Of a stretch of 64,000 nucleotides of DNA, positions 1 to 64,000 are shown piece by piece. This DNA is from Pelagicoccus enzymogenes (lineage in GTDB: Bacteria > Verrucomicrobiota > Verrucomicrobiia > Opitutales > Opitutaceae). The notes beneath the pieces are model-generated. The model was not told where the DNA came from, made no database searches, and saw nothing but the letters and a program-made list of their open reading frames with translations. Position 1 is the stretch's first letter. Each line of letters opens with the position of its first letter. The translations under genes and the position numbers were made by a program. Location of the stretch: the NCBI RefSeq assembly GCF_014803405.1, contig NZ_JACYFG010000036.1:248001-312000 (forward strand). Direction: 5' to 3'.

Positions 1-378
1 TCCGTAGCGCTTCAACTGGCTGATCGAGCAGATATTCACCGAGATGCCAGACTCCACCAAGCTGTCGAAGTCTTCAGGTAATTCCTGGGTACTCAGAGAG
101 ATGCGCTGCGGCTCGATACCTGCGGCGATCGCCCGTCTAACCTCGTAGCCAGAGCTAGCGTCGAAGTGCAGCCCCATAGATGCGAACAAGCGCAAAATAT
201 TGGAGTTCGGACTCGCCTTCATGGCATAACGGGCCGTCAATCCGTAAGCATTGGGAAAGGCCAGAACCTTGGCCGCGCTCTCGCGCAAGGCAGCTTCGCT
301 GTAAACGTAGCAGGGCGTTCCAACCTTGCTCTGGATTTGTTCCGCGAGTTCGCGGTCGATGAAATTCTTTGCACTCAT
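1..378 (-). CDS. lysA: diaminopimelate decarboxylase-like, partial (3' end beyond left edge)
   Basis: This gene reads leftward and leaves the window, so only about 126 N-terminal residues are present, starting [14 protein letters not shown] at an ATG (complement of 376-378). The segment YAMKASPN carries the lysine (about residue 54) that binds PLP in fold-type III decarboxylases, and [13 protein letters not shown] follows at the usual distance as the next barrel motif. This is typical of the LysA/ornithine/carboxynorspermidine decarboxylase superfamily. LysA, which makes lysine from meso-diaminopimelate, is the likeliest member; the C-terminal half that would separate LysA from relatives is missing. 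It lies 58 bp downstream of menB and is probably the last visible gene of the lpxK-to-lysA cluster. Confidence 0.8.
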
Positions 379-436
379 TGTATCAAAATTCTGGTGGCGC
401 GGCTTCTCAGAAGAACGCTGTAACGCTTGTCGATCC

Positions 437-1273
437 TTACGGCATCCAAGGATACTTCGAGAAGTCCGGCTTGCGCTTCTCTAGGAAGGATCGTTTCCCT
501 TCGGTGCCCTCTTCGGTCATGTAGTAGAGGTAGGTCGCATTACCCGCCAACTCTTGAATGCCTGCCTGGCCGTCCAAATCCGCATTGAAGGCCGACTTCA
601 AGCAACGGATAGCTGTGGGACTGTGCTGCAGCACCTCGCGAGCCCACTTTACCCCTTCCGCCTCAAGTTGCTCCACGGGAACGACAGCGTTGACCAATCC
701 CATGTCCAAAGCCTCCTGAGCATTGTACTGGCGGCAGGTGTACCAAATTTCACGAGCCTTCTTTTGACCCACCATGCGAGCAAGGAAGCTGGCGCCAAAG
801 CCTCCATCGAAGCTGCCGACGCGCGGACCTGTCTGCCCGAAAATCGCGTTATCCGCAGCGATCGTCATATCGCAAATCACGTGCAAGACGTGCCCTCCGC
901 CGATGGCATAGCCGGCCACCAAGGAGATCACGACCTTAGGGATCGAGCGAATCATCTTCTGCAGGTCCAGAACGTTGAGACGCGGAACCCCATCGTCCCC
1001 CACATAGCCAGCATGCCCACGCACGCTCTGGTCTCCACCGGAACAGAAGGCGTATTTGCCATCCGTGTGCGGGCCAGCTCCGGTGAGCAGAATGACGCCG
1101 ATTGACTGGTCCTCACGAGCATCGCAGAAGGCGTGAAACATTTCGTTCACAGTTTGCGGACGAAACGCGTTTCGCTTTTCCGGCCGGTTGATAGTGATCT
1201 TCGCGATACCGTTCCACTTGTGGTAGAGGATATCGTGGTACTCATTGACGGCTTGCCATTCTGCTTGAGACAT
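437..1273 (-). CDS. menB: 1,4-dihydroxy-2-naphthoyl-CoA synthase
   Basis: Converts o-succinylbenzoyl-CoA to 1,4-dihydroxy-2-naphthoyl-CoA in menaquinone synthesis. The 278-residue protein is the normal family length and has the crotonase fold: [11 protein letters not shown] near the N-terminus, the oxyanion-hole segment [11 protein letters not shown], the core [20 protein letters not shown], and [13 protein letters not shown], which is characteristic of MenB rather than enoyl-CoA hydratases. The C-terminus [11 protein letters not shown] is also MenB-like. It sits between the pseudouridine synthase (60 bp upstream) and lysA on the same strand. No other men gene is nearby, so the pathway is dispersed. 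Its presence indicates that the cell uses menaquinone. Confidence 0.95.
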
Positions 1274-1333
1274 AGGGGCCGGATTCTGGGATCAGAAGGC
1301 CTTGCTGCAAGCACGAAGCGTCACCGCGGCTCC

Positions 1334-2260
1334 CTAGAGAAATGCTTGAAAGTCGGCCGGCGGCTTGGCCTCGAGCTCGAGTTCCTTCTCGGTCAGTGGG
1401 TGGACAAACTTCAAATAACAGCTGTGCAACATCACGCGCTCCGGCTGCTTGGCCAGCTTGGGCAGGGGCTTGTAGCCGTAAACCGTGTCCCCAAGAATGA
1501 TGTGTCGGATGCTCTTCAGGTGGACGCGTATTTGATGAGTACGCCCCGTGTGAATACGACAACGGAGCAGGCAATATCCCTTGTCCGCGAAGGCTTTCAC
1601 GAGGGTCCAATCCGTCTTCGCCTCCCGAGCCCGACCTCTGCCCTCGAAACCGACTCGCATCTTGTGCCGCTGGTTCGGGTTGCGTTCGATCGGCCTGTCC
1701 ACCGTTCCGCTCATCAATTCAGGTACCCCGCACCCTAGCGCGAGATATTCTTTGACCAAGGAACGCGACTGAAACAATTCGCTCAAAGCGCGATGGGCCA
1801 CATCCGTTTTCGCCGCCATAATCAGTCCCGAGGTCTCGCGATCAAGCCGATGCACGATACCCGGTCGCTCAATGCCCCCAATGCCACTCAGCTGTCCCGC
1901 GCAATGGTGCAGCAAACCATGCGCAAGCGTTGGTTCAGCTGGGCCCGCACCCGGGTGAACGACGAGACCGGCAGGCTTGTTTACAACAACCATGTGCTCG
2001 TCTTCATGAATCACCTCTAGATTCATGTCTATCGGCGACATATCGAGCTTCTCCACACGCGGCATGGCGAACTCGACCACGTCTCCTTCCGACAATTTGG
2101 TCTTCTTTTCGATAGCCTTTCCGTCGACCTTTACCAAGCCAGCTTCGAATGCCCGTTGAAAATCCGAACGGCTGTGGTCCGGAAATGCATCGGATAGCAT
2201 CTTGTCAATTCGAGCCTTGTAGACTCCTTCGGGAACTTCCCAGCTTATGGTTTCGCTCAT
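1334..2260 (-). CDS. rluD: RluA-family 23S rRNA pseudouridine synthase (RluD type)
   Basis: A 308-residue protein with an N-terminal S4 RNA-binding domain (about residues 10-70, with RIDKMLSDAFPDHSRSDFQR and VKVDGKAIEKKTKLSEGD) followed by the RluA catalytic domain. The catalytic motif HRLDRETSGL holds the nucleophilic aspartate, and RIHTGRTHQIRVHL is the conserved substrate-binding segment. S4 plus catalytic domain at this length fits RluD, which modifies helix 69 of 23S rRNA; RluC cannot be excluded without alignment. Its ATG overlaps the stop of the upstream deaminase-like gene by 4 bp, which points to translational coupling. Confidence 0.88.
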   Translation of the reverse strand: MSETISWEVPEGVYKARIDKMLSDAFPDHSRSDFQRAFEAGLVKVDGKAIEKKTKLSEGDVVEFAMPRVEKLDMSPIDMNLEVIHEDEHMVVVNKPAGLVVHPGAGPAEPTLAHGLLHHCAGQLSGIGGIERPGIVHRLDRETSGLIMAAKTDVAHRALSELFQSRSLVKEYLALGCGVPELMSGTVDRPIERNPNQRHKMRVGFEGRGRAREAKTDWTLVKAFADKGYCLLRCRIHTGRTHQIRVHLKSIRHIILGDTVYGYKPLPKLAKQPERVMLHSCYLKFVHPLTEKELELEAKPPADFQAFL

Positions 2261-3252
2261 GATACGATTGCCGCGTCGATTTGGGCTATGTATTCGCGTT
2301 TCAACGACGAATCGAGCTGAGAGTGCTCAAACCCGTTCTTGGCGAATTGGCCGAGCTCCTTGCGAGAAAAGCCTAGCCCATTTGCCAAAGCCCGGTACTC
2401 GTCAAGAATGTCGTTCGCGAAACAAAGAGGATCGTCCGTACTGATGGTGCAAACCACGCCCGCATTGACCAATTCACGCAAGGAGTGATCTTCCAAGGCT
2501 GGAAACACACCCAATTTCACATTGCTCAACGGACAAACATCCAAGATCACTCCTTCGTCAGCCAAACGCTTTACCAAGACCTTGTCCTCCACTGCCCGCA
2601 CTCCATGCTGAATGCGGCGAGAACCAAGCGTGTCCAGAGCTTCGTAGATCTTGTCCGGCCCGCCGAATTCCCCCGCGTGGCACTTGATGATTTTTCCCGC
2701 GTCGCGACAACGTTTCCAAAGTGGCGGCGTCCAGTCTTCCAACGCATGCCACTCTTGCCCATGCAGGTCTATGCCGTCGAGCTCATCCCACTCGTGCAGC
2801 TTCTCGAAAACCGGACGCATCACTTCCGTGCAACCATTTCGTACCATGCCGCCAATTACCTTCACCTCCAGGCCTTCCGGAGCTGCGGACTTGATCGCTG
2901 AGATAATCTCCGGCCCATCCACGCCGATAAACTCGATCATGTGAAGATGGAAGCTGGTCTCGACGTATTTGATATTCAACGACACCATCTTCTCGAACAT
3001 GCGCTTGCAGGCGAGATGGTAACGTTCTGCAGAATTAAACCACACGATCGCGTGATCGATCAGCAAATTCTCGAATTCGACGAATCCTGGATAGCGGTAG
3101 CCGGGCGTTCGAAACTCTGGAGTAGCAGGAAAACGCTCTCCGTCCAGCTCGTTGAGAAGCTCATAAGGCAGAGCTCCTTCAACGTGCAAGTGCGTCTCCG
3201 TTTTTGGGATACGCCGTATAAAGTCTTCTAGTTCAGACTGAGCTTCGCTCAT
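2257..3252 (-). CDS. adenosine deaminase family protein
   Basis: A 331-residue metal-dependent amidohydrolase. All zinc and catalytic positions of the adenosine/AMP deaminase family are visible: TETHLHVEG (HxH pair), KCHAGE (His and catalytic Glu), RRIQHGVRA (His) and STDDPLCF (Asp pair). Substrates known for the family include adenosine, adenine and some 6-substituted purines; which one applies here cannot be read from the motifs. It overlaps the pseudouridine synthase by 4 bp and starts 1 bp after the M29 peptidase ends, so the three are almost certainly co-transcribed. A role in purine salvage is inferred. Confidence 0.85.
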   Translation of the reverse strand: MSEAQSELEDFIRRIPKTETHLHVEGALPYELLNELDGERFPATPEFRTPGYRYPGFVEFENLLIDHAIVWFNSAERYHLACKRMFEKMVSLNIKYVETSFHLHMIEFIGVDGPEIISAIKSAAPEGLEVKVIGGMVRNGCTEVMRPVFEKLHEWDELDGIDLHGQEWHALEDWTPPLWKRCRDAGKIIKCHAGEFGGPDKIYEALDTLGSRRIQHGVRAVEDKVLVKRLADEGVILDVCPLSNVKLGVFPALEDHSLRELVNAGVVCTISTDDPLCFANDILDEYRALANGLGFSRKELGQFAKNGFEHSQLDSSLKREYIAQIDAAIVS

Positions 3253-3253
3253 G

Positions 3254-4369
3254 CTACTTTGCTACCAAGTTATTGGGGTTGAGCGACAACAGCTCGTCTG
3301 TTACGAACAAGCCGTCCTTGCGAATCAAAACGTCGTCAAACCAAATTTCACCACCGCCGTATTCGGGACGCTGGATGCAAACCATATCCCAATGCACCTG
3401 CGACTTGTTGCCATTGTCCGCATCTTCATAGGCCTGCCCTGGAGTAAAATGGAAGGATCCCGATATCTTTTCGTCGAACAGGATATCCCGCATCGGCTCC
3501 TTGATGTACGGGTTGAAACCGATCGCAAACTCACCGATATAACGGGCGCCCTTGTCCGAATCTAGGATTTCGTTGAGACGCTTCGTATTGTTCGAGGTGG
3601 CTTCTACGATACGTCCTTTCTTGAACTCAAGTCGTATGTCGTCGAACGATACCCCTTGGTAAACGGAAGGAGCGTTGTACTGCAAAACACCTTCCACGCT
3701 GTCGATGACTGGACAGGAGAACACCTCTCCATCCGGAATGTTGTGGGTGCCCACGCAGGCTACCCCACCTATTCCCTTGATTGAGAACTTCAAGTCAGTG
3801 CCCGGTCCTTTCAAATGGACGCGATCCGTTGCCTTCATCAAGGCGGCGAGAGCATCGCTGCCCTTCTTCATGCGGGAATAGTCGAGATTGCAGACCTTGA
3901 AGAAAAAATCTTCGAAGGCTTCCGAACTCATCATGGCTTGCTGCGCCATGGCGGAGGTCGGCCAACGCAGGACGCACCACTTGGTCTTGTTTACCCTCCA
4001 GTCGAGAACCGGCTTCATGACTTGGGACACGAGCTGGGCCTGCTCGCTAGGAACGTCTGAAGCTTCGAAAATATTGTTGGACCCACGCAGAGCGATGTAG
4101 GCATCCATGTTCTTCATACGCTGCAGCTCTATGGCGCTTTGGATACGCAACGACTCCTCCGTGGTCTCCAGAGAGAGCTCCCGATTGACGCGGGCGTGGT
4201 TGAGATTCACATACGGAATAGCTCCAATTTCACGAGCTGAGCGAATGAGTTCGACGATGATTTCATCAGGCACGTCAAACGCGTCGATGAGGACCCGCTC
4301 TCCTTCCTTCAAATTTGTGGAATAGCGCGTCAGGTTTTTGGCCAATTGCGAAAGGCGTGGATCGATCAT
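3254..4369 (-). CDS. M29-family aminopeptidase
   Basis: The protein begins [20 protein letters not shown], typical of the M29 (AmpS/AmpT, thermophilic) aminopeptidases. An upstream in-frame ATG would add 12 residues ([12 protein letters not shown]) but the shorter start matches the family better. Characteristic later segments are [65 protein letters not shown] and [15 protein letters not shown], which supply the conserved Glu, His and Asp metal ligands of the family. It removes N-terminal residues from peptides and is cytoplasmic (no signal peptide). It follows lpxK by 60 bp and runs into the deaminase gene with a 1-bp gap. Confidence 0.88.
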
Positions 4370-4429
4370 GCCTACTCTACGAATGTATTTCCCTCCACGT
4401 TGCAACGCTTTAGGTGAAGGAGTTGGAAG

Positions 4430-5641
4430 CTAGACAGTTAGTTTACGCTCTACCTTTTCCGTAAAGCAAACGCGAGACACCGCCTCCTCGAAGTCGTCCG
4501 CCCCTCGCATGATGTCAATCTCGAGCCTTAGATAGTAGAGCGGAATGGAAAAGGAAATCGTGTCCGGAATACGCACTGCGTCCTTCTCCGTGGTAACGAT
4601 AAACTCCAAGCCAGCAGCCTTCGCTTCGTCCACGATCTCCAGCAACTCGTTAGCGTCGAAGCGGTGATGATCCGTGAAGCGTCGCGTGTAGAGGAGATTG
4701 GCCCCAAGGTTTCTCAAAAATCCCTCGAAGCTCTGCGGCACTGCAATTCCGCTGAAGGCTCCGATGCGACGGTTCTTCAATTCCGTCAACTCGCGCCGTT
4801 GCGAGCCGTTCACCTCCTGCAGGTACTGCGGCCGGTGGGCGCACTCGATGACGTCAACCCCAGGATTGTGCTTCTGGATCAAGGCTTCGAGCTCTGGGTC
4901 CGGACGTCCATCTGACTTGGTCAAGAAGACATAGGATGCCCGCTTCAAGTGACGCACCGGCTCGCGAAGAATGCCGCGCGGCAGCAGCTTCCGGTTACCA
5001 AAGGGATTGCTTTTGTCGACCAAGAGGAGATTCAAGCGGCCTTTAAGAGGCAAGTACTGCATTCCATCGTCCAATATCAAGGTGTCGCAGCCGAACTTCT
5101 TGATCGCGTAGGAACCACTCTTGACGCGATCCTTGTCGACGAGAACAACCACTCCAGGCAAGTTCTTGGCGAGCATGAAAGGCTCGTCGCCAGCCAACTC
5201 AGAATCGAGCAAGACCTTCTTGCCATCGCTGACGATCTTGGGTGGCGGCGCAGCGGCGCCTGTCACGTAGGTTCTCCAAAGTCTGGCCTTCAAAGTCTCC
5301 TTCTTGACCGTCTTGCTCTTGTAGCCACGGCTAAGAATAGCCACTTTCCGTCCCCGTTTGTGCAAGGAGCGAGCGAACTTTTCTACCACCGGCGTCTTGC
5401 CCGTTCCGCCAACCGTCAAGTTTCCCACAACCACCACTAGACAACCGAGGGGTTGATCCTTGAGGATACGGTTGCGGTAAAGGAAAAACCGCAAATGTAC
5501 CAAGGCCCCGAATACAAACGACAGGGTTCGCAGCAGGATCTTGAAGGCGACCGCGCGCTTGCCTCGCCGACGGTCGTTGACCACTTCCACCGCGAACTCC
5601 TCGAGCTGATTGAGCATGCGCTTCCTGTTGCTGCTACTCAT
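4430..5641 (-). CDS. lpxK: tetraacyldisaccharide 4'-kinase
   Basis: Adds the 4'-phosphate of lipid A at the inner face of the cytoplasmic membrane. The 403-residue protein has the LpxK signature [18 protein letters not shown] (Walker A, about residues 69-86), then [13 protein letters not shown] and [15 protein letters not shown], and the late segment [15 protein letters not shown], whose histidines and aspartates are conserved in LpxK. The N-terminus is longer and more basic than in E. coli, with a probable membrane-associated helix ([19 protein letters not shown]). It heads the leftward cluster and is divergent from topB. With lpxA at 38274-39068 and the LptF/G permease at 12578 it shows that the cell makes lipopolysaccharide. 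Confidence 0.93.
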
Positions 5642-5940
5642 TCGCTCGTATCAAAAACGGTTAAATCGGCTGTGCCACATTGTCATAAAACGCCCATGCT
5701 TAGACACCCCGTCCCAGCTCGCCAAGACCAATCGCCCGCGTCCGCGAATTGAACCCTTAGCTGCCGCCCGCTTCCAAAATTGTACTTGCAAGCCTCCGAT
5801 TTTGTCCTCATCGACCGAAAAATAGCGACCTTTGCCACCCTCCAACCGCTCAAACGGAGCGAAAGGGAGCAAAAATCGCAAGCGTCGCACCTCTCGACCT
5901 CGAAAATCCAACCAACGTCTTACCAAGTACACTATATATA
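5642..5940. promoter_or_regulatory. divergent lpxK / topB intergenic region
   Basis: This 299-bp gap must hold promoters for both lpxK (minus) and topB (plus). The AT-rich run TACACTATATATA directly precedes the topB ATG, and TACACT at 5928-5933 is placed like a -10 box for a transcript with almost no leader. No Shine-Dalgarno sequence is visible before topB. An open frame of 93 codons crosses the gap on the minus strand (5651-5932, beginning MYLVRRWLDFRGREV), but it has no recognisable motif and I do not call it a gene. Confidence 0.4.
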
Positions 5941-8481
5941 ATGAAGTCTCTCGTCATCGCGGAAAAACCGAGCGTCGCTCGCGACCTTTGCAAAGCAGTC
6001 GGCGGAAAATTCGCCAAGCACGACGAGTACTTCGAGAGCGACGAATACGTTATCACCTCCGCAGTGGGCCACATCGTCGAGCTCTGCATGCCGGAAGACT
6101 ACGACAAGCGCGACGCCTTCTGGAGACTGGCGAACCTCCCCATCATTCCCGAGCAGTTCAAGCTCAAGCCGATCGAAAAGACCGAGTCCAAGTTCAAGTC
6201 CATCAAGAAGCTGATGAAACGGAAGGACATCGGAACCGTGATCAACGCCTGTGACGCGGGTCGCGAAGGTGAGCTGATTTTCTCTTACGTCTACAAGCTG
6301 ACCAAGTCGAAGCTCCCAGTAAAGCGACTCTGGATGCTGTCCATGACGCCAGCCGCGATTCGCCAGGCGTTCAAGGACCTGCGGGACGGCGAGGAGATGC
6401 AAAACTTGGCCGACGCCGCGCAATCCCGCTCCGAAGCGGATTGGCTGATCGGCATCAATTGCACGCGTGGCGTCACCAAGCGCCTCTACGGCTCACGGGC
6501 AGGGAACGTCGCCGGCGTCGGCCGCGTACAAACTCCGACCCTCGCAATCGTCGTCGAGCGCGAACGCCTCATCGAGTCATTCGAGCCCCGCGACTACTGG
6601 CGCATCGTCACCGACTTCGGCATCACCAACGGGAGCTACCAAGGCGTTTACCAAAAGCCCGACTTCAAGAAAGGCGACGACGAGCACAACCGCATCGACC
6701 GCATCTGGGACGAGGAGGAGGCCAACAAAATCGCTGCGGCTCTCGAAGGGAACCCTGGCGCTCTCGTAAGCGAGGAAAAGAAAAAGTCCCGCCAGGCCGC
6801 ACAACGTCTCTACGATCTGACCACCCTGCAGCGCGAGGCCAACAACCGCTTCGGATTCTCGGCGCGACGCACCTTGCAGCTCGCCCAGTCGCTGTACGAA
6901 AAGCACAAGATGATCACCTATCCGCGTACCGACTCACGAGCGCTGCCGGAAGACTATCCCGATACGGTTCGCAGCACGCTCAAGAACCTGGAGTCCTCGC
7001 TCGGTGAAATCGCGACCCGCCCTGTATCCAACAATTGGATAAACCCCAAAGACAAGAGAGTCTTCAACAACAAGCAAGTTTCCGATCACTTTGCGATCAT
7101 CCCAACGCCTGATTCCCAGAAAAAGCTCAACGACGACGAAGCGAAGATCTACGACATGATCAGCCGCCGCTTCGTGTCTATCTTCTACCCCAGCGCCGAG
7201 TTCAACGTGACCACTCGTATCAGCGAGGTCCAAGGGCACAACTTCAAGACCGAGGGCAAGGTCCTCGTCTCGCCCGGTTGGCTAGAAGTCTATGGCAAAA
7301 GCGTAACCGTAGCAGGAGTGGACGACACTCTCCCCGCCCTTTCGGAACAGGACGGAGAGCCAGCCAAGGCTCAAGTCGAAGGCTACGAAAAGATTGCCGA
7401 GCAAACCAAGCCGCCTCCCCGCTACACGGAAGCTACCCTTCTCTCAGCCATGGAAGGAGCCGGCAAGCTCGTCGAGGACGACGAACTCGCGGATGCCATG
7501 AAGGAAGGTGGCCTCGGCACGCCAGCCACGCGAGCCCAGATCATCGAACGACTGATCGCCGAACGCTACATAGAGCGCGACCACCGGGCCCTTTGCCCAA
7601 CCCCTAAGGCCGAGACGCTACTCGACTTCCTTACCTGCATCAACGCAGAGGTCCTTACCAAACCGGAGCTTACCGGAGAGTGGGAATACAAGCTACACAA
7701 GATCGAAGACGGCGAATTGGACCGGGAGGTTTTCGTAAAGGAAATCATCGGCATGACCGAAAAGATCGTAGATAGCATCAAGAACTTCCAGGAGAACGAC
7801 GACGACCTGCTACCCAGCGAGCTCAAGTCTCCCATCGACGGTCAGCCGCTCTTCGAATCCATGCGAGCCTTCAAGACCAAGGGCGACAAGAAGCCCGAGG
7901 AGGGCGAAAAGGACACTCGCTTCGCGATCTACAAGATCATCGGCAACCGCAAGATGGAAGTCGAAGAACTTAAGGAATTGCTGGAAAAAGGAAAAGTCGG
8001 CCCCATCGACAACTTCCGCTCCAAGTCCGGCAAGCCCTACAGCGCCAACCTCTATCTCGATCCAGAGACCCACCGCGTCAAATTCGACTTCGGAAACGGC
8101 GACGGCGACAGCGGAACAGTGGACTTCTCCACAATGACCCCCGTGGCAAAATGCCCGCGCACTGGAGGCGACGTTTTCGAAACCCCTGCCGCCTATGTGG
8201 TACGCGTGATGGAAGGCGACAAGGAAACGACCCCGATCCGCGTGAGCCGCAAGATCCTCGACCGCGAAATCCCGCTCGAACAAATGATGAAGCTGCTGAC
8301 CGACGGGAAGACCGACCTGCTCGACAAGTTCTGGTCCAAACGCACCAAGCGCCCCTTCGACGCCTACTTGACCCTGCAAAAGAGCGGACAGACCAAATTC
8401 GAATTTCCTCCGCGGGCGGCAAAGAAAGCCACCAAAAAGGCGGCCAAGAAAGCAGCCAAAAAGGTCGCCGAAACCGACTGA
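5941..8481 (+). CDS. topB: DNA topoisomerase III (type IA)
   Basis: An 846-residue type IA topoisomerase that relaxes or decatenates DNA through a single-strand break. The Toprim domain begins MKSLVIAEKPSVARDLCKA, with DAGREGELIFSYVY as the metal-binding segment, and the nucleophile is Tyr327 in KMITYPRTDSR. The start and overall order resemble TopB rather than TopA. After the core come two C-terminal Toprim-repeat copies (GKVGPIDNFRSKSGKPYSAN and KTDLLDKFWSKRTKRPFDAY) instead of zinc ribbons, then a lysine/alanine tail (KKATKKAAKKAAKK) likely to bind DNA non-specifically. It stands alone, divergent from lpxK, and ends just before a strong hairpin. Confidence 0.9.
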   Translation: MKSLVIAEKPSVARDLCKAVGGKFAKHDEYFESDEYVITSAVGHIVELCMPEDYDKRDAFWRLANLPIIPEQFKLKPIEKTESKFKSIKKLMKRKDIGTVINACDAGREGELIFSYVYKLTKSKLPVKRLWMLSMTPAAIRQAFKDLRDGEEMQNLADAAQSRSEADWLIGINCTRGVTKRLYGSRAGNVAGVGRVQTPTLAIVVERERLIESFEPRDYWRIVTDFGITNGSYQGVYQKPDFKKGDDEHNRIDRIWDEEEANKIAAALEGNPGALVSEEKKKSRQAAQRLYDLTTLQREANNRFGFSARRTLQLAQSLYEKHKMITYPRTDSRALPEDYPDTVRSTLKNLESSLGEIATRPVSNNWINPKDKRVFNNKQVSDHFAIIPTPDSQKKLNDDEAKIYDMISRRFVSIFYPSAEFNVTTRISEVQGHNFKTEGKVLVSPGWLEVYGKSVTVAGVDDTLPALSEQDGEPAKAQVEGYEKIAEQTKPPPRYTEATLLSAMEGAGKLVEDDELADAMKEGGLGTPATRAQIIERLIAERYIERDHRALCPTPKAETLLDFLTCINAEVLTKPELTGEWEYKLHKIEDGELDREVFVKEIIGMTEKIVDSIKNFQENDDDLLPSELKSPIDGQPLFESMRAFKTKGDKKPEEGEKDTRFAIYKIIGNRKMEVEELKELLEKGKVGPIDNFRSKSGKPYSANLYLDPETHRVKFDFGNGDGDSGTVDFSTMTPVAKCPRTGGDVFETPAAYVVRVMEGDKETTPIRVSRKILDREIPLEQMMKLLTDGKTDLLDKFWSKRTKRPFDAYLTLQKSGQTKFEFPPRAAKKATKKAAKKAAKKVAETD

Positions 8482-8490
8482 TCCATTCTC

Positions 8491-8524
8491 AAAAGGCCGT
8501 CCTCTCCCAAGGGCGGCCTTATTC
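8491..8524 (+). terminator. rho-independent terminator after topB
   Basis: AAGGCCGTCC (8493-8502) pairs with GGGCGGCCTT (8511-8520) around an 8-nt loop, giving a 10-bp GC-rich stem with one G-U pair and a short T-rich stretch after it. It lies 12 bp after the topB stop. The A run before the left arm means it may also end transcripts coming from the minus-strand gene that stops at 8527. Confidence 0.75.
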
Positions 8525-8526
8525 GC

Positions 8527-8847
8527 TTAGGATACGATCATCGGATCGATCGCGCTGGTCATGAACGTAAAAATCGAGAGCAGCGTTGTCGCCATGGAGT
8601 ACTTCCAATCGTCTGAACGCTTCACCACGAGGTAAGCGATTCCGGCGCCGAGCAACCCATTGGCCAAGAGTTGCGAGCCCGCCAGCAGGGCGATGGTGTC
8701 ATAGCCAAGCGAGTTCGACTCAGCCAGAACGTAGAAACAGGAGGAAATCGCCTTCAAAATTCCGAACACGACCGCTGGTAAAACGATCTTTTTGCTCTGA
8801 TACGCGATGACGGCGAGAATGATGAGAAACAATAGGCTGAGCAGCAT
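8527..8847 (-). CDS. small hypothetical membrane protein
   Basis: A 106-residue protein that I do not recognise. It has about three hydrophobic stretches: LLSLLFLIILAVIAY at the N-terminus, IVLPAVVFGILKAISSCFYV in the first half, and LLAGSQLLANGLLGAGIAYL, then a polar loop (KRSDDWKYS) and a last weakly hydrophobic stretch. It is likely an inner-membrane protein. It ends within the shared hairpin downstream of topB, and the closest gene upstream on the same strand is ugd, which has its own terminator, so it probably has its own promoter in 8848-9000. Confidence 0.6.
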   Translation of the reverse strand: MLLSLLFLIILAVIAYQSKKIVLPAVVFGILKAISSCFYVLAESNSLGYDTIALLAGSQLLANGLLGAGIAYLVVKRSDDWKYSMATTLLSIFTFMTSAIDPMIVS

Positions 8848-9000
8848 AATGAATGGAGTTAGAGGAATAGAATGGAAGCTCAGCCTTGCTCATCGGAACC
8901 CTGACCCAAAACCTGAGTTTTCGAAATGAGATCACCCTTGTTTTTACATTTCCACGGAGGATCGCCCCTAGAATTTCGCTAAGTAGCTCTCCCTCAAAGC

Positions 9001-9036
9001 GAAAAGAAAACGCGGACTGCCCAAGGACAGTCCGCG
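9001..9036 (-). terminator. rho-independent terminator after ugd
   Basis: CGCGGACTG (9011-9019) and CAGTCCGCG (9028-9036) form a perfect 9-bp stem with an 8-nt loop. On the minus strand the stem is followed by TTTTCTTTTC (complement of 9001-9010), a classical U-tract. It lies 35 bp after the ugd stop and separates ugd from the small membrane-protein gene. The remainder of 8848-9000 holds nothing I recognise. Confidence 0.88.
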
Positions 9037-9070
9037 CCTGAAATAGAACCGGTCGATGAAAAGACAGGAC

Positions 9071-10450
9071 CTAGCGGCCGATGGCAAAAACCTCGAACCC
9101 GATCTTGCGGAGCTTCTCGTGGTCCAGAATGTTTCGCCCGTCGAAAACGAAGGCGGGCTTGTACATCCCGTCGTAGATCTTCTGGAAATCGAGGTCCTTG
9201 AAGGAATCCCACTCCGTCATGATGGCCAGGCCGTGGGCGCCCTTGGCCGCCGCATACGGGTCCTCGCAGACGTCGATCTGCTTGTTCGGGTTACCGTCGG
9301 CGTCCGTTCTGGATTCCTTCAGGTCCTTGAACATCTGCTCGGGAGACACCTTGGGATCGTGGATGGCCAAAACCGCCTGCTCGTCGAGCAAGTCGCGCCC
9401 CACGTACATGGCTGCCGTTTCGCGAGTGTCGTTGGTGTCCTTCTTGAAGGCGAAGCCAAGCATCGCGATACGCTTGCCGTTGACCGTGTTGAAGAGGGTG
9501 GAAACGATTTTCTGCGAGAACCGGCTCTTCTGCCAGTCGTTCATGACGATCACCTGCTCCCAGTAGGCGGCGACGTCCGGGAGGCCGAAGTACTCGCAAA
9601 GGTAAACCAGGTTCAAGATATCCTTCTGGAAGCACGACCCGCCGAAGCCGACGGACGCCTTGAGGAACTTGGGGCCGATGCGGGAATCGGTACCGATCGC
9701 GTAGGCGACCTGGTCCACGTTCGCCCCCGTGCGCTCGCAGAGAGCCGAGATCGAGTTGATGCTGGAGATGCGCTGGGCGAGAAAGGCGTTGGCGACCAGC
9801 TTCGAAAGCTCGGAGGACCAGAGGTTGGTCGTGATGATGCGGTCGCGATCCACCCAATTCGCGTAGACGTCGACCAGCGTCTGGATAGCCTTGCGTCCTG
9901 CTTCGCTGTCCTCGTCGCCACCGATCAGCACACGGTCAGGCTTGCTCAAATCCTCGATGGCGGTTCCCTCGGCCAAGAATTCCGGATTGGAAAGGACTTG
10001 GAAGTCGAGCCCCGGCGTAGAGTTCGCCTCGAGAACCGTCTTGAGCCCCTGGGCGGTACGAACCGGAAGGGTCGACTTCTCGACCACGATCTTGGAGCGA
10101 TCCGAGTATTGGGCGATGTCCCGGGCGCAGAGCTCGATATACTTCAGGTCAGCCGCCTTGCCCGCACCCGCTCCGTAGGTCTTGGTCGGAGTGCCAACGC
10201 TCACGAAAATGATGTCCGCTTCCTTGATCGCGGTGACCTTGTCCGTAGTGAAAAAGAGGTTACGGCCGCGAGCCGCATGAACGACCTCGTCAAGTCCGGG
10301 CTCGAAAACGGGCAGTTCGTCCGAATTCCAAGCGTTGATCCTTGCCTCGTTGATGTCCGCTACGGTGACCGTGATGTCCGGGCACTTGTAGGCGATCATG
10401 GCCATCGTTGGGCCACCTACGTAGCCAGCTCCTAAGCAACAAATTTTCAT
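9071..10450 (-). CDS. ugd: UDP-glucose 6-dehydrogenase (eukaryote-like subtype)
   Basis: Oxidises UDP-glucose to UDP-glucuronate for polysaccharide or LPS sugars. The 459-residue protein starts with a Rossmann NAD site, [20 protein letters not shown], and has [30 protein letters not shown] and the active-site segment [19 protein letters not shown] with the catalytic Cys273. The last segment and the length resemble the animal/plant UGDH subtype (human catalytic Cys276 lies in nearly the same sequence) rather than the shorter E. coli Ugd. It is a single gene with its own terminator and is divergent from the M14 peptidase gene. Confidence 0.95.
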
Positions 10451-10608
10451 GGTGTGATAGAGTTGAGAATTCGCTAGCCACCGCGAGCGAGGCGAACGAG
10501 GGTGAGTCTAAGAGAAAAGTTAAAACCCAGCTAAAACGCCGGACAAACCAAGCCTAATTCGTCAGCACTTCAACAAAACTTTAACAATCTCTGCGACAAG
10601 CTGCATCC

Positions 10609-11355
10609 ATGTTACATCCCAGGCGCTTTTCCGAATCGATTTCTAAGCACTCGCTGCGCAACGGCTATTCCCAACAAACCCTGTGCGAGGTTTCCGGATA
10701 CCCGATCTTCTCCCTCCACCGCCTCGGCAAAGGCGCTGCACGTCCCCCACTCCGAGTCTACGTGTCAGCCGGCGTCCACGGAGACGAGCCAGCAGGCCCT
10801 CTCGCCATTTTGAAACTCATAGAGGAGGACCTCCTCCCCCACCACCTTGAGCTTGTCGTCGTCCCGCTCGTCAATCCGACCGGATTTGCCAGTGGAACCC
10901 GGGAAAACCAAGCTGGGCACGACCTCAATCGCGATTTCCGCACCCCGCAGAACGCCGAGAGCTCAGCCGTCAAAGCTCTCATAGAGTCCGAAGCCCCCTT
11001 TGACCTCAGCCTCTCCTTGCACGAGGATTGGGAAAGTACAGGCTTCTACATGTATTCGATTTCTCCAGACTCCAACGACCGCTCCGCACGCGAGATCTTG
11101 AGCGCCGTGGAACGCCAAGGTCCCTTGGATCACTCCCCGGAAATCGACGGTAGCCCAGCAAGCGGAGCTCTGATCGACCGCCCAGCAGACTTCGATATCG
11201 ATGGACGCCAAGATTGGCCGGAAGCGTTTCTCCTGTATTCAAAGTCTAGACACGCGCACTACACGCTCGAAACCCCAAGTTCCGCACCTATCGAACAACG
11301 TGTCGCCCAGCATGTCGCTGCCGTCCTTCGAGCCATCGAGATTCATTGTCCCTGA
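10609..11355 (+). CDS. M14-family zinc carboxypeptidase/amidase-like protein
   Basis: A 248-residue protein of the M14/succinylglutamate desuccinylase-aspartoacylase superfamily. HGDEPAG gives the HxxE zinc pair, SLHEDWE the third zinc His, DLNRDF the Asn-Arg that binds the substrate carboxylate, and YTLETPS the probable general-base Glu. No signal peptide is visible, so it is probably cytoplasmic. Within the superfamily the options include murein-peptide amidase MpaA-like enzymes and small deacylases; the substrate is unknown. It is divergent from ugd and ends 75 bp before the sigma-factor gene. Confidence 0.78.
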   Translation: MLHPRRFSESISKHSLRNGYSQQTLCEVSGYPIFSLHRLGKGAARPPLRVYVSAGVHGDEPAGPLAILKLIEEDLLPHHLELVVVPLVNPTGFASGTRENQAGHDLNRDFRTPQNAESSAVKALIESEAPFDLSLSLHEDWESTGFYMYSISPDSNDRSAREILSAVERQGPLDHSPEIDGSPASGALIDRPADFDIDGRQDWPEAFLLYSKSRHAHYTLETPSSAPIEQRVAQHVAAVLRAIEIHCP

Positions 11356-11430
11356 ATAATTCCTACCGTTTCGCGTCTAAACTCGCAAATGCCGCAAACA
11401 CACTAAGACTCGCCCGCATCAATCGCACAG

Positions 11431-12006
11431 GTGGCTTCCGATGAAACAACAGACGCGCTCGTATCCCTAGCGCTCGAGGGCGACAAAAAAGCCTTCAATC
11501 AGCTCGTCACCCTCCACTACGACAAGGTCTACGGCCAAGCCCTCCGCATGACCAAGTCCGAGGAGGACGCCAAAGACGTTGCCCAACTCACGTGGGTGAA
11601 GGTCTGGAGAAAGCTATCCACCTTCAAGGGCGAGTCCGCCTTCACCTCCTGGGTCTATCGCATAACCACCTTCACAGCCCTCGACCTGATCCGAAAACGC
11701 AATAACAGCCGCGAAACGTCCACCGAGCCCGACTTTCTTGAAATCGCCGCCAACTCCGACGCATCTCCCATTGCCTCGCCCGAACAAGTGCGTAAGCTAG
11801 AAGGAAAAGAACTCAAAGCGCGCATCGACGACGCCCTTTCAAAACTCCCCGAAAAGCTGAGAACCGTCCTTCAACTTCGAGAGATCGAAGGCCTCACCTA
11901 CGAGGAGATGGCCCAGAAGCTCCAATGCAAAACCGGCACCGTCATGTCTCGACTTTTCAACGCGAGAAAAACGATCCAAAAACACCTAGCAGATTTAATC
12001 TCATGA
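11431..12006 (+). CDS. ECF-type RNA polymerase sigma factor
   Basis: A 191-residue sigma-70 family protein containing only regions 2 and 4. Region 2 covers about residues 10-90 (FNQLVTLHYDKVYGQALRMT, then EEDAKDVAQLTWVKVWRKL and TFKGESAFTSWVYRIT), and region 4 about 130-185 (LSKLPEKLRTVLQLREIEGL and TYEEMAQKLQCKTGTVMSRL, the helix-turn-helix). The start is a GTG (MASDETTDALV). Its stop overlaps the ATG of the next gene, which codes for a secreted protein with no anti-sigma features; no zinc-finger or membrane anti-sigma gene is next to it. The signal that controls it is therefore not apparent from the context. Confidence 0.92.
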   Translation: MASDETTDALVSLALEGDKKAFNQLVTLHYDKVYGQALRMTKSEEDAKDVAQLTWVKVWRKLSTFKGESAFTSWVYRITTFTALDLIRKRNNSRETSTEPDFLEIAANSDASPIASPEQVRKLEGKELKARIDDALSKLPEKLRTVLQLREIEGLTYEEMAQKLQCKTGTVMSRLFNARKTIQKHLADLIS

Positions 12007-12458
12007 AAAAATTTCGCGCCCCCCAATATGCGTCCTTCGCCCTAGTCGCTATTCTCGCGACCTTCCTCACTAGCCTCGCTCAAGCGGCCGATAGCATCAA
12101 CATTCGCGCTACTCTTATCCTCGGCTCCAACGACGGCGGCGGCGTCGACGCATCCCTGCACCAGTACGAGCGAAACCTCAAAAAGGTCCTCCCCTTCGAC
12201 ACATTCCGAAACCAAGGCTCCAGCCGCGCCAGAGTCGCCGTTCCCGGCTCCAACATAATCGGCCTGAGCGGCGAACATGACGTCAGCGTAAAAGTAGATC
12301 CCGCCGGCGACGGGAAATACCGTATCTCAGCCCAATGGAAACGCAGCGGCCACACCCTCGTAAACACGACCGTAGTCGCCTCCAAAGATCGCCCCACCGT
12401 GCTGGTCGGGCCTTCCTCCGGCAATGGACGTATCATCCTGCTGCTCATCGCCCATTGA
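12003..12458 (+). CDS. small secreted protein coupled to ECF sigma factor
   Basis: A 151-residue protein of unknown function. It begins MKKFRAPQYASFALVAILAT with a clear signal peptide, probably cleaved after SLAQAA. The mature part looks like a small beta-rich domain (NIRATLILGSNDGGG, RVAVPGSNIIGLSGEHDVSV, YRISAQWKRSGHTLVNTTVV) and ends in a hydrophobic strand, GRIILLLIAH. There is no transmembrane anchor after the signal and no cysteine motif. The ATG at 12003 overlaps the sigma stop as ATGA, so translation is probably coupled. It may be a target or periplasmic partner of the sigma factor; both are guesses. Confidence 0.72.
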   Translation: MKKFRAPQYASFALVAILATFLTSLAQAADSINIRATLILGSNDGGGVDASLHQYERNLKKVLPFDTFRNQGSSRARVAVPGSNIIGLSGEHDVSVKVDPAGDGKYRISAQWKRSGHTLVNTTVVASKDRPTVLVGPSSGNGRIILLLIAH

Positions 12459-12476
12459 GCGGCCTACCCGCTTTTT
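12459..12476 (+). terminator. weak hairpin after sigma/secreted gene pair
   Basis: A short stem (GCGG with CCGC, extended by one A-T pair starting at 12458) closes a 5-nt loop and is followed by TTTTT. It comes directly after the stop of the secreted-protein gene, in a gap of 119 bp before the convergent permease gene. The stem is short, so it is only a candidate. Confidence 0.35.
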
Positions 12477-12577
12477 GACTCAGTAGCTCTCCCGCTCGTG
12501 CTGTAAGTTGTCCGGCGAACCTCGCAAGAGCTTCGAAAACGAACGAGCCAGACCTCGGCCAGCCTAGCCCATTCGGG

Positions 12578-13744
12578 TCACTTCTTCGCCTTCCGACCGT
12601 GGTCAGCCCGAATGAAGAGCCAGGCTCCGAGCCCTTGGTAAGCGAGGTTGGGTATCCAAAAAAGCAGCTCCGGCCGCAACTCTGGCTTTCCGTCGAGCCA
12701 GCCGATGGAAATCATCGCCAAGTAGTAGAGCAACCCCATGCCAACCCCGAGGCCCAGATTCGCCGACGTCTCCTTTCGCGACGTCTTCAGACCAAGAGGA
12801 ACTGCGATACAGGCGAAGGACAGCACGGCGAAGCCCATGGCAAAGTTCTTGTGGAACACCATCTTCGCCTTCAGCAAATTCTCCAGCGCCTCTTCCCGAA
12901 CCTCGCCCGATGAGGTATCCGCGATCCCTTCGTAGCGCGTCACTTCCGCTTGCAGCTCGTCGAAAGTCATCCAAGTCAGCTTACGAGCCAAGGTCTCCTC
13001 GCCGATGATTTCCGACATGGGAAACATGAAGGGAACGCGCTCCATCGACAGCGGGTAAAACTTCTTAGTCCTAAAGCTCTCCGGATCTTCCTTGTCGCGG
13101 TACTCGACGATCGTTTGCTCCGTATCGAGCTGCAATTCCGAGCTGCCTTCCAAGAATGCGAACCGCCCCTTCTCCGCACGGGCGAAAAGCGTGACCTGAC
13201 TCGCTTCGTTCAGCTTCCAAATCCAAACGTCGTAGAGCATCTCGCCATCCTTCTTGCCCACGTAGATCACCGTATCCGTGAAGTCGCGCACGAAGGTTTT
13301 CTCCACGATAAAGCCCAAAGGGTTGGTTTGGATAACGTCTTTCAACTCCTGCCGGTACTGGGTTTTAGCCAGAGGACCGTAGTAGAAGTTCACCACCAAG
13401 GAAGCCGTGGTTCCCAATATAGCCAGCAAGAAAACCGAACTGGAAAGACGGATCACGCTCACCCCTGCCGCACGCAGGGAGGTGATTTCATTCTCCGCCG
13501 ACAAGCGACCCATCGTCAGCAAGGCGCCCGTGATGAATCCCATCGGCAAGGCGTAAACGAACACGAAAGGAAGCAGCTGCCAGGTCAGGCGGAAGAAAGC
13601 GCGCAGGGTCAACTGCCCTTCCGCCAGCAAGTTGAGCATGTCCTTTACCATGCTCATGGTCAGAATCAGAAAGGCGAACATCGCCACCGACGCGAGGCAG
13701 GAGGCAAAGACGTTCTTAAAGATGTAGCGATGGATCAAGCTCAC
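12578..13744 (-). CDS. LptF/LptG-family lipopolysaccharide export permease
   Basis: A 388-residue YjgP/YjgQ-family protein of the inner-membrane LPS transporter LptB2FG. It has the family layout: an N-terminal helix pair (MSLIHRYIFKNVFASCLASV onwards), the conserved ALPMGFITGALLTMGRLSAE, in which the coupling helix contacts LptB, ENEITSLRAAGVS, a periplasmic beta-jellyroll (about residues 125-270), and three C-terminal helices (NFAMGFAVLSFACIAVPLGL, LGLGVGMGLLYYLAMISIGW and LFWIPNLAYQGLGAWLF). LptF and LptG cannot be told apart here; the partner gene is not adjacent. It is divergent from rlmN. Confidence 0.9.
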   Translation of the reverse strand: MSLIHRYIFKNVFASCLASVAMFAFLILTMSMVKDMLNLLAEGQLTLRAFFRLTWQLLPFVFVYALPMGFITGALLTMGRLSAENEITSLRAAGVSVIRLSSSVFLLAILGTTASLVVNFYYGPLAKTQYRQELKDVIQTNPLGFIVEKTFVRDFTDTVIYVGKKDGEMLYDVWIWKLNEASQVTLFARAEKGRFAFLEGSSELQLDTEQTIVEYRDKEDPESFRTKKFYPLSMERVPFMFPMSEIIGEETLARKLTWMTFDELQAEVTRYEGIADTSSGEVREEALENLLKAKMVFHKNFAMGFAVLSFACIAVPLGLKTSRKETSANLGLGVGMGLLYYLAMISIGWLDGKPELRPELLFWIPNLAYQGLGAWLFIRADHGRKAKK

Positions 13745-13860
13745 CGCCGCCTACACTTATTCACCGCCCCCCATCCGCAAGCCGAAACAACCGCACGAGA
13801 AAACTCGCAACCAAGACTTCCCCTTTTTGATATCACCATCCACTCTTCGTCCCTCTCGAA

Positions 13861-14967
13861 ATGAAGTACGTTCCAGAAAAGCCACCCATCTACGGCGAAT
13901 CTCTCGACAGCCTGCAAGTCCGACTGCAAGAGCTGGGCGAACCCAAGTTCCGCGCCAAGCAAATCCTCGAATGGCTCTACAAGAAGCGGGCCAAGACTTG
14001 GGAGGCCATGACCAACCTGCCCAAGCCGCTGAGAGAAAAGCTGGCCAACACCTTCGAAATCGCTCCCTCAAAACGCGTGCTCGCCAAGGAATCCGCCGAC
14101 GAAACCGAGAAGCTGCTCCTGCAGATGGGCGACAACTCCATGGTCGAAACCGTGGTCATCCGCGCCCCTCAGATCGGCGTCGGCCAAGAAAACTCCCGCA
14201 AGACCATCTGCATCTCCACCCAAGTCGGCTGCGCCTACGGCTGCAAATTCTGCGCCTCCGGCCTAGCCGGCTGGAAACGCGACCTCTCGGTCGGCGAAAT
14301 CGTTTCCCAGCTCATCCACGTCTGCCACATGGAAGACGCCACCACCGAGCGGGCCTCCGAAGAGATCGCGTCCTTCGACAACATCGTCGTCATGGGCATG
14401 GGAGAACCCATGGCCAACTACAAGAACCTGCTCCCCGCCCTGCGCATCCTCAACGCCGAGTGGGGACTCAACTTCGGCGCCCGCCGCATCACCATTTCCA
14501 CCTCCGGCGTCGTCCCTCGAATCCTCGAGCTGGCCGACGAACGCGAACAGTTCCGCCTCGCCATATCCCTGCACGGAGCCACCAACGAAGTGCGAGACCA
14601 GATCATGCCGGTCAATCGCAAGTACCCCCTCGAGCAGCTCCTTCCCGCCATCCAAAAGTACGCCCAGACCAAGGGGAGAATGATCACCCTCGAGTTCATC
14701 CTTATCGAGGAGATCAACGACACCCTCGAACAAGCCGACGCCCTCACCAAAATCGCCCTCGACCTCAAGGCTCACGTCAACCTCATCCCCTACAACACCG
14801 TCGACGGCCTCGAGTGGAAGCGCCCCTCCATCGCCCGCCAAGACGTCTTCTACAACCGCTTGAGAAACCGCGGCGTCTCCGTGACCATCCGACGCGAGAA
14901 AGGGCACGACATCGCCGCCGCCTGCGGTCAGCTAAAACTCAAGAACGAGCAAGATATCGCAGTCTAG
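13861..14967 (+). CDS. rlmN: 23S rRNA (adenine(2503)-C(2))-methyltransferase
   Basis: A 368-residue radical-SAM enzyme that methylates C2 of A2503 in 23S rRNA (and A37 of some tRNAs). The N-terminal domain includes KFRAKQILEWLYKKR and MTNLPKPLREKL. The radical-SAM cluster motif is CAYGCKFC, preceded by TICISTQVG. Further conserved segments are VVMGMGEPMANYKN, RRITISTSGVVPRI, LAISLHGATNEVRDQIMPVN and a late INDTLEQADAL. The C-terminal CG motif (IAAACGQLK) carries the cysteine that receives the methyl group. Length and motifs match RlmN fully. metF follows after about 96 bp with its own regulatory region. Confidence 0.96.
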   Translation: MKYVPEKPPIYGESLDSLQVRLQELGEPKFRAKQILEWLYKKRAKTWEAMTNLPKPLREKLANTFEIAPSKRVLAKESADETEKLLLQMGDNSMVETVVIRAPQIGVGQENSRKTICISTQVGCAYGCKFCASGLAGWKRDLSVGEIVSQLIHVCHMEDATTERASEEIASFDNIVVMGMGEPMANYKNLLPALRILNAEWGLNFGARRITISTSGVVPRILELADEREQFRLAISLHGATNEVRDQIMPVNRKYPLEQLLPAIQKYAQTKGRMITLEFILIEEINDTLEQADALTKIALDLKAHVNLIPYNTVDGLEWKRPSIARQDVFYNRLRNRGVSVTIRREKGHDIAAACGQLKLKNEQDIAV

Positions 14968-15010
14968 CCCCTTGAACAGTTTCAGCTTGATTCCCCGCAG
15001 AAAAACACAC

Positions 15011-15038
15011 ATATCAACAAATCTAGATACGTTGATAT
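15011..15038. promoter_or_regulatory. palindrome in metF promoter region (candidate operator)
   Basis: ATATCAAC (15011-15018) and GTTGATAT (15031-15038) are perfect inverted 8-mers with a 12-nt centre that contains TCTAGA. The right arm runs into TATATAAA, a likely -10 element, 26 bp before the metF ATG. A repressor bound here would cover the promoter. The only gene placed to be controlled is metF, so a methionine-pathway regulator is inferred; no known operator was matched. Confidence 0.5.
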
Positions 15039-15063
15039 ATAAATTTACGCATTTTACTTTTGC

Positions 15064-15954
15064 ATGAGCCAAACACCCATCAGCCAACTTTTTTCCGCCG
15101 ACAAGCCCCTACTCTCAGTCGAGTTTTTTCCGCCTAAGACGGACGAAGCCCTCGAGGCGCTCATGGACTCCGTCGACGACCTAGCGATTTACCAACCCGA
15201 CTTCGTCTCCGTCACCTACGGAGCAGGCGGCAGCACCCGCGACCGCTCCGCCCAGGCCTGCAATCTCCTTCGCGAGGACCACGAGTACAACATCATGCCC
15301 CACCTCACTTGCGTGGGCGCCAGCCGAGACGAGCTCGCTCAGACGATCAACGGACTCTATGAAACCGGCTACCGCAACATCATGGCCCTGCGCGGCGATG
15401 CTCCCAAGGACGCAGATTCGTTCGTTGTCGCCAAAGACGGCTTTGCCCATGCGTCCGATCTCGTCGCCTTCATCAAGGAGCTCCATCCCGACATTGCCAT
15501 CGGAGTGGCCGGTTACCCCGAGAAGCATCCAGAAGCTCCAGATCTAGCAACCGACCTTCGCCACCTGAAAACCAAGGTAGACGCGGGAGCGTCCTTCATC
15601 ACCACCCAGCTATTCTTCGACAACGGCGATCTCTATCGCTTTCTCGACGAAGCCGACAAGCTAGACATCTCGGTACCGGTTATCCCCGGCATCATGCCCG
15701 TCATGTCGCTCAAGCAAATCAAGCGCATCACCAGCATGTGCGGAGCGAGCCTGCCGGCGGAGCTGGAAAAGCACCTCAACACAGCGGGCGACGACTCCGA
15801 ACGGGTCAGGCAAATAGGCATACGCTGGGCCACGGAGCAAATCCAAGACCTCATCGAAGCGGGCCTGCCTGGCGTGCATCTCTACGCCCTCAACCGATCG
15901 GATGTGGCTACCGAACTCATGTCCGCCTTCCGCGCGACCGCTGAGCAACCGTAA
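15064..15954 (+). CDS. metF: 5,10-methylenetetrahydrofolate reductase
   Basis: A 296-residue FAD-dependent TIM-barrel enzyme that reduces methylene-THF to methyl-THF for methionine synthesis. LLSVEFFPPKTDEALEAL carries the catalytic Glu, and further family segments are SVTYGAGGSTRD, HLTCVGASRDEL, GYRNIMALRGDAPKD, GVAGYPEKHPEA, FITTQLFFDNGDLYRFLD and PVIPGIMPV. Length and motifs match bacterial MetF; it lacks the C-terminal regulatory domain of eukaryotic MTHFR. The short AT-rich leader has an inverted repeat that may be an operator. There is no Shine-Dalgarno sequence before the ATG. Confidence 0.96.
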   Translation: MSQTPISQLFSADKPLLSVEFFPPKTDEALEALMDSVDDLAIYQPDFVSVTYGAGGSTRDRSAQACNLLREDHEYNIMPHLTCVGASRDELAQTINGLYETGYRNIMALRGDAPKDADSFVVAKDGFAHASDLVAFIKELHPDIAIGVAGYPEKHPEAPDLATDLRHLKTKVDAGASFITTQLFFDNGDLYRFLDEADKLDISVPVIPGIMPVMSLKQIKRITSMCGASLPAELEKHLNTAGDDSERVRQIGIRWATEQIQDLIEAGLPGVHLYALNRSDVATELMSAFRATAEQP

Positions 15955-15989
15955 GGGCCGCGTCCGCTGACTCAGCGGGAATGCCCTAT

Positions 15990-16385
15990 TCAGCCTCCCG
16001 CAAAAACCACCCGAAACCCGGCATCTTCCAAGATGGCCCGGGTTTCTTCGCGTTTGTCGCCCTGGATTTCGATATTGCCGTTCTTCACGGCGCCACCGAC
16101 ACCACAACGCTTCTGTATCGACTTGGCCAATACAGCCTTCTCCTCCGCCGCAATTCCCTTCCACCCCGAAACGACTGTCACCGTCTTGCCGCCACGACCC
16201 GACTTCTCTCGCTTCACGTCCAAACGGCCGCGGTTCTTCTTCTCAGAAGCCGACGGCTTGGCCGCAGGTTGCGGCGCAGAGGGTCTAGGTCCGCTCGGCA
16301 AATTGCCCAAATCCAGCGCGCCGAACGGGGTTGCTCCCAGCTCGCTGCCGCCATCAGTGGATACGCGTTTCTTACCTTTGCCCAT
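15990..16385 (-). CDS. yciH: SUI1/eIF1-family translation factor YciH
   Basis: A 131-residue protein with a C-terminal SUI1 fold (about residues 55-130): RLDVKREKSGRGGKTVTVVS, the conserved KGIAAEEKAVLAKSIQKRCG, then GGAVKNGNIEIQGDKRE and LEDAGFRVVFAGG. The N-terminal 50 residues are low-complexity, rich in Gly, Pro and Ala, as in other bacterial members. YciH homologues affect fidelity of start-codon selection in vitro; the cellular role is not settled. The preceding small gene ends 1 bp before its ATG, so the two are very likely co-transcribed. It converges on metF. Confidence 0.9.
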   Translation of the reverse strand: MGKGKKRVSTDGGSELGATPFGALDLGNLPSGPRPSAPQPAAKPSASEKKNRGRLDVKREKSGRGGKTVTVVSGWKGIAAEEKAVLAKSIQKRCGVGGAVKNGNIEIQGDKREETRAILEDAGFRVVFAGG

Positions 16386-16386
16386 C

Positions 16387-16632
16387 CTAAGAAAAGTCCT
16401 TCCTGCCGGCGCAACGTCCTTTGGGGATGTCCGCTTCGCCCTCTAGGAAAGCCAGAGCCTTCATGTAGCTGCGATTCTTGAGAAAATGCTTCAGTTGCGG
16501 ATGAATCTCACGGCGATGCTCGATGAGGGCTCCGTCAATCTCCCCCATGCTCTGCTTGATTCCAGCCGCATCGGCGGAGTCGATCGCCTCCTTGAGCTTC
16601 TGCAAAGATTCCTTGATTTGCGTTTCAATCAT
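16387..16632 (-). CDS. small helical hypothetical protein upstream of yciH
   Basis: An 81-residue, charged, mainly helical protein that I do not recognise. The chosen start (MIETQIKESLQKLKEAIDSA) avoids a 32-residue Cys-rich upstream extension that looks non-coding; an in-frame ATG at 16728 is the alternative. The pattern DAAGIKQSMGEIDGALIEH and HPQLKHFLKNRSYMKALAFL suggests two or three helices. It ends one base before the yciH start, which suggests that the two are expressed together. Nothing in the sequence reveals a function. Confidence 0.6.
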   Translation of the reverse strand: MIETQIKESLQKLKEAIDSADAAGIKQSMGEIDGALIEHRREIHPQLKHFLKNRSYMKALAFLEGEADIPKGRCAGRKDFS

Positions 16633-16893
16633 CTCGAAGCACCAATCAATCGAGCAGGCGAACGGCCGCAAGTCAGATATGCGAACACTTTTCCAACAAC
16701 AGGGTCCGACCACCGGGCTCGCATTCATCGATTTACTCCAAAAACCAGAAATCGCTCATGGGAAAAGCCATTGTTAACTAATAGCTCCTATTATTTAACC
16801 CGTTTTGCTTTACTCGCCTCTCCTGCAGGCTTAACGGTGGTGCTTTCTTTTTAACAATCTCCCAACACCATCACACCACAGGGACATACAGGA

Positions 16894-19632
16894 ATGGTCA
16901 CATTCGCAACGCGTTCTAACGCTGACTTGATCGATCTCAACTACGAGAAGTGGAAAGCGGACCCCGCTTCAGTAGACGAGAAATGGCAGGCCTTCTTCGA
17001 AGGTTTCGAGCTCGCCCTCACGACGGCTCCCGCCCCCAAAGCTCCGAAAGGAGCGGCAGCCCAGATAACGAGCAGCGCCGCGAAGCAAATGAACGTTTCG
17101 AGCCTGATCTACGCCTACCGTAGCCTCGGGCACACCCAAGCGAAGATCAATCCGCTCGACGAGGTCACTCCGCAAAACCCAAACCTTTCGCTGGAAGAAT
17201 TTGGGCTGAGCGAATCCGACCTCGACGCCGCTTTCAATTCGGGACACTTCCTCGACGGGCAGCCCATGAAGCTGCGCGACTTGATCGAGAGCCTAAAGAA
17301 GACCTACTGCTCCAGCATTGGATACGAATACATCCACATGCAGAACACGGAGGCACGCCGTTGGATCCAATCCAAGATCGAGCCCGCCCAAGGCAGCATC
17401 GAATTTTCCGACGCCATCAAGACCCGCATCCTGCGCAAGGTATTCGCCGCAGAAGCCTTCGAAAGCTTCCTCCACACCCGCTACACCGGACAGAAGCGTT
17501 TCTCGCTCGAAGGCGGAGAAACCTTGATCCCCTGCTTGGACAACGTGCTTGAGCACTGCGGACGGCTCGGCATCAAGGAAGTCGTCATGGGCATGGCCCA
17601 CCGCGGCCGCCTCAACGTGCTCGCCAATACCCTCAAGAAATCCTACGAGTTCGTGTTCGAAGAATTCGGCGAGGAGTACATCCCCGACACCGTCGGTGGC
17701 GACGGCGACGTCAAATACCACCTCGGCTACGAGAAGGTCATCGAGACCAAGGAGGGGCATTACGTCGAAATTCGCCTCGCATCCAATCCCTCCCACCTCG
17801 AGGCCGTCAACCCCGTCGTGGAAGGCAAAGCCCGCGCTCGCCAACGCATCCTCAACGACACCAAGCGCGATAAAGTTCTGCCCGTTCTCATCCACGGCGA
17901 CGCCGCCTTCGCCGGCCAAGGTCTCGTAACTGAGGTCCTCAATTCCTCGCAGCTCCCCGGCTACCGCACTGGCGGTACCCTGCACATCATCGTCAACAAC
18001 CAAATCGGTTTCACCACCACGCCGAAGGAAGCCCGTTCCACCCGCTACTGCACGGACGTGGCTAAGATGATAGAGGCACCCATTTTCCACGTGAACGGCG
18101 ACGACCCGCTTGCCGTCGTTTACGTAACCCTCCTCGCCATCGAATACCGTCAAAAGTTTGGAGCAGACGTCGTCATCGACATGTATTGCTACCGCAAGCA
18201 CGGACACAACGAGGCGGACGAGCCGATGTTCACCAACCCCGATCTCTACGACAAGATTTCCAAGCACCCACCGGTCAGCGAAATCCTGACGAAGCGACTC
18301 ATAGACGAAGGCACCCTGTCGAAAGAGGAAGTCGCCAAGATCCAAAAGGAATACGAGACTTCGCTCGCCAATTCCCTCGACCGCGTCAAGAAGGCGGCCG
18401 AAGCGAAGATCGAGGTGAAAAAGGCGCTCGCTGGCTCCAACGCGATCTTCCAGCCGAAGTTCAACTTCGATCCAGTCGAAACCGGAGTCGGTAGGGATAT
18501 TTTGGGCACAGTGGTGCAAGGCCTCACTCGCTTGCCCAGCCACATCAAGCCGAACCGCAAGATCAAGCGCTTCCTCGACACACGGAAAACCGCCTTCGAG
18601 AACAACGAGCCCATCGATTGGGCCTTCGGCGAAGCTCTCGCCTTCGGCACCCTGCTCAACCAAGGCACTCCCGTCCGCCTATCCGGACAAGACTCCGAGC
18701 GCGGAACCTTCAGCCATCGCCACGCCGTTATCCACGACGTCAAGAGCGACGAGCGCTACATCCCCTTGCTCAATATCGACAAGGATCAAGCCCGCTTCTG
18801 CGTCTACAATTCCCTGCTCTCCGAGGCTGCGGTTCTAGGCTTCGACTTCGGCTACTCGCTCGACTACCCACGTATGCTCTGCATTTGGGAAGCTCAATTC
18901 GGAGACTTCGCCAACGGTGCCCAAGTCATCATCGACCAGTTCATAACCTCGTCCGAGTCTAAATGGGGTCGCGTATCAGGCCTCGTTATGCTCCTCCCGC
19001 ACGGCTACGAAGGACAAGGCCCCGAACACTCTTCCGCCCGCCTCGAACGCTTCCTGCAATCCTGCGCCGAAGAGAATATTCAGGTCTGCAACATGACCAA
19101 TTCCGCCCAGTACTTCCACGTGCTTCGTCGCCAGATGATGCGGGAGTTCCGCAAGCCGCTCGTCATCATGTCCCCGAAATCGATGCTCCGCCTGAAGGAC
19201 GCGGCATCCCCTTGGGAAGATATCGAGTCTGGTTCGTTCCAAGAGATTCTCGACGACGACAAAGCCACCGCATCAAAGACCAAGCGACTCATCCTCTGCT
19301 CCGGAAAAGTCTACTACGACATCCGCAAGAAACAGGAAGAGCTAAAGGATAAGACCACCGCGGTGATACGTATCGAGCAGCTTTATCCACTACACACTGC
19401 CAAGCTCGAGGAAATCGCAAAGAAATACAGCAAGGCGACGAACTTGGTCTGGTGCCAAGAGGAATCCCAAAACATGGGAGCCTACACCTTCATCGCGCCC
19501 AAACTGGAAGAAATCTTCAAGAAGAAGCCTGCCTACGCTGGACGCGGGGAATCCGCCAGTCCTGCTGTTGGAGTCATGGCCCTTCACAAGAAAGAGCTCG
19601 CTCAACTTCTTGAGGACGCCTTCACCCTCTAG
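16894..19632 (+). CDS. sucA: 2-oxoglutarate dehydrogenase E1 component
   Basis: A 912-residue thiamine-diphosphate enzyme that decarboxylates 2-oxoglutarate and reductively acylates the lipoyl arm of SucB in the TCA cycle. The N-terminus ([20 protein letters not shown], then KWQAFFEGF) is the E1 helical arm that contacts E2. Core segments are [83 protein letters not shown] and [19 protein letters not shown], and late RIEQLYPLH and [14 protein letters not shown]. This is the E1o type, not pyruvate E1. It starts the sucA-sucB-lpdA cluster. The AT-rich stretch at 16771-16800 is the probable promoter region, with a leader of about 100 nt. Confidence 0.97.
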
Positions 19633-19712
19633 CCAAAAGTCAAACTTGGGACGGCAGCAAAGCCGCCGTCTCACGCATCCATTTTTCTAATACAGCCGCT
19701 CAACCTTCCGAA

Positions 19713-20939
19713 ATGGCCACAGAAGTAAAAGTACCCGCCCTCGGCGAATCAATCACGTCCGGCATCATCGCCGCGTGGAACGTAAAAGACGGTGACTACG
19801 TCGAAAAGGACCAAGTCCTTTACGAACTGGAAACCGACAAGATCACCTCCGAGGGTCTCGCTGAAGTCGCTGGAGTCATTAGCCTCTCCGCAGCCGAAGG
19901 CGACGAAGTGGAAATCGGAGCAGTCATAGCTTCCATCGACGAATCCGCCGATGCTCCGCAAAAGTCAGAAAATTCCGATACGAAAGAAGACGCCAAGGCA
20001 GAACCTAGCGAAGAAAAAACGGAGTCCGCCTCAGAGAAGAAGTCCGACGCCGTTTCTCCCGCCGTTCGTCGCATCGCCGAAGAGGAAAAGATCGATCCCG
20101 CAAAAGTCGAAGGCACCGGCAAAGATGGCCGCGTGACCAAGGGCGACATGTTAAAGGCAGGCTCTTCTCGCATGCCAGCCGAGGAGGAAAAGAAGCCAGC
20201 CGCTTCCGCACCAGCCCCAGCAAAGCCAGCCTCCTCTGGAGAACGGACCACTCGCAAGCGCATGACTCCCCTGCGCGCCAAGATTGCCGAACGCCTCGTT
20301 GCCGCTCAGCAAGAAGCCGCCATGCTCACCACCTTCAACGAAGTGGACATGAGCGCCGTCATGGGACTTCGAAAGAAATATCAGGACGCCTTCGTGAAGA
20401 AAAACGGAGTCAAGCTGGGCTTCATGTCCCTCTTCGTTAAGGCCGTTGTCAACGCCCTCAAAGAAGTTCCGGGCCTCAATGCCCAAATCGACGGCAACGA
20501 AATCGTTCAAAACCACTTCTACGATATCGGCATCGCGGTATCCACTCCGAAGGGCTTGATGGTGCCTGTCGTCCGTGATTGCGATCAGCTCGGTCTCGCC
20601 GGAATCGAAAAGTCCATCATCGAATACGCCAACAAAGCTCGCGAGGGAAAGATCGGCATCGACGACCTGTCGGGTGGCGTATTCACCATTACAAACGGTG
20701 GAATCTTTGGGTCAATGCTATCGACCCCAATCCTCAACGCGCCGCAAAGCGGTATTCTTGGAATGCATACGATCCAAGAGCGTCCGGTCGCCATCGACGG
20801 CAAGGTCGAGATTCGCCCAATGATGTACCTAGCGGTCTCCTACGACCACCGTATCGTCGACGGCAAGGAGGCCGTAACCTTCCTCGTCAAGGTCAAGCAA
20901 GCCCTCGAAGATCCAGCGCGTCTCCTGCTCGAAGTATAA
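19713..20939 (+). CDS. sucB: dihydrolipoyllysine succinyltransferase, E2 of 2-oxoglutarate dehydrogenase
   Basis: A 408-residue E2 with a single N-terminal lipoyl domain (lipoylated Lys43 in [11 protein letters not shown]), an acidic Ala/Glu/Lys linker (about 80-110), a peripheral-subunit-binding domain ([20 protein letters not shown] onward) and the catalytic acyltransferase domain from about residue 180 ([20 protein letters not shown]). The catalytic motif is [14 protein letters not shown] with His379. [20 protein letters not shown] matches SucB. The lipoyl motif reads TDKITSEG instead of the common TDKVVLEV, a small divergence. It follows sucA by 80 bp and precedes lpdA. Confidence 0.95.
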
Positions 20940-20948
20940 CCCTTTGCG

Positions 20949-21014
20949 AACCACGGAGAGCACAGAGCTATGGAGAAAAGAAATCCCCTCCGTAATTCCG
21001 TATTCTCCGTGGTT
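20949..21014. repeat. 11-bp inverted repeat between sucB and lpdA
   Basis: AACCACGGAGA (20949-20959) and TCTCCGTGGTT (21004-21014) are perfect inverted arms separated by 44 nt; the right arm is followed by AATTTTT. The inner sequence also contains GCACAGAG and CTCCGT, which echo the arms. It resembles the CCACGGAG/CACAGAG type of intergenic repeat seen in many environmental genomes (from memory). It could reduce read-through from sucB to lpdA or act as an RNA stability element. Confidence 0.55.
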
Positions 21015-21043
21015 AATTTTTAAATACAGACTTTCTTCATAAA

Positions 21044-22444
21044 ATGTCAGATTCCCCTTCATTCGATGTAGCTGTAATCGGCGGTGGCCCTGGAGGTTAC
21101 GTTGCCGCTATCCGTTGCGCACAGCTCGGACTCAAAACAGCCCTAGTAGAAAAGCGCAAAGCGCTCGGCGGCACCTGCCTGAACGTCGGCTGCATTCCCT
21201 CCAAAGCCCTGCTCCACACGAGCGAGCAATTCGAGTTCGCCGCCCACAACGCCAAAGCATCCGGCATCGAAATCGACGGCAAGGTCTCCTTGAACCTGAA
21301 AACCGTCATGGAGAAAAAGGATAAAGTCGTGAAGCAACTCACTGGCGGCGTCGACATGCTCGTCAAGAAGCGCGGCATCGAGCGATTCGAGGGACACGGC
21401 AAACTGCTCGGCGACGGAAAGATCGCCGTCGACGACAAGGAAGCCCTATCCGCTAAGCACATCATCCTCGCGACAGGCTCCACCGTCGTGGACCTGCCCT
21501 TCCTCAAGCAAGACGGAGAAACCGTCGTATCCAGCGACCAAGCAATCGCCTTCGACTCCGTTCCAGAAAACCTAGTGGTCATCGGAGCTGGAGCCATCGG
21601 ACTCGAGCTCGGCTCCGTCTGGGCTCGCTACGGCAGCAAGGTCACCGTGTTGGAATTTCTGCCAAACGTAGCCGCAGGCTACGATCCCGACGTATCCAAA
21701 CTTCTAGAACGCAGCTTCAAGAAACAGGGACTCACCATTCACACCGACACAAAGGTAACCGGCACCACGGATATCGATGGAAAGCTCAACGTCGTTGCCG
21801 AAAAGAAGGGCAAGGAAATCGCCGTTCCCGCCGACAAGGTGCTCGTGGCAGTGGGACGCAAGCCATTCACCGAGGGACTCGGCCTCGACACTGTTGGCAT
21901 CGATCCCGACAAACGCGGATTCATCGAGATCGACGACCATTTCAAAACCAAGGCAGAGGGAATCTACGCCATCGGCGACATCGTTCGCGGCCCGATGCTC
22001 GCCCACAAGGCCGAGGAGGAAGGCGTAGCCATCGCTGAGCTCATAGCTGGAAAGTCAGGACACGTTAACTACGATGTCATTCCAAACGTGATCTACACCG
22101 AGCCTGAAGTAGCCGGCGTAGGAATCACCGAGACACAGGCCAAGGAAAAGGGCATCGAAGTAAAAGTAGGGAAATTCCCACTACAGGCCAACGGTCGCGC
22201 CATTGCTTCCGATGCCACAGACGGCATGGTTAAGATTATCGCTTGCGCGAAAACCGACAAGATCCTAGGAGGTCAAATCGTCGCCAAGGGAGCCAGCGAA
22301 ATGATCTCCGAAATCGTCACGCACATGGAATACGGCGGCAGCGCCGAGGATCTCGGCCGCACCGTACACGCCCACCCGACCATCTCTGAGGCGATTAAGG
22401 AAGCCGGGCTCGCCGTAGACGGGGCCGCTATCCACAGCCTCTAA
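21044..22444 (+). CDS. lpdA: dihydrolipoyl dehydrogenase (E3)
   Basis: A 466-residue FAD disulfide oxidoreductase that reoxidises the lipoyl groups of 2-oxo-acid dehydrogenase complexes with NAD. The FAD site is [20 protein letters not shown], and the redox pair is Cys45/Cys50 in [20 protein letters not shown]. The NAD-binding Rossmann motif is [20 protein letters not shown], the second FAD motif [20 protein letters not shown], and the C-terminal dimer-interface pair lies in [13 protein letters not shown]. Position and type make it the E3 of the SucAB complex, and it may also serve other complexes. A strong terminator follows 26 bp after its stop. Confidence 0.96.
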
Positions 22445-22470
22445 GTGCGACAGAATTACAAATGAACTCA

Positions 22471-22498
22471 AACGCTGCTCCGAAGGGCAGCGTTTTTT
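22471..22498 (+). terminator. rho-independent terminator after lpdA
   Basis: AACGCTGCTC (22471-22480) pairs with GGGCAGCGTT (22485-22494) with one T-G pair and a CGAA tetraloop, followed by a six-T run. It ends the sucA-sucB-lpdA transcription unit. Confidence 0.9.
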
Positions 22499-22592
22499 CG
22501 TTCCTCCTTCCGCTACCGAAATGTCGTTGCAGCCCCTTCCGCTCTAGACAAAATACCTAGCCGATTCGAAATTCAAGCACCCCTGCCAATCG

Positions 22593-23288
22593 ATGTATCC
22601 AAAAATATCCGAAAGCCGAATCCAAGCCGCGATCGACGATGCCCAAAGCGCCGCTTCCTACGCCTACCCTTGGGATTCCTTGGAATTGGCGCTCAAGAAT
22701 AAGGGCCAGGATTCGTTCTGGCTCGTCGGATACGGCAGCCTGCTTTCACTCGGATCCGCCGCTCGCACCATCGACACCTCCGACCGAGCAGCCCGCGAGC
22801 CAGCGATCGTCTACGGAGCAAGACGCCAATACTCCTACCGCTTTCCAGCGGCCTTCCTCAAGAAGCGCTACAACAAAACCGGCAACTTCGCAGCCCTCGA
22901 CAGCAAAGCCACCTACAAGAGGGAAGATCGCTTCAATGGTATCCTCACCCGCATTTTCCTGGAGGACATTCCCGCTTTTCGCGAACGGGAGTTCGCCTAC
23001 GATCTAAAGCCGGTTCCAGCCTTTCGCTGGAACGCGCCGCAAGAGCCCTACCGCATCGCCTACACTCTCGACTGCCCAGCAAGCGGACCATCTGAACACC
23101 ACCCTTTCACCGCCGATAGCCCTCCGCTACCGGAATACCACAAAACCTGCCGTGACGGAGCGGAGAACGTATCCATAGACTTCTTACAGTATTTCCTCGA
23201 TTCGACCTATCTTGGCGACGGGCGCACCAGCATCCAGCGCTGGGAAAGGGAGTCAGGTTTCCTCCAAGCTAACTTCAAGCAGCCATGA
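22593..23288 (+). CDS. gamma-glutamylcyclotransferase-fold protein
   Basis: A 231-residue protein with the GGCT-like fold. FWLVGYGSLLSLGSAARTI is the substrate-binding YGSL loop near residue 48, and AFREREFAYDL provides the conserved catalytic Glu followed by Tyr. Family members form 5-oxoproline from gamma-glutamyl amines or dipeptides or cleave related peptides. The N-terminal 40 residues (YPKISESRIQAAIDDAQSAA) and the late region after residue 165 are outside the core fold. Its stop overlaps the start of the next gene by 4 bp (ATGA), indicating coupled translation with the large membrane protein. The substrate is unknown. Confidence 0.75.
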   Translation: MYPKISESRIQAAIDDAQSAASYAYPWDSLELALKNKGQDSFWLVGYGSLLSLGSAARTIDTSDRAAREPAIVYGARRQYSYRFPAAFLKKRYNKTGNFAALDSKATYKREDRFNGILTRIFLEDIPAFREREFAYDLKPVPAFRWNAPQEPYRIAYTLDCPASGPSEHHPFTADSPPLPEYHKTCRDGAENVSIDFLQYFLDSTYLGDGRTSIQRWERESGFLQANFKQP

Positions 23289-25297
23289 GCTCCCAACAGC
23301 GCCCCGCGTCCCCCAAATCCTTCTGGAAGGGCAAGGCCCTGCCAACGCTGCGCAACGTCCTCATCGTGACGCTCGTGCTCGGCCTCTTGGCAGTCGAATT
23401 CGGCCCCCAGTCCGCTTACGTCAAATATACCTTCTACGGACTCATCGCCCTCTACCTTGGCTCCATCGGCCTCCGCGCTTTCCGCTACCGCAAACACATC
23501 CTCTACTTCTTCGCCCCCGGCACCAAAGAAGCGCTCGGCGGCGACTTCAAGAGAGCTAACCAAATCCTAAAAGACGAACTCAACCGACTCTCGGAGGGCT
23601 ACGAAATCGGTTTCGTGAAGGCATTCGCCAGCGAATTTCGGCAGATCGACAAGTCAGCCCGCAACGAACCCACTGCCATCGACAAGGTCCTCGATTTCGT
23701 GGAGTACGCCTTTCCGCTGCAAAGCAATCTCATTTCAGTGCTCTCCAAACCATTGAAAGGAGCAGTCAGCAAGCGCTCCTTCCGCGTCTCCATCGCCGTT
23801 CATCCTGACGGAAACGTAAGCCTTCATACCTTTTCCCAGAACGACCTCACGCACGACATCCAAGTAGACGATCCCGAGCTGGAAAGCTGCCTACGCGAAG
23901 CGGCCTGCCGGATGTACCACGAGATGAATGCCACGGAGCTCACCTCCAATTACGCCGCATTTCGACACTACGACCAAGCCTTCCGCATTTGGGAAAAGAT
24001 CTACAAAACAGGCGAGACAGACAGCGAGGAATTCGAGGAGGCAGCCCAGCAGTTTCGTCTAGCCCTACAAGAAGATCCGGACTTCATACTGGCGGAACTC
24101 TACCTCGCTGCGATGAACGCCTACCGGAGAACGAACACCGCCTACCTAGAACGCTCGAAACTGCGTCTCACCCACGTCCTGCAACTCTGCGAGGAAAGGG
24201 AGCTCCTTCCCTCCAAGTCCCAACGAGCCAAATACAAAGGCCTCGCCACTGCCCTCCTCTGCTTCATCACCAACCAATGGCTCCATCGCATCGGCAAGTA
24301 CGACAACGAGGAACAAGCCATCCTCATCGCTCGCGACAACCAGCTAAAAGCGAAGCAAGCCGTAAAGCTCCTCAAGGACTCCCCCATCGCCATTCACCAA
24401 TTCGCTTTCTCGCTGCACAGCCTCGAGCAGATAGGCCTGCAAAATCCCCAGTCTCCGAGGGAGATTGCAAGCTCCTACGCAGACGCCTACGATCAATACA
24501 CCCTGGCTATCCAAGTCGCTAAAGAGAAGCGGATGCCTAGGATCGTGGAGCTTAGCTCAGGCAATCGAGCCTATGTGTCGATGTGGTTGGGAGCCCTGCT
24601 AAGTAGAGATCCCGACGCAGAGATTCGCTTGAAGGCTTTCAGTGGGGATCGACTGCTCCACTCAGAAGCTGCCTCCAAGCTTTGGATACAAGCGGAATCG
24701 GAAATGAAGGAGGTTTTCGCGAGCGCAACCGGATCAGCTGGCCACTACTCCATCGCCAATCTCATTCTCCTCTACGCCTTGATGGGGCGATTCAAAGAGA
24801 TCCCTGCATGCGGCCACTTACTCCTATTCGGCAAAACAGCAGCCGAAAGGCCCAACGCCACTGACGATTTAACCGAGCAAGTCGCTCAACTGCACCCCTC
24901 CCAGACTGACTACCCGGAGGGTGCGAACGACCTCGCCAGCGCCTTGCTCACCGCTTGCGCGAGCGGTACCCTAAAAAAGGAAGACTATCTGGAATGGCTT
25001 GCCCAAGGACTTGCTTTCCACGCTCGAAGCATTCGCCTGATCCAAGAGAAAGAGGTGCAAAACGTAGAAGCTCAACGGATACGGATCATCAAACAAATCA
25101 CAAACCTACTCAAAGTGATCCACTACACCAAGCCTCACCCCAGCAGCAATGCAGGGTCCATTTTCCAAACGCTCAACCAATGTCTGAACAAACTTCGCAG
25201 CGAGCAGGAGTCCATGGATACTTTTATTTCCACCTGGCTCACCGCGCTGGAGAGCGCCCTTCGCTCACAGATAGAAAGCACCTCCCTTAAAGGCTAA
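23285..25297 (+). CDS. large TPR-like protein with two N-terminal membrane helices
   Basis: A 670-residue protein that I do not recognise. Two transmembrane helices lie at about residues 22-42 (LRNVLIVTLVLGLLAVEFGP) and 47-66 (KYTFYGLIALYLGSIGLRAF), both near the N-terminus. The remainder is soluble and mostly helical. Around residues 240-330 (EFEEAAQQFRLALQEDPDFI, AELYLAAMNAYRRTNTAYLE) it looks like degenerate TPR repeats, and further helical repeats follow to the end. The soluble part probably faces the cytoplasm. It is translationally coupled to the GGCT-like gene upstream, and the MOSC gene follows after 27 bp. Confidence 0.72.
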   Translation: MSSQQRPASPKSFWKGKALPTLRNVLIVTLVLGLLAVEFGPQSAYVKYTFYGLIALYLGSIGLRAFRYRKHILYFFAPGTKEALGGDFKRANQILKDELNRLSEGYEIGFVKAFASEFRQIDKSARNEPTAIDKVLDFVEYAFPLQSNLISVLSKPLKGAVSKRSFRVSIAVHPDGNVSLHTFSQNDLTHDIQVDDPELESCLREAACRMYHEMNATELTSNYAAFRHYDQAFRIWEKIYKTGETDSEEFEEAAQQFRLALQEDPDFILAELYLAAMNAYRRTNTAYLERSKLRLTHVLQLCEERELLPSKSQRAKYKGLATALLCFITNQWLHRIGKYDNEEQAILIARDNQLKAKQAVKLLKDSPIAIHQFAFSLHSLEQIGLQNPQSPREIASSYADAYDQYTLAIQVAKEKRMPRIVELSSGNRAYVSMWLGALLSRDPDAEIRLKAFSGDRLLHSEAASKLWIQAESEMKEVFASATGSAGHYSIANLILLYALMGRFKEIPACGHLLLFGKTAAERPNATDDLTEQVAQLHPSQTDYPEGANDLASALLTACASGTLKKEDYLEWLAQGLAFHARSIRLIQEKEVQNVEAQRIRIIKQITNLLKVIHYTKPHPSSNAGSIFQTLNQCLNKLRSEQESMDTFISTWLTALESALRSQIESTSLKG

Positions 25298-25324
25298 TCG
25301 GCTCGCCCGCGAGAAAGGATCCAA

Positions 25325-25876
25325 ATGTCACAACACGCAACGCTCGAATTCCTCAACGCACGCCGCGATTGGGTGCTTGCTGCCCCCAAGGACAACGCTC
25401 CAATCCTCACCCTATGCCTTCGTCCCGAACTCGGCGAGCGAAGCTTCGTCTCTTCTCTGCAGCTAGACCCCAAGCAAGGGGTCGTAGGCGATCGATGGAT
25501 ACGCAAAACCTGGATGTACACGATCGATGGAAAACCTGACCCAAGGATCCAAGTTTGCTTGCTCGGGTCCCGCGTTCTCCAGCTCATCCGAAGAGATCCA
25601 GACGGCATGACCTACCCCGGCGACAATATCATCGCCGACATGGATTTCTCCGAATCCAACCTCCCGGTCGGACAGCGCCTGCAAATCGGCAGCGCCATCA
25701 TCGAGGTGAGCGACGTGTTCAACACCGCTTGCTCGAAATGGAACGAACGTCACGGAAGCGACTCCATAAAGTGGATCAATCTCCCGGAAAACAAAGAGCA
25801 CCGCTTTCGCGGAATCCTCTGTCGTGTTGTCCAGGCCGGAGAGGTCACCCTTACCGATAAAATCCAAAAAGCCTAA
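25325..25876 (+). CDS. MOSC-domain protein
   Basis: A 183-residue single MOSC domain. GVVGDRWIRKTW, YPGDNIIADMDFSESNLPVG, QRLQIGSAIIEVSDVFNTAC and the conserved Cys in NTACSKWNERHG are typical. MOSC domains bind a molybdenum-cofactor sulfide or sulfur carrier through this cysteine, as in Moco sulfurase and mARC/YiiM proteins; free-standing members are mostly uncharacterised. It is the third gene of the GGCT/TPR/MOSC group and has no N-terminal YiiM extension. Its 3' end overlaps the convergent Sel1 gene by 4 bp. Confidence 0.82.
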   Translation: MSQHATLEFLNARRDWVLAAPKDNAPILTLCLRPELGERSFVSSLQLDPKQGVVGDRWIRKTWMYTIDGKPDPRIQVCLLGSRVLQLIRRDPDGMTYPGDNIIADMDFSESNLPVGQRLQIGSAIIEVSDVFNTACSKWNERHGSDSIKWINLPENKEHRFRGILCRVVQAGEVTLTDKIQKA

Positions 25877-28629
25877 GCGGCTCCGACCGGAGCCCAAGGG
25901 TCGAATTCCGGCTCCTCCGGGTCCGGGTCTACGGCTCTGCGATCCTGCTCCTTGTAGCGAACCCCATACTTGCGCAACAACAAGCGAGCCTCGCCGGAAC
26001 CATCGTCCACCAATCGCTTCAGCCATTCGACAATCACATCCTTCTCAATCGCCGCAATCGGACTATCCAAATTGAGACGAGCGATCGTCAGCCGCGAAAA
26101 GGTGTCGCCCGCACGGGCTGCTTTGAGAAACCAAGCGATACCTGCCCCCCTAGCGCTTCCCTTCTCGCTCAACAGCTTGCCAAGCTCTCGCTGGGAATCC
26201 AAGTCGCCTAGAAGCGCTGAATTCTCCAGCCACTTCTCGCTCTGGCTTTCGCTAACAGACAATCCGTACCCTTTCCCGTAATACTGGCTCAACAAACGAG
26301 CTGACTGGGCGGCATAGGTCCTGAGTCCTTCGTAGGCGCTGTCCCGGTTCTGTTCATAAATTTTCCTGAGATAGGAAAGCGCCTTCTTCGCATCACGTCC
26401 CTTTGACTCTTCTTCTAGGCAAAGGCGGCAAAAACGCAGTTTGGCTGCCATCGAATCCTTTGCAATAAGTCGCTCCAGAATACGACGCGCTTCCTTTCTA
26501 TCCGTTCCCGTCCAATTCAATTCGGAATACAAATCCGCTTGCAGCAACATCGCCGCATAGTCCCCAGGATCAAAGGACTCTACCACCTCAATCGGTTCGT
26601 ATTCGCCAGGATAATACAGCGATCCCCCAGCGACTGGAGCAGGATGGCTCATGTAGAGATCAAGCCAATGGGCAGCTTTACCTTTGTTTTTAGGATGGCC
26701 GCGCCCGAGATAGTAATTGAATGCGGTTTCCCTCATCGCTGTTTTGTCTCCCAGCTCGGCCGCTTTCTCCATCCAAAAGGCCACCTCGACTTCATCGCTG
26801 TCGACAAGGAGGTTTGCCCGGTAGATGTCAGCAAGCTGGTAACATGCCGCCAAGTTTCCCAATTCTGCCGCCTTCGCGATCCAACGAATCCCTTCCTTCG
26901 TGCTCATGCTCACCCCTACTCCCTGCAGGTAGCAATTTCCAAGATTTTGGGCTGCTTCAGGATCGTCCGCTCCAGCCGCCTTGAGGTAAAGCTCAGCTGC
27001 CTTGTATTCGTTTTTTGGAACCAGAATCCCGGTGAAGTGAAACGCCGCGAGTCGATTGTAAGCGTTTTGGTATCCCAAGGCAGCGGCACGCTCGAAATGT
27101 TCGTAAGCCTTGTGGACGTTTGCCTCTACGCCCATCCCACTTAAGTAACACTGTCCCAAGGTAAACACGGCTTCCGGCAAACCCTGGTAGGCAGCGTTTC
27201 GCACGAGCTCGAAACCGCCGACGGGATCGAAGGGCACCCCTTCGCCGCTCATGCGCATGATGCCCACCAAATGCTGGGCCCGCTTAAATCCTTGGTTCGA
27301 CGATTTCACGTAAAGCTCAAGCACCTTCGATAAGTCGGTTTCGACTTCTACCAACCATCCCACGCTTTTCCTTAGCCCCAGACTGTAGAGGGCCCTACCA
27401 TCGCTTCTCTCAGCCGCCTCAAGGCAAAGGTCCCTAGCTTCCTCCGGACTCAAAGGGGCGAGCTTCGGCGATTCGTCCAAGGCGAGTTCTGCGACGTACA
27501 GCCCTTGATCCGCAGCCCGCTGCAAAAGGGTGGATACGGAGGCCCCCTCCGGAGCTTTCGCCTCTCCGGCGCCGATCATCGCCGCGAGGTTGTAGAGCGA
27601 CAGGACCCAGTCCTCTTCGGCTCCGCGCTCAAAATGCGAGGCGGCGATCCCCAGATCCCTTTCAACCCCTATGCCCCGATGGTATAGCACTCCGAGCCTC
27701 AGCCTCGCCTCTTCGTTCCCGTTTTCCGCCGCCATCGACAGGAGCGTCGCTGCAAACTCCGGATCGTAGTCTTCGCTCTGCTCGTCCAACACCTCTAGGG
27801 CAAAAGCCAGCTGGGTCGCCGTCACCATCTCGGAGACGACATCGCTGAATTGCCGGCTCGTTTCCAACAAGTTTTGCCGGTCCCCCGCGTCTTCCGAACC
27901 GGCGAAATAGGACTCCATCGATCGATTTACCTCGTCGATGGACTGCAGATCGTAGAGCTCGAAAAACTCCTTGGAGCGGGTCACGTCCTTTTCGACGTCT
28001 TCCCCCTTCGCGTAAGCGATCGCCAGCGTCATGGTGGCGTCCTTGTCCCCCGTCCGCGAGGCATCCAACATAAGTTCCAAAGAGCGATTCTTGTCCTCCG
28101 CAACTCCCCATCCGTTCAAGTAAAGAACTCCCAGCAGATAGCTGGCTCGCGACTTGCTCCGACGAAAGAGTCCAAAGTCTTCCGGCGAAACTTGCGATTG
28201 GGCCTCGGGCGAAACCACAGATTGCAGCAAATCCACGATTTGTCCGTAGGAGGCCCCCTCCTCCTCGTCTATTTCTCCGAAAAGAAACTCTGCCCATTGC
28301 AAGGCCGCGATCGGGTTCCCCCCTTCCGCAGCTCGCTGAAGCCATCTTTTGCCTTGTTCCAAATTTTGGGCGAGTCCGTAGCCTTCCAGATAGAGCTGGG
28401 CCAAAAAGTATTGGGAACGAGCGTGTCCCTCGACCGCGAGTCGCTTCAGCTGCTTCACTGCAGCATCTAGGTCCTCCGCTTCTCCCGTGGACAAGAGCTC
28501 CAAGGCCTCTCGGTGGCGAAACTCGAAATCCGCAATGTCGACTTCCGTTTCGACCTGTCCAGTGGCGAACGACACCAGCGAACCAAGAAAGGCTAATTTG
28601 CAAAAAAAGACGCGGACAGAATTCAGCAT
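25873..28629 (-). CDS. exported Sel1-repeat protein
   Basis: A 918-residue protein with a signal peptide (MLNSVRVFFCKLAFLGSLVS, likely cleaved near ATG-QVETE) and many Sel1-like repeats of about 36 residues. Clear copies include ARSQYFLAQLYLEGYGLAQN, ASYLLGVLYLNGWGVAEDKN, ARLRLGVLYHRGIGVERDLG, AQHLVGIMRMSGEGVPFDPV, AVFTLGQCYLSGMGVEANVH and AAQNLGNCYLQGVGVSMSTK. Such solenoids act as protein-binding scaffolds. The C-terminus is acidic and Pro-rich (DPDPEEPEFDPWAP). There is no kinase or enzyme domain. It is monocistronic, convergent with the MOSC gene and divergent from the fur-like gene. Confidence 0.85.
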   Translation of the reverse strand: MLNSVRVFFCKLAFLGSLVSFATGQVETEVDIADFEFRHREALELLSTGEAEDLDAAVKQLKRLAVEGHARSQYFLAQLYLEGYGLAQNLEQGKRWLQRAAEGGNPIAALQWAEFLFGEIDEEEGASYGQIVDLLQSVVSPEAQSQVSPEDFGLFRRSKSRASYLLGVLYLNGWGVAEDKNRSLELMLDASRTGDKDATMTLAIAYAKGEDVEKDVTRSKEFFELYDLQSIDEVNRSMESYFAGSEDAGDRQNLLETSRQFSDVVSEMVTATQLAFALEVLDEQSEDYDPEFAATLLSMAAENGNEEARLRLGVLYHRGIGVERDLGIAASHFERGAEEDWVLSLYNLAAMIGAGEAKAPEGASVSTLLQRAADQGLYVAELALDESPKLAPLSPEEARDLCLEAAERSDGRALYSLGLRKSVGWLVEVETDLSKVLELYVKSSNQGFKRAQHLVGIMRMSGEGVPFDPVGGFELVRNAAYQGLPEAVFTLGQCYLSGMGVEANVHKAYEHFERAAALGYQNAYNRLAAFHFTGILVPKNEYKAAELYLKAAGADDPEAAQNLGNCYLQGVGVSMSTKEGIRWIAKAAELGNLAACYQLADIYRANLLVDSDEVEVAFWMEKAAELGDKTAMRETAFNYYLGRGHPKNKGKAAHWLDLYMSHPAPVAGGSLYYPGEYEPIEVVESFDPGDYAAMLLQADLYSELNWTGTDRKEARRILERLIAKDSMAAKLRFCRLCLEEESKGRDAKKALSYLRKIYEQNRDSAYEGLRTYAAQSARLLSQYYGKGYGLSVSESQSEKWLENSALLGDLDSQRELGKLLSEKGSARGAGIAWFLKAARAGDTFSRLTIARLNLDSPIAAIEKDVIVEWLKRLVDDGSGEARLLLRKYGVRYKEQDRRAVDPDPEEPEFDPWAPVGAA

Positions 28630-28881
28630 ACGAAGAGGAGGCTCAGCTAGAATCTAGCCAGCCGCACCTCGGAATCCCAGCGAAATCATCCCTTCGCCAC
28701 CATCTAAACCACCTGCAGCCAACGCGAACGATCACAAGGTCCCCCGCCCTCTTCCGTAGCCTCTCCTGAAGGGGCACGTGACAACAGTTCCCCTATTGGG
28801 CGCCTCCCAAAAACTTACCTCAAAGGACCTCCCAGCCGTCCGCACGAAGGAGTGCAAAATAAACACCCTTCTCTCCTTTAA
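28630..28881. other. non-coding stretch upstream of the fur/suf region
   Basis: The gap between the Sel1 gene and the fur-like gene spans 350 bp in all. The left part, to about 28880, must contain the promoter for the Sel1 gene on the minus strand; I see no tRNA, terminator or conserved small ORF in it. The right part holds the three operators listed separately. Confidence 0.5.
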
Positions 28882-28954
28882 TTGGAACGATTCCAAATTT
28901 CACTTGATATTTAGAATTATTCCATTTCGATACTGCGACTTAGAGTTATTCTAA
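28882..28954. promoter_or_regulatory. three tandem 7-1-7 operators before the fur-like gene
   Basis: Three inverted repeats of the pattern TTRGAAT-N-ATTCYAA lie in line: TTGGAACGATTCCAA (28882-28896), TTAGAATTATTCCAT (28911-28925) and TTAGAGTTATTCTAA (28940-28954). Their centres are 28889, 28918 and 28947, exactly 29 bp apart. The 7-1-7 form is that of Fur/PerR/Zur boxes. TTGATA (28904-28909) and GATACT (28929-28934) could be -35 and -10 elements with a long 19-bp spacer, in which case the boxes would overlap the promoter. They most likely bind the product of the gene that follows, controlling it and the suf genes. Confidence 0.78.
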
Positions 28955-28979
28955 ATAAGCAACGCCGCCGAAATCCAAA

Positions 28980-29399
28980 ATGAACAACGAAGTCAGATCA
29001 GAGATCCTGCACCAGAAGCTGGCCGCTTCCGGTCTTCGTTCGACTCGCCAACGCGAGATCGTCTACGATGCGATCCTGTCCAAGCGCGACCACCCCACTG
29101 CCGACGAAATTTTCGCCCGGGCCAAGCAAGAGATGCCAACCATCTCGCTCGCAACCGTTTACAACTGCCTCGACACCCTCGTGCAGTGCGACCTCGTCAA
29201 GCAGGTCCACCTCGAGCGCGAGTCGACCCGCTACTGCCCCAACCTCACCGAGCACGCCCACTTCCACGACAACGAGTCCGGCACCATCTACGACGTGCAA
29301 CTCGACCCGGCCACCATTTCCCAGCTCACCCACCTCCTGCCCGAAGGCTTCGACGTGAGCTCCATCGACATCACCTTCCGCGGAAAAGCCGCCAGATAA
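28980..29399 (+). CDS. Fur-superfamily regulator of the suf genes, atypical metal site
   Basis: A 139-residue Fur/PerR/Zur-family repressor. The DNA-binding half is typical ([46 protein letters not shown]). Aligned on the HxH pair with B. subtilis PerR (H37, D85, H91, H93, D104) the equivalents are His38, Cys86, His92, His94 and Asp105, all with a constant offset of one. So the acidic ligand is replaced by Cys, as in Zur proteins. The structural zinc cysteines are lost: Asp97 and Ser100 stand where the first CxxC should be, and there is no second CxxC at the C-terminus. It lies 40 bp before sufC and after three operators, so it probably represses itself and suf. The metal or signal sensed is unknown. 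Confidence 0.88.
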
Positions 29400-29439
29400 A
29401 GACACCCGCAACCAGCAATCGAATAACAGTTTCAAAACC

Positions 29440-30207
<768 letters not shown>

Positions 30208-30228
30208 AAATTCAACCGTACCAAGATT

Positions 30229-31638
30229 ATGGTTACACCAAATTCAGAGATCGAAGTCGATCGCGAGAAAGGAAATTTCCGCTTCGCCGAAAGTCACAAG
30301 TATGACGCCGGTATCGGCCTTTCCGAAAAAGTTATCGACTACATTTGCGACGTCAAAGAGGAGGACCAATGGATCCGCGACTTCCGCAAGCGCGCCCTCA
30401 AGGTCTTCGAGTCCAAGCCCATGCCCACCAACTGGGCAACCAAGGACCTCGAGAACATCGACTTTGACAAGATCCGCTACTACCTAGCTGGAGCCAACAG
30501 AGCCTCACGCTCTTGGGATGACGTTCCCGACGACGTAAAGCAAACCTTCGAACGCCTCGGCATTCCGGAAAACGAACGCAAGTTCCTCGCCGGCGTGGAA
30601 GCCCAGTTCGACTCGGAAGCCGCGTATTCAAATATCAAGGAGAGCGTCGGCAAGCAGGGCGTCATCTTCATGGGATCCACCGAAGGCCTCATGAAGCACC
30701 CTGAAATCTTCAAGAAGTGGTTCGGCAAGGTCATCCCGACCGGCGACAACAAGTTCTCCGCCCTCAACAGCGCCGTCTTCTCCGGCGGTTCCTTCATCTA
30801 CGTTCCGCCAGGCGTAAAGGTCAGCCATCCGCTACAAGCCTACTTCCGCATCAACGCGGAAAACTTCGGCCAGTTCGAGCGCACGCTCATCATCGCCGAC
30901 GAAGGCTCCGAAGTCACCTACATGGAAGGCTGTACCGCGCCTAAGTTTGACACCGCGACCCTGCACTCCGCAGTCGTAGAGCTCGTTGCCATGCCGGGCG
31001 CCAAGATCGAGTACGTAACCGTACAGAACTGGTCCTCCAACGTCTTCAACCTCGTGACCAAGCGCGCCATCGCCCACGAGGGCGCTACCGTCAAGTGGAT
31101 CGACTGCAACATCGGCAGCCGCCTCACTATGAAGTACCCAGGCGTCGTCCTGAAGGGCAAGAAGGCTCGCGGGGAAGTACTCTCCATCGCCCTCGCCAAC
31201 GACGGACAGCATCAGGATACCGGAGCCAAGATGATCCACGCGGCGGACGAAACCACCAGCAACATCATCTCCAAGTCCATCAGCGTCGGCCAAGGTCGCT
31301 CAACCTACCGTGGCCAAGTTCACATGCCCAAGAACCTCAAGGGCTGCAAGAACAACACCGAGTGCGACGCCCTGCTCATCAACGACAACTCCCGCACCGA
31401 CACCTACCCGGCCATCACCGTGCGCGGCAACAAAAACGCCGTACAGCACGAAGCCTCCGTTTCGAAGGTTTCCGCTGAGCAGATTTTCTACATGCAGCAG
31501 CGCGGCCTCAGCGAAGGCGAAGCCATGAGCCTGAGCGTCAACGGATTCGTCAATGACCTGACGCGCCAATTCCCCATGGAATACAGCGTCGAGCTCAAGC
31601 GCCTCATCGAACTGGAAATGGAAGGCTCCGTCGGATAG
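30229..31638 (+). CDS. sufB: Fe-S cluster scaffold protein SufB
   Basis: A 469-residue SufB, the subunit on which Fe-S clusters are built. The central beta-helix contains [53 protein letters not shown] and [18 protein letters not shown]; the Cys in NTECD is the probable persulfide-acceptor site corresponding to E. coli Cys405. The C-terminal helical domain ([20 protein letters not shown]) binds SufC. It begins 21 bp after sufC. Length and motifs are those of a complete SufB. Confidence 0.97.
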
Positions 31639-31707
31639 TCCGCATCTTCAATTTTTGAATCTCCAATTTTCAAATACCTAGTGAGTTCACTTACAACAGA
31701 CACACCC

Positions 31708-33036
31708 ATGAGCGAAAGCAGCGACGCGATCAATCCGATCAAAGAGGCATTCAATCGCCATATCGAAGATCTGGATACAGCTCCCGCATGGTGGAAAAGC
31801 AGCAAGACCGAAGCCTTCGAAACCTTCGAAAGCATCGCCCTTCCCACGCGCCGCGACGAGCCTTGGCGCTTCGCCACCGTGAAAGGACTGGAGCTGCAGG
31901 ACGTCAAGTTCGCCGCCTTGCCCAGCATCAGCGACGCCGCTGGTTTGGTGGCCCACTCTAACTTCATCGAAAACTTCTCCGGACGCTTCGTCTTCGGCGA
32001 CGACCAAACGCTGCAGGCCGACCGCATCTCGCCCGAGCTCGCAGAAAAGGGCGTCATCTGGGCCCCCTTCCGCGAGGCGGTCGCTAAGCACGCCGACATC
32101 GTGAAGGACTACTTCATGAAGCAGGAGGCCGATCTTGGATCCGAGAAGTTCGCCGCGCTGCATCAGGCCTTCATGGAAAACGGTGCCCTGCTCTACGTGC
32201 CCAAGGGCGTCGAAATCGAGGATGCCTTCGTCGTCTACAACTGGAGCATCAACGCCGGTTCCGCTATCTTCCCGCACACCCTCGTCATCACCGAGGATTT
32301 CGCGAAGGTGAAGTTGGTCGAAGCCAACCTTTCCGCCACCGAGGACGCAGCCGCCTTCTCTTGCGGAGTGAACCATATCTTCGCTGGCGTGGGCTCCACC
32401 GTCGACTACACGCTGCTACAAAACTTCAACGAGCAGACACTCGGCTTCCAGCTCAACTCCAACGTCGCCGGCAAGGACTCCAACGTTAAGACGATCAGCG
32501 TCAACGTCGGCTGCAAGCGCTACCGCTCCGAAACCCACGGCCAGATCAAAGGCCCGGGTTCCAAAGTGGAAATGCTCTCCCTCGCCGTCGCCGACAACGA
32601 GCAGGAAATCGACCAGCGCACCTTGCAGACCCACTCCGCCCCGCACGCGGTTTCGGACCTGCTTTTCAAGAATGCCCTCATCGACGACGCTCGCACCATA
32701 TTCTCCGGATTGATCAAGGTCGATCCCGGCGCCCAGCAAACCGACGCTTACCAAACCAACCGCAACCTGCTGCTCAGCGGCACCGCGGAAGCGAACTCCC
32801 TGCCTGGCCTGGAAATCGACGCCAACGACGTGAAGTGTAGCCACGGAGCAACTACGTCCCAAATCGAAGACGAGGAAATCTTCTACATGCTCGCTCGCGG
32901 CATCCCGCGCGAGAAAGCTCAGGAGTTAATCGTTTACGGTTTCTTCGAGGAGATCCTCGAGCGCATTTCCTGCGACACTGTCGCGGAAAACGCCCGCCAG
33001 ATCATCCAAAACAAGTTCAAGCGCCGGTCCAAGTAG
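31708..33036 (+). CDS. sufD: Fe-S cluster assembly protein SufD
   Basis: About 442 residues from the ATG beginning MSESSDAINPIKEAFNRHIE; a GTG at 31681 in the same frame would add nine residues. It is a SufB paralogue: LPTRRDEPWRFATVK in the N-terminal region, a beta-helix core with LLYVPKGVEIEDAFVVYNWS, KGPGSKVEMLSLAVADNEQE and THSAPHAVSDLLFKNALIDD, then KCSHGATTSQIEDEEIFYML, which holds the conserved His, and REKAQELIVYGFFEEI at the SufC-binding end. It forms the SufBC2D complex with the two genes upstream. Confidence 0.95.
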   Translation: MSESSDAINPIKEAFNRHIEDLDTAPAWWKSSKTEAFETFESIALPTRRDEPWRFATVKGLELQDVKFAALPSISDAAGLVAHSNFIENFSGRFVFGDDQTLQADRISPELAEKGVIWAPFREAVAKHADIVKDYFMKQEADLGSEKFAALHQAFMENGALLYVPKGVEIEDAFVVYNWSINAGSAIFPHTLVITEDFAKVKLVEANLSATEDAAAFSCGVNHIFAGVGSTVDYTLLQNFNEQTLGFQLNSNVAGKDSNVKTISVNVGCKRYRSETHGQIKGPGSKVEMLSLAVADNEQEIDQRTLQTHSAPHAVSDLLFKNALIDDARTIFSGLIKVDPGAQQTDAYQTNRNLLLSGTAEANSLPGLEIDANDVKCSHGATTSQIEDEEIFYMLARGIPREKAQELIVYGFFEEILERISCDTVAENARQIIQNKFKRRSK

Positions 33037-33085
33037 ATGCGTGCTTGTCACGCAGACACAGATCAACGATAGCTAATAGCAAATC

Positions 33086-33664
33086 ATGCACACAGAAGAG
33101 CAGCAGCAACGCAGCCTCACTCGCGAGGTTGAAGCGGTACAAATTCCAAGCGGCGAGCCTATCCAGCTCCCCGCTCTCTCGAAGGTACACATCACCCAGC
33201 AGCTAGGCGGCAGCTACACCGTCATGACCGACTACGGGCTCGCCCGCATCGACGGTCGCGACGCTGACGCTCTCGGATCCGACATCGCTGCAGAACAGGC
33301 CGCCGCTCAGGAAGCTGCCGCCCAAAAGAAGGCGGAACCCTCCGGCGAAACGCCAGACGAGGAAGCCATATGGCAGCAGCTCCGCAATGTCTACGATCCG
33401 GAAATTCCGGTAAACATCGTAGATCTCGGCCTCGTCTACTCCATGGTCGTCGAGGAAACCGAAAACAGCGCCAACAAGGTCGTCGTGCAGATGACCCTTA
33501 CGGCGCCCGGTTGCGGTATGGGTCCAGCTATCGCCGAGGACGCCAAGAGCAAGATCCTGCTCGTTCCCGGAGCCGACGAAGCCGAGGTCAACCTCGTCTG
33601 GGAACCGGCTTGGGACCAAAGCATGATCAGCGAAGAAGGCCGCATGATCCTCGGCCTCGTCTAG
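33086..33664 (+). CDS. sufT: Fe-S assembly protein SufT (MIP18/DUF59 domain)
   Basis: A 192-residue SufT-type protein. The C-terminal half is the MIP18/PaaD-like domain: WQQLRNVYDPEIPVNIVDLG, LVYSMVVEE and the conserved Cys in LTAPGCGMGPAIAEDAK. The N-terminal 95 residues (LTREVEAVQIPSGEPIQLPA onwards) form the extra domain that distinguishes SufT from PaaD, with an Ala/Gln-rich linker between. SufT homologues assist Fe-S maturation under high demand. It ends the suf set; no sufS, sufE or sufU gene is present in this window. Confidence 0.9.
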   Translation: MHTEEQQQRSLTREVEAVQIPSGEPIQLPALSKVHITQQLGGSYTVMTDYGLARIDGRDADALGSDIAAEQAAAQEAAAQKKAEPSGETPDEEAIWQQLRNVYDPEIPVNIVDLGLVYSMVVEETENSANKVVVQMTLTAPGCGMGPAIAEDAKSKILLVPGADEAEVNLVWEPAWDQSMISEEGRMILGLV

Positions 33665-33741
33665 GCCAAAGCGGGAGCGCGCTCCTGACGGGCGTAGCTT
33701 GCTCGTCGAGCGAAGACTGTTGTCACGCGATTTCTAGCCTA

Positions 33742-33770
33742 AGGCGGGAACTTCAGTTCTCGCCTTTTTC
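33742..33770 (+). terminator. rho-independent terminator after sufT
   Basis: AAGGCGGGAAC (33742-33752) pairs with GTTCTCGCCTT (33757-33767) with one G-U pair around a TTCA loop, followed by TTT. It ends the fur-sufCBDT unit 77 bp after the sufT stop and 62 bp before clpP. Confidence 0.85.
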
Positions 33771-33831
33771 GCCGAATTCCTTGCCAATCGCAGCTTGTTG
33801 GCTACCAACACCTAAAACCAATTTTCATAAG

Positions 33832-34410
33832 ATGCCCAAAAAAGAAGAAAAATCATCAGAATCTCCAGTCGGCTCGCAAATCCAGAAGAAGTTCCTGGAA
33901 GAGCGTAAGATCTTCCTCTGGGGACAGGTGTCCGATGAGTCCGCCAAGGACGTCACCGAAAAACTCCTTTACCTCGAGGCCGACGCTCCTGGCAAGGACA
34001 TCACCTTCTACATCAACACACCCGGCGGTTCCGTAACTGCAGGTCTCGCCATCTACGACACCATCAAGCTCATTTCCTCGGAAGTGACCGTCGTCGTGAC
34101 CGGCCTCGCCGCATCCATGGGCTCCATCCTCCTTTCCGCTCCCAAGAAGGGCAATCGCCTCCTCTACCCGCACGCCAAGGTTCTCATCCACCAGCCGCTC
34201 ATCGGCGGACAGTTCCAAGGCCCAGCGGTCGACATCCACATCTTCGCCCAAGACATGGAAAAGACCCGCGAAGAGCTCAACCGCATCCTCTCCGAGGCAT
34301 CCGGCCAACCGCTTGACAAGATCCAGACCGATACCGATCGCGACTTCTACATGAGCGCTCAGGAGGCCATCGACTACGGCCTCGCCGACAAGATCATCGA
34401 CAAGATCTAG
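33832..34410 (+). CDS. clpP: ATP-dependent Clp protease proteolytic subunit
   Basis: A 192-residue ClpP beginning MPKKEEKSSESPVGSQIQKK; the frame is open far upstream but this ATG, after the suf terminator, is the natural start. The catalytic triad is Ser95 (GLAASMGSILLSAP), His120 (HAKVLIHQPLIGG) and Asp171 in the segment TDRDFYMSAQEAIDYGL. The substrate-binding strand INTPGGSVTAGLAIYD is present. The protein lacks the long propeptide of E. coli ClpP. No clpX or clpC gene is adjacent and it has its own terminator, so it is monocistronic. A Lys-rich acidic N-terminal stretch is unusual. Confidence 0.93.
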   Translation: MPKKEEKSSESPVGSQIQKKFLEERKIFLWGQVSDESAKDVTEKLLYLEADAPGKDITFYINTPGGSVTAGLAIYDTIKLISSEVTVVVTGLAASMGSILLSAPKKGNRLLYPHAKVLIHQPLIGGQFQGPAVDIHIFAQDMEKTREELNRILSEASGQPLDKIQTDTDRDFYMSAQEAIDYGLADKIIDKI

Positions 34411-34436
34411 CCTACGGAAAAAGCTTCAACTTTCCC

Positions 34437-34474
34437 AAGCCGCGTATCCATACAATGGAGCGCGGCTTTTTTTT
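34437..34474 (+). terminator. rho-independent terminator after clpP
   Basis: AAGCCGCG (34437-34444) and CGCGGCTT (34461-34468) form the outer stem, with an inner TCCA/TGGA pairing, followed by a run of T to 34474. A textbook terminator 26 bp after clpP. Confidence 0.93.
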
Positions 34475-34476
34475 GT

Positions 34477-34498
34477 CCCGTAGCGCTGAGCTTCAGCC
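34477..34498. repeat. intergenic repeat copy (GTAGCGC-GAGCTTCAGCC family), single arm
   Basis: A 22-nt segment starting CCCGTAGCGCTGAGCTTCAG matches the left arm of the long palindrome at 42523-42599 at 21 of 22 positions. Here only one arm is present, directly behind the clpP terminator, in the convergent clpP/crcB gap. Confidence 0.6.
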
Positions 34499-34528
34499 AG
34501 CGTCCATTCAACCGGAACAAAGGCTACC

Positions 34529-34918
34529 CTAGCCCCAAAAAAGCTGTCCCAGTTTCCAGCCGCAAAACACTGCCAGCAAGCAGGCGAAAAAACTTCCAGC
34601 CGCGTTCAATCCCGCAAGTCCATAGTAGCCGCCTTGCAAGAGCTTCAACGTCTGCAACGAAAACGTGGAGAACGTCGTATAGCCTCCCAGCAAACCAAAG
34701 GACAAGAAGAGCGGAACCGCCTCGTCCTTGCCCCATCCAAACTTTGAATACAAAGGGAGCAACAGTCCGATCAAAAAAGATCCGACCACATTGGCCACCA
34801 AAACGCTGAAGGGAAAATCACCCGTTGCCTTCCGATCCACCCAAATCACCGTCAGGTAACGAAAGCTTCCCCCCAAGGCGCTGCCGAGACCGACAAAAAG
34901 GATAGCTTTCAAGTCCAT
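34529..34918 (-). CDS. crcB: fluoride ion channel CrcB/Fluc
   Basis: A 129-residue membrane protein with four helices that exports fluoride. The signatures GLGSALGGSFRYLTV (helix 1), VLVANVVGSFLIGLLLPLYS (helix 2, with the conserved Asn) and GLLGGYTTFSTFSLQTLKLL (the F-box region of helix 3) are all present. It is encoded as a single gene, so the channel would be a homodimer. No fluoride riboswitch is visible; it lies 17 bp after the amidase gene and is probably the last gene of the lpxA/infC cluster. Confidence 0.94.
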   Translation of the reverse strand: MDLKAILFVGLGSALGGSFRYLTVIWVDRKATGDFPFSVLVANVVGSFLIGLLLPLYSKFGWGKDEAVPLFLSFGLLGGYTTFSTFSLQTLKLLQGGYYGLAGLNAAGSFFACLLAVFCGWKLGQLFWG

Positions 34919-34935
34919 TCCAGAAGCCTTCCCGC

Positions 34936-36060
34936 CTAGCTGTCCGACTCCACGCCCGCGTAGCTTAGAATCGCCTCAAAAAGAGACTGAGCAACACGCT
35001 CGCGGTAGCCCGCCGTACTGATCAGAAGGGCCTCGTCGTCGTTCGATACAAATCCGCACTCCACGAGAGAGCCTGGGCAATTCAAAGTTTTGAGCACTGC
35101 CCAACGCCCTTTCTTAACGCCACGGTCCTCGCGTCCCAGCCGTGCCAGCATCGACTTTTGAATGGCGTAAGCCAACTCGAAGTTTTGCTGGTCTCTCTGG
35201 TTCGCCGGATGAGGAACCGCGTCGTCACCCACCTCTGTCGCCGAACTGCTGGGATACCCGGCCGGCGTAAAAAGATAGGTCTCCAATCCATGCGGATCGG
35301 GCCTGCCCGCTGCATTGAAGTGCACGCTCAAGAAAAGATCTGCCTTCAAACCGTTCGCAATCTCGGGGCGATCCTTCAACTCAACGTGACGATCGTCATA
35401 GCGAGTCAATACGACCTTGAAACCACGCGACTCCAAGTGCCCTTTCAGCCGAAGCGAAACATCGAGAGCCAGCTCCTTTTCCAGGATCCCGATTCTCTCG
35501 TTCTTTGCTCCATCATGCACGCCGCCGTGACCCGGATCTAGGACGATCGTTCCGATGCCAATACCGCCAGCTTCGGAGGAGCCAAACGCGGAATTGAGAA
35601 TGATCCGACGGTCGCTGTCGCCGAGCAGCCAACTGCCCCGCACTCGCTTGAGAGGGGCGTCCAAAATAACCTTCACGCCGTCGAGCTCAGCGAATCGACT
35701 GTCCTCCTTGAGCAACAATACACGATCCCCCTTGCTCAGCCGCCACTGTTTCGTTTCCGCGAGCCGGGTCGCTTTGGCGCCGTAAAACTTGGCCTGTTCA
35801 GCCAAGGTACGCGGTTCCCGGGACTTAGGTTGGGTCTCCGCTGCCAATGCCTCCTCGAGCTCTCGAAGCTCCGCCTCACGAGACTTGGTAATGTCTTCCT
35901 CCTGCGGGATTTCTCCTAGCAGGTCCGACGGCGCCTCCTCCATCGCAGACACCTCCGGCTCTACCGCTTTGCCAGATTCGGTACTCTGGCAGCCGCCTAA
36001 CAAAAAAGAAGCGGCAACGCCGAATGATAGGAGCGTGCCGCTTCGTTTGGAAAGATGCAT
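34936..36060 (-). CDS. lipoprotein N-acetylmuramoyl-L-alanine amidase (Amidase_3)
   Basis: A 374-residue cell-wall amidase that cuts between MurNAc and L-Ala of peptidoglycan. The N-terminus MHLSKRSGTLLSFGVAASFL ends in the lipobox LLGGC, so it should be a lipoprotein. An acidic linker (about 25-80) precedes a small domain (WRLSKGDRVLLLKEDSRFAE). The catalytic domain has all zinc and Glu positions: LDPGHGGVHDG, GILEKELALDVSL, SVHFNAAG and GSLVECGFVSNDDEA. The family is AmiC-like without an AMIN domain. It lies between infC (34 bp upstream) and crcB. Confidence 0.93.
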   Translation of the reverse strand: MHLSKRSGTLLSFGVAASFLLGGCQSTESGKAVEPEVSAMEEAPSDLLGEIPQEEDITKSREAELRELEEALAAETQPKSREPRTLAEQAKFYGAKATRLAETKQWRLSKGDRVLLLKEDSRFAELDGVKVILDAPLKRVRGSWLLGDSDRRIILNSAFGSSEAGGIGIGTIVLDPGHGGVHDGAKNERIGILEKELALDVSLRLKGHLESRGFKVVLTRYDDRHVELKDRPEIANGLKADLFLSVHFNAAGRPDPHGLETYLFTPAGYPSSSATEVGDDAVPHPANQRDQQNFELAYAIQKSMLARLGREDRGVKKGRWAVLKTLNCPGSLVECGFVSNDDEALLISTAGYRERVAQSLFEAILSYAGVESDS

Positions 36061-36094
36061 CCGTGTGGAACCTCAGCGATCTGGACTGGACCCG

Positions 36095-36772
36095 CTACTC
36101 CTTGGAAGCGTCGTCCGCCACATCGTCAACGTCATCGTCGCTGTGATCCTCGTCGTGATGCTCGGATGCTTCGATTTCGTCGTGGTCGTCGTCCTCGCGG
36201 AGGAACTTGGGCTTACGCTTGTTCGCAGGTAGTGGCGAAACCATTACGTTTATGTTTCTGCCAGTCAGTCGCGGCTGGTTGTCCGCATGCCCCATGGTTT
36301 CCAGGTCAGCGATGGCGCGGCGAATGGTTTCGAAACCAATTTCCGTGTGCGACATCTCGCGGCCGCGGAAGGAAAGCGTAAGCTTCAACTTGTTGCCCTT
36401 CGACAGGAAAAGCTCGGCGCGGCGCAGCTTGGTCTCGTAGTCGTGCTGCTCCACCCGTGGGCGGAACTTCACTTCCTTGACCTTGCTCGAAGTCGACTTG
36501 TTGTCCTTGGACTTCTTCTGCTGCTCGTAAACATACTTGCCGAAGTCCATGATACGGCAGACGGGGGGACGGGCTTGGGCTGCAACCTCGACCAAATCGA
36601 GTCCCGCTCCTTGAGCGACCTCCAAAGCCTCTTTCGTGTCCATGACACCGTACTGCTTTCCGTCCGGTCCTACGACTCGGATTTTCGGAACCCGAATTCG
36701 GTGATTTCGCCTGATTTGGGCGAATGGGTCTAATTTACGTGGGGGTCTACGCTTACCTCGTGGCTTTGGCAT
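36095..36772 (-). CDS. infC: translation initiation factor IF-3 with acidic tail
   Basis: A 225-residue IF-3. The N-terminal domain reads RRNHRIRVPKIRVVGPDGKQ and the C-terminal domain KVKEVKFRPRVEQHDYETKL and KLTLSFRGREMSHTEIG, with RPPVCRIMDFGKYVYEQQKK in the linker helix. After the normal end (PLPANKRKPKFLRE) there is an extra acidic tail of about 35 residues rich in Asp, Glu and His (DDDHDEIEASEHHDEDHSDD). The start is ATG, not the rare AUU of E. coli. rpmI and rplT, which usually follow infC, are absent; the amidase gene follows instead. Confidence 0.95.
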   Translation of the reverse strand: MPKPRGKRRPPRKLDPFAQIRRNHRIRVPKIRVVGPDGKQYGVMDTKEALEVAQGAGLDLVEVAAQARPPVCRIMDFGKYVYEQQKKSKDNKSTSSKVKEVKFRPRVEQHDYETKLRRAELFLSKGNKLKLTLSFRGREMSHTEIGFETIRRAIADLETMGHADNQPRLTGRNINVMVSPLPANKRKPKFLREDDDHDEIEASEHHDEDHSDDDVDDVADDASKE

Positions 36773-36857
36773 TCAATAATTGTACTTCGATTAAATCAAA
36801 TGAAGGCAGCATCTAATCGCGGCTTTCCCCTGATGATCAACACTAATTACGCCTAAA

Positions 36858-36874
36858 CACTTGAAATCCAAGTG
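36858..36874. promoter_or_regulatory. small dyad between the A-type carrier gene and infC
   Basis: CACTTG-AAATC-CAAGTG is a 6-5-6 perfect dyad in the 140-bp gap upstream of infC. On the minus strand the right arm is followed by TTT, so it may be a weak terminator of the preceding genes or an operator; infC probably has its own promoter downstream of it. Confidence 0.3.
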
Positions 36875-36912
36875 ACAAAGCTCTCTGAAACGCTCCCGAT
36901 ACACGATTTCCC

Positions 36913-37290
36913 TTAAACGCTGAAGCTCTCGCCGCAAGAGCAGCTGGAGGTCGCGTTCGGATTGCTGAACTTGAATCCTCCGGAAATCAGGGCATTGGAA
37001 TAGTCGAGATGCGTCCCCTTCAAGTACAAGGCGCTCTTGCTATCCACGATGACTTGAGCCTGGCCGAAATCGACGAGGATATCGCCTTTCTTGGCGTTTT
37101 CCACAAATCGCATCTTGTAGGACAGCCCATTGCAGCCGCCTCCTGAAATTCCCACTCGCAGAAAAGGCTTATCAGGCTCTTTCTCCGCAAGCTTGGCGAC
37201 TTTCGCGACGGCGGCGTCAGTGAGCTTGATCAGGCGATCATCCCCTTGGCGAACCCCCTCGGGCAACTGAATTGCGTGTTGTTCTGGCAC
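36913..37290 (-). CDS. A-type Fe-S carrier (IscA/ErpA/SufA family)
   Basis: An Fe-S carrier with the three conserved cysteines: Cys in GISGGGCNGLSYKMRF and the C-terminal pair in SSCSCGESF. RLIKLTDAAVAKVAKLAEKE and VIVDSKSALYLKGTHLDYSN are family segments. The start is uncertain: I use the GTG at 37290 (MPEQHAIQLPEG), about 125 residues; a TTG at 37371 would give 152 residues and overlap pdxA by 16 bp. The N-terminus remains longer than in E. coli ErpA. It delivers clusters to target proteins and so complements the Suf set about 3 kb away. Confidence 0.88.
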   Translation of the reverse strand: MPEQHAIQLPEGVRQGDDRLIKLTDAAVAKVAKLAEKEPDKPFLRVGISGGGCNGLSYKMRFVENAKKGDILVDFGQAQVIVDSKSALYLKGTHLDYSNALISGGFKFSNPNATSSCSCGESFSV

Positions 37291-37355
37291 AGCGGAAATA
37301 TCGATGCGTCTCCGAGCAAAATCAAGTCCAGCCTCAATCTCGGCCGACCAGCTCC

Positions 37356-38267
37356 CTATTTCATGCGACAAGCCAGCTGGATCGCATGATGGGCGCTGCC
37401 CTTGCTGGCGATCCCCTTTCCCGCGATTTCGAAGCCCGTCCCATGGTCCGGACTCACCCGCAAGTGCTTGAGGCCAAGCGTCACGTTAACGCCACTGTCG
37501 AAGTCCACCGCCTTAAATGGGGCCAAGCCCTGATCGTGGTACAAGGCCACAACGACGTCCGCCTGTCCCTTCATCGCGCGCCCAAATGCCGTATCGCCCG
37601 GCACGCAGTCCTCGATCGTCGCCTCCAATTCGCCGCGGAGCTCCCGCAGCCAAGGGTTCAGACGGTCGATTTCCTCGGTGCCCAACAAGCCCCCCTCGCC
37701 CGCATGCGGATTGAGTCCGCAAACCAGAATTCGGGGACGTCCGTAGCCCAGACGCTGCCCGAGATGAGCCGCCGACCGAACGCTGTGCTTAAATGTACGC
37801 TCGTCCAAGGCCGCAGGCACTGCCCCCAGCGGAATGTGCCAGGTCGCCAAGCAGAGCTTCAAGTGTTCGCCCACGAAGGCCATGGTCGGCTCTCCACCCC
37901 AACGGTCCGCAAAAAACTCAGTTTGCCCCGGAAACGGATAGCCCACCTCCACGCACAAGGCCTTGGAGATCGGGCCCGTTACCACCGCATCGCATTCTCC
38001 ATCCAAGCAGCTCTTGGCAGCTGCCTCCATCGCAGCGATCGCGAGTCGAGCCCCATCGGGCGTTGGCTTGCCAGGAGCGAAGTCGATATCGCTCAAGGCT
38101 ACGCCACGGACGCGCCCCTCTCCCTTCGACTCCAATTTCTCGCACCAAGAGCGACTTCCAAAAACCACGAACTCCGCCTCCCCATAGCTCTCTTCCAGCA
38201 AACACGCTTCGATCAGTTCAGGCCCCAGTCCAGATGGGTCTCCGCAGGTGATGGCTATTCGTCTCAT
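37356..38267 (-). CDS. pdxA: 4-hydroxythreonine-4-phosphate dehydrogenase
   Basis: A 303-residue NAD-dependent enzyme of the DXP-dependent pyridoxal phosphate pathway. It begins MRRIAITCGDPSGLGPELIE and contains DAVVTGPISKALCVEVGYPF, PGQTEFFAD, CGLNPHAGEGGLLGTEE, YHDQGLAPFKAVDFDSGVNV and SPDHGTGFEIAGKG; the His and Asp residues in these segments form the metal site. It is slightly shorter than E. coli PdxA. It follows lpxA by 6 bp and precedes the A-type carrier gene, an arrangement with no obvious metabolic link. Confidence 0.95.
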   Translation of the reverse strand: MRRIAITCGDPSGLGPELIEACLLEESYGEAEFVVFGSRSWCEKLESKGEGRVRGVALSDIDFAPGKPTPDGARLAIAAMEAAAKSCLDGECDAVVTGPISKALCVEVGYPFPGQTEFFADRWGGEPTMAFVGEHLKLCLATWHIPLGAVPAALDERTFKHSVRSAAHLGQRLGYGRPRILVCGLNPHAGEGGLLGTEEIDRLNPWLRELRGELEATIEDCVPGDTAFGRAMKGQADVVVALYHDQGLAPFKAVDFDSGVNVTLGLKHLRVSPDHGTGFEIAGKGIASKGSAHHAIQLACRMK

Positions 38268-38273
38268 AGGCCC

Positions 38274-39068
38274 CTACTTGACAGAGCGGTTTGGCGTGGC
38301 GAAACCGCGCTTCCCACCTGCGAAAAACTCAAGGAAGCGAATCGACTCCGAGGAGAGAGCTTCGCTCCGTTCCAAGAGCTCAGACGCCAAAATTCGCATA
38401 TTCCCTGTACCCATAAAAACCTTACGGTAGCAGCGCTGCAGTTCAGCGATCGCGTCCTTGGAAAAGCCGCGGCGCCGCAGCCCCACCAGATTCAAGCCGA
38501 ACAGGGCATTGCGTTCCGCAAATATAGTGAACGGCGCCACATCCATCGTCGCTGTAGACTGCCCGCCAAACATCACGCTCTCGCCGATGCGGCAAAACTG
38601 ATGGATCCCCGAGCAGCCGCCTAGAAAGGCTCGGTCGCCTACGCTCACGTGACCGCCAAGCAAACTCGCGTTGCCGATAACAACGTTGTTTCCGACCACC
38701 GAATCGTGGCCTACGTGGGCTGCCGCCATCACAAAGCAACTCTCCCCTACCAGCGTAAAGCCGCCCTCCTTGGTCGCGCGGTTGATCGTAACGCCTTCCC
38801 GCAAGGTGGTACCGTCCCCCACCTTAGCGAAGGTTCGCGTTGAAGAATCGAAGCTGAGGTCCTGAGGCAGCCCTGCAACCACCGCAAAGTTTCCAACCGT
38901 AACCGATTTTCCGATACGGGCTCCGTCCTTGAGAACAGCATGAGCCTCCAGCTTGGAACCGGCGCCAATCTCTACGTCTCCCTCGACGATCGCGTAGGGC
39001 CCAATCTCAACGGCCTCGCCGATCTTGGCGTCGGAGGATACAATCGCGCTTGAATGAATCTTCGCCAT
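38274..39068 (-). CDS. lpxA: UDP-N-acetylglucosamine O-acyltransferase
   Basis: First enzyme of lipid A synthesis; it transfers a 3-hydroxyacyl chain from ACP to UDP-GlcNAc. The 264-residue protein is a left-handed beta-helix of hexapeptide repeats (AVEIGPYAIVEGDVEIGAGS, ARIGKSVTVGNFAVVAGLPQ), with the GDGTTLREGVTINRAT insertion, the active-site AAAHVGHDSVVGNNVVIGNA and a helical C-terminus with LVGLRRRGFSKDAIAELQRC. No lpxD, fabZ or lpxB gene is adjacent, unlike in proteobacteria. It follows the Nudix gene by 10 bp. Confidence 0.96.
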   Translation of the reverse strand: MAKIHSSAIVSSDAKIGEAVEIGPYAIVEGDVEIGAGSKLEAHAVLKDGARIGKSVTVGNFAVVAGLPQDLSFDSSTRTFAKVGDGTTLREGVTINRATKEGGFTLVGESCFVMAAAHVGHDSVVGNNVVIGNASLLGGHVSVGDRAFLGGCSGIHQFCRIGESVMFGGQSTATMDVAPFTIFAERNALFGLNLVGLRRRGFSKDAIAELQRCYRKVFMGTGNMRILASELLERSEALSSESIRFLEFFAGGKRGFATPNRSVK

Positions 39069-39078
39069 AAAGAAGAGC

Positions 39079-39594
39079 TCACACCGGCAGCAGCTGCAAC
39101 GCTTGCAGGCGCACCAAGATCAATCGCAAAGCGCTCGAGTAGCGATCGGGCGTAAAGCCAACCCCCTCCAGCAATTTCGAGATCGGCTTCCACTCGCCGA
39201 TTTCGATCTCGTCGTGATTCAGTCGAAAGGGTCCATTCCCGGTCACGCGATAGACGTGGACAAACTCTTCTCCAGTGTCCTCGCAAGGAAGCAGCTTGAA
39301 TAGCATCTCCAACTCGCGCTCCGGCTTGTATCCGAGCTCCTCCTCCAACTCGCGATACGCCGCCGTCAGGTAATCTTCACCGCTGTCCACATGTCCGGAA
39401 CAGGAGGAATCCCAAGCGCCCGGCCAAGTGTCCTTGGTCATTGAACGCTTTTGCAGGAAGACCTCTCCCTCGTTGTTAAAAATAAGCACGTGCACCGCGC
39501 GATGCCGCAGTTTCTTGGCATGCGCCTCTGAGCGGGTAGCTTGGCCGACGACCCGATCGTTTTCGTCGACGATGTCGAAAATATCTTCTTGCAT
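39079..39594 (-). CDS. Nudix hydrolase
   Basis: A 171-residue protein from the ATG beginning MQEDIFDIVDENDRVVGQAT; upstream in-frame codons look non-coding. The Nudix box is GHVDSGEDYLTAAYRELEEELG (positions about 83-104), matching GX5EX7REUXEEXGU. The N-terminal DIVDENDRVVG with HRAVHVLIFN, and the late EIEIGEWKPIS, resemble the YfcD/IPP-isomerase-like branch, whose substrates are not well known. It starts the leftward cluster to lpxA with a 10-bp gap and is divergent from the unknown gene at 39690. Confidence 0.9.
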   Translation of the reverse strand: MQEDIFDIVDENDRVVGQATRSEAHAKKLRHRAVHVLIFNNEGEVFLQKRSMTKDTWPGAWDSSCSGHVDSGEDYLTAAYRELEEELGYKPERELEMLFKLLPCEDTGEEFVHVYRVTGNGPFRLNHDEIEIGEWKPISKLLEGVGFTPDRYSSALRLILVRLQALQLLPV

Positions 39595-39689
39595 GGAGTG
39601 GGAGGAGCGGAAATCTGAGAAGGCTGTTAGAGACAAACGCCAGCAGAGCGCGTACCACGACACGAGTAAAAAATCTCCGAAATAACACC

Positions 39690-40145
39690 ATGCCAAAAGT
39701 TTCCGTAGAACTGATCCACGAAGTCCTCACCAACAACCAACTCGAGCCGGACATGATCCAGCAAGTGCTCAAACAAATCGAGGAACAAGCAGCAGCAGAA
39801 GCAGAGGCGGAAAAGGCGAACAAGGAGCCGCCCGTCAAAAAGCAGTTCGTGCTCATCGTCTCCGACCCCAACGGCACCATTCCCGATCAAGACTACGTCG
39901 GCTGGGTCGCCCAGATCCCAGAAGACGATCCCGTAAGCGACACCATGGACCGGCTCATCCGCGCCACCTACGAATACAATATCTCCAAAAAGGGACGCAA
40001 GTACCCCTGCAAAACCGTAGGCGAAGCCTGCGAAGCAGTCGGAGCCCGCTTCCTCAAGGAACAGAGCATCGCCATCAAAAACAAGGTGCCTGTGGTCGTG
40101 GTCAAGACTGACAACAAGATCCCCGAAATCGAGAGCGACTTCTAG
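39690..40145 (+). CDS. hypothetical protein
   Basis: A 151-residue soluble protein that I do not recognise. The N-terminal part (about 1-50) is helical with an Ala/Glu-rich coiled-coil-like stretch (QQVLKQIEEQAAAEAEAEKA). The second part (from residue 51) looks like a compact alpha/beta domain: KQFVLIVSDPNGTIPDQDYV, GWVAQIPEDDPVSDTMDRLI, RATYEYNISKKGRKYPCKTV and VPVVVVKTDNKIPE. The one cysteine is in KYPCKTV, with a second in GEACEAV. There is no signal peptide or membrane segment. It is divergent from the Nudix gene and is followed by a palindromic repeat before ovoA. Confidence 0.65.
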   Translation: MPKVSVELIHEVLTNNQLEPDMIQQVLKQIEEQAAAEAEAEKANKEPPVKKQFVLIVSDPNGTIPDQDYVGWVAQIPEDDPVSDTMDRLIRATYEYNISKKGRKYPCKTVGEACEAVGARFLKEQSIAIKNKVPVVVVKTDNKIPEIESDF

Positions 40146-40154
40146 TCGACGCGA

Positions 40155-40172
40155 GAGCGACCTTGGTCGCGA
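40155..40172. repeat. REP-like palindrome, copy 1
   Basis: GAGCGACCTTGGTCGCGA contains the perfect palindrome GCGACCTTGGTCGC. It starts 10 bp after a stop codon. The same 18 bases occur at 49011-49028, again directly after a gene. The rest of 40173-40363 holds no gene that I can see. Confidence 0.65.
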
Positions 40173-40363
40173 ATATCCCTGCCAAGATCTTGCGGAAGGC
40201 CCCCTGGCCGCGATCGGCAAAAAAACAGGAAGCCGCCTTGTGTCATGATAGTTGCGGTTTAGGCTGTTGCTCGTTCCTGCAACAAACAGGTGTCGCGCAG
40301 ATTCCCCTGCAGCCACTCTCTTGCCCTGTTCGTACACAAGGGCAACTCCAACCGACTATCTAT

Positions 40364-42496
40364 ATGATTACAAATTCGGCCCCATCCGCGATCAAAACGC
40401 CCTACACCGTTAACCTCGCTCAAGGCGATCCGGAAGAAAAACGCGAAGAGATCCGTCGCTACTTCCACGAAACTTACGACGCCTACGAAGCGCTCTTCGA
40501 GCCACTACTGGAGAAAGTCGCTTACCGCACTCGAGCCGACGCCCTCCGCCACCCGCTCATCTTCTATTACGGCCATACCGCGACGTTCTTCATGAACAAG
40601 CTAGTGCTGGCCAAACTAGTCGATCGAATCAATCCAAGCTTCGAATCAATCTTCGCCATCGGCGTCGACGAAATGTCTTGGGACGATCTCAACGAATCCC
40701 ACTACGAGTGGCCCGACCCAGACGACGTTCGCGAGTACCGCAACAAGGTGCGCGACTGTATCGACAATCTCATCACGACGCTCCCCATTACTCTACCCAT
40801 CGGCTGGGAGAGTCCTTTCTGGCCAATCATGATGGGGATAGAACACGAGCGTATCCACTTGGAAACCAGCTCCGTGCTGATCCGGCAGCTACCGCTCAAA
40901 CTGCTCGACGCAAACCATCCGACCTGGCAGGTTTGCGACCGCGACAACCCAACCGTCTCCAACGAGCTCATCGAGGTTCCGGGAGCAACGGTCAAACTCG
41001 GAAAATCGCGGGACGATGCCTACTATGGCTGGGACAACGAATACGGCAGCTACTCCAAGGACATCGAGACCTTTTCTGCGAGCAAGTACCTTGTATCCAA
41101 TAAGGAATACTTGGAGTTCATCGAGGACGACGGCTATACCACCCGCGACTACTGGACCGACGAAGGCTGGAACTGGGTAACCTACGAGAAAGCTAGCTGT
41201 CCACGCTTTTGGCTTCCCCAAGAGGACGGCAGCTACAAGTTCCGTACCATGCTCAAGGAAATCGACATGCCCTGGTCTTGGCCTGCCGAAACGAACTACC
41301 TTGAAGCCAAAGCGTTCTGCAACTGGAAGGCCGCCAAAACGAGACAACCCGTTCGCCTTCCAACCGAAGAAGAGTGGTATCGACTTCTTGACTACAGCGA
41401 GCTGCCCGACGCCCCAGAATGGGGAAAGGCCCCTGGAAATATCAACCTTGAAGGTCCCGCTTCATCCGTGCCCGTCGACACCCACGAATTCGAGCACGGC
41501 TTCCACGATATCGTAGGAAACGTTTGGCAACACACCGAAACCCCCATTCGCGGCTACGCCGGCTTCGAAATCCACCCACTCTACGACGACTTTTCCACGC
41601 CTACCTTCGATACGAAACACAATATCATCAAAGGCGGCTCGTGGATATCCACAGGCAACGAGCTCATGCGCGACTCGCGCTACGCCTTTCGCCGCCACTT
41701 CTACCAGCATGCCGGCTTCCGCTACATCGTAAGCGACGCACCTGTGGAAATCCCTGACGACTCCTGGGAAACAGATCCAGAGGTCGTACCGTACTGTGAA
41801 TTCAACTACGGCAAAGAATACTTCGGCGTCTCGAACTACCCGGAGAGGATTGCCCAAATCTGCCTCGACCTCGCCACTAAGCGCACTCGCGGAACAGCCC
41901 TTGCCCTCGGATGCAAGACGGGGCGGTCCGCCTTCGAACTGGCAGCCGGCTACGAGCAGGTCACTGGAATCGACTTCAGCGCCCGCATGATACGCATCGG
42001 CGTGCAAATGAAGGATAAAGGCTATACGCAGTACACCTTGCCCGAAGAGGGCGAGATCGTTTCCTTCCACCAAGCGAACCTTCAAGAGCTCGGACTCGAC
42101 GGAGCTCGCGGAAAGGTCGACTTCATGCAGGGCGACCTTGCGAATTTGAAGTCGATCTACTCTGGATACGACCTGATCCTGCTAGATACCTTGCTGGAAC
42201 GCTCCTACAATCCAGAGAAATTCCTCGAATCCGTGCATGAACGACTCAACAAGGGTGGCCTGCTGGTCATAGCATCTACCTACGACTGGCAAAAGAGCGT
42301 AACCGAACAGGAAAACTGGCTCGGCGGCTTCAAAGTCGACGGCGAGAACGTCACCACCCGCGACACGATCGAAAAGCTGTTGTCCGCGAACTTCGAGCAG
42401 CTGGGCGAAGGCAAGGATGTCGAGTACGTTCTCCGCAAAACCGCCCGCACCTTCGACCACAACGTGGTTGAAGTAACTGCTTGGGAGAAAAAGTAG
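40364..42496 (+). CDS. ovoA: ovothiol synthase OvoA: 5-histidylcysteine sulfoxide synthase/methyltransferase
   Basis: A 710-residue protein with three parts. The N-terminal DinB-like domain carries the iron ligands: His71 in HPLIFYYGHTATFFMNKL and His161/His165 in GIEHERIHLETSS. The middle formylglycine-generating-enzyme-type domain follows (PVRLPTEEEWYRLLDYSELP, FHDIVGNVWQHTETPIRGYA, IIKGGSWISTGNELMRDSRY). The C-terminal SAM methyltransferase domain has LALGCKTGRSAFELAAGYEQ and VTGIDFSARMI. OvoA joins cysteine and histidine to a 5-thio sulfoxide and methylates the product to ovothiol A. The frame is open 67 codons further upstream, but this ATG gives the family N-terminus. The C-S lyase OvoB is not adjacent. 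Confidence 0.93.
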   Translation: MITNSAPSAIKTPYTVNLAQGDPEEKREEIRRYFHETYDAYEALFEPLLEKVAYRTRADALRHPLIFYYGHTATFFMNKLVLAKLVDRINPSFESIFAIGVDEMSWDDLNESHYEWPDPDDVREYRNKVRDCIDNLITTLPITLPIGWESPFWPIMMGIEHERIHLETSSVLIRQLPLKLLDANHPTWQVCDRDNPTVSNELIEVPGATVKLGKSRDDAYYGWDNEYGSYSKDIETFSASKYLVSNKEYLEFIEDDGYTTRDYWTDEGWNWVTYEKASCPRFWLPQEDGSYKFRTMLKEIDMPWSWPAETNYLEAKAFCNWKAAKTRQPVRLPTEEEWYRLLDYSELPDAPEWGKAPGNINLEGPASSVPVDTHEFEHGFHDIVGNVWQHTETPIRGYAGFEIHPLYDDFSTPTFDTKHNIIKGGSWISTGNELMRDSRYAFRRHFYQHAGFRYIVSDAPVEIPDDSWETDPEVVPYCEFNYGKEYFGVSNYPERIAQICLDLATKRTRGTALALGCKTGRSAFELAAGYEQVTGIDFSARMIRIGVQMKDKGYTQYTLPEEGEIVSFHQANLQELGLDGARGKVDFMQGDLANLKSIYSGYDLILLDTLLERSYNPEKFLESVHERLNKGGLLVIASTYDWQKSVTEQENWLGGFKVDGENVTTRDTIEKLLSANFEQLGEGKDVEYVLRKTARTFDHNVVEVTAWEKK

Positions 42497-42522
42497 GCGA
42501 ATTCACGCAAGGAGAGCTTTCC

Positions 42523-42599
42523 CGTAGCGCGGAGCTTCAGCCCTCGACCGCATTGCAGGATCGAAAGCCTGCGGTCGCCGGCTAAAGCTCGGCGCTACG
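42523..42599. repeat. long intergenic palindrome (GTAGCGC-GAGCTTCAGCC family)
   Basis: The left arm GTAGCGCGGAGCTTCAGCC begins at 42524 and its inverted copy GGCTAAAGCTCGGCGCTAC ends at 42598 (two mismatches). Inside it CGACCGCA (42545-42552) pairs with TGCGGTCG (42570-42577). The whole can fold into one hairpin of about 77 nt. It lies in the convergent gap between ovoA and rpsU. A related single arm is at 34477-34498. Confidence 0.75.
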
Positions 42600-42622
42600 A
42601 AATCCACCCTATTCTCAAGAAC

Positions 42623-42653
42623 AAAAAAAAGACGTACCCCATGGGTACGTCTT
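42623..42653 (-). terminator. rho-independent terminator after rpsU
   Basis: AAGACGTACCC (42629-42639) and GGGTACGTCTT (42643-42653) form a perfect 11-bp stem with a 3-nt loop. On the minus strand it is followed by a run of T (complement of the A run at 42623-42628). It is 28 bp beyond the rpsU stop. Confidence 0.92.
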
Positions 42654-42681
42654 CTAGAAATTCAGTATACGTTGCCGACGA

Positions 42682-42879
42682 CTAGTTGTCGTACTTGCAG
42701 CGAATCATGTTGTTGAAGGCAGCAACCTTCTTCTGACGGCGCTTCGTTTGCGAAGGCTTTTCGAAGTAGCGGTTAGCGCGTACGTCCTTGATGACGCCTT
42801 CGCGGTCGAGCTTCTTCTTCAGACGGCGGAGCGCACGTTCTACAGGTTCGTTTTTGCGGATTTTTACTTCGATTGCCAT
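42682..42879 (-). CDS. rpsU: 30S ribosomal protein S21
   Basis: A 65-residue basic protein with the S21 pattern: MAIEVKIRKNEPVERALRRL, then KKKLDREGVIKDVRANRYFE and KPSQTKRRQKK. S21 binds near the 3' end of 16S rRNA, where the anti-Shine-Dalgarno sequence lies. The gene follows the sensor kinase by 48 bp and has its own terminator. An S21 that differs in its effect on initiation would be of interest here because nearby genes lack Shine-Dalgarno sequences. Confidence 0.94.
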   Translation of the reverse strand: MAIEVKIRKNEPVERALRRLKKKLDREGVIKDVRANRYFEKPSQTKRRQKKVAAFNNMIRCKYDN

Positions 42880-42927
42880 GGTGGAAAAATTGAAAGACGC
42901 CCAAGAAGGCCCTTTTCTTACGCTTCG

Positions 42928-45060
42928 TCAACCCTTTTTCTGGCCCAGTCGCCCGACCTCGCAAGATCCCGTTGAAAGCGCCTTGCCGAACATCACTCGA
43001 CTCAGGGCCATGTCAATGGTCGCGCTCAAAGAGGCCTTCTTGAGCGGCTTGGTCAAATACGCGTCCATCCCAGCCGCAAAGCAGAGTTCACGATCTCCCT
43101 GCATGGCATTGGCGGTCAAAGCGACTATCGGGGTCCTAGGCGCCTCCCCGCCGGACTTAGCCTCCCGTTCCCTGAACCTTCGAGCAAACTCGTAACCGTC
43201 CATACGCGGCATTTGGCAATCGAGCAGGATCAGGTCGAAGGCCTGTCTTTCGCAAATCTCCATCGCCTCCACCCCATCGATCGCCAGCTGGCAATCATGC
43301 CCAAATCTCTTGACTAAATGCTGGGCAAGCCGGCGATTGACCGGATTGTCTTCCACCACCAACACCTGAGCTCGAGGCCTCCCCGCGCCATCTCCAGCTT
43401 CCGACACCTGAGGTTCTCCGGAGCAGGCTGGCGAGGTTTCACTTCTCCACAAGGCCCTCTCCACGCTCCGACCAAACTGGCTCGGGCGAATAGGCAGGTA
43501 AACATGGTGGTGTCGCTCAAGGTCGGACTTCGTCAACTTTACTCCGTGACTCGGATAGACGGAAATCCAGGCTTGGGTGGGCAGCTTGCGTCCTCTCAAA
43601 TCCGTAGCAAAACCAGCTTCGCAAACCACCAGATCCACTCCGGTCGAACAATTCCTCAAAAGCGCTTCGAAGAGCTCCTCGCTTGGAGGAGACAAACTTA
43701 CGATATTGCGACAGGCTAATTCCCGCTCCACTTGGCGCGCAGCAGTCTTGTTTTTCAAATAGACCAATGCCACCTGCTCTCGCGGCGCTTTCAGGGGAGG
43801 ATATAAGTCTTTGGAGCAATCAGAGCGATTCGCCTTGATGGTAAACCAAAAAGTCGAACCTCGTCCCACTTCGCTTTCCACCCCAATTTCGCCTCCCAAT
43901 GCCGTCGCCAACTGAGAGCAAATAGCCAAGCCCAGCCCCGTACCGCCAAAGCGTCGCGTCGTAGACGAGTCGGCCTGCATGAACGGCTGAAACAGCCTCG
44001 CTCGAGCGTCTTCGGGAATGCCAATCCCCGTGTCCTCTATCTCAAAGCGAAGCCGATCTCCATCGCTTGCCCGATCCCAGCTCACCCTCACGCGCACGCT
44101 TCCCTTCTCCGTGAACTTGACCGCGTTGCCTAAAAGGTTGGCCAATACCTGACGAAGACGACCGCTATCCGATTCGATCGCTAGCGGGACCGCCGGATCG
44201 ATGTCGCAAACCACCTCCAGACCCGACTCATGGGCCGTTTCCAGCATCAGCGTCAAAACCGATTCCACCAATTCGCGAATTTCGAAGCGGGACTTCTCAA
44301 GTTCGAACTTGCCCGCTTCCAATCTCGAGAAGTCCAAAATGTCGTTGAGGATCAACAGCAAGGCCTCTGCGCTTTGGTTTGCTGTGCTCAACAATTCCGT
44401 CTGTTCCGCGTCTAGCGTAGAGTCCCCCAAAAGCGTCATCATACCGATCACCCCGTTGAGCGGTGTCCTGATTTCGTGGCTCATCACCGCCAGGAACTCC
44501 GACTTCGCTCGAGCCGCCTGCAAGCCCGCATCCCTCGCTTTCTCTAAATTCTGGTTGGAGAGCTTCAAAGCCGCGGTCGTCTCCTCCAGCGCTCGTTTCT
44601 GAGCCTCCAAGTGCTCGACTTTCTCCCCAAGCAACTCGCTCTGCAAGCGCACCAAAGTGTTGGCCCGCAGCAATCCGACATAGCGACCATCCTGATCCGT
44701 CACCACAACATCTTGCCAGTACATGCGCTCTTCCCGAGCAAAGGCTCTCAGCAAAATGGCTTCCAAGCGCTCCCCCATCACTACCGTCAGGCTTCCCTCC
44801 TCCAAAAAGTCCCTGACTCGCGAACGGGTGTGCAGCGCGAAACCGAACTGCGAACCTAGCAACGCTCCAATGCGCGAACGGCTGCAAACGCCCAGCACCT
44901 CGCCCTCGCTCACTACCGCCGCATAGCGACAGTCCAGCTTCTGAAAAAACTCAGATGCCTCCGACAAAAGCGTGTCCCCATCGAGAAACGCTTGCTCTAC
45001 CATCAACTTGTAGAGCTCGAACTCCCGGCTAGCGGGCGACAACATTGGATCGAAATTCAT
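42928..45060 (-). CDS. hybrid histidine kinase with N-terminal CBS-like domain and C-terminal receiver
   Basis: A 710-residue soluble kinase. Residues about 1-145 look like a CBS-domain pair (YAAVVSEGEVLGVCSRSRIG and DVVVTDQDGRYVGLLRANTL), then a coiled coil (150-185). The dimerisation helix has SHEIRTPLNGVIG with phospho-acceptor His195, and the ATPase domain includes LANLLGNAVKFTEKG, DTGIGIPEDARARLF and FGGTGLGLAICSQLATAL. Residues about 440-550 look like a degenerate receiver (VALVYLKNKTAARQVERELA) without a clear acceptor Asp. A true receiver follows (VLVVEDNPVNRRLAQHLVKR, LILLDCQMPRMDGYEF). There are no transmembrane segments, so the signal is intracellular. No partner regulator is adjacent. 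Confidence 0.9.
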   Translation of the reverse strand: MNFDPMLSPASREFELYKLMVEQAFLDGDTLLSEASEFFQKLDCRYAAVVSEGEVLGVCSRSRIGALLGSQFGFALHTRSRVRDFLEEGSLTVVMGERLEAILLRAFAREERMYWQDVVVTDQDGRYVGLLRANTLVRLQSELLGEKVEHLEAQKRALEETTAALKLSNQNLEKARDAGLQAARAKSEFLAVMSHEIRTPLNGVIGMMTLLGDSTLDAEQTELLSTANQSAEALLLILNDILDFSRLEAGKFELEKSRFEIRELVESVLTLMLETAHESGLEVVCDIDPAVPLAIESDSGRLRQVLANLLGNAVKFTEKGSVRVRVSWDRASDGDRLRFEIEDTGIGIPEDARARLFQPFMQADSSTTRRFGGTGLGLAICSQLATALGGEIGVESEVGRGSTFWFTIKANRSDCSKDLYPPLKAPREQVALVYLKNKTAARQVERELACRNIVSLSPPSEELFEALLRNCSTGVDLVVCEAGFATDLRGRKLPTQAWISVYPSHGVKLTKSDLERHHHVYLPIRPSQFGRSVERALWRSETSPACSGEPQVSEAGDGAGRPRAQVLVVEDNPVNRRLAQHLVKRFGHDCQLAIDGVEAMEICERQAFDLILLDCQMPRMDGYEFARRFREREAKSGGEAPRTPIVALTANAMQGDRELCFAAGMDAYLTKPLKKASLSATIDMALSRVMFGKALSTGSCEVGRLGQKKG

Positions 45061-45221
45061 CGCTTACAAAATCGACGTTTTTACAAACAAAGCCAACCTA
45101 ACTGCGTTACAGTAAAGCCACAATCACGCGCCGAAAGAGTCCCGACTTCGACCTGACACTGTGAATAACTCCTAAAACCTTTCCCTTTCCACGCTCCGAT
45201 TTTCACGCTTCACTCCGTCGC

Positions 45222-48200
45222 ATGTCCAATCCCGCCGAAGGCCCCTTCGTCCATCTACACAACCACACCCACTACTCTCTCCTAGACGGTTGCGCCAAGC
45301 CGATGCGCGCCGCCCAACGTTGCTTGGAGCTCGGCATGCCGGCCCTCGCCATGACGGACCACGGTAATCTCTTCGGGGCCATCGACTTCTACCGCTCCTG
45401 CAAAAAGGTCGGCATCAAGCCGCTCATCGGCTGCGAGCTCTACTACGTCAACGACCACAAGCAGTCCGAGCGCCCCAAACGCGAACGCAAGCGCACCGAC
45501 GACATCGGCGACATCCCCGAAGACTACATCCCGCCCAAGGAGGATTTCCCGAAATACCAAATCCACCACAAGGGCGTCATCGCAAAGGACTTCGAAGGCT
45601 ACCAAAACCTTTGCAAGCTCGTCTCCGACGCCCACGTCAACGGCGTCTACTACAAGCCGCGAGCCGACATCGACACCCTCGCCAAATACTCCAAGGGCCT
45701 CATCGGCCTCTCCGGCTGCATCAACGGCGTGGCTGCTCAGTATTTGATTTACGGGGACGAGGAAAACGCCCGTAAGGCCACCGCTACCTTCGTCGACATC
45801 TTCGGCAAGGAAAACTACTTCATCGAGATCCAGGACCACGGCATGCCGGTCCAGCGCCGCATCATCCCCGGCCTGCTCAAGCTCGCCAAGGAGTTCGACC
45901 TGAAGGTCATCTGCGCCAACGACTCCCACTACGTCTACAAGGAGGACGCCCTGCCGCACGACGCCCTTCTCTGTATCCAGACAGGCAAGATCATCTCCGA
46001 CGAAAACCGCATGAAGTATCCCTCCCAGGAGTTCTACCTCAAGAGCCGCCAGGAGATGTACGAGATTTTCAAGGAAGTCCCCGAGTCGCTCGACAACACC
46101 GTGCACGTCGCCGAGATGGTCGACCTCGAGATCAAGTTCGGCGAGGACCACTACCCGATTTTTGAATGTCCTCCAGAACTTGGATACAAGGACGACCACG
46201 CCGCCTTCGACCGAATCCTCGACATCTACGAGTTCGAAAAAACCAAGGTCAACAAGCAGAACGGCGACGACACCGTCTGCAAGCTCACCGTAGAGGAGCG
46301 GACCAAGCATAAGAAAAACGGCTTCGTCCTGCTCGACCTCTGCAAGAAGGGCCTCAAGGAACGCTACGGAGTCGACTACGACAATCGCTCCGCCTACGTG
46401 CCCAAGGAAGGCCAACGCGAAGACTTCGCCGAATTCGTCTGCGGCCAAATGGACTTCCAGCTGGCCATCATCACCGGCACCGGCTTCGTCGACTACTTCC
46501 TCATCGTATGGGACTTCATCAACTACGCCCGCAGCCAAGGCATCCCCGTCGGCCCGGGCCGTGGATCGGGCGCGGGCTGTATCATCGCCTATGTATTGAA
46601 AATCACTGACATCGATCCGCTGCGCTTCGGTTTGCTCTTCGAGCGAATGCTCAACCTTGAGCGCGTTTCCCCGCCGGACTTCGATATCGACTTCTGCATG
46701 CGCCGCCGCGACGTAGTGGTAAATTACGTACGCGAAAAATACGGTCATGACTCCGTGGCCAACATCATCACCTTCGGTACCTTCGGAGCCAAGATGATCG
46801 TGCGCGACCTCGCTCGCGTAAACAACCTGCAGTTCGCCGAGGCCGACAAGATCGCCAAGATGATCCCGGACGAGCTTAACATCTCGCTCGACGACTCCGT
46901 CGAAAAGTCCTCCGACCTGCGCAACGAAATCGCCGTCAACCCAGTCGCCAAGAAGATCGTCGAGCACGGAAAGGTCATCGAAGGCATGGTGCGCAACACC
47001 GGCAAGCACGCTTGCGGCATCATCATCGGCGACCAACCGATCTCCAATCTCGTCCCCGTCACCCTGCAGGAAGGCGACCTCACCACCCAGTACCCGAAGG
47101 GCCCGTCCGAAGACCTCGGCTTGCTCAAGATGGACTTCTTGGGCCTCAAGACGCTTACCGTCATTTCCGACGCCCAAGACAACATCCAGCGCACCCGTAA
47201 CCTGCCGGACTTCGACATCGAAAAGGTTTCCCTGGAAGACCCCAAAACCTACGACCTACTCAACGCCGGCAACACCGTCGGCGTCTTCCAGCTCGAGTCG
47301 GGCGGCATGCAAAACCTCTGCAAGCAGATCGGCCTCTCCGTCTTCGAGGAAATTATCGCGTTGATCGCCCTGTACCGACCAGGGCCGATGCAGTTCATTC
47401 CGCAGTTCATCGAAGGCAAGCGCGACCCCAAGAAGATCCAAATCCCCCACCCCCTTCTCGAGGAACTCGTATCCGAAACCTACGGCGTCCTCGTCTACCA
47501 GGAGCAGGTAATGGAATCCGCCCGTATCATCGCCGGCTACACGCTGGGCGGAGCGGACATGCTTCGCCGCGCCATGGGCAAGAAGATCGCTTCCGTCATG
47601 GAGGCCCAAAAGCAGATCTTCGTCGACGGCGCCGCCGCCACCCACGGCATCAAGGAAAAGGAAGCCCTCAACATCTTCGCCATCCTGGAGAAGTTCGCCC
47701 AGTACGGCTTCAACAAGTCGCACTCCGCCGCCTACGCGATGCTCTCCTACCGCACCGCGTTCCTCAAGGCCAACTACCCGGTCGAGTTCATGGCCGCCCT
47801 GCTCTCGGCCGAATTGGGCAACGCCGACAAGGTTTCCCACTTCATCGACGAGGCCAACAGCATGGGCATCCGCGTCCTCTCGCCGGATATCAACAAGTCC
47901 AACGAAATGTTCACTCCGGTGGTCGACAGCGAAGAGGACAAAGCCGAAGGCAAGCTCGGCTCCATCCTCTTCGGAATGGGCGCCGTCAAAGGCGTGGGCG
48001 ACTCCGCAGCCAAAACCATCATCGCCGAGCGCGACGCCAATGGCCCCTACGAAGGTCTAGACGACTTGCTCGAACGCGTAGATACCAAAGCCGTTAACAA
48101 GCGCGTCCTAGAAAACTTGATCAAGACCGGCGCCTTCGACTTCACCGGAGAACCCCGCGGCTCCCTCTTCCACAGACTGGAGGGAGCCATGAACCAAGCG

Positions 48201-49004
48201 GCAGAGGCCCAACGCGACAAGGAACGCGGCCAGGAATCCTTCTTCGACATGATCGTGGAAGAGCCCAAGGAGAAGGACGCTCCCCCGCAGTGGGACCTCA
48301 GCAAGCAATTCTCGAAAAGCGAAATGCTTCGCTACGAGAAGGAACTGCTTGGCTTCTACGTTTCCGGGCATCCACTCGATGAATACAAAGGCCTCGCCGA
48401 AGCCCTCACCAATTTCGACCTGGAGAAGGTCGACAACCTCGGCGACAAGGTCGAGTTCCAAGCCTGCGGCGTCGCTGGCGGCGTGGTCAAAAAACTATCC
48501 CGCAAGGACAACCGTCCGTGGGCCTTCTTCAACCTCGGTACTCGCAAGACCTCTCTCACCGTCAATTGCTACGCCGACGCCTTCGAGGAATACGGACACA
48601 ACCTCGAGAACGACAAGCTGGTCGTCATCAAGGGTACCGTCATCCGCCGCGATGGCGAAGTCCGCCTCAACGTACTCGAAGTCCATCCGCTCGACGCCTT
48701 TATGCCTGGCCAGATCAAGCACATCACCTGGGTCCTCGATCCCGACAAGGACACCGACAGTTTCCTCTACAAGCTACGCGAAGTGCTCGACCGCACCCGC
48801 GGCTCCACCCCCAGCGATATCGCCTTCCGTATCTCCGAGAGTTGCATCACATCCGCAGCGACCGCCAGTTCTCTCGGCTGGCGGGTGAACACCAAGGAAT
48901 GGACCGAACTCCGAAAGCACAAAGCCGTCGTCGGCTGCATCGTGGAAACCGAGCCGGTCAAAGTGAAGCAACGCGAACGCCGCTGGGCGCCCAAAGCGAG
49001 CTAA
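45222..49004 (+). CDS. dnaE: DNA polymerase III alpha subunit
   Basis: The 1260-residue replicative polymerase, DnaE1 type by length. The PHP domain opens with [20 protein letters not shown] and [13 protein letters not shown]. The polymerase core has [20 protein letters not shown], the catalytic aspartates Asp488/Asp490 in [18 protein letters not shown], and [16 protein letters not shown] with the third Asp. [31 protein letters not shown] and [19 protein letters not shown] are all typical. An HhH region ([12 protein letters not shown]) and OB-fold region (about 1070-1170) follow. It has a distinctive insertion in the PHP region ([20 protein letters not shown]). It is monocistronic. Confidence 0.97.
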
Positions 49005-49006
49005 AT

Positions 49007-49030
49007 GTAGGAGCGACCTTGGTCGCGACC
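49007..49030. repeat. REP-like palindrome, copy 2
   Basis: GTAGGAGCGACCTTGGTCGC, with GACC following, lies 2 bp after the dnaE stop. The core GAGCGACCTTGGTCGCGA (49011-49028) is identical to 40155-40172. It resembles the GTAGGAGCGA type of REP element known from pseudomonads (from memory) and may stabilise or end the dnaE transcript. Confidence 0.65.
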
Positions 49031-49108
49031 CCCTACCGCTGCTCCAATTAAAGCGCCGCTCTCCGTGGCGCGAAACCCGCTTACGGTAGGCCAAAAGATG
49101 TCTACCTT

Positions 49109-50224
49109 ATGAACCGACGCGACTGGATCAAATCCGCTTCGATCGCCGTGGGGGCTGCCTGCGTTTCCCAGAAAGCCTTCGCCCAAGATCGGACCTTTAC
49201 CCCTATTGCAAGCTCACACGGCTTCACCAACCTCTCTATCAACGAGAACCAGTTCGGTCCGTCCATCAAGGCGATATCCGCCATCCGTTCCTCGCTCGTC
49301 TACGCCAACGAGTACCCCTTGGAAGCTCAAGAAAAGCTCAAGAAGCTTATCGCCCAACGCGAAGACGTCGCCCCCTCCCAAGTCATTCTCGGCGCCGGTT
49401 CGTCCGACATCACCATGGGCGCCGCCGGAGCCTTCAGCTCTCCGGGGCAAAACATGGTCAGCTCGGATCCCTCGTTCCACCCGCTCATGTTGTGGGCCGA
49501 AAAGTTTGGCGTCGAACACGTCAAGGTCCCCTGGACCTCCGACTACCAAGTCGACCTCACGCGTATCGAAGAATCAATTACGGAAAAAACGAGCCTTGCT
49601 TACGTATGCAATCCGGAAAACCCGGTAGGTACGCTAGCCCAGTCCGGCGAGCTCTACGCCTTCTGCAAAAGCGTATCCGAAAAGTGCCCAGTGCTCGTCG
49701 ACGAGGCCTATATCGACTACGCTGGCGATGTCGACAAGCTCTCCATGATGCGTTGCGTGCGGGAGGGCCTGCCCGTCATCGTCTTGCGCACCTTCTCCAA
49801 GGCTTACGGCCTCGGCGGAATGCGTGTCGGCTACGCCGTCACCTCTCCGGAGCTCGCCGCTAAGATCTCACGCTACTACGTCACTGGCATCGGCTGCGGC
49901 TGCAGCCACACCTCTCTGGAAGCCGCTATCGCCGCCTACCAAGACCAAGAATGGCTCGCAGCCGTAAGACGCCGAACTGCGGAATCTCGCGACTACCTTT
50001 GCAAGTACTACGACTCCATCGGCCAATTCTACATCCCCTCCGTAACAACCTTCGTGCTAGCTCCCACCAAGCGAAACTCCCAGATGGTGGCGGACGCAAT
50101 TTTCGGCGCCTACAACTTAAAGATCAGTCCTCGCAAGTACTTCGGGCAAGACTACCTGCGAATCAGCATGGGCACGATGGAACAGATGAACAAATTAACC
50201 GATGCGCTTTCCTTCGTACTCTAA
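49109..50224 (+). CDS. Tat-exported HisC-like aminotransferase
   Basis: A 371-residue class I/II PLP-dependent aminotransferase similar to histidinol-phosphate aminotransferase. The PLP lysine is in TFSKAYGLGGMRVGYA, NPENPVGT contacts the cofactor, VDEAYIDYAG holds the cofactor Asp/Tyr pair, and DYLRISMGT supplies the substrate-carboxylate Arg. Unusually, the N-terminus MNRRDWIKSASIAVGAACVS is a twin-arginine signal (RRDWIK, hydrophobic stretch, then KAFAQ), so the folded enzyme should be exported. Its 3' end overlaps the next gene, an exported RidA-family protein, by 23 bp. The substrate is unknown. Confidence 0.88.
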   Translation: MNRRDWIKSASIAVGAACVSQKAFAQDRTFTPIASSHGFTNLSINENQFGPSIKAISAIRSSLVYANEYPLEAQEKLKKLIAQREDVAPSQVILGAGSSDITMGAAGAFSSPGQNMVSSDPSFHPLMLWAEKFGVEHVKVPWTSDYQVDLTRIEESITEKTSLAYVCNPENPVGTLAQSGELYAFCKSVSEKCPVLVDEAYIDYAGDVDKLSMMRCVREGLPVIVLRTFSKAYGLGGMRVGYAVTSPELAAKISRYYVTGIGCGCSHTSLEAAIAAYQDQEWLAAVRRRTAESRDYLCKYYDSIGQFYIPSVTTFVLAPTKRNSQMVADAIFGAYNLKISPRKYFGQDYLRISMGTMEQMNKLTDALSFVL

Positions 50225-50753
50225 GACATTCACACAAGCGCTATACGTATCTATTTTTTCGATACTGACAGCCACCCTTCTCCACTCGCAGAGTTCGCCC
50301 GGAGAACGACTGAAAGCGCTCGGAATTGAACTCCCTCCCGCCTCCAAGTCAGTCGCCAACTACCAGCCCGCGGTCCGATCCGGCAATCTCGTGTTTCTTG
50401 CAGGAGCCATCGCAAAAGGTCCTGACAATCAGTTCATCAAAGGCAAACTAGGCTACGACTTCTCGGTGGAAGACGGTTATCAGACCTCTCGCTTGGTGAG
50501 CATTGCCCTGCTCGCCGCCTTGAAAGCGGAAATCGGTGATCTCGACAAGGTGGAGCGAATCGTGCGGGTTGAAGGTTTCGTCAACTCTACCCCCGATTTC
50601 GAGCAGCAATCGTTAGTCATCAACGGCTGCTCGGACCTCCTCGTAGAAGTTTTCGGCGAAAAAGGCCGCCACTCGCGCATCGCCATCGGTGCCCAATCCC
50701 TCCCCTTCGGGGCCCCAGTGGAAATCTCCGCTATCATCCAAGTCAGAGACTGA
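50202..50753 (+). CDS. exported RidA/YjgF-family protein
   Basis: A 183-residue Rid-family protein (about residues 33-183) after an N-terminal signal (KTFTQALYVSIFSILTATLL). Family segments are RSGNLVFLAGAIAKGPDNQF, LLAALKAEIGDLDKVERIVR, VEGFVNSTPDF and the end HSRIAIGAQSLPFGAPVEIS. The arginine essential for imine hydrolysis in RidA (Arg105, in the segment ARLP of E. coli) is not present at this position, which reads AQSLP, so it belongs to one of the Rid subgroups lacking it. It overlaps the exported aminotransferase gene by 23 bp; the two are very probably made together and act outside the cytoplasm. Confidence 0.85.
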   Translation: MRFPSYSKTFTQALYVSIFSILTATLLHSQSSPGERLKALGIELPPASKSVANYQPAVRSGNLVFLAGAIAKGPDNQFIKGKLGYDFSVEDGYQTSRLVSIALLAALKAEIGDLDKVERIVRVEGFVNSTPDFEQQSLVINGCSDLLVEVFGEKGRHSRIAIGAQSLPFGAPVEISAIIQVRD

Positions 50754-50872
50754 AGCGACTCAAAGGCCGGCTTCTTGACACTATTTTCATTGAAATCACC
50801 GGTAATTAGCGATGTCCGTTCAAGAACTTCTACGGATAGACGATTCGTGAGTTGTCCCACCAACGGCTCTAA

Positions 50873-51412
50873 ATGCAAAAAATCCGGCCCAAATCCAAGC
50901 ACCGCGTCGTCGTCGTCGAAGATGATCGCACCTCCCGCAAGCTTATCACCCGCATCCTGGAACAAGCTGGCTACGACGTACTCGAATGCGGAGAAGGAAA
51001 AGACGCTCTGCACATCGCCGAAATGAATCCGCCGCGGGCCATGATAGTGGATGTCATGCTTCCTGATATGAAGGGGACCAAGATCGTCGAGGAGCTCACC
51101 TACAACAACGACTGTCGCTTCACGAAATACTTGTTCCTTACCGGAATCCTCGCCAACCGCGCCGCAAAACCAAACTACTTTTTCCAAATCGACGGGGCCC
51201 GCTACCGCGCCCTTTCCAAGCCCATTCGCAAAGGCCAGCTGCTACGTCATCTCGCTGATGCCGTGACCCATTCCATGGAGATGGAAGAGGCGGAGAGGCT
51301 GGAAAAGCAGAAGAAAGAATCGGCCATGCCTCGATCATCCAGCAACGCGGTTCGCAACGAAGACGATCTCATTGCCGACGATCAAGTCATCCTTTCAGAC
51401 GGCCTCAACTAG
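50873..51412 (+). CDS. single-domain response regulator
   Basis: A 179-residue protein with a receiver domain (about 10-135): VVVVEDDRTSRKLITRILEQ (acidic pair), MIVDVMLPDMKGTKIVEEL (phospho-acceptor Asp), FLTGIL (Thr) and ALSKPIRKGQLL (Lys). There is a small insertion before the Lys (ANRAAKPNYFFQIDGARYR). The last 45 residues are charged and low-complexity (MEEAERLEKQKKESAM), with no DNA-binding domain. It probably acts by protein contact. No kinase gene is adjacent; the closest are those at 42928 and 56608. A hairpin follows the stop. Confidence 0.87.
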   Translation: MQKIRPKSKHRVVVVEDDRTSRKLITRILEQAGYDVLECGEGKDALHIAEMNPPRAMIVDVMLPDMKGTKIVEELTYNNDCRFTKYLFLTGILANRAAKPNYFFQIDGARYRALSKPIRKGQLLRHLADAVTHSMEMEEAERLEKQKKESAMPRSSSNAVRNEDDLIADDQVILSDGLN

Positions 51413-51420
51413 GCCTCCCC

Positions 51421-51439
51421 AAAAAGAGTTACTCTTTTT
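51421..51439 (+). terminator. hairpin after response regulator gene
   Basis: AAAAAGAG and CTCTTTTT pair around TTA, 9 bp after the stop of the response regulator gene. The stem is AT-rich with a built-in T run, and it is symmetric, so it could work in both directions. The remaining bases to the helicase start at 51639 show no gene. Confidence 0.6.
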
Positions 51440-51638
51440 CCTAGGCGAAACCGCATCTTTGCGCTAACCCTCCGCACCTCAAACGCGTCTGCCTTCTGAT
51501 CGGCCGACGCATCGCTCCGGTAGAAACCAACTTTTGTCGCGGCGAAGCTTAACTCCGCCTAACAGGCCAAACGGAAGTCGCCAGATCGGAGCCAAGGTCA
51601 TCGAACCTCTGGCCGCGACCGCCACTACCGAACACTAT

Positions 51639-53036
51639 ATGCCATTCGCAAAACTCGGACTCCGTCCGGAAATCGCCGCTGCTGTCGCCGCCAAAGGCTA
51701 CACCGAGCCCTCCCCCATCCAGGCCAAAGCCATCCCTGCCATCCTCGAAGGACGCGACGTCCTCGGCGGAGCTCAAACCGGCACCGGAAAAACAGCCGCC
51801 TTCAGCTTGCCGCTCCTGCAGCGCCTCTCTGAGTCGAACTTCAAAAACAAGCGCCCGCGGGCCCTCATCCTCGCCCCCACCCGCGAGCTCGCAGCCCAAG
51901 TCCACCAAAGCATCCTCGACTACGGCCACGGCTTGAACCTGCACTCCGCCTGCTTCTTCGGCGGCGTAAACATCAACCCCCAGATTTCAAAGCTCCGCCG
52001 CGGGCTCGACATCATCGTCGCCACTCCCGGACGCTTGCTCGACCTCTGCCAGCGCGGCGAGGCCCAGCTCGGAGCCATCGAAACCCTCGTGCTCGACGAA
52101 GCCGACCGCATGCTCGACATGGGCTTCATCCATGACATCAAGAAGCTCCTCAAGCTGCTCCCCACAGAACGGCAAAACCTCTTCTTCTCCGCGACCTACG
52201 CCAAGGAAGTAAAGAAGCTAGCCGACACCATCCTGCGCAATCCCGTCGAAGTGGAAGTCGCCCCACGCAACTCCACTGCCGACCAAGTCGCCCAAGAAGC
52301 CTACTCCATTGGACAAAAGAACAAGCGCTCCGCCCTCTCCGCGCTAATCCAGGACGGCGATTGGCAACAAGTTCTCGTCTTCACCCGTACCAAGCACGGT
52401 GCCAACCGTCTCGCGAAACAGCTCAACTCCGACGGCATCACTGCCGCCGCCATCCACGGTAACAAAAGCCAAGGGGCCCGCGAACGCGCTCTCGAAGACT
52501 TCAAGACCAACTACATACGCGTCCTCGTCGCAACTGACATCGCCGCCCGCGGCATCGACATCGCCGACCTGCCGCATGTAGTTAATTTCGAACTACCGAA
52601 CGTTCCTGAAGACTACGTGCACCGCATCGGCCGCACAGGGCGAGCCGGCAAGAAAGGCAAGGCCATATCCCTCGTTTCCGCAGACGAAGAAGCTTACCTC
52701 GTATCCATCGAAAAACTGCTGAAGCGAGAGATCACTCTGCTCGAACTCAGCCCCCAAGGTGTTATCGGTCGCGAAGCGCGACGCATCGCCAACCCGCAAA
52801 AGCCGAAGAAGCAACAGCAAGTATCCAGAGGACCAAGACAGCAGGACGGTCGTCAGGAGGGCAAAGGCAGTAACCGGCCTCAACGTCGAAAATCTGGCAA
52901 GCCAGGACAAAATCCAAACGCTCAATCGGGCACCAAGCCAGCCAGCAATCCGAGCGCGAGCCCAGTCTCCACCACGGCCGGCGCCCCTTTGCGCAACCGT
53001 CGCAATCGCCGTCCGCCCAATCGCCCGAAGTTCTAG
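51639..53036 (+). CDS. DEAD-box ATP-dependent RNA helicase (RhlE-like)
   Basis: A 465-residue RNA helicase, starting [20 protein letters not shown]; a TTG 35 codons upstream is the only alternative. Motifs in order: the Q motif ([18 protein letters not shown]), Walker [79 protein letters not shown] and [11 protein letters not shown] basic, Gln/Pro/Arg-rich tail of about 100 residues follows ([20 protein letters not shown]), likely RNA-binding. The family is RhlE/CsdA-like and helps remodel rRNA or mRNA. Confidence 0.94.
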
Positions 53037-53100
53037 CGAGAAAGAGTCACTCTCATAGCCCTTGACCTTCTCCAAGTGCCCATCTATCAACTTGTTCGCT

Positions 53101-53262
53101 ATGAGTATCCTCGACATAATCCTCGCCATCTTCATCCCTCCCCTCGCCGTCTTCCTTAAAAAGGGGGCCGGGAAGGACCTTTTGATAAACATACTCCTTT
53201 GGGTTTTTCTTCTCGGGATCGGCGGCGTCATCCACGCCTTCCTCGTACTTTCGAAAAAATAA
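53101..53262 (+). CDS. YqaE/Pmp3-family small membrane protein
   Basis: A 53-residue hydrophobic protein from the ATG MSILDIILAIFIPPLAVFLK. Two helices with the family motif IPPLAVFLKKG between them and IGGVIHAFLVL at the end identify the UPF0057/Pmp3/YqaE family, whose members are linked to membrane potential or stress tolerance. An in-frame ATG 13 codons upstream (MTFSKCPSINLFA) is less likely. It stands alone and is followed by a strong terminator. Confidence 0.88.
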   Translation: MSILDIILAIFIPPLAVFLKKGAGKDLLINILLWVFLLGIGGVIHAFLVLSKK

Positions 53263-53288
53263 TTCCTGAAGCATCTCAGGGCACTATC

Positions 53289-53324
53289 AAACACGCACCG
53301 TTCCAAAGAGCTGTGCGTGTTTTT
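53289..53324 (+). terminator. rho-independent terminator after YqaE-family gene
   Basis: AAACACGCAC (53289-53298) and GTGCGTGTTT (53313-53322) are perfect inverted arms with a 14-nt loop, followed by further T bases. Confidence 0.85.
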
Positions 53325-53371
53325 GTATCCAAACAATTGCTCGAACCTGCGACCATCTCACTAAATACTCA

Positions 53372-54124
53372 ATGGCCATGATCCGAACGATTGATGAAGT
53401 CATAACCGAACTGGACGACATCGTTAAAGCTTCTGTTGAGCAGCAGAGTCCGCTCGGCTACTTTGCTGCCCTTTACAAACGCGTCACCGTTTCCGTAAGA
53501 GACGGAATTCGACACGGTGAGTTCGAAGACAACGAGCGTATGGAAAAACTGGATATCATTTTCGCCAGCCGCTACCTTGATGCCTACCGTTCTTTCCATT
53601 CCGGTCAAAACGCGTCCCAATCCTGGCTCGCCGCCTTTTCCTCCTCTTCGAAAAGGCTTATCACCTTGCAGCACCTGCTCCTCGGGATGAATGCCCATAT
53701 CAGTTTGGACCTCGGTATCGCAGCCGCCGAGACAGAACCCCAAAAACCGCTCTCCCTCAAAACAGACTTCCACTCCATAAATCGCGTGCTCGAAAGCCTT
53801 ATCAACGATACGCAAGCTCGCCTCACGCGGATTTTCCGCCCGCTCGGCATTGCCGACCGATTGCTTGGCCCCATCGACGAAAATCTCAGCATTTTCAGCA
53901 TCGCTTACGCTCGCGACAAAGCCTGGACCCAGACACTTGAACTATGCCTTTCTTCCGATGCCCATCGTGAAGACATGATCTCCCGTCGCGACCTCGCGGT
54001 TGCTGCATTCTCACGCTGCATTGCCAATCCTAAGAAGCTCTCAGTAAGGCTAATCCTGCTAGCGATCCGCATCCTCGAACGCGGGGACGTGAGCACTCGT
54101 ATCAAAATTCTAGATACCCAATAG
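53372..54124 (+). CDS. DUF5995-family protein
   Basis: A 250-residue protein that resembles the uncharacterised DUF5995 family by pattern: SPLGYFAALYKRVTVSVRDG, MEKLDIIFASRYLDAYRSFH, WLAAFSSSSKRLITLQHLLL and GMNAHISLDLGIAAAET. The last segment, with Asn, His and Asp in a helix, and the earlier ASRYLDAY suggest a metal or active site, but no activity is known to me. There is no signal peptide. Its end is 6 bp from the end of the convergent SRPBCC-GyrI gene. Confidence 0.72.
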   Translation: MAMIRTIDEVITELDDIVKASVEQQSPLGYFAALYKRVTVSVRDGIRHGEFEDNERMEKLDIIFASRYLDAYRSFHSGQNASQSWLAAFSSSSKRLITLQHLLLGMNAHISLDLGIAAAETEPQKPLSLKTDFHSINRVLESLINDTQARLTRIFRPLGIADRLLGPIDENLSIFSIAYARDKAWTQTLELCLSSDAHREDMISRRDLAVAAFSRCIANPKKLSVRLILLAIRILERGDVSTRIKILDTQ

Positions 54125-54130
54125 CAAAAA

Positions 54131-55051
54131 TTATTTAGCTGGGAAATAGACCTTAGTTAAAAGGGATTCCTCTGGGACTTCGCACGGATCCCCCAGATAC
54201 ATCTCGAAAGGAGAAACGGATTTGTTCATCTCAAAAAGTTTGGCTCGCTGATGCATCATGCCTGCAGCCCAAGCGTTTACGAGGTGACGGTATGGCCCCG
54301 TATGGTGGATCGCATAGGCCTTCAGCGACGGCAGTGCCCCAGTCTCCATACCCTCGGGACAGGTCGCGCCAGCTCCGACCGGAAAAGCTAGGCGATAGCG
54401 CGTCACCCCCTCCGAAACGTTGAAGGTCTCATAGAAACAAACAGGAGCTCCCGCTAGCGCAACTCCTGCATTCTTTAGCTTGGCGGACGCTTCTTGCATG
54501 TCTGCACCCAATCGCTGCGAGATTGCGGCAAGACTGCACTCCCCGCTTACTGAAAAATAGGGAAAGCCTTCTACTTTTTCGAAGCCAGCAAACCTTAGCT
54601 GAGACGGAACTTGTCCGCGTTCGATCTCGTCCTTCAACATCCTCAGTCCCCGGTCATAATCCCTCGATATGCTAGCGACCATCGTCCGCTTCATCCAAAA
54701 AAAGAAAAAAGGAAGGCTACCAGACATGCTCCAGCTCGTAATGGTTTCTTCATTACATTCCCGGAAGCGAAACGACACTGAAGAAACTGACTTGAAGGGC
54801 TTGAGGAAAGTCAACCGGTACCGGATCTCTTCGTCTGGGACCAAATCCCTCACTTCCATCCCGCCTGCTCCGATGATGTCTCCCGACCAGCTGTAGCTGT
54901 TTCCATCATCCGCATATTCGATTTGGCACCCAGGCTCAGCCAAGATCCACGGCGACCAATTTACCCAATTGCGGAAATCTTTGACGTTTGAAAAAACCGA
55001 GGCAGCAGGAGCCTTGATCGCAATGCTTCGTTCGAGACTAAATTTTGGCAT
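54131..55051 (-). CDS. SRPBCC domain fused to GyrI-like effector-binding domain
   Basis: A 306-residue two-domain protein. Residues about 1-145 are an SRPBCC/polyketide-cyclase-like domain (LERSIAIKAPAASVFSNVKD, FRNWVNWSPWI, GMEVRDLVPDEEIRYRLTFL). From about residue 155 a GyrI-like/AraC effector-binding domain follows (PYFSVSGECSLAAISQRLGA, VCFYETFNVSEGVTRYRLAF and the end YLGDPCEVPEESLLTKVYFP). Both folds bind small hydrophobic ligands. There is no DNA-binding domain, so it may be a ligand carrier or small-molecule hydrolase. A putative weak hydrophobic patch (SLPFFFFWMKR) lies between strands. It is monocistronic. Confidence 0.78.
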   Translation of the reverse strand: MPKFSLERSIAIKAPAASVFSNVKDFRNWVNWSPWILAEPGCQIEYADDGNSYSWSGDIIGAGGMEVRDLVPDEEIRYRLTFLKPFKSVSSVSFRFRECNEETITSWSMSGSLPFFFFWMKRTMVASISRDYDRGLRMLKDEIERGQVPSQLRFAGFEKVEGFPYFSVSGECSLAAISQRLGADMQEASAKLKNAGVALAGAPVCFYETFNVSEGVTRYRLAFPVGAGATCPEGMETGALPSLKAYAIHHTGPYRHLVNAWAAGMMHQRAKLFEMNKSVSPFEMYLGDPCEVPEESLLTKVYFPAK

Positions 55052-55210
55052 GGCTAGTCGTGGCGTTAGGAGTTGGAAAAACGCGTGGTCGCACAGGACA
55101 GACCCTAACGCTCCGAAGAAGCATGTAAATAGCCATGAGCTCCATCAGGCGCCTGAAACTCAATTTTAACTGGTATCCGCCCCTCCTAGTTCGAATAAGT
55201 GAGCTTTGAC

Positions 55211-56446
55211 ATGAGAGTATTGATCATAGGCAAGATCTGGCCCGAGCCGACTTCTTCCGCAGCGGGAACCCGCACCCTAGACCTTATTCGCAGCCTCAAG
55301 TTGACCGACTGGGAAATTCACTTCGCCTGCGCCGCGCAACAATCCGAGCACAGCTGCGACCTAGAGGCTACTTTTTCGATTCGAACTCATGACATTGAAT
55401 TGAACGACAGCAGCTTCGACAATTGGGTAGCCAAACTCGCTCCCGATATCGTCATCTTCGACCGCTACATGACAGAGGAGCAATTCGGCTGGCGGGTTGC
55501 GAAGTCCCTCCCAGAGAGCTTGCGCGTCATCGATACCAGCGACCTACACTGCCTTCGCGAAGCGCGCCGCCAAAGCTTGAAAAGCGCTCAACCGCTCTCT
55601 CTTGGCAATCAGGTCGCGCTGCGAGAAATCGCAGCACTCTTGCGCGTCGACCTTTCGCTCATAATCTCTGAGTTCGAAATCGAGACCTTGGCCCAGCACT
55701 TTCCCGTTCCAGCGGAAAACCTCGCCTACTGGCCGTTTGCCCTCCCGAAGCCACCTAAAACGTTTGCGGCCTTCGACGAGCGTAAGGACTTCGTGATGAT
55801 CGGCAGTTTTCTCCACGAGCCAAACTGGGACGCGGTGCAATTCTGCCATCGCGAAATTTGGCCCCTCATCCGCCAAAAACTGCCTCAGGCCCAACTCGAC
55901 ATCTACGGCTCTTACCTACCCGAGAAAGCAAAGCAGCTGCACAGCGAAAAAAGCGGGTTCCGCGTTCTGGGTAGAGCCAGAGATTCAATCCAAACCCTCT
56001 CGAACTATAGAGTTAATCTGGCGCCGCTCCGCTTCGGAGCGGGACTCAAGGGCAAGCTCGCCGACGCCTTTCTCGCGGGAACCCCTAGCATCGCGAGCCC
56101 CATCGCAGTTGAAGGAATGCAAGGGACTCTCGATTGGGGTAGCCTCGTATCCATCGATCCATTACAGTTTAGCGAAACAGCCGCAGAGATCTACGCTTCA
56201 CCCCAAGCCTGGAGCCACGCCCAAACTTGCGGCTTAAAAATCGCCGAGGAACGCTTCCCAGAATCCCATTGGCTCCCCAAACTGCCCGAGATCCTTCAGA
56301 AGGCCCACGATCGCCGCCACGAGACGCGATCCGCAAACTTCGTCGGCCAGCTTCTCAACCATCACCAACATCGCTCCACGGAGTTCATGAGCCGCTGGAT
56401 CGAGGCGAAAAACCGGACCAAAACGCCAGGGACATCAAAGGGCTGA
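55211..56446 (+). CDS. glycosyltransferase, GT-B fold (family 1/4-like)
   Basis: A 411-residue protein starting MRVLIIGKIWPEPTSSAAGT; a GTG four codons upstream is an alternative. The N-terminal half is the acceptor domain (DIVIFDRYMTEEQFGWRVAK). The C-terminal half shows the donor-binding domain: DFVMIGSFLHEPNWDAVQFC, LPQAQLDIYGSYLP, GFRVLGRARDSIQTLSNYRV, NLAPLRFGAGLKGKLADAFL and AGTPSIASPIAVEGM. These segments are usual for GT4-like enzymes that move a sugar from a nucleotide sugar. The acceptor is unknown; it is not in a polysaccharide cluster. Confidence 0.85.
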   Translation: MRVLIIGKIWPEPTSSAAGTRTLDLIRSLKLTDWEIHFACAAQQSEHSCDLEATFSIRTHDIELNDSSFDNWVAKLAPDIVIFDRYMTEEQFGWRVAKSLPESLRVIDTSDLHCLREARRQSLKSAQPLSLGNQVALREIAALLRVDLSLIISEFEIETLAQHFPVPAENLAYWPFALPKPPKTFAAFDERKDFVMIGSFLHEPNWDAVQFCHREIWPLIRQKLPQAQLDIYGSYLPEKAKQLHSEKSGFRVLGRARDSIQTLSNYRVNLAPLRFGAGLKGKLADAFLAGTPSIASPIAVEGMQGTLDWGSLVSIDPLQFSETAAEIYASPQAWSHAQTCGLKIAEERFPESHWLPKLPEILQKAHDRRHETRSANFVGQLLNHHQHRSTEFMSRWIEAKNRTKTPGTSKG

Positions 56447-56607
56447 AAGCCAAGTTCCACTCCATTTTCAATGCTGCATCGCTCGATGATCCTCAGATAT
56501 CAAAGGGCTTATAAATACTCCTGTCTCGTTTTCCAGTCTGGACCCAGCGGAGCTAAAGGTATTTCACCCCTTTCTCCACACGTTTCCGAATTAGCAAGCG
56601 CATTGAA

Positions 56608-58353
56608 ATGATTCCGTTTTCCACACAGTACCGCTGGGCATGGCTGGTTAGCCTCCTTCTCCTCGTTGGATTCTTGACCAACAGCATTAGCAGCTACTTC
56701 GTCTCGAAGCGCAACGTGCGGCAGACCATCGTCGAAACCTCCCTACCGCTCACCTCGGACAACGTCTACTCCGAAATACAGCGAGATCTGCTGCGCCCCG
56801 TTTTCATCTCTTCACTCATGGCGAACGACACCTTCCTCAAGGACTGGACGCTCAAGGGCGAGGCGGACCAAGGTGAAATCACAAAGTACCTGCACGAGCT
56901 GAAGATCCAGTACAACACGGTCAGCAGCTTCTTCGTCTCTGAGAAAACGAGAACTTACTACCACCCACAAGGCATCCTGAAACGAATAGACGAGAACGAT
57001 CCGCGCGACGAATGGTATTTCCGCGTGCGCGACATGCCAGAGGACTACGAAATAAACGTCGACCCGGACCTCGCCAATCAAGATGAGATGACCATCTTCA
57101 TCAACTACCGGGTCAAGGATTACCAAGGCAATTTCATCGGAGCGACCGGCGTCGGCCTTACGGTCAATCGCGTCAACCACCTCATTAGCCGCTACGAAGC
57201 GAAGTACGACCGTCAGATCTATTTTGTGGATACGCAGGGAAAAATTGTCCTGCGCCCTTCCAACAGCCCCTTGCTGAACGAGCCCAAACTGCAAGGCATC
57301 CAAGGCCTCGAGACGAAAGCCGACGCACTGCTCGCCGGTGAAACGGCAAACCTCTCCTACAAGCGGGACGGACGAACCAGATTGCTCAACTGCCGCTTCG
57401 TTCCAGAATTGAGCTGGTTCTTGATAGTCGAGCAAACCGAGGACGCCCAGCTGCAACCGTTTAGGAAAGAACTCTTCATAAACATTCTCATAGCCCTGGT
57501 CACCACAGCGGTGGTCGCATGGATCTTCATCGTCTCCATCAAGCGCCATCACGACCGCCTAGAACGGCGAAACCAAGAGCTCTGCAAAACCAATCAAGAG
57601 ATCGAGCGCCAAAAGACCCGTATCGAGCAATCAGCCGCTTCGCTGGAAAAGGCGAACAACGAATTGTCCAAGCTCAACAAGGAAAAGGACGAATTCATAG
57701 GAATCGTCGCCCACGATTTACGCAACCCGCTCAACGGAATCATGGGGCTATGCGAGGTGATCGACTTTGACGAGGACGATCCGGTCGAATTCATCAATGA
57801 CATATCGGACAGCTCCAAGCGCATGCTCTCTCTCGTTGAGACGCTCCTCGACGTGTCGAGAATCGAGGGACATGACGTAAAGATATGCTCGCAAACCGTG
57901 AGCCCCTCGAGCTTGGTCGAGGACTCATGCTCCTTGTTCAAGGAACATGCAGAACGAAAAAATATCCAGCTTTCGATCAAGGGCGAATCGGCTGAAGACC
58001 TAAGCTTCCGCACGGATCCAGAGTGGTTCTCCATTTGCCTCAACAATTTGATTAGCAACGCGATCAAATATACACCTGAATACGGCAAGATCCAGGTCAG
58101 CACCCAATCGGAGACAGATTACGTTCGTATCTCGATTTCTGATACAGGTCCAGGAATCAGCGAAGAAGACCAACGCAAGCTGTTCGGGAAGTTCGCCCGC
58201 CTTTCCGCCAAACCGACTGGTGGCGAAAGCTCAACCGGACTAGGCCTCTATCTTGTGAAAAGCATGTGCGAACGTTTGGGCGTCGAAATTATCGTTCGTA
58301 GCCAGCTCGGCAAAGGAACCACTTTCACGCTCAAAATCCCGAAAGTCGCCTAA
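56608..58353 (+). CDS. membrane sensor histidine kinase with extracytoplasmic PDC/dCache domain
   Basis: A 581-residue kinase. TM1 is at about 11-30, followed by a periplasmic PDC/dCache-like sensor (about 35-285) with the segments DEWYFRVRDMPEDYEINVDP and TIFINYRVKDYQGNFIGATG, VGLTVN, and TM2 at 290-310 (INILIALVTTAVVAWIFIVS). A coiled coil follows, then the HisKA domain with His369 in VAHDLRNPLNGIMG and the ATPase domain (LNNLISNAIKYTPEYG, DTGPGISEEDQRKLFGKF, STGLGLYLVKSMCERLG). It has no receiver and no adjacent regulator gene, so it is an orphan. The dCache domains often bind small organic acids or amino acids. Confidence 0.92.
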   Translation: MIPFSTQYRWAWLVSLLLLVGFLTNSISSYFVSKRNVRQTIVETSLPLTSDNVYSEIQRDLLRPVFISSLMANDTFLKDWTLKGEADQGEITKYLHELKIQYNTVSSFFVSEKTRTYYHPQGILKRIDENDPRDEWYFRVRDMPEDYEINVDPDLANQDEMTIFINYRVKDYQGNFIGATGVGLTVNRVNHLISRYEAKYDRQIYFVDTQGKIVLRPSNSPLLNEPKLQGIQGLETKADALLAGETANLSYKRDGRTRLLNCRFVPELSWFLIVEQTEDAQLQPFRKELFINILIALVTTAVVAWIFIVSIKRHHDRLERRNQELCKTNQEIERQKTRIEQSAASLEKANNELSKLNKEKDEFIGIVAHDLRNPLNGIMGLCEVIDFDEDDPVEFINDISDSSKRMLSLVETLLDVSRIEGHDVKICSQTVSPSSLVEDSCSLFKEHAERKNIQLSIKGESAEDLSFRTDPEWFSICLNNLISNAIKYTPEYGKIQVSTQSETDYVRISISDTGPGISEEDQRKLFGKFARLSAKPTGGESSTGLGLYLVKSMCERLGVEIIVRSQLGKGTTFTLKIPKVA

Positions 58354-58367
58354 GCGGGCGGTTCAAC

Positions 58368-60773
58368 TCACTGCGCGGAGCTTCCTAGGAGCGTCTCCAG
58401 TTCTTCCATACTCAACTTGGAATCAATCCCTTCGCCCTCTCCGAACAAAGCTGCTGCGAGCTCCGCTTTTTCCTGCTGAATTTTCCGAATCTTCTCCTCT
58501 ACCGTATCCTTGGCAAGGATACGGTAAGCGATCACTTGGTCCTTCTGCCCAATCCGGTGGGCTCGGTCAATCGCCTGAGCCTCGACCGCTGGGTTCCACC
58601 AAGGGTCCAGCAAGACGACGTAAGAGGCTGCAGTAAGCGTCAATCCAGAGCCAGCCGCCTTGAGCGAGAGCAAAAAGACGCTCTCGCCTTGCTCGCTCTG
58701 AAAACGCTCTACAAGCCCTGCCCGATTCTTGCTTTTCCCCGTCAAGCTCAAGTACGAAATCCCTGAGGCTTCGAACTGTTTCTCTACGATCTCCAACATT
58801 CGAACGAACTGACTAAAAACGAGCACCTTATGCCCCTCTGCAACCAGAGGCTCCACTAGGTCCAACAAGGCCTGCACTTTGGCCGACGGCTCCTCCTTTT
58901 CACACCCAGCATCCCCTAACAACTTCGTATCGCAGCATACCTGCCGCAATCGCAGCAACGCTTGCAGGACATTGAAACTGCCCCCTTGCCCACTCGAAGA
59001 TTTCAGAAGGGCTCGAGCATCTGCAAGCTCCTCCTCGTAACGCTCCCTTTGCCAGCCTTCCAATTCGCAGTAAATATCTTTTTCTATCCGATCCGGCAAA
59101 TCCCTGGCCACTTCGCGCTTTAGCCTCCGCAGCAAAAACGGACGCATCCTTCTCCTCAAGTCCACTAGGGCTTCGTCGCCTCGGGCGCTACTGTAATTGA
59201 CCCTGAAAGTCGGCAAGGGGCCCAAGAGTCGAGGCATGGCAAATCGCATAATGCTCCACAAATCCGTTAGGCTATTCTCGATCGGCGTTCCCGTCAGCGC
59301 CAAGCGTTCGCGAGCCCTGAGCCGATATGCAACTTTGCTCGTTTGAGAGCTGGGCGATTTGATATACTGGGCTTCGTCTAGCACCACGGCATCCCACTCC
59401 TCGGCGAGAAACGTTTCCGCATTGATACGAAGTTGCGCGTAGTTTGCGACAACGATGTTCGCATTCCCGATCCCTCCTTGGCTGGCGTGAAAGAGAAGCG
59501 ATTTTAATCCGGTTCCGAACTTCTTTGGCTCCTGTACCCAATTATCGGTTACAGACTTTGGGCAAACAACGAGAGCGCGAAAATCGCCTTTCTTTCGCTC
59601 GGAAAGCCACAGCATCCAAGCAAGGGTCTGCAAGGTCTTTCCCAAGCCCATATCATCTGCCAAAACGCCCCCTAGCTCGAGCTGGCTCAAGCGACACAAG
59701 AAATGGAAGCCATCGCTTTGGTAGGGCCGCAACACTCCCTTTAAGACCGTTGGAGCCGCTGGATTCCCTCGCGCCGCAAGCGACTTGGCTCTGACACGAA
59801 GCTCATTCCAATCCATGCCCTGCAACATGGACTCCGGCAACAAGTCCTCTATCTGGCAGAGGTGAATCCGTTGCGAGTTTCCTCGCTCCGCATCCAATCC
59901 AAGCGCCGAAAGCGCCCCCTGTTCCTCTTGACGCAACGTTCCATCAAGGCGATACCACCCTTTTCCTTCCAATTTGACCAAAGCTCCCTCCGCTTGGCGC
60001 AAGGATTCGATTTCCTCCCCGGAAAAACCACAGCCTTCGATCGCCCAAACGGCACGGGCCTGAAACCAATCTCGATCCGGCGACCTCTCAAGCTCGACAC
60101 GCGCCTGCAGCTTCAAGGCAGGGCGATCCCAATTCCGATCCTCTGTTGCAGCCATGAAGGACGCTGCAGGCGCTTGCGGATTCGTAGGCCAATCGTAATC
60201 CTTCGTCGGTTCGATTCCCTTGTGTTCGAAATAGCGGTGCAACACCCCCGCAAACTCGTCCAGCGTGCGGGGTTGCTCTCTTTGCAAGGCGCGTTTCAGC
60301 TCGCGGATCGGCTCTCGCCCGGAAATGCCAAGCTGCTTCCGGTCCGACACAAGCCCGTAAAGATCCTTTGGATACAGCAGGTTGCCCGAACCTTTCGCCA
60401 ACTTCCAAATCCGCCCCAACTCCACTTCGACCGCAGGCTCTTGCGACTTCGCCCTTATTTCGATTTTGCCCGAAGCTTGACCTCGCCCCACCAAGCGTTC
60501 GCGGGCAGCTCTCGCCAGTGCATAGGCATGAGCGCAATTGAAAAACTCCGGGCAACTGCAACTCCCACTCAAGCCACCCTCCTCGTTCGCCGCAAGACGT
60601 ACCTGAAACGCCCCCTCGCGACGCTCGGTCACGCTCCCGCGAATCAAAGAGCTCCCCAGTACGTCCACCCGAGCCCCGCCCGACTCGTAGAGTTCCGTTC
60701 CCTTCGCAAGGGCCGCAGAATCGACTTGTCCCACAAACTTGGCAAACTGCTGGTCGAAAACGAAAGGATCCAT
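58368..60773 (-). CDS. SNF2-family helicase with N-terminal SWIM zinc finger
   Basis: An 801-residue ATPase from the ATG MDPFVFDQQFAKFVGQVDSA; the frame is open 79 codons further upstream with no family signature. The SWIM zinc finger is Cys72-x-Cys74-x5-Cys80-x-His82 (SCSCPEFFNCAH). After a middle region of about 250 residues comes the SNF2 core: LADDMGLGKTLQTLAWMLWL (Walker A), VVLDEAQYIKSPSSQTSK (DEAQ box), LALTGTPIENSLTDLWSIM, then the C-terminal helicase half with VFSQFVRMLEIVEKQFEASG and the segments LLSLKAAGSGLTLTAASYVV and DRAHRIGQKDQVIAYRIL. It resembles the RapA/HepA-type bacterial SNF2 proteins. Target unknown; monocistronic. Confidence 0.92.
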   Translation of the reverse strand: MDPFVFDQQFAKFVGQVDSAALAKGTELYESGGARVDVLGSSLIRGSVTERREGAFQVRLAANEEGGLSGSCSCPEFFNCAHAYALARAARERLVGRGQASGKIEIRAKSQEPAVEVELGRIWKLAKGSGNLLYPKDLYGLVSDRKQLGISGREPIRELKRALQREQPRTLDEFAGVLHRYFEHKGIEPTKDYDWPTNPQAPAASFMAATEDRNWDRPALKLQARVELERSPDRDWFQARAVWAIEGCGFSGEEIESLRQAEGALVKLEGKGWYRLDGTLRQEEQGALSALGLDAERGNSQRIHLCQIEDLLPESMLQGMDWNELRVRAKSLAARGNPAAPTVLKGVLRPYQSDGFHFLCRLSQLELGGVLADDMGLGKTLQTLAWMLWLSERKKGDFRALVVCPKSVTDNWVQEPKKFGTGLKSLLFHASQGGIGNANIVVANYAQLRINAETFLAEEWDAVVLDEAQYIKSPSSQTSKVAYRLRARERLALTGTPIENSLTDLWSIMRFAMPRLLGPLPTFRVNYSSARGDEALVDLRRRMRPFLLRRLKREVARDLPDRIEKDIYCELEGWQRERYEEELADARALLKSSSGQGGSFNVLQALLRLRQVCCDTKLLGDAGCEKEEPSAKVQALLDLVEPLVAEGHKVLVFSQFVRMLEIVEKQFEASGISYLSLTGKSKNRAGLVERFQSEQGESVFLLSLKAAGSGLTLTAASYVVLLDPWWNPAVEAQAIDRAHRIGQKDQVIAYRILAKDTVEEKIRKIQQEKAELAAALFGEGEGIDSKLSMEELETLLGSSAQ

Positions 60774-60945
60774 CGCCAGAAAACAGACCGTCCCTGCGCC
60801 CTTTGCAATAGCGGGACGCCAAGGCAGGCTCCAGATCGGGTATTCTCCGAGGGTAATATGACCCTTGATTTTTCGTCTTCGGGTACCATGTTTGGGAAAA
60901 ATCAATGACGCACGCCCAACCAGCCGATAGCAGCACAGGTTCTGC

Positions 60946-60969
60946 GTTTCTCCAATTCGAGGGAGAAAC
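60946..60969. promoter_or_regulatory. hairpin in the divergent SNF2/CNNM gap
   Basis: GTTTCTCC (60946-60953) and GGAGAAAC (60962-60969) are perfect inverted arms with an 8-nt loop. They lie in a 295-bp gap between the SNF2 gene (minus) and the CNNM/CBS gene (plus), which otherwise shows no gene. The hairpin could be an operator or part of the SNF2 mRNA leader; the family is unknown. Confidence 0.35.
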
Positions 60970-61068
60970 CGATGAGGAACCCGACTCGCGAAGATCGAAT
61001 AGCTTCCCAAGTCTATCCACGATTAAGCCGGACCCGCAGAGTTCGCGATTTAACTCCCAGCGACGCCA

Positions 61069-62154
61069 ATGATCACGCAGTTCGTGCTCGCCGTCGCCTT
61101 CACGATAGGCGTTTCATTCATATGCTCGATGCTTGAGGCTCTCATTCTGAGCACCACCATCGCCGATATCGAGTCCCTCAAGAAGCGTTGGCCCAAGAAG
61201 GGCGAGCTGCTGGAGCGACACAAAACGGATCTCTCCAACACGATTTCCGCGATCCTTACCCTCAACACGATCGCCAATACCGCCGGATCCACCTTGGTCG
61301 GTTCCCTCGCCATCCAGATCTGGGACAGCACCGTTATCGGTTGGGTAACCGGCCTGCTCACTCTGAGCATCCTGATATTTTCGGAAATCATCCCCAAAAA
61401 TTTGGGTGTGACTTACCGCGTGCAGCTGCAGCCTTGGATCGTGAGCCCGCTCCGGTGGATGAAGATCGCCCTCTGGCCCGCTACCACCCTCACCGACTTC
61501 TCCGTCCGCTTCGTGGTCCGCGAAGAACAAAACAGCGACGACTCCTCGTCGAACGAAGAGGAAATCATCCTGCTCGCCGAAAAAGGCGCCAAGGATGGTA
61601 CCTTGACCAGCAGCGAGTCCAACATGGTGACCAACGCCCTCAAGCTCGACGACGAGATGGTCAGTTCCATCATGACCCCTCGAGTGGTCGTAACCGCCCT
61701 CGAGAAGTCGCTTACCATCGGCGACATCTTCCGCACCTATCCCAACATCCCCTTTGCTCGCCTTCCCGTCTACGACGAAGAAATCGACCAAATAGTAGGC
61801 TTGGTCCGCCGCCGCGACCTGCTCAAGTACGTCGCCGAAGATCAGGACCGGATTCGCTTGGGCGAGATCATGAACGAGGTCCATTTCGTTCCGGAGACCG
61901 TTACCGTCGCCGCCGCCTTACAAAGCATCCTCAAGACTCACCAGCAACTGCTCGTCGTCGTGGACGAGTTCGGTTCGATGGCTGGCGTGGTCACTATGGA
62001 GGACATCATGGAATACATCCTCGGCCGCGAAATCTTCGAAAAGGACGACGTCGCCATCGACATGCGCGAATTCGCCCGCTCCGAAGCCAAAAGCAAAAAC
62101 ACCGACGCAAGCGCCGAACAAGGCAGTAGCAACACGGACGGGGATCCTAAGTGA
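61069..62154 (+). CDS. CNNM/CBS-domain transporter-like protein (CorC/HlyC family)
   Basis: A 361-residue protein. Residues about 1-140 are the CNNM transmembrane domain (TM segments VLAVAFTIGVSFICSMLEAL and VIGWVTGLLTLSILIFSEII, with the conserved SEIIPKNLGVTY). A CBS-domain pair follows (MTPRVVVTALEKSLTIGDIF to RLPVYDEEIDQIVGLVRRRD, then VDEFGSMAGVVTMEDIMEYI). The C-terminal CorC/HlyC domain is missing or reduced to an acidic tail (SEAKSKNTDASAEQGSSN). Homologues are linked to magnesium or cobalt efflux. It precedes the methyltransferase gene by 15 bp. Confidence 0.9.
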   Translation: MITQFVLAVAFTIGVSFICSMLEALILSTTIADIESLKKRWPKKGELLERHKTDLSNTISAILTLNTIANTAGSTLVGSLAIQIWDSTVIGWVTGLLTLSILIFSEIIPKNLGVTYRVQLQPWIVSPLRWMKIALWPATTLTDFSVRFVVREEQNSDDSSSNEEEIILLAEKGAKDGTLTSSESNMVTNALKLDDEMVSSIMTPRVVVTALEKSLTIGDIFRTYPNIPFARLPVYDEEIDQIVGLVRRRDLLKYVAEDQDRIRLGEIMNEVHFVPETVTVAAALQSILKTHQQLLVVVDEFGSMAGVVTMEDIMEYILGREIFEKDDVAIDMREFARSEAKSKNTDASAEQGSSNTDGDPK

Positions 62155-62169
62155 AATTAACTGCCTCCC

Positions 62170-63366
62170 ATGCACGTCATTGATAAGGCCACCCGGGAAA
62201 AAGGGGGCATTCGTATCCTTGGATGGTGTTTCAAGCCAGGTCAAAAAGTACGGCAAGTATATGGAGAAGTTAGCGACAAACGCGTTCCGCTTAGCGGTTT
62301 CGCCATGCCAAGCGAAGACGTCGCCCAACATTACGGGAGGGACGCTGTAAATGCCCGCTTCGATCTCCATCTAGAAACTGATGCATCCTGCTGCATACTC
62401 GAATTCGTTTTCGAAAACGGCAGCATTTCTAGAGTTCCGATAGATACGACAGGTGACCGCGAAACCACCGAAGCTCTTGAGCACCGGATTCATGACGGTA
62501 TCTATTTCGGCAAATTCAGATTGAACACGACCGTTCCAATCGAGAGCGTCCATCTCCTTCCTGACAGCGATACGATTGGAGAGGGTTCTACCGCAGTTCC
62601 TTTTGTTGAAACGAACGAGAACGGCATCCGAACCCTCACAGTCAAAGTTGAGGTAGCCGATAGCTGGGACACGCAAGAACTCAGTCTTCTGATTAAAACG
62701 ACTGGAGCCCCCACATTACTGAGTAGCATCGCCAACACGGTACGGTCGAAAGACCAATCCCACCAAATCTGCGCTCGTTTTTTCGAATGGCTGCACCAGT
62801 CCCCATCACCCCTAAAAGTGGTAGAACTCGGTTCTCGAGCTCGATCAGGCGTTGTGAGAAAAAGCCAATTTGGCCTACAAAACGAATATGTCGGCTTCGA
62901 CATTCGCAAGGGGCCAAACGTGGACGTGGTTGGGGACATCCATGAGCTCTCAAAATTCTTCGAACCAAACTCGATAGATGCGATCGCTGCCCTTTCCGTG
63001 ATTGAGCACGTAGCCATGCCCTGGAAAGCCGCAATCGAGATAAACAAAGTATTGAAGCGAGGAGGAAAGTGCATGCTTCACACCCATCAAGCGTGGCCCT
63101 TGCACGAGTCGCCCTACGACTTTTGGCGATTCTCCACTGACACTTGGCGAGCGCTTTTCAACAAGTCGACCGGTTTCAGAATATTGGATGCTGCATGTGG
63201 AGGAGAAGCCAATATCCACCCGCTCATTCAAACGAAACGGTTCGACCCCATGGAAGAAGCCATCGCCTACACGAGCAGTTCGGTGCTCGTGGAAAAAATA
63301 TCAGAAACGAAATTGAGCTGGGAAGTAGACCTCGACGATATACACGAAGGCCAGTACCCCGCGTGA
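62170..63366 (+). CDS. class I SAM-dependent methyltransferase with N-terminal beta-domain
   Basis: A 398-residue protein. Residues about 1-195 form an unrecognised region with several strand-like segments (GIRILGWCFKPGQKVRQVYG, VYGEVSDKRVPLSGFAMPSE and FDLHLETDASCCILEFVFEN). The C-terminal half is a type-11 methyltransferase: VVELGSRARSG (SAM-binding motif I), YVGFDIRKGPNVDVVGDIHE (the acidic ribose-binding position), SIDAIAALSVIEHVAMPWKA and NKVLKRGGKCMLHTHQAWPL, then HESPYDFWRFSTDTWRALF. The last segment is seen in methyltransferases of polysaccharide loci. It is 15 bp after the CNNM gene and 31 bp before lgt. Confidence 0.82.
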   Translation: MHVIDKATREKGGIRILGWCFKPGQKVRQVYGEVSDKRVPLSGFAMPSEDVAQHYGRDAVNARFDLHLETDASCCILEFVFENGSISRVPIDTTGDRETTEALEHRIHDGIYFGKFRLNTTVPIESVHLLPDSDTIGEGSTAVPFVETNENGIRTLTVKVEVADSWDTQELSLLIKTTGAPTLLSSIANTVRSKDQSHQICARFFEWLHQSPSPLKVVELGSRARSGVVRKSQFGLQNEYVGFDIRKGPNVDVVGDIHELSKFFEPNSIDAIAALSVIEHVAMPWKAAIEINKVLKRGGKCMLHTHQAWPLHESPYDFWRFSTDTWRALFNKSTGFRILDAACGGEANIHPLIQTKRFDPMEEAIAYTSSSVLVEKISETKLSWEVDLDDIHEGQYPA

Positions 63367-63397
63367 GTACTGGGCCAGAAACAAGCCAATTCTCTAA

Positions 63398-64000
63398 ATG
63401 CCATTCTCTCCCCCCTGGACGCACGATCTCGATCCCATCATCTTCCAATTCACGGAATCCTTGGCGATTCGCTGGTACGGACTGGCCTACGTGCTCGGCT
63501 TCATGATCGGCGCTTGGCTCTTGCATCTCTACTACAAGAAGGGCCTTTCCCCGCTCGACACCAACCAGCAAAGCGACCTTTTCCTCGGAATCATCGCAGG
63601 CGTTATCGTTGGCGGCCGCTTGGGGTATTTCATCTTCTACTCGCCACGTACCCTTCTCGAAGACCCGCTGGCCTTCTTTAAGTTTACCGACGGCGGCATG
63701 GCCAGCCACGGCGGATTCGTCGGCGTAATCCTGGCGGGATGGATCATGTCGCGTCGCTTCAAGATCAGCTTCCTCAAACTCGGCGACATTCTCGCGACCT
63801 TGGCTCCCCCAGGCCTTCTCCTCGGACGCCTTGCAAACTTTCAGAATGGCGAGCTCTGGGGCAAACCCACGGACGGCACCTGGGGAGTCATCTTCCCTGG
63901 GGCAGGCATGATGCCGCGCCACCCGTCCCAGCTCTACGAAGCCGGACTAGAGGGCCTGCTCATGCTCGCCTACACCCAGCTGCGCATCTGGACCTCGCCC
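63398..64000 (+). CDS. lgt: prolipoprotein diacylglyceryl transferase, partial (3' end beyond right edge)
   Basis: The first 201 codons of lgt, running off the right edge without a stop. Lgt moves diacylglycerol from phosphatidylglycerol to the lipobox Cys of prolipoproteins at the cytoplasmic membrane. The N-terminus is MPFSPPWTHDLDPIIFQFTE, followed by IRWYGLAYVLGFMIGAWLL, GVIVGGRLGYFIFYSP, GGMASHGGFVGVILAG (the conserved HGG) and the signature GRLANFQNGELWGKPTDGTW (the conserved Arg and Asn/Glu), then HPSQLYEAGLEGL. All expected motifs up to this point are present. It starts 31 bp after the methyltransferase gene. Confidence 0.95.
   Translation, partial: MPFSPPWTHDLDPIIFQFTESLAIRWYGLAYVLGFMIGAWLLHLYYKKGLSPLDTNQQSDLFLGIIAGVIVGGRLGYFIFYSPRTLLEDPLAFFKFTDGGMASHGGFVGVILAGWIMSRRFKISFLKLGDILATLAPPGLLLGRLANFQNGELWGKPTDGTWGVIFPGAGMMPRHPSQLYEAGLEGLLMLAYTQLRIWTSP

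Follow-up and report, generated by a model that had tools for sequence, protein, structure and literature searches.

Among described systems, those closest to the one presented here are the Fur-family regulators Irr and PerR, both of which have been connected with suf genes. Irr of R. sphaeroides occupies, within the isc-suf operon, a region that includes TTAGAAATATTCTAGA (PMC6956336), and in S. meliloti Irr control was abolished by mutating TTCTAA, a stretch of the mbfA ICE (PMC7540006), while in S. mutans PerR represses suf by acting on sufCDSUB (PMC11631912). The arrangement in which a regulator heads an Fe-S assembly operon, with presumed autorepression, is shared with SufR of cyanobacteria and actinobacteria and with IscR and RisR (Rrf2), but these belong to unrelated protein families and use unrelated operators. 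Zur resembles the present regulator in having Cys as the hinge ligand, but differs in clade, box and target genes. A literature search, with many subscription papers outside its scope, yielded no account of this regulator or of suf/Fe-S assembly control in Verrucomicrobia.

The window (the whole stretch of DNA that was analysed, 64 kb) belongs to a genome of 6.2 Mb in 60 contigs and contains three 7-1-7 boxes ahead of a Fur-family gene and suf genes (Table 1). A sequence-only reading of the window had placed the box centres at 28889, 28918 and 28947, a step of 29 bp, and the sequences are present exactly as it gave them; its description of the boxes as near-identical was too strong, boxes 2 and 3 agreeing at 12/15 positions and boxes 1 and 2 at 11/15. 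We consider the three boxes to be, with a probability of about 0.83, the putative operator through which the adjacent Fur-family regulator controls its own suf operon, because box and spacing are conserved, the box co-occurs and is co-lost with the regulator, it is located almost exclusively at this promoter and a TTG element is fixed between boxes 1 and 2. As in SufR systems, the regulator gene heads the suf operon, and its promoter carries conserved boxes that resemble operators. We rate Fur-family control of an Fe-S operon as a known kind of regulation and the distinct clade, the operator array and the ligand site as new. The system would add a further regulator type beside IscR, RisR and SufR at Fe-S assembly operons.

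Table 1 Features of the suf locus and their positions in the window
Feature	Position	Strand	Remarks
Box 1, TTGGAACGATTCCAA, 7-1-7 palindrome	28882..28896	none	Upstream of TTG element; position kept in family
TTGATA, candidate -35	28904..28909	+	Between boxes 1 and 2; -35 identity inferred
Box 2, TTAGAATTATTCCAT, 7-1-7	28911..28925	none	Falls in would-be -35/-10 spacer
Box 3, TTAGAGTTATTCTAA, 7-1-7	28940..28954	none	
Fur-family regulator, 139 aa, operon head	28980..29399	+	Pfam FUR 1.2e-22; NCBIfam IrrA/Irr/PerR below cut-off
sufC	29440..30207	+	TIGR01978, 356 bits
sufB	30229..31638	+	TIGR01980, 624 bits
sufD	31681..33036	+	TIGR01981, 260 bits
sufT-like gene	33086..33664	+	TIGR03406, 212.5 bits, over cut-off

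In the window, no sufS, sufE or sufU was seen adjoining the suf cluster. About 3 kb past the cluster lies a gene for an A-type carrier-like protein (36913-37371, minus strand). Divergent from the suf operon is a gene for a 918-aa Sel1-repeat protein (25873-28629, minus strand), which starts about 250 bp from box 1.

Regulator, ligand site and operator compared with Irr and PerR

The regulator is a member of the Fur superfamily (FUR domain PF01475, 80.8 bits vs a cut-off of 23.1), and its AlphaFold model (mean pLDDT 92.5, pTM 0.83) has its best Foldseek matches in the PDB among Fur-, PerR- and Mur-type regulators, with a probability of 1.00 for PerR/Fur structures. A 100% identical protein is encoded by Pelagicoccus sp. 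SDUM812005, and the nearest named proteins are from Pelagicoccus (Opitutales, Verrucomicrobiota). The best NCBIfam models were IrrA and Irr, followed by PerR, all far below their cut-offs (Irr and IrrA equivalogs at 78.8 and 79.1 bits vs 170 and 150). In trees, the suf-linked proteins group together (95/92), separately from the Irr clade (100/99); forcing Irr together with the CxxC-less suf members was rejected (p-AU 0.02), and a single group of Irr and the whole suf clade was not (p-AU 0.17). On these trees the regulator is placed in a clade of its own near PerR and Irr, and membership in Irr was rejected on the scores below cut-off, the position outside the Irr clade and the p-AU of 0.02. 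The window protein lacks CxxC motifs, i.e. the structural Zn(Cys)4 site. Both motifs are kept in the suf-linked regulators of several class members (L195, L199, L212, L215, L217, L219 and L220), so the structural zinc site was lost within the suf clade, independently of Irr.

In an alignment with B. subtilis PerR, residues H38, C86, H92, H94 and D105 correspond to H37, D85, H91, H93 and D104, the five PerR ligands. Each of the five was present in 104/104 family orthologues, compared with 103 for C63, 95 for C70 and 98 for P87, and H92-A93-H94 constitutes an HxH motif. Across the class, C86 is found in at least 90% of the alignment, a few lineages having Glu or Asp instead, and P87 is not conserved at this level. 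The residue at the C86 position is Glu in L169, L178, L194 and L196 and Asp in L201, acidic as in PerR, and such natural variants provide material for probing the role of the Cys. Regarding C86 as unprecedented was dropped, as Zur proteins carry Cys there. The regulator thus shares with PerR the fold, the aligned regulatory-site positions and Fur-family control of suf, but differs in having Cys86 for Asp85, in its half-site, in the missing structural Zn site of the window protein and in the placement of its gene in the suf operon.

The family box consensus is TTRGAAYNATTCYAA (90 promoters, 176 boxes), with G at half-site position 4 in 174/176 boxes. Consensi for PerR, Fur and Zur scored 11.6, 2.8 and -4.8 bits against an optimum of 24.9 on the family matrix, and both results bear out the initial view that the half-site is unlike those of Fur, PerR and Zur boxes. 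That view had missed the TTAGAA/TTCTAA core shared with the rhizobial and alphaproteobacterial Irr (ICE) box, although the comparison is with single published sites: TTRGAAYNATTCYAA agrees with the Irr site TTAGAAATATTCTAGA at 12/14 positions. As the Irr site (11.9 bits) and the PerR consensus are about equally far from the matrix optimum, the resemblance to Irr is one of invariant G/C positions and not of overall score. An Irr-like operator used by a separate protein clade would lend itself to studies of DNA choice in the Fur family. Several class-level lineages carry the box variant TTAGAATNATTCTTG.

For the signal, we lean towards a holo-repressor that responds to the status of iron or of iron-sulfur, because this suits what a suf operon requires and because the ligand set is fully kept. 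Holo-repressors of this kind have precedents in E. coli Fur, reported with a [2Fe-2S] cluster (PMC11001641), and in S. mutans PerR acting on suf (PMC11631912). With a good supply of iron or Fe-S, the ligand would be held at H38/C86/H92/H94/D105 and suf repressed, and shortage or oxidation of iron would make the regulator release the DNA. Of all the steps in this explanation, we are least sure of the signal and of the direction of control, and activation in place of repression is possible. A more tentative suggestion is that Verrucomicrobiia possess a Fur-family repressor dedicated to suf, with an operator code of its own, that reads Fe-S-cluster or heme status directly; with the invariant C86 in its regulatory site (C63 and mostly C70 also being kept), this repressor might be the Fur-fold counterpart of IscR and SufR. 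The locus poses the question of what a Fur-family site with Cys for Asp senses.

The main alternative, Irr-type control, would have the apo-protein bind ICE-like boxes during iron starvation and heme (at CP and HxH) remove it, so that suf would rise with iron. The regulator resembles Irr in its shared operator core (PMC6956336, PMC7540006), in its top NCBIfam matches, in lacking structural Zn cysteines while having HxH, and in a C-terminal end of the form PEGF...ID(I/V)xxR, and the R. sphaeroides Irr site likewise sits in an isc-suf operon. Furthermore, B. japonicum Irr has a Cys-Pro heme motif and a His cluster (PMC4700492), and here C86-P87, well kept in the family, stands just before H92-A93-H94. 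We nevertheless regard this alternative as unlikely, since the Irr models reach 79 bits against cut-offs of 150-170, the suf clade lies apart from Irr with its CxxC-less members refusing to group there, and the suf-clade members with both CxxC motifs imply that loss of the zinc site was convergent with Irr. In addition, the CP motif is placed elsewhere than in Irr, P87 is not class-wide and Cys replaces Asp at position 86. Irr is also a global regulator, whereas the suf regulator, encoded first in the suf operon, apparently acts at one promoter.

A regulator that binds the boxes but senses zinc is improbable. S. coelicolor Zur uses Cys79, His85 and His87, a ligand spacing identical to that of C86, H92 and H94, and Zur proteins likewise have Cys at the hinge position, but the tree groups the regulator with the PerR/Irr part and not with the cell's own Zur-like protein, and the controlled genes are suf, with no zinc genes found under the box.

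Conservation and co-occurrence of box and regulator

A regulator orthologue was found in 135/150 family genomes. The sequence-only reading had proposed that the boxes are conserved operators of the fur/suf unit and had named lack of conservation in related genomes as the outcome that would speak against this; related genomes in fact keep both boxes and spacing. All 90 family promoters (90/90) carry at least one box and 73/90 at least two (59 with two, 14 with three and 17 with one), and the distance between neighbouring boxes is 29 bp in 81/87 cases, the remainder being 28 (3), 30 (2) and 23 bp (1). Many one-box promoters have a degenerate second box at the expected place, and among family promoters a third box was confined to four genera, that of the window and three of its relatives.

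At order level, 74/103 genomes have a relative of the regulator, as do parts of the class, and sufC directly follows on the same strand in 55/57 order- and class-level loci; the other 2/57 had no sufC match in the stretch examined. Linkage to suf was absent at three distant phylum-level matches (L222-L224), and no relative of the regulator was found on viral contigs. Since order-level promoters mostly have one good box, the paired 29-bp array is, as far as these promoters indicate, a feature of this family built upon a wider single-box system. In genus g102 (family f29, class level), the regulator precedes sufC, with a box that matches poorly or is not recognised. That site, regulator and suf genes stay together across much of the class suggests a dedicated switch for iron-sulfur-cluster building, and an operon-heading Fur-family regulator of class-wide occurrence with a defined operator is a directly testable system.

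The exact box was present in 119/150 family genomes, compared with four matches of a reversed control pattern. In all eight genomes of the genus (8/8) it occurs at the suf promoter, with a second one elsewhere in 1/8. Among the family matches listed, seven off-regulator places were examined, of which one is the suf promoter of genome G021 and most others are inside reading frames; the five one-mismatch matches examined elsewhere in the window genome are all in reading frames. We therefore rejected a regulon-wide iron box, as exact boxes are nearly confined to the suf promoter and the off-site matches examined lie mostly inside genes, in searches based on exact or one-mismatch patterns, which could miss weak targets elsewhere. 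Two different genera (L117 and L118) have an exact box inside murD, probably a coding coincidence.

Genomes in which the regulator is missing were informative. In G045, G076, G165 and G172, sufC is present without the regulator and without a box (best 5.5 bits). In G021, which has lost the regulator, box 1 is intact (22.3 bits) and box 2 degraded (13.0 bits), 29 bp apart and directly upstream of sufC. The G021 locus (L115, G021:C51; box at 2019-2033, sufC at 1150-1905 on the minus strand) has a transposase gene nearby. The absence of boxes from suf operons without the regulator and the decaying pair in G021 tie the box to the adjacent regulator, and the box is best read as belonging with that protein and not with another Fur-family protein of the cell. 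The window genome does encode two further Fur-family proteins (at G000 C59 and C50), and Fur-family proteins can share 7-1-7 sites, so that one of these could bind the boxes with the neighbouring gene as a passenger; this has little probability given that no boxes occur where the suf-linked gene is missing, that exact boxes are almost absent elsewhere, unlike in a global Fur regulon, and that the half-site is unlike known Fur, PerR and Zur boxes.

A symmetric scoring matrix from the family's 176 boxes (3/176 from this window, negligible circularity) gave boxes 1, 2 and 3 scores of 22.1, 19.3 and 19.3 bits, the top three in the window, with the next at 12.2 bits. Dinucleotide shuffles of the window had a mean of 0.045 sites of at least 15 bits per 64 kb, and 29-bp pairs occurred in 0/200 of them. 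Although loosely palindromic sequence is frequent (the 349-bp spacer is expected to hold about 3.7 7-1-7 palindromes with at least 5 pairs), the shuffle statistics and the retention of sequence-specific boxes, far above chance, across dozens of genera at fixed spacing rule out the idea that the repeats are chance or a purely structural trait of an AT-rich spacer.

Promoter geometry and predicted mode of repression

When promoters with 29-bp spacing were aligned on box 1, TTG occupied columns 23-25 in 68/68, with TT after each box and often GTT after box 2. In a larger set of 84 paired promoters, 75/84 combined 29-bp spacing with a TTG starting 7 bp before box 2. The sequence-only reading had placed -35 and -10 candidates between the boxes; the invariant TTG between boxes 1 and 2 agrees with the former, but no canonical pair accompanies it. 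A canonical sigma-70 promoter was rejected, as a scan for the promoter pair or a -10 element was empty, the hexamer 17 bp past the TTG element in the window (TCGATA) is a poor -10 and GATACT (28929-28934) would require a 19-bp spacer.

The constant spacing had also been taken to imply cooperative binding. At 10.5 bp per turn, however, 29 bp corresponds to 2.76 turns, which would rotate adjacent dimers by about 85 degrees relative to each other, and boxes 1 and 3, separated by 58 bp (5.5 turns), would lie on opposite faces. Outside the family, a usable box was present in 48 promoters, where it occupies the box-2 position in 15, the box-1 position in 13 and neither in 20; nearly all singles at the box-2 position have TTG 7 bp upstream, and those at the box-1 position have TTG about 22 bp downstream. 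Because single boxes keep the box-1 or box-2 offset from TTG, the data suggest that the 29-bp spacing is set by promoter geometry, a better fit than same-face cooperativity, and cooperative stacking on one face was set aside on the helical phasing and these offsets.

If the invariant TTG is the -35 element, the boxes around it have the layout of a repressor, and repression is the predicted mode of control. In the proposed mechanism, each box would bind one dimer, box 1 just upstream of the -35 element, box 2 obstructing RNA polymerase between -35 and -10 and box 3 further downstream, close to the start site, and the regulator would repress the operon that it heads (regulator-sufCBD-sufT) and, apparently, hardly any other gene. 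Among the relatives of the window's genus that have three boxes (L018, L019, L022, L023 and L025), a second TTGATAT-like element precedes box 3, and the 29-bp repeat unit there would thus take in the TTG element.
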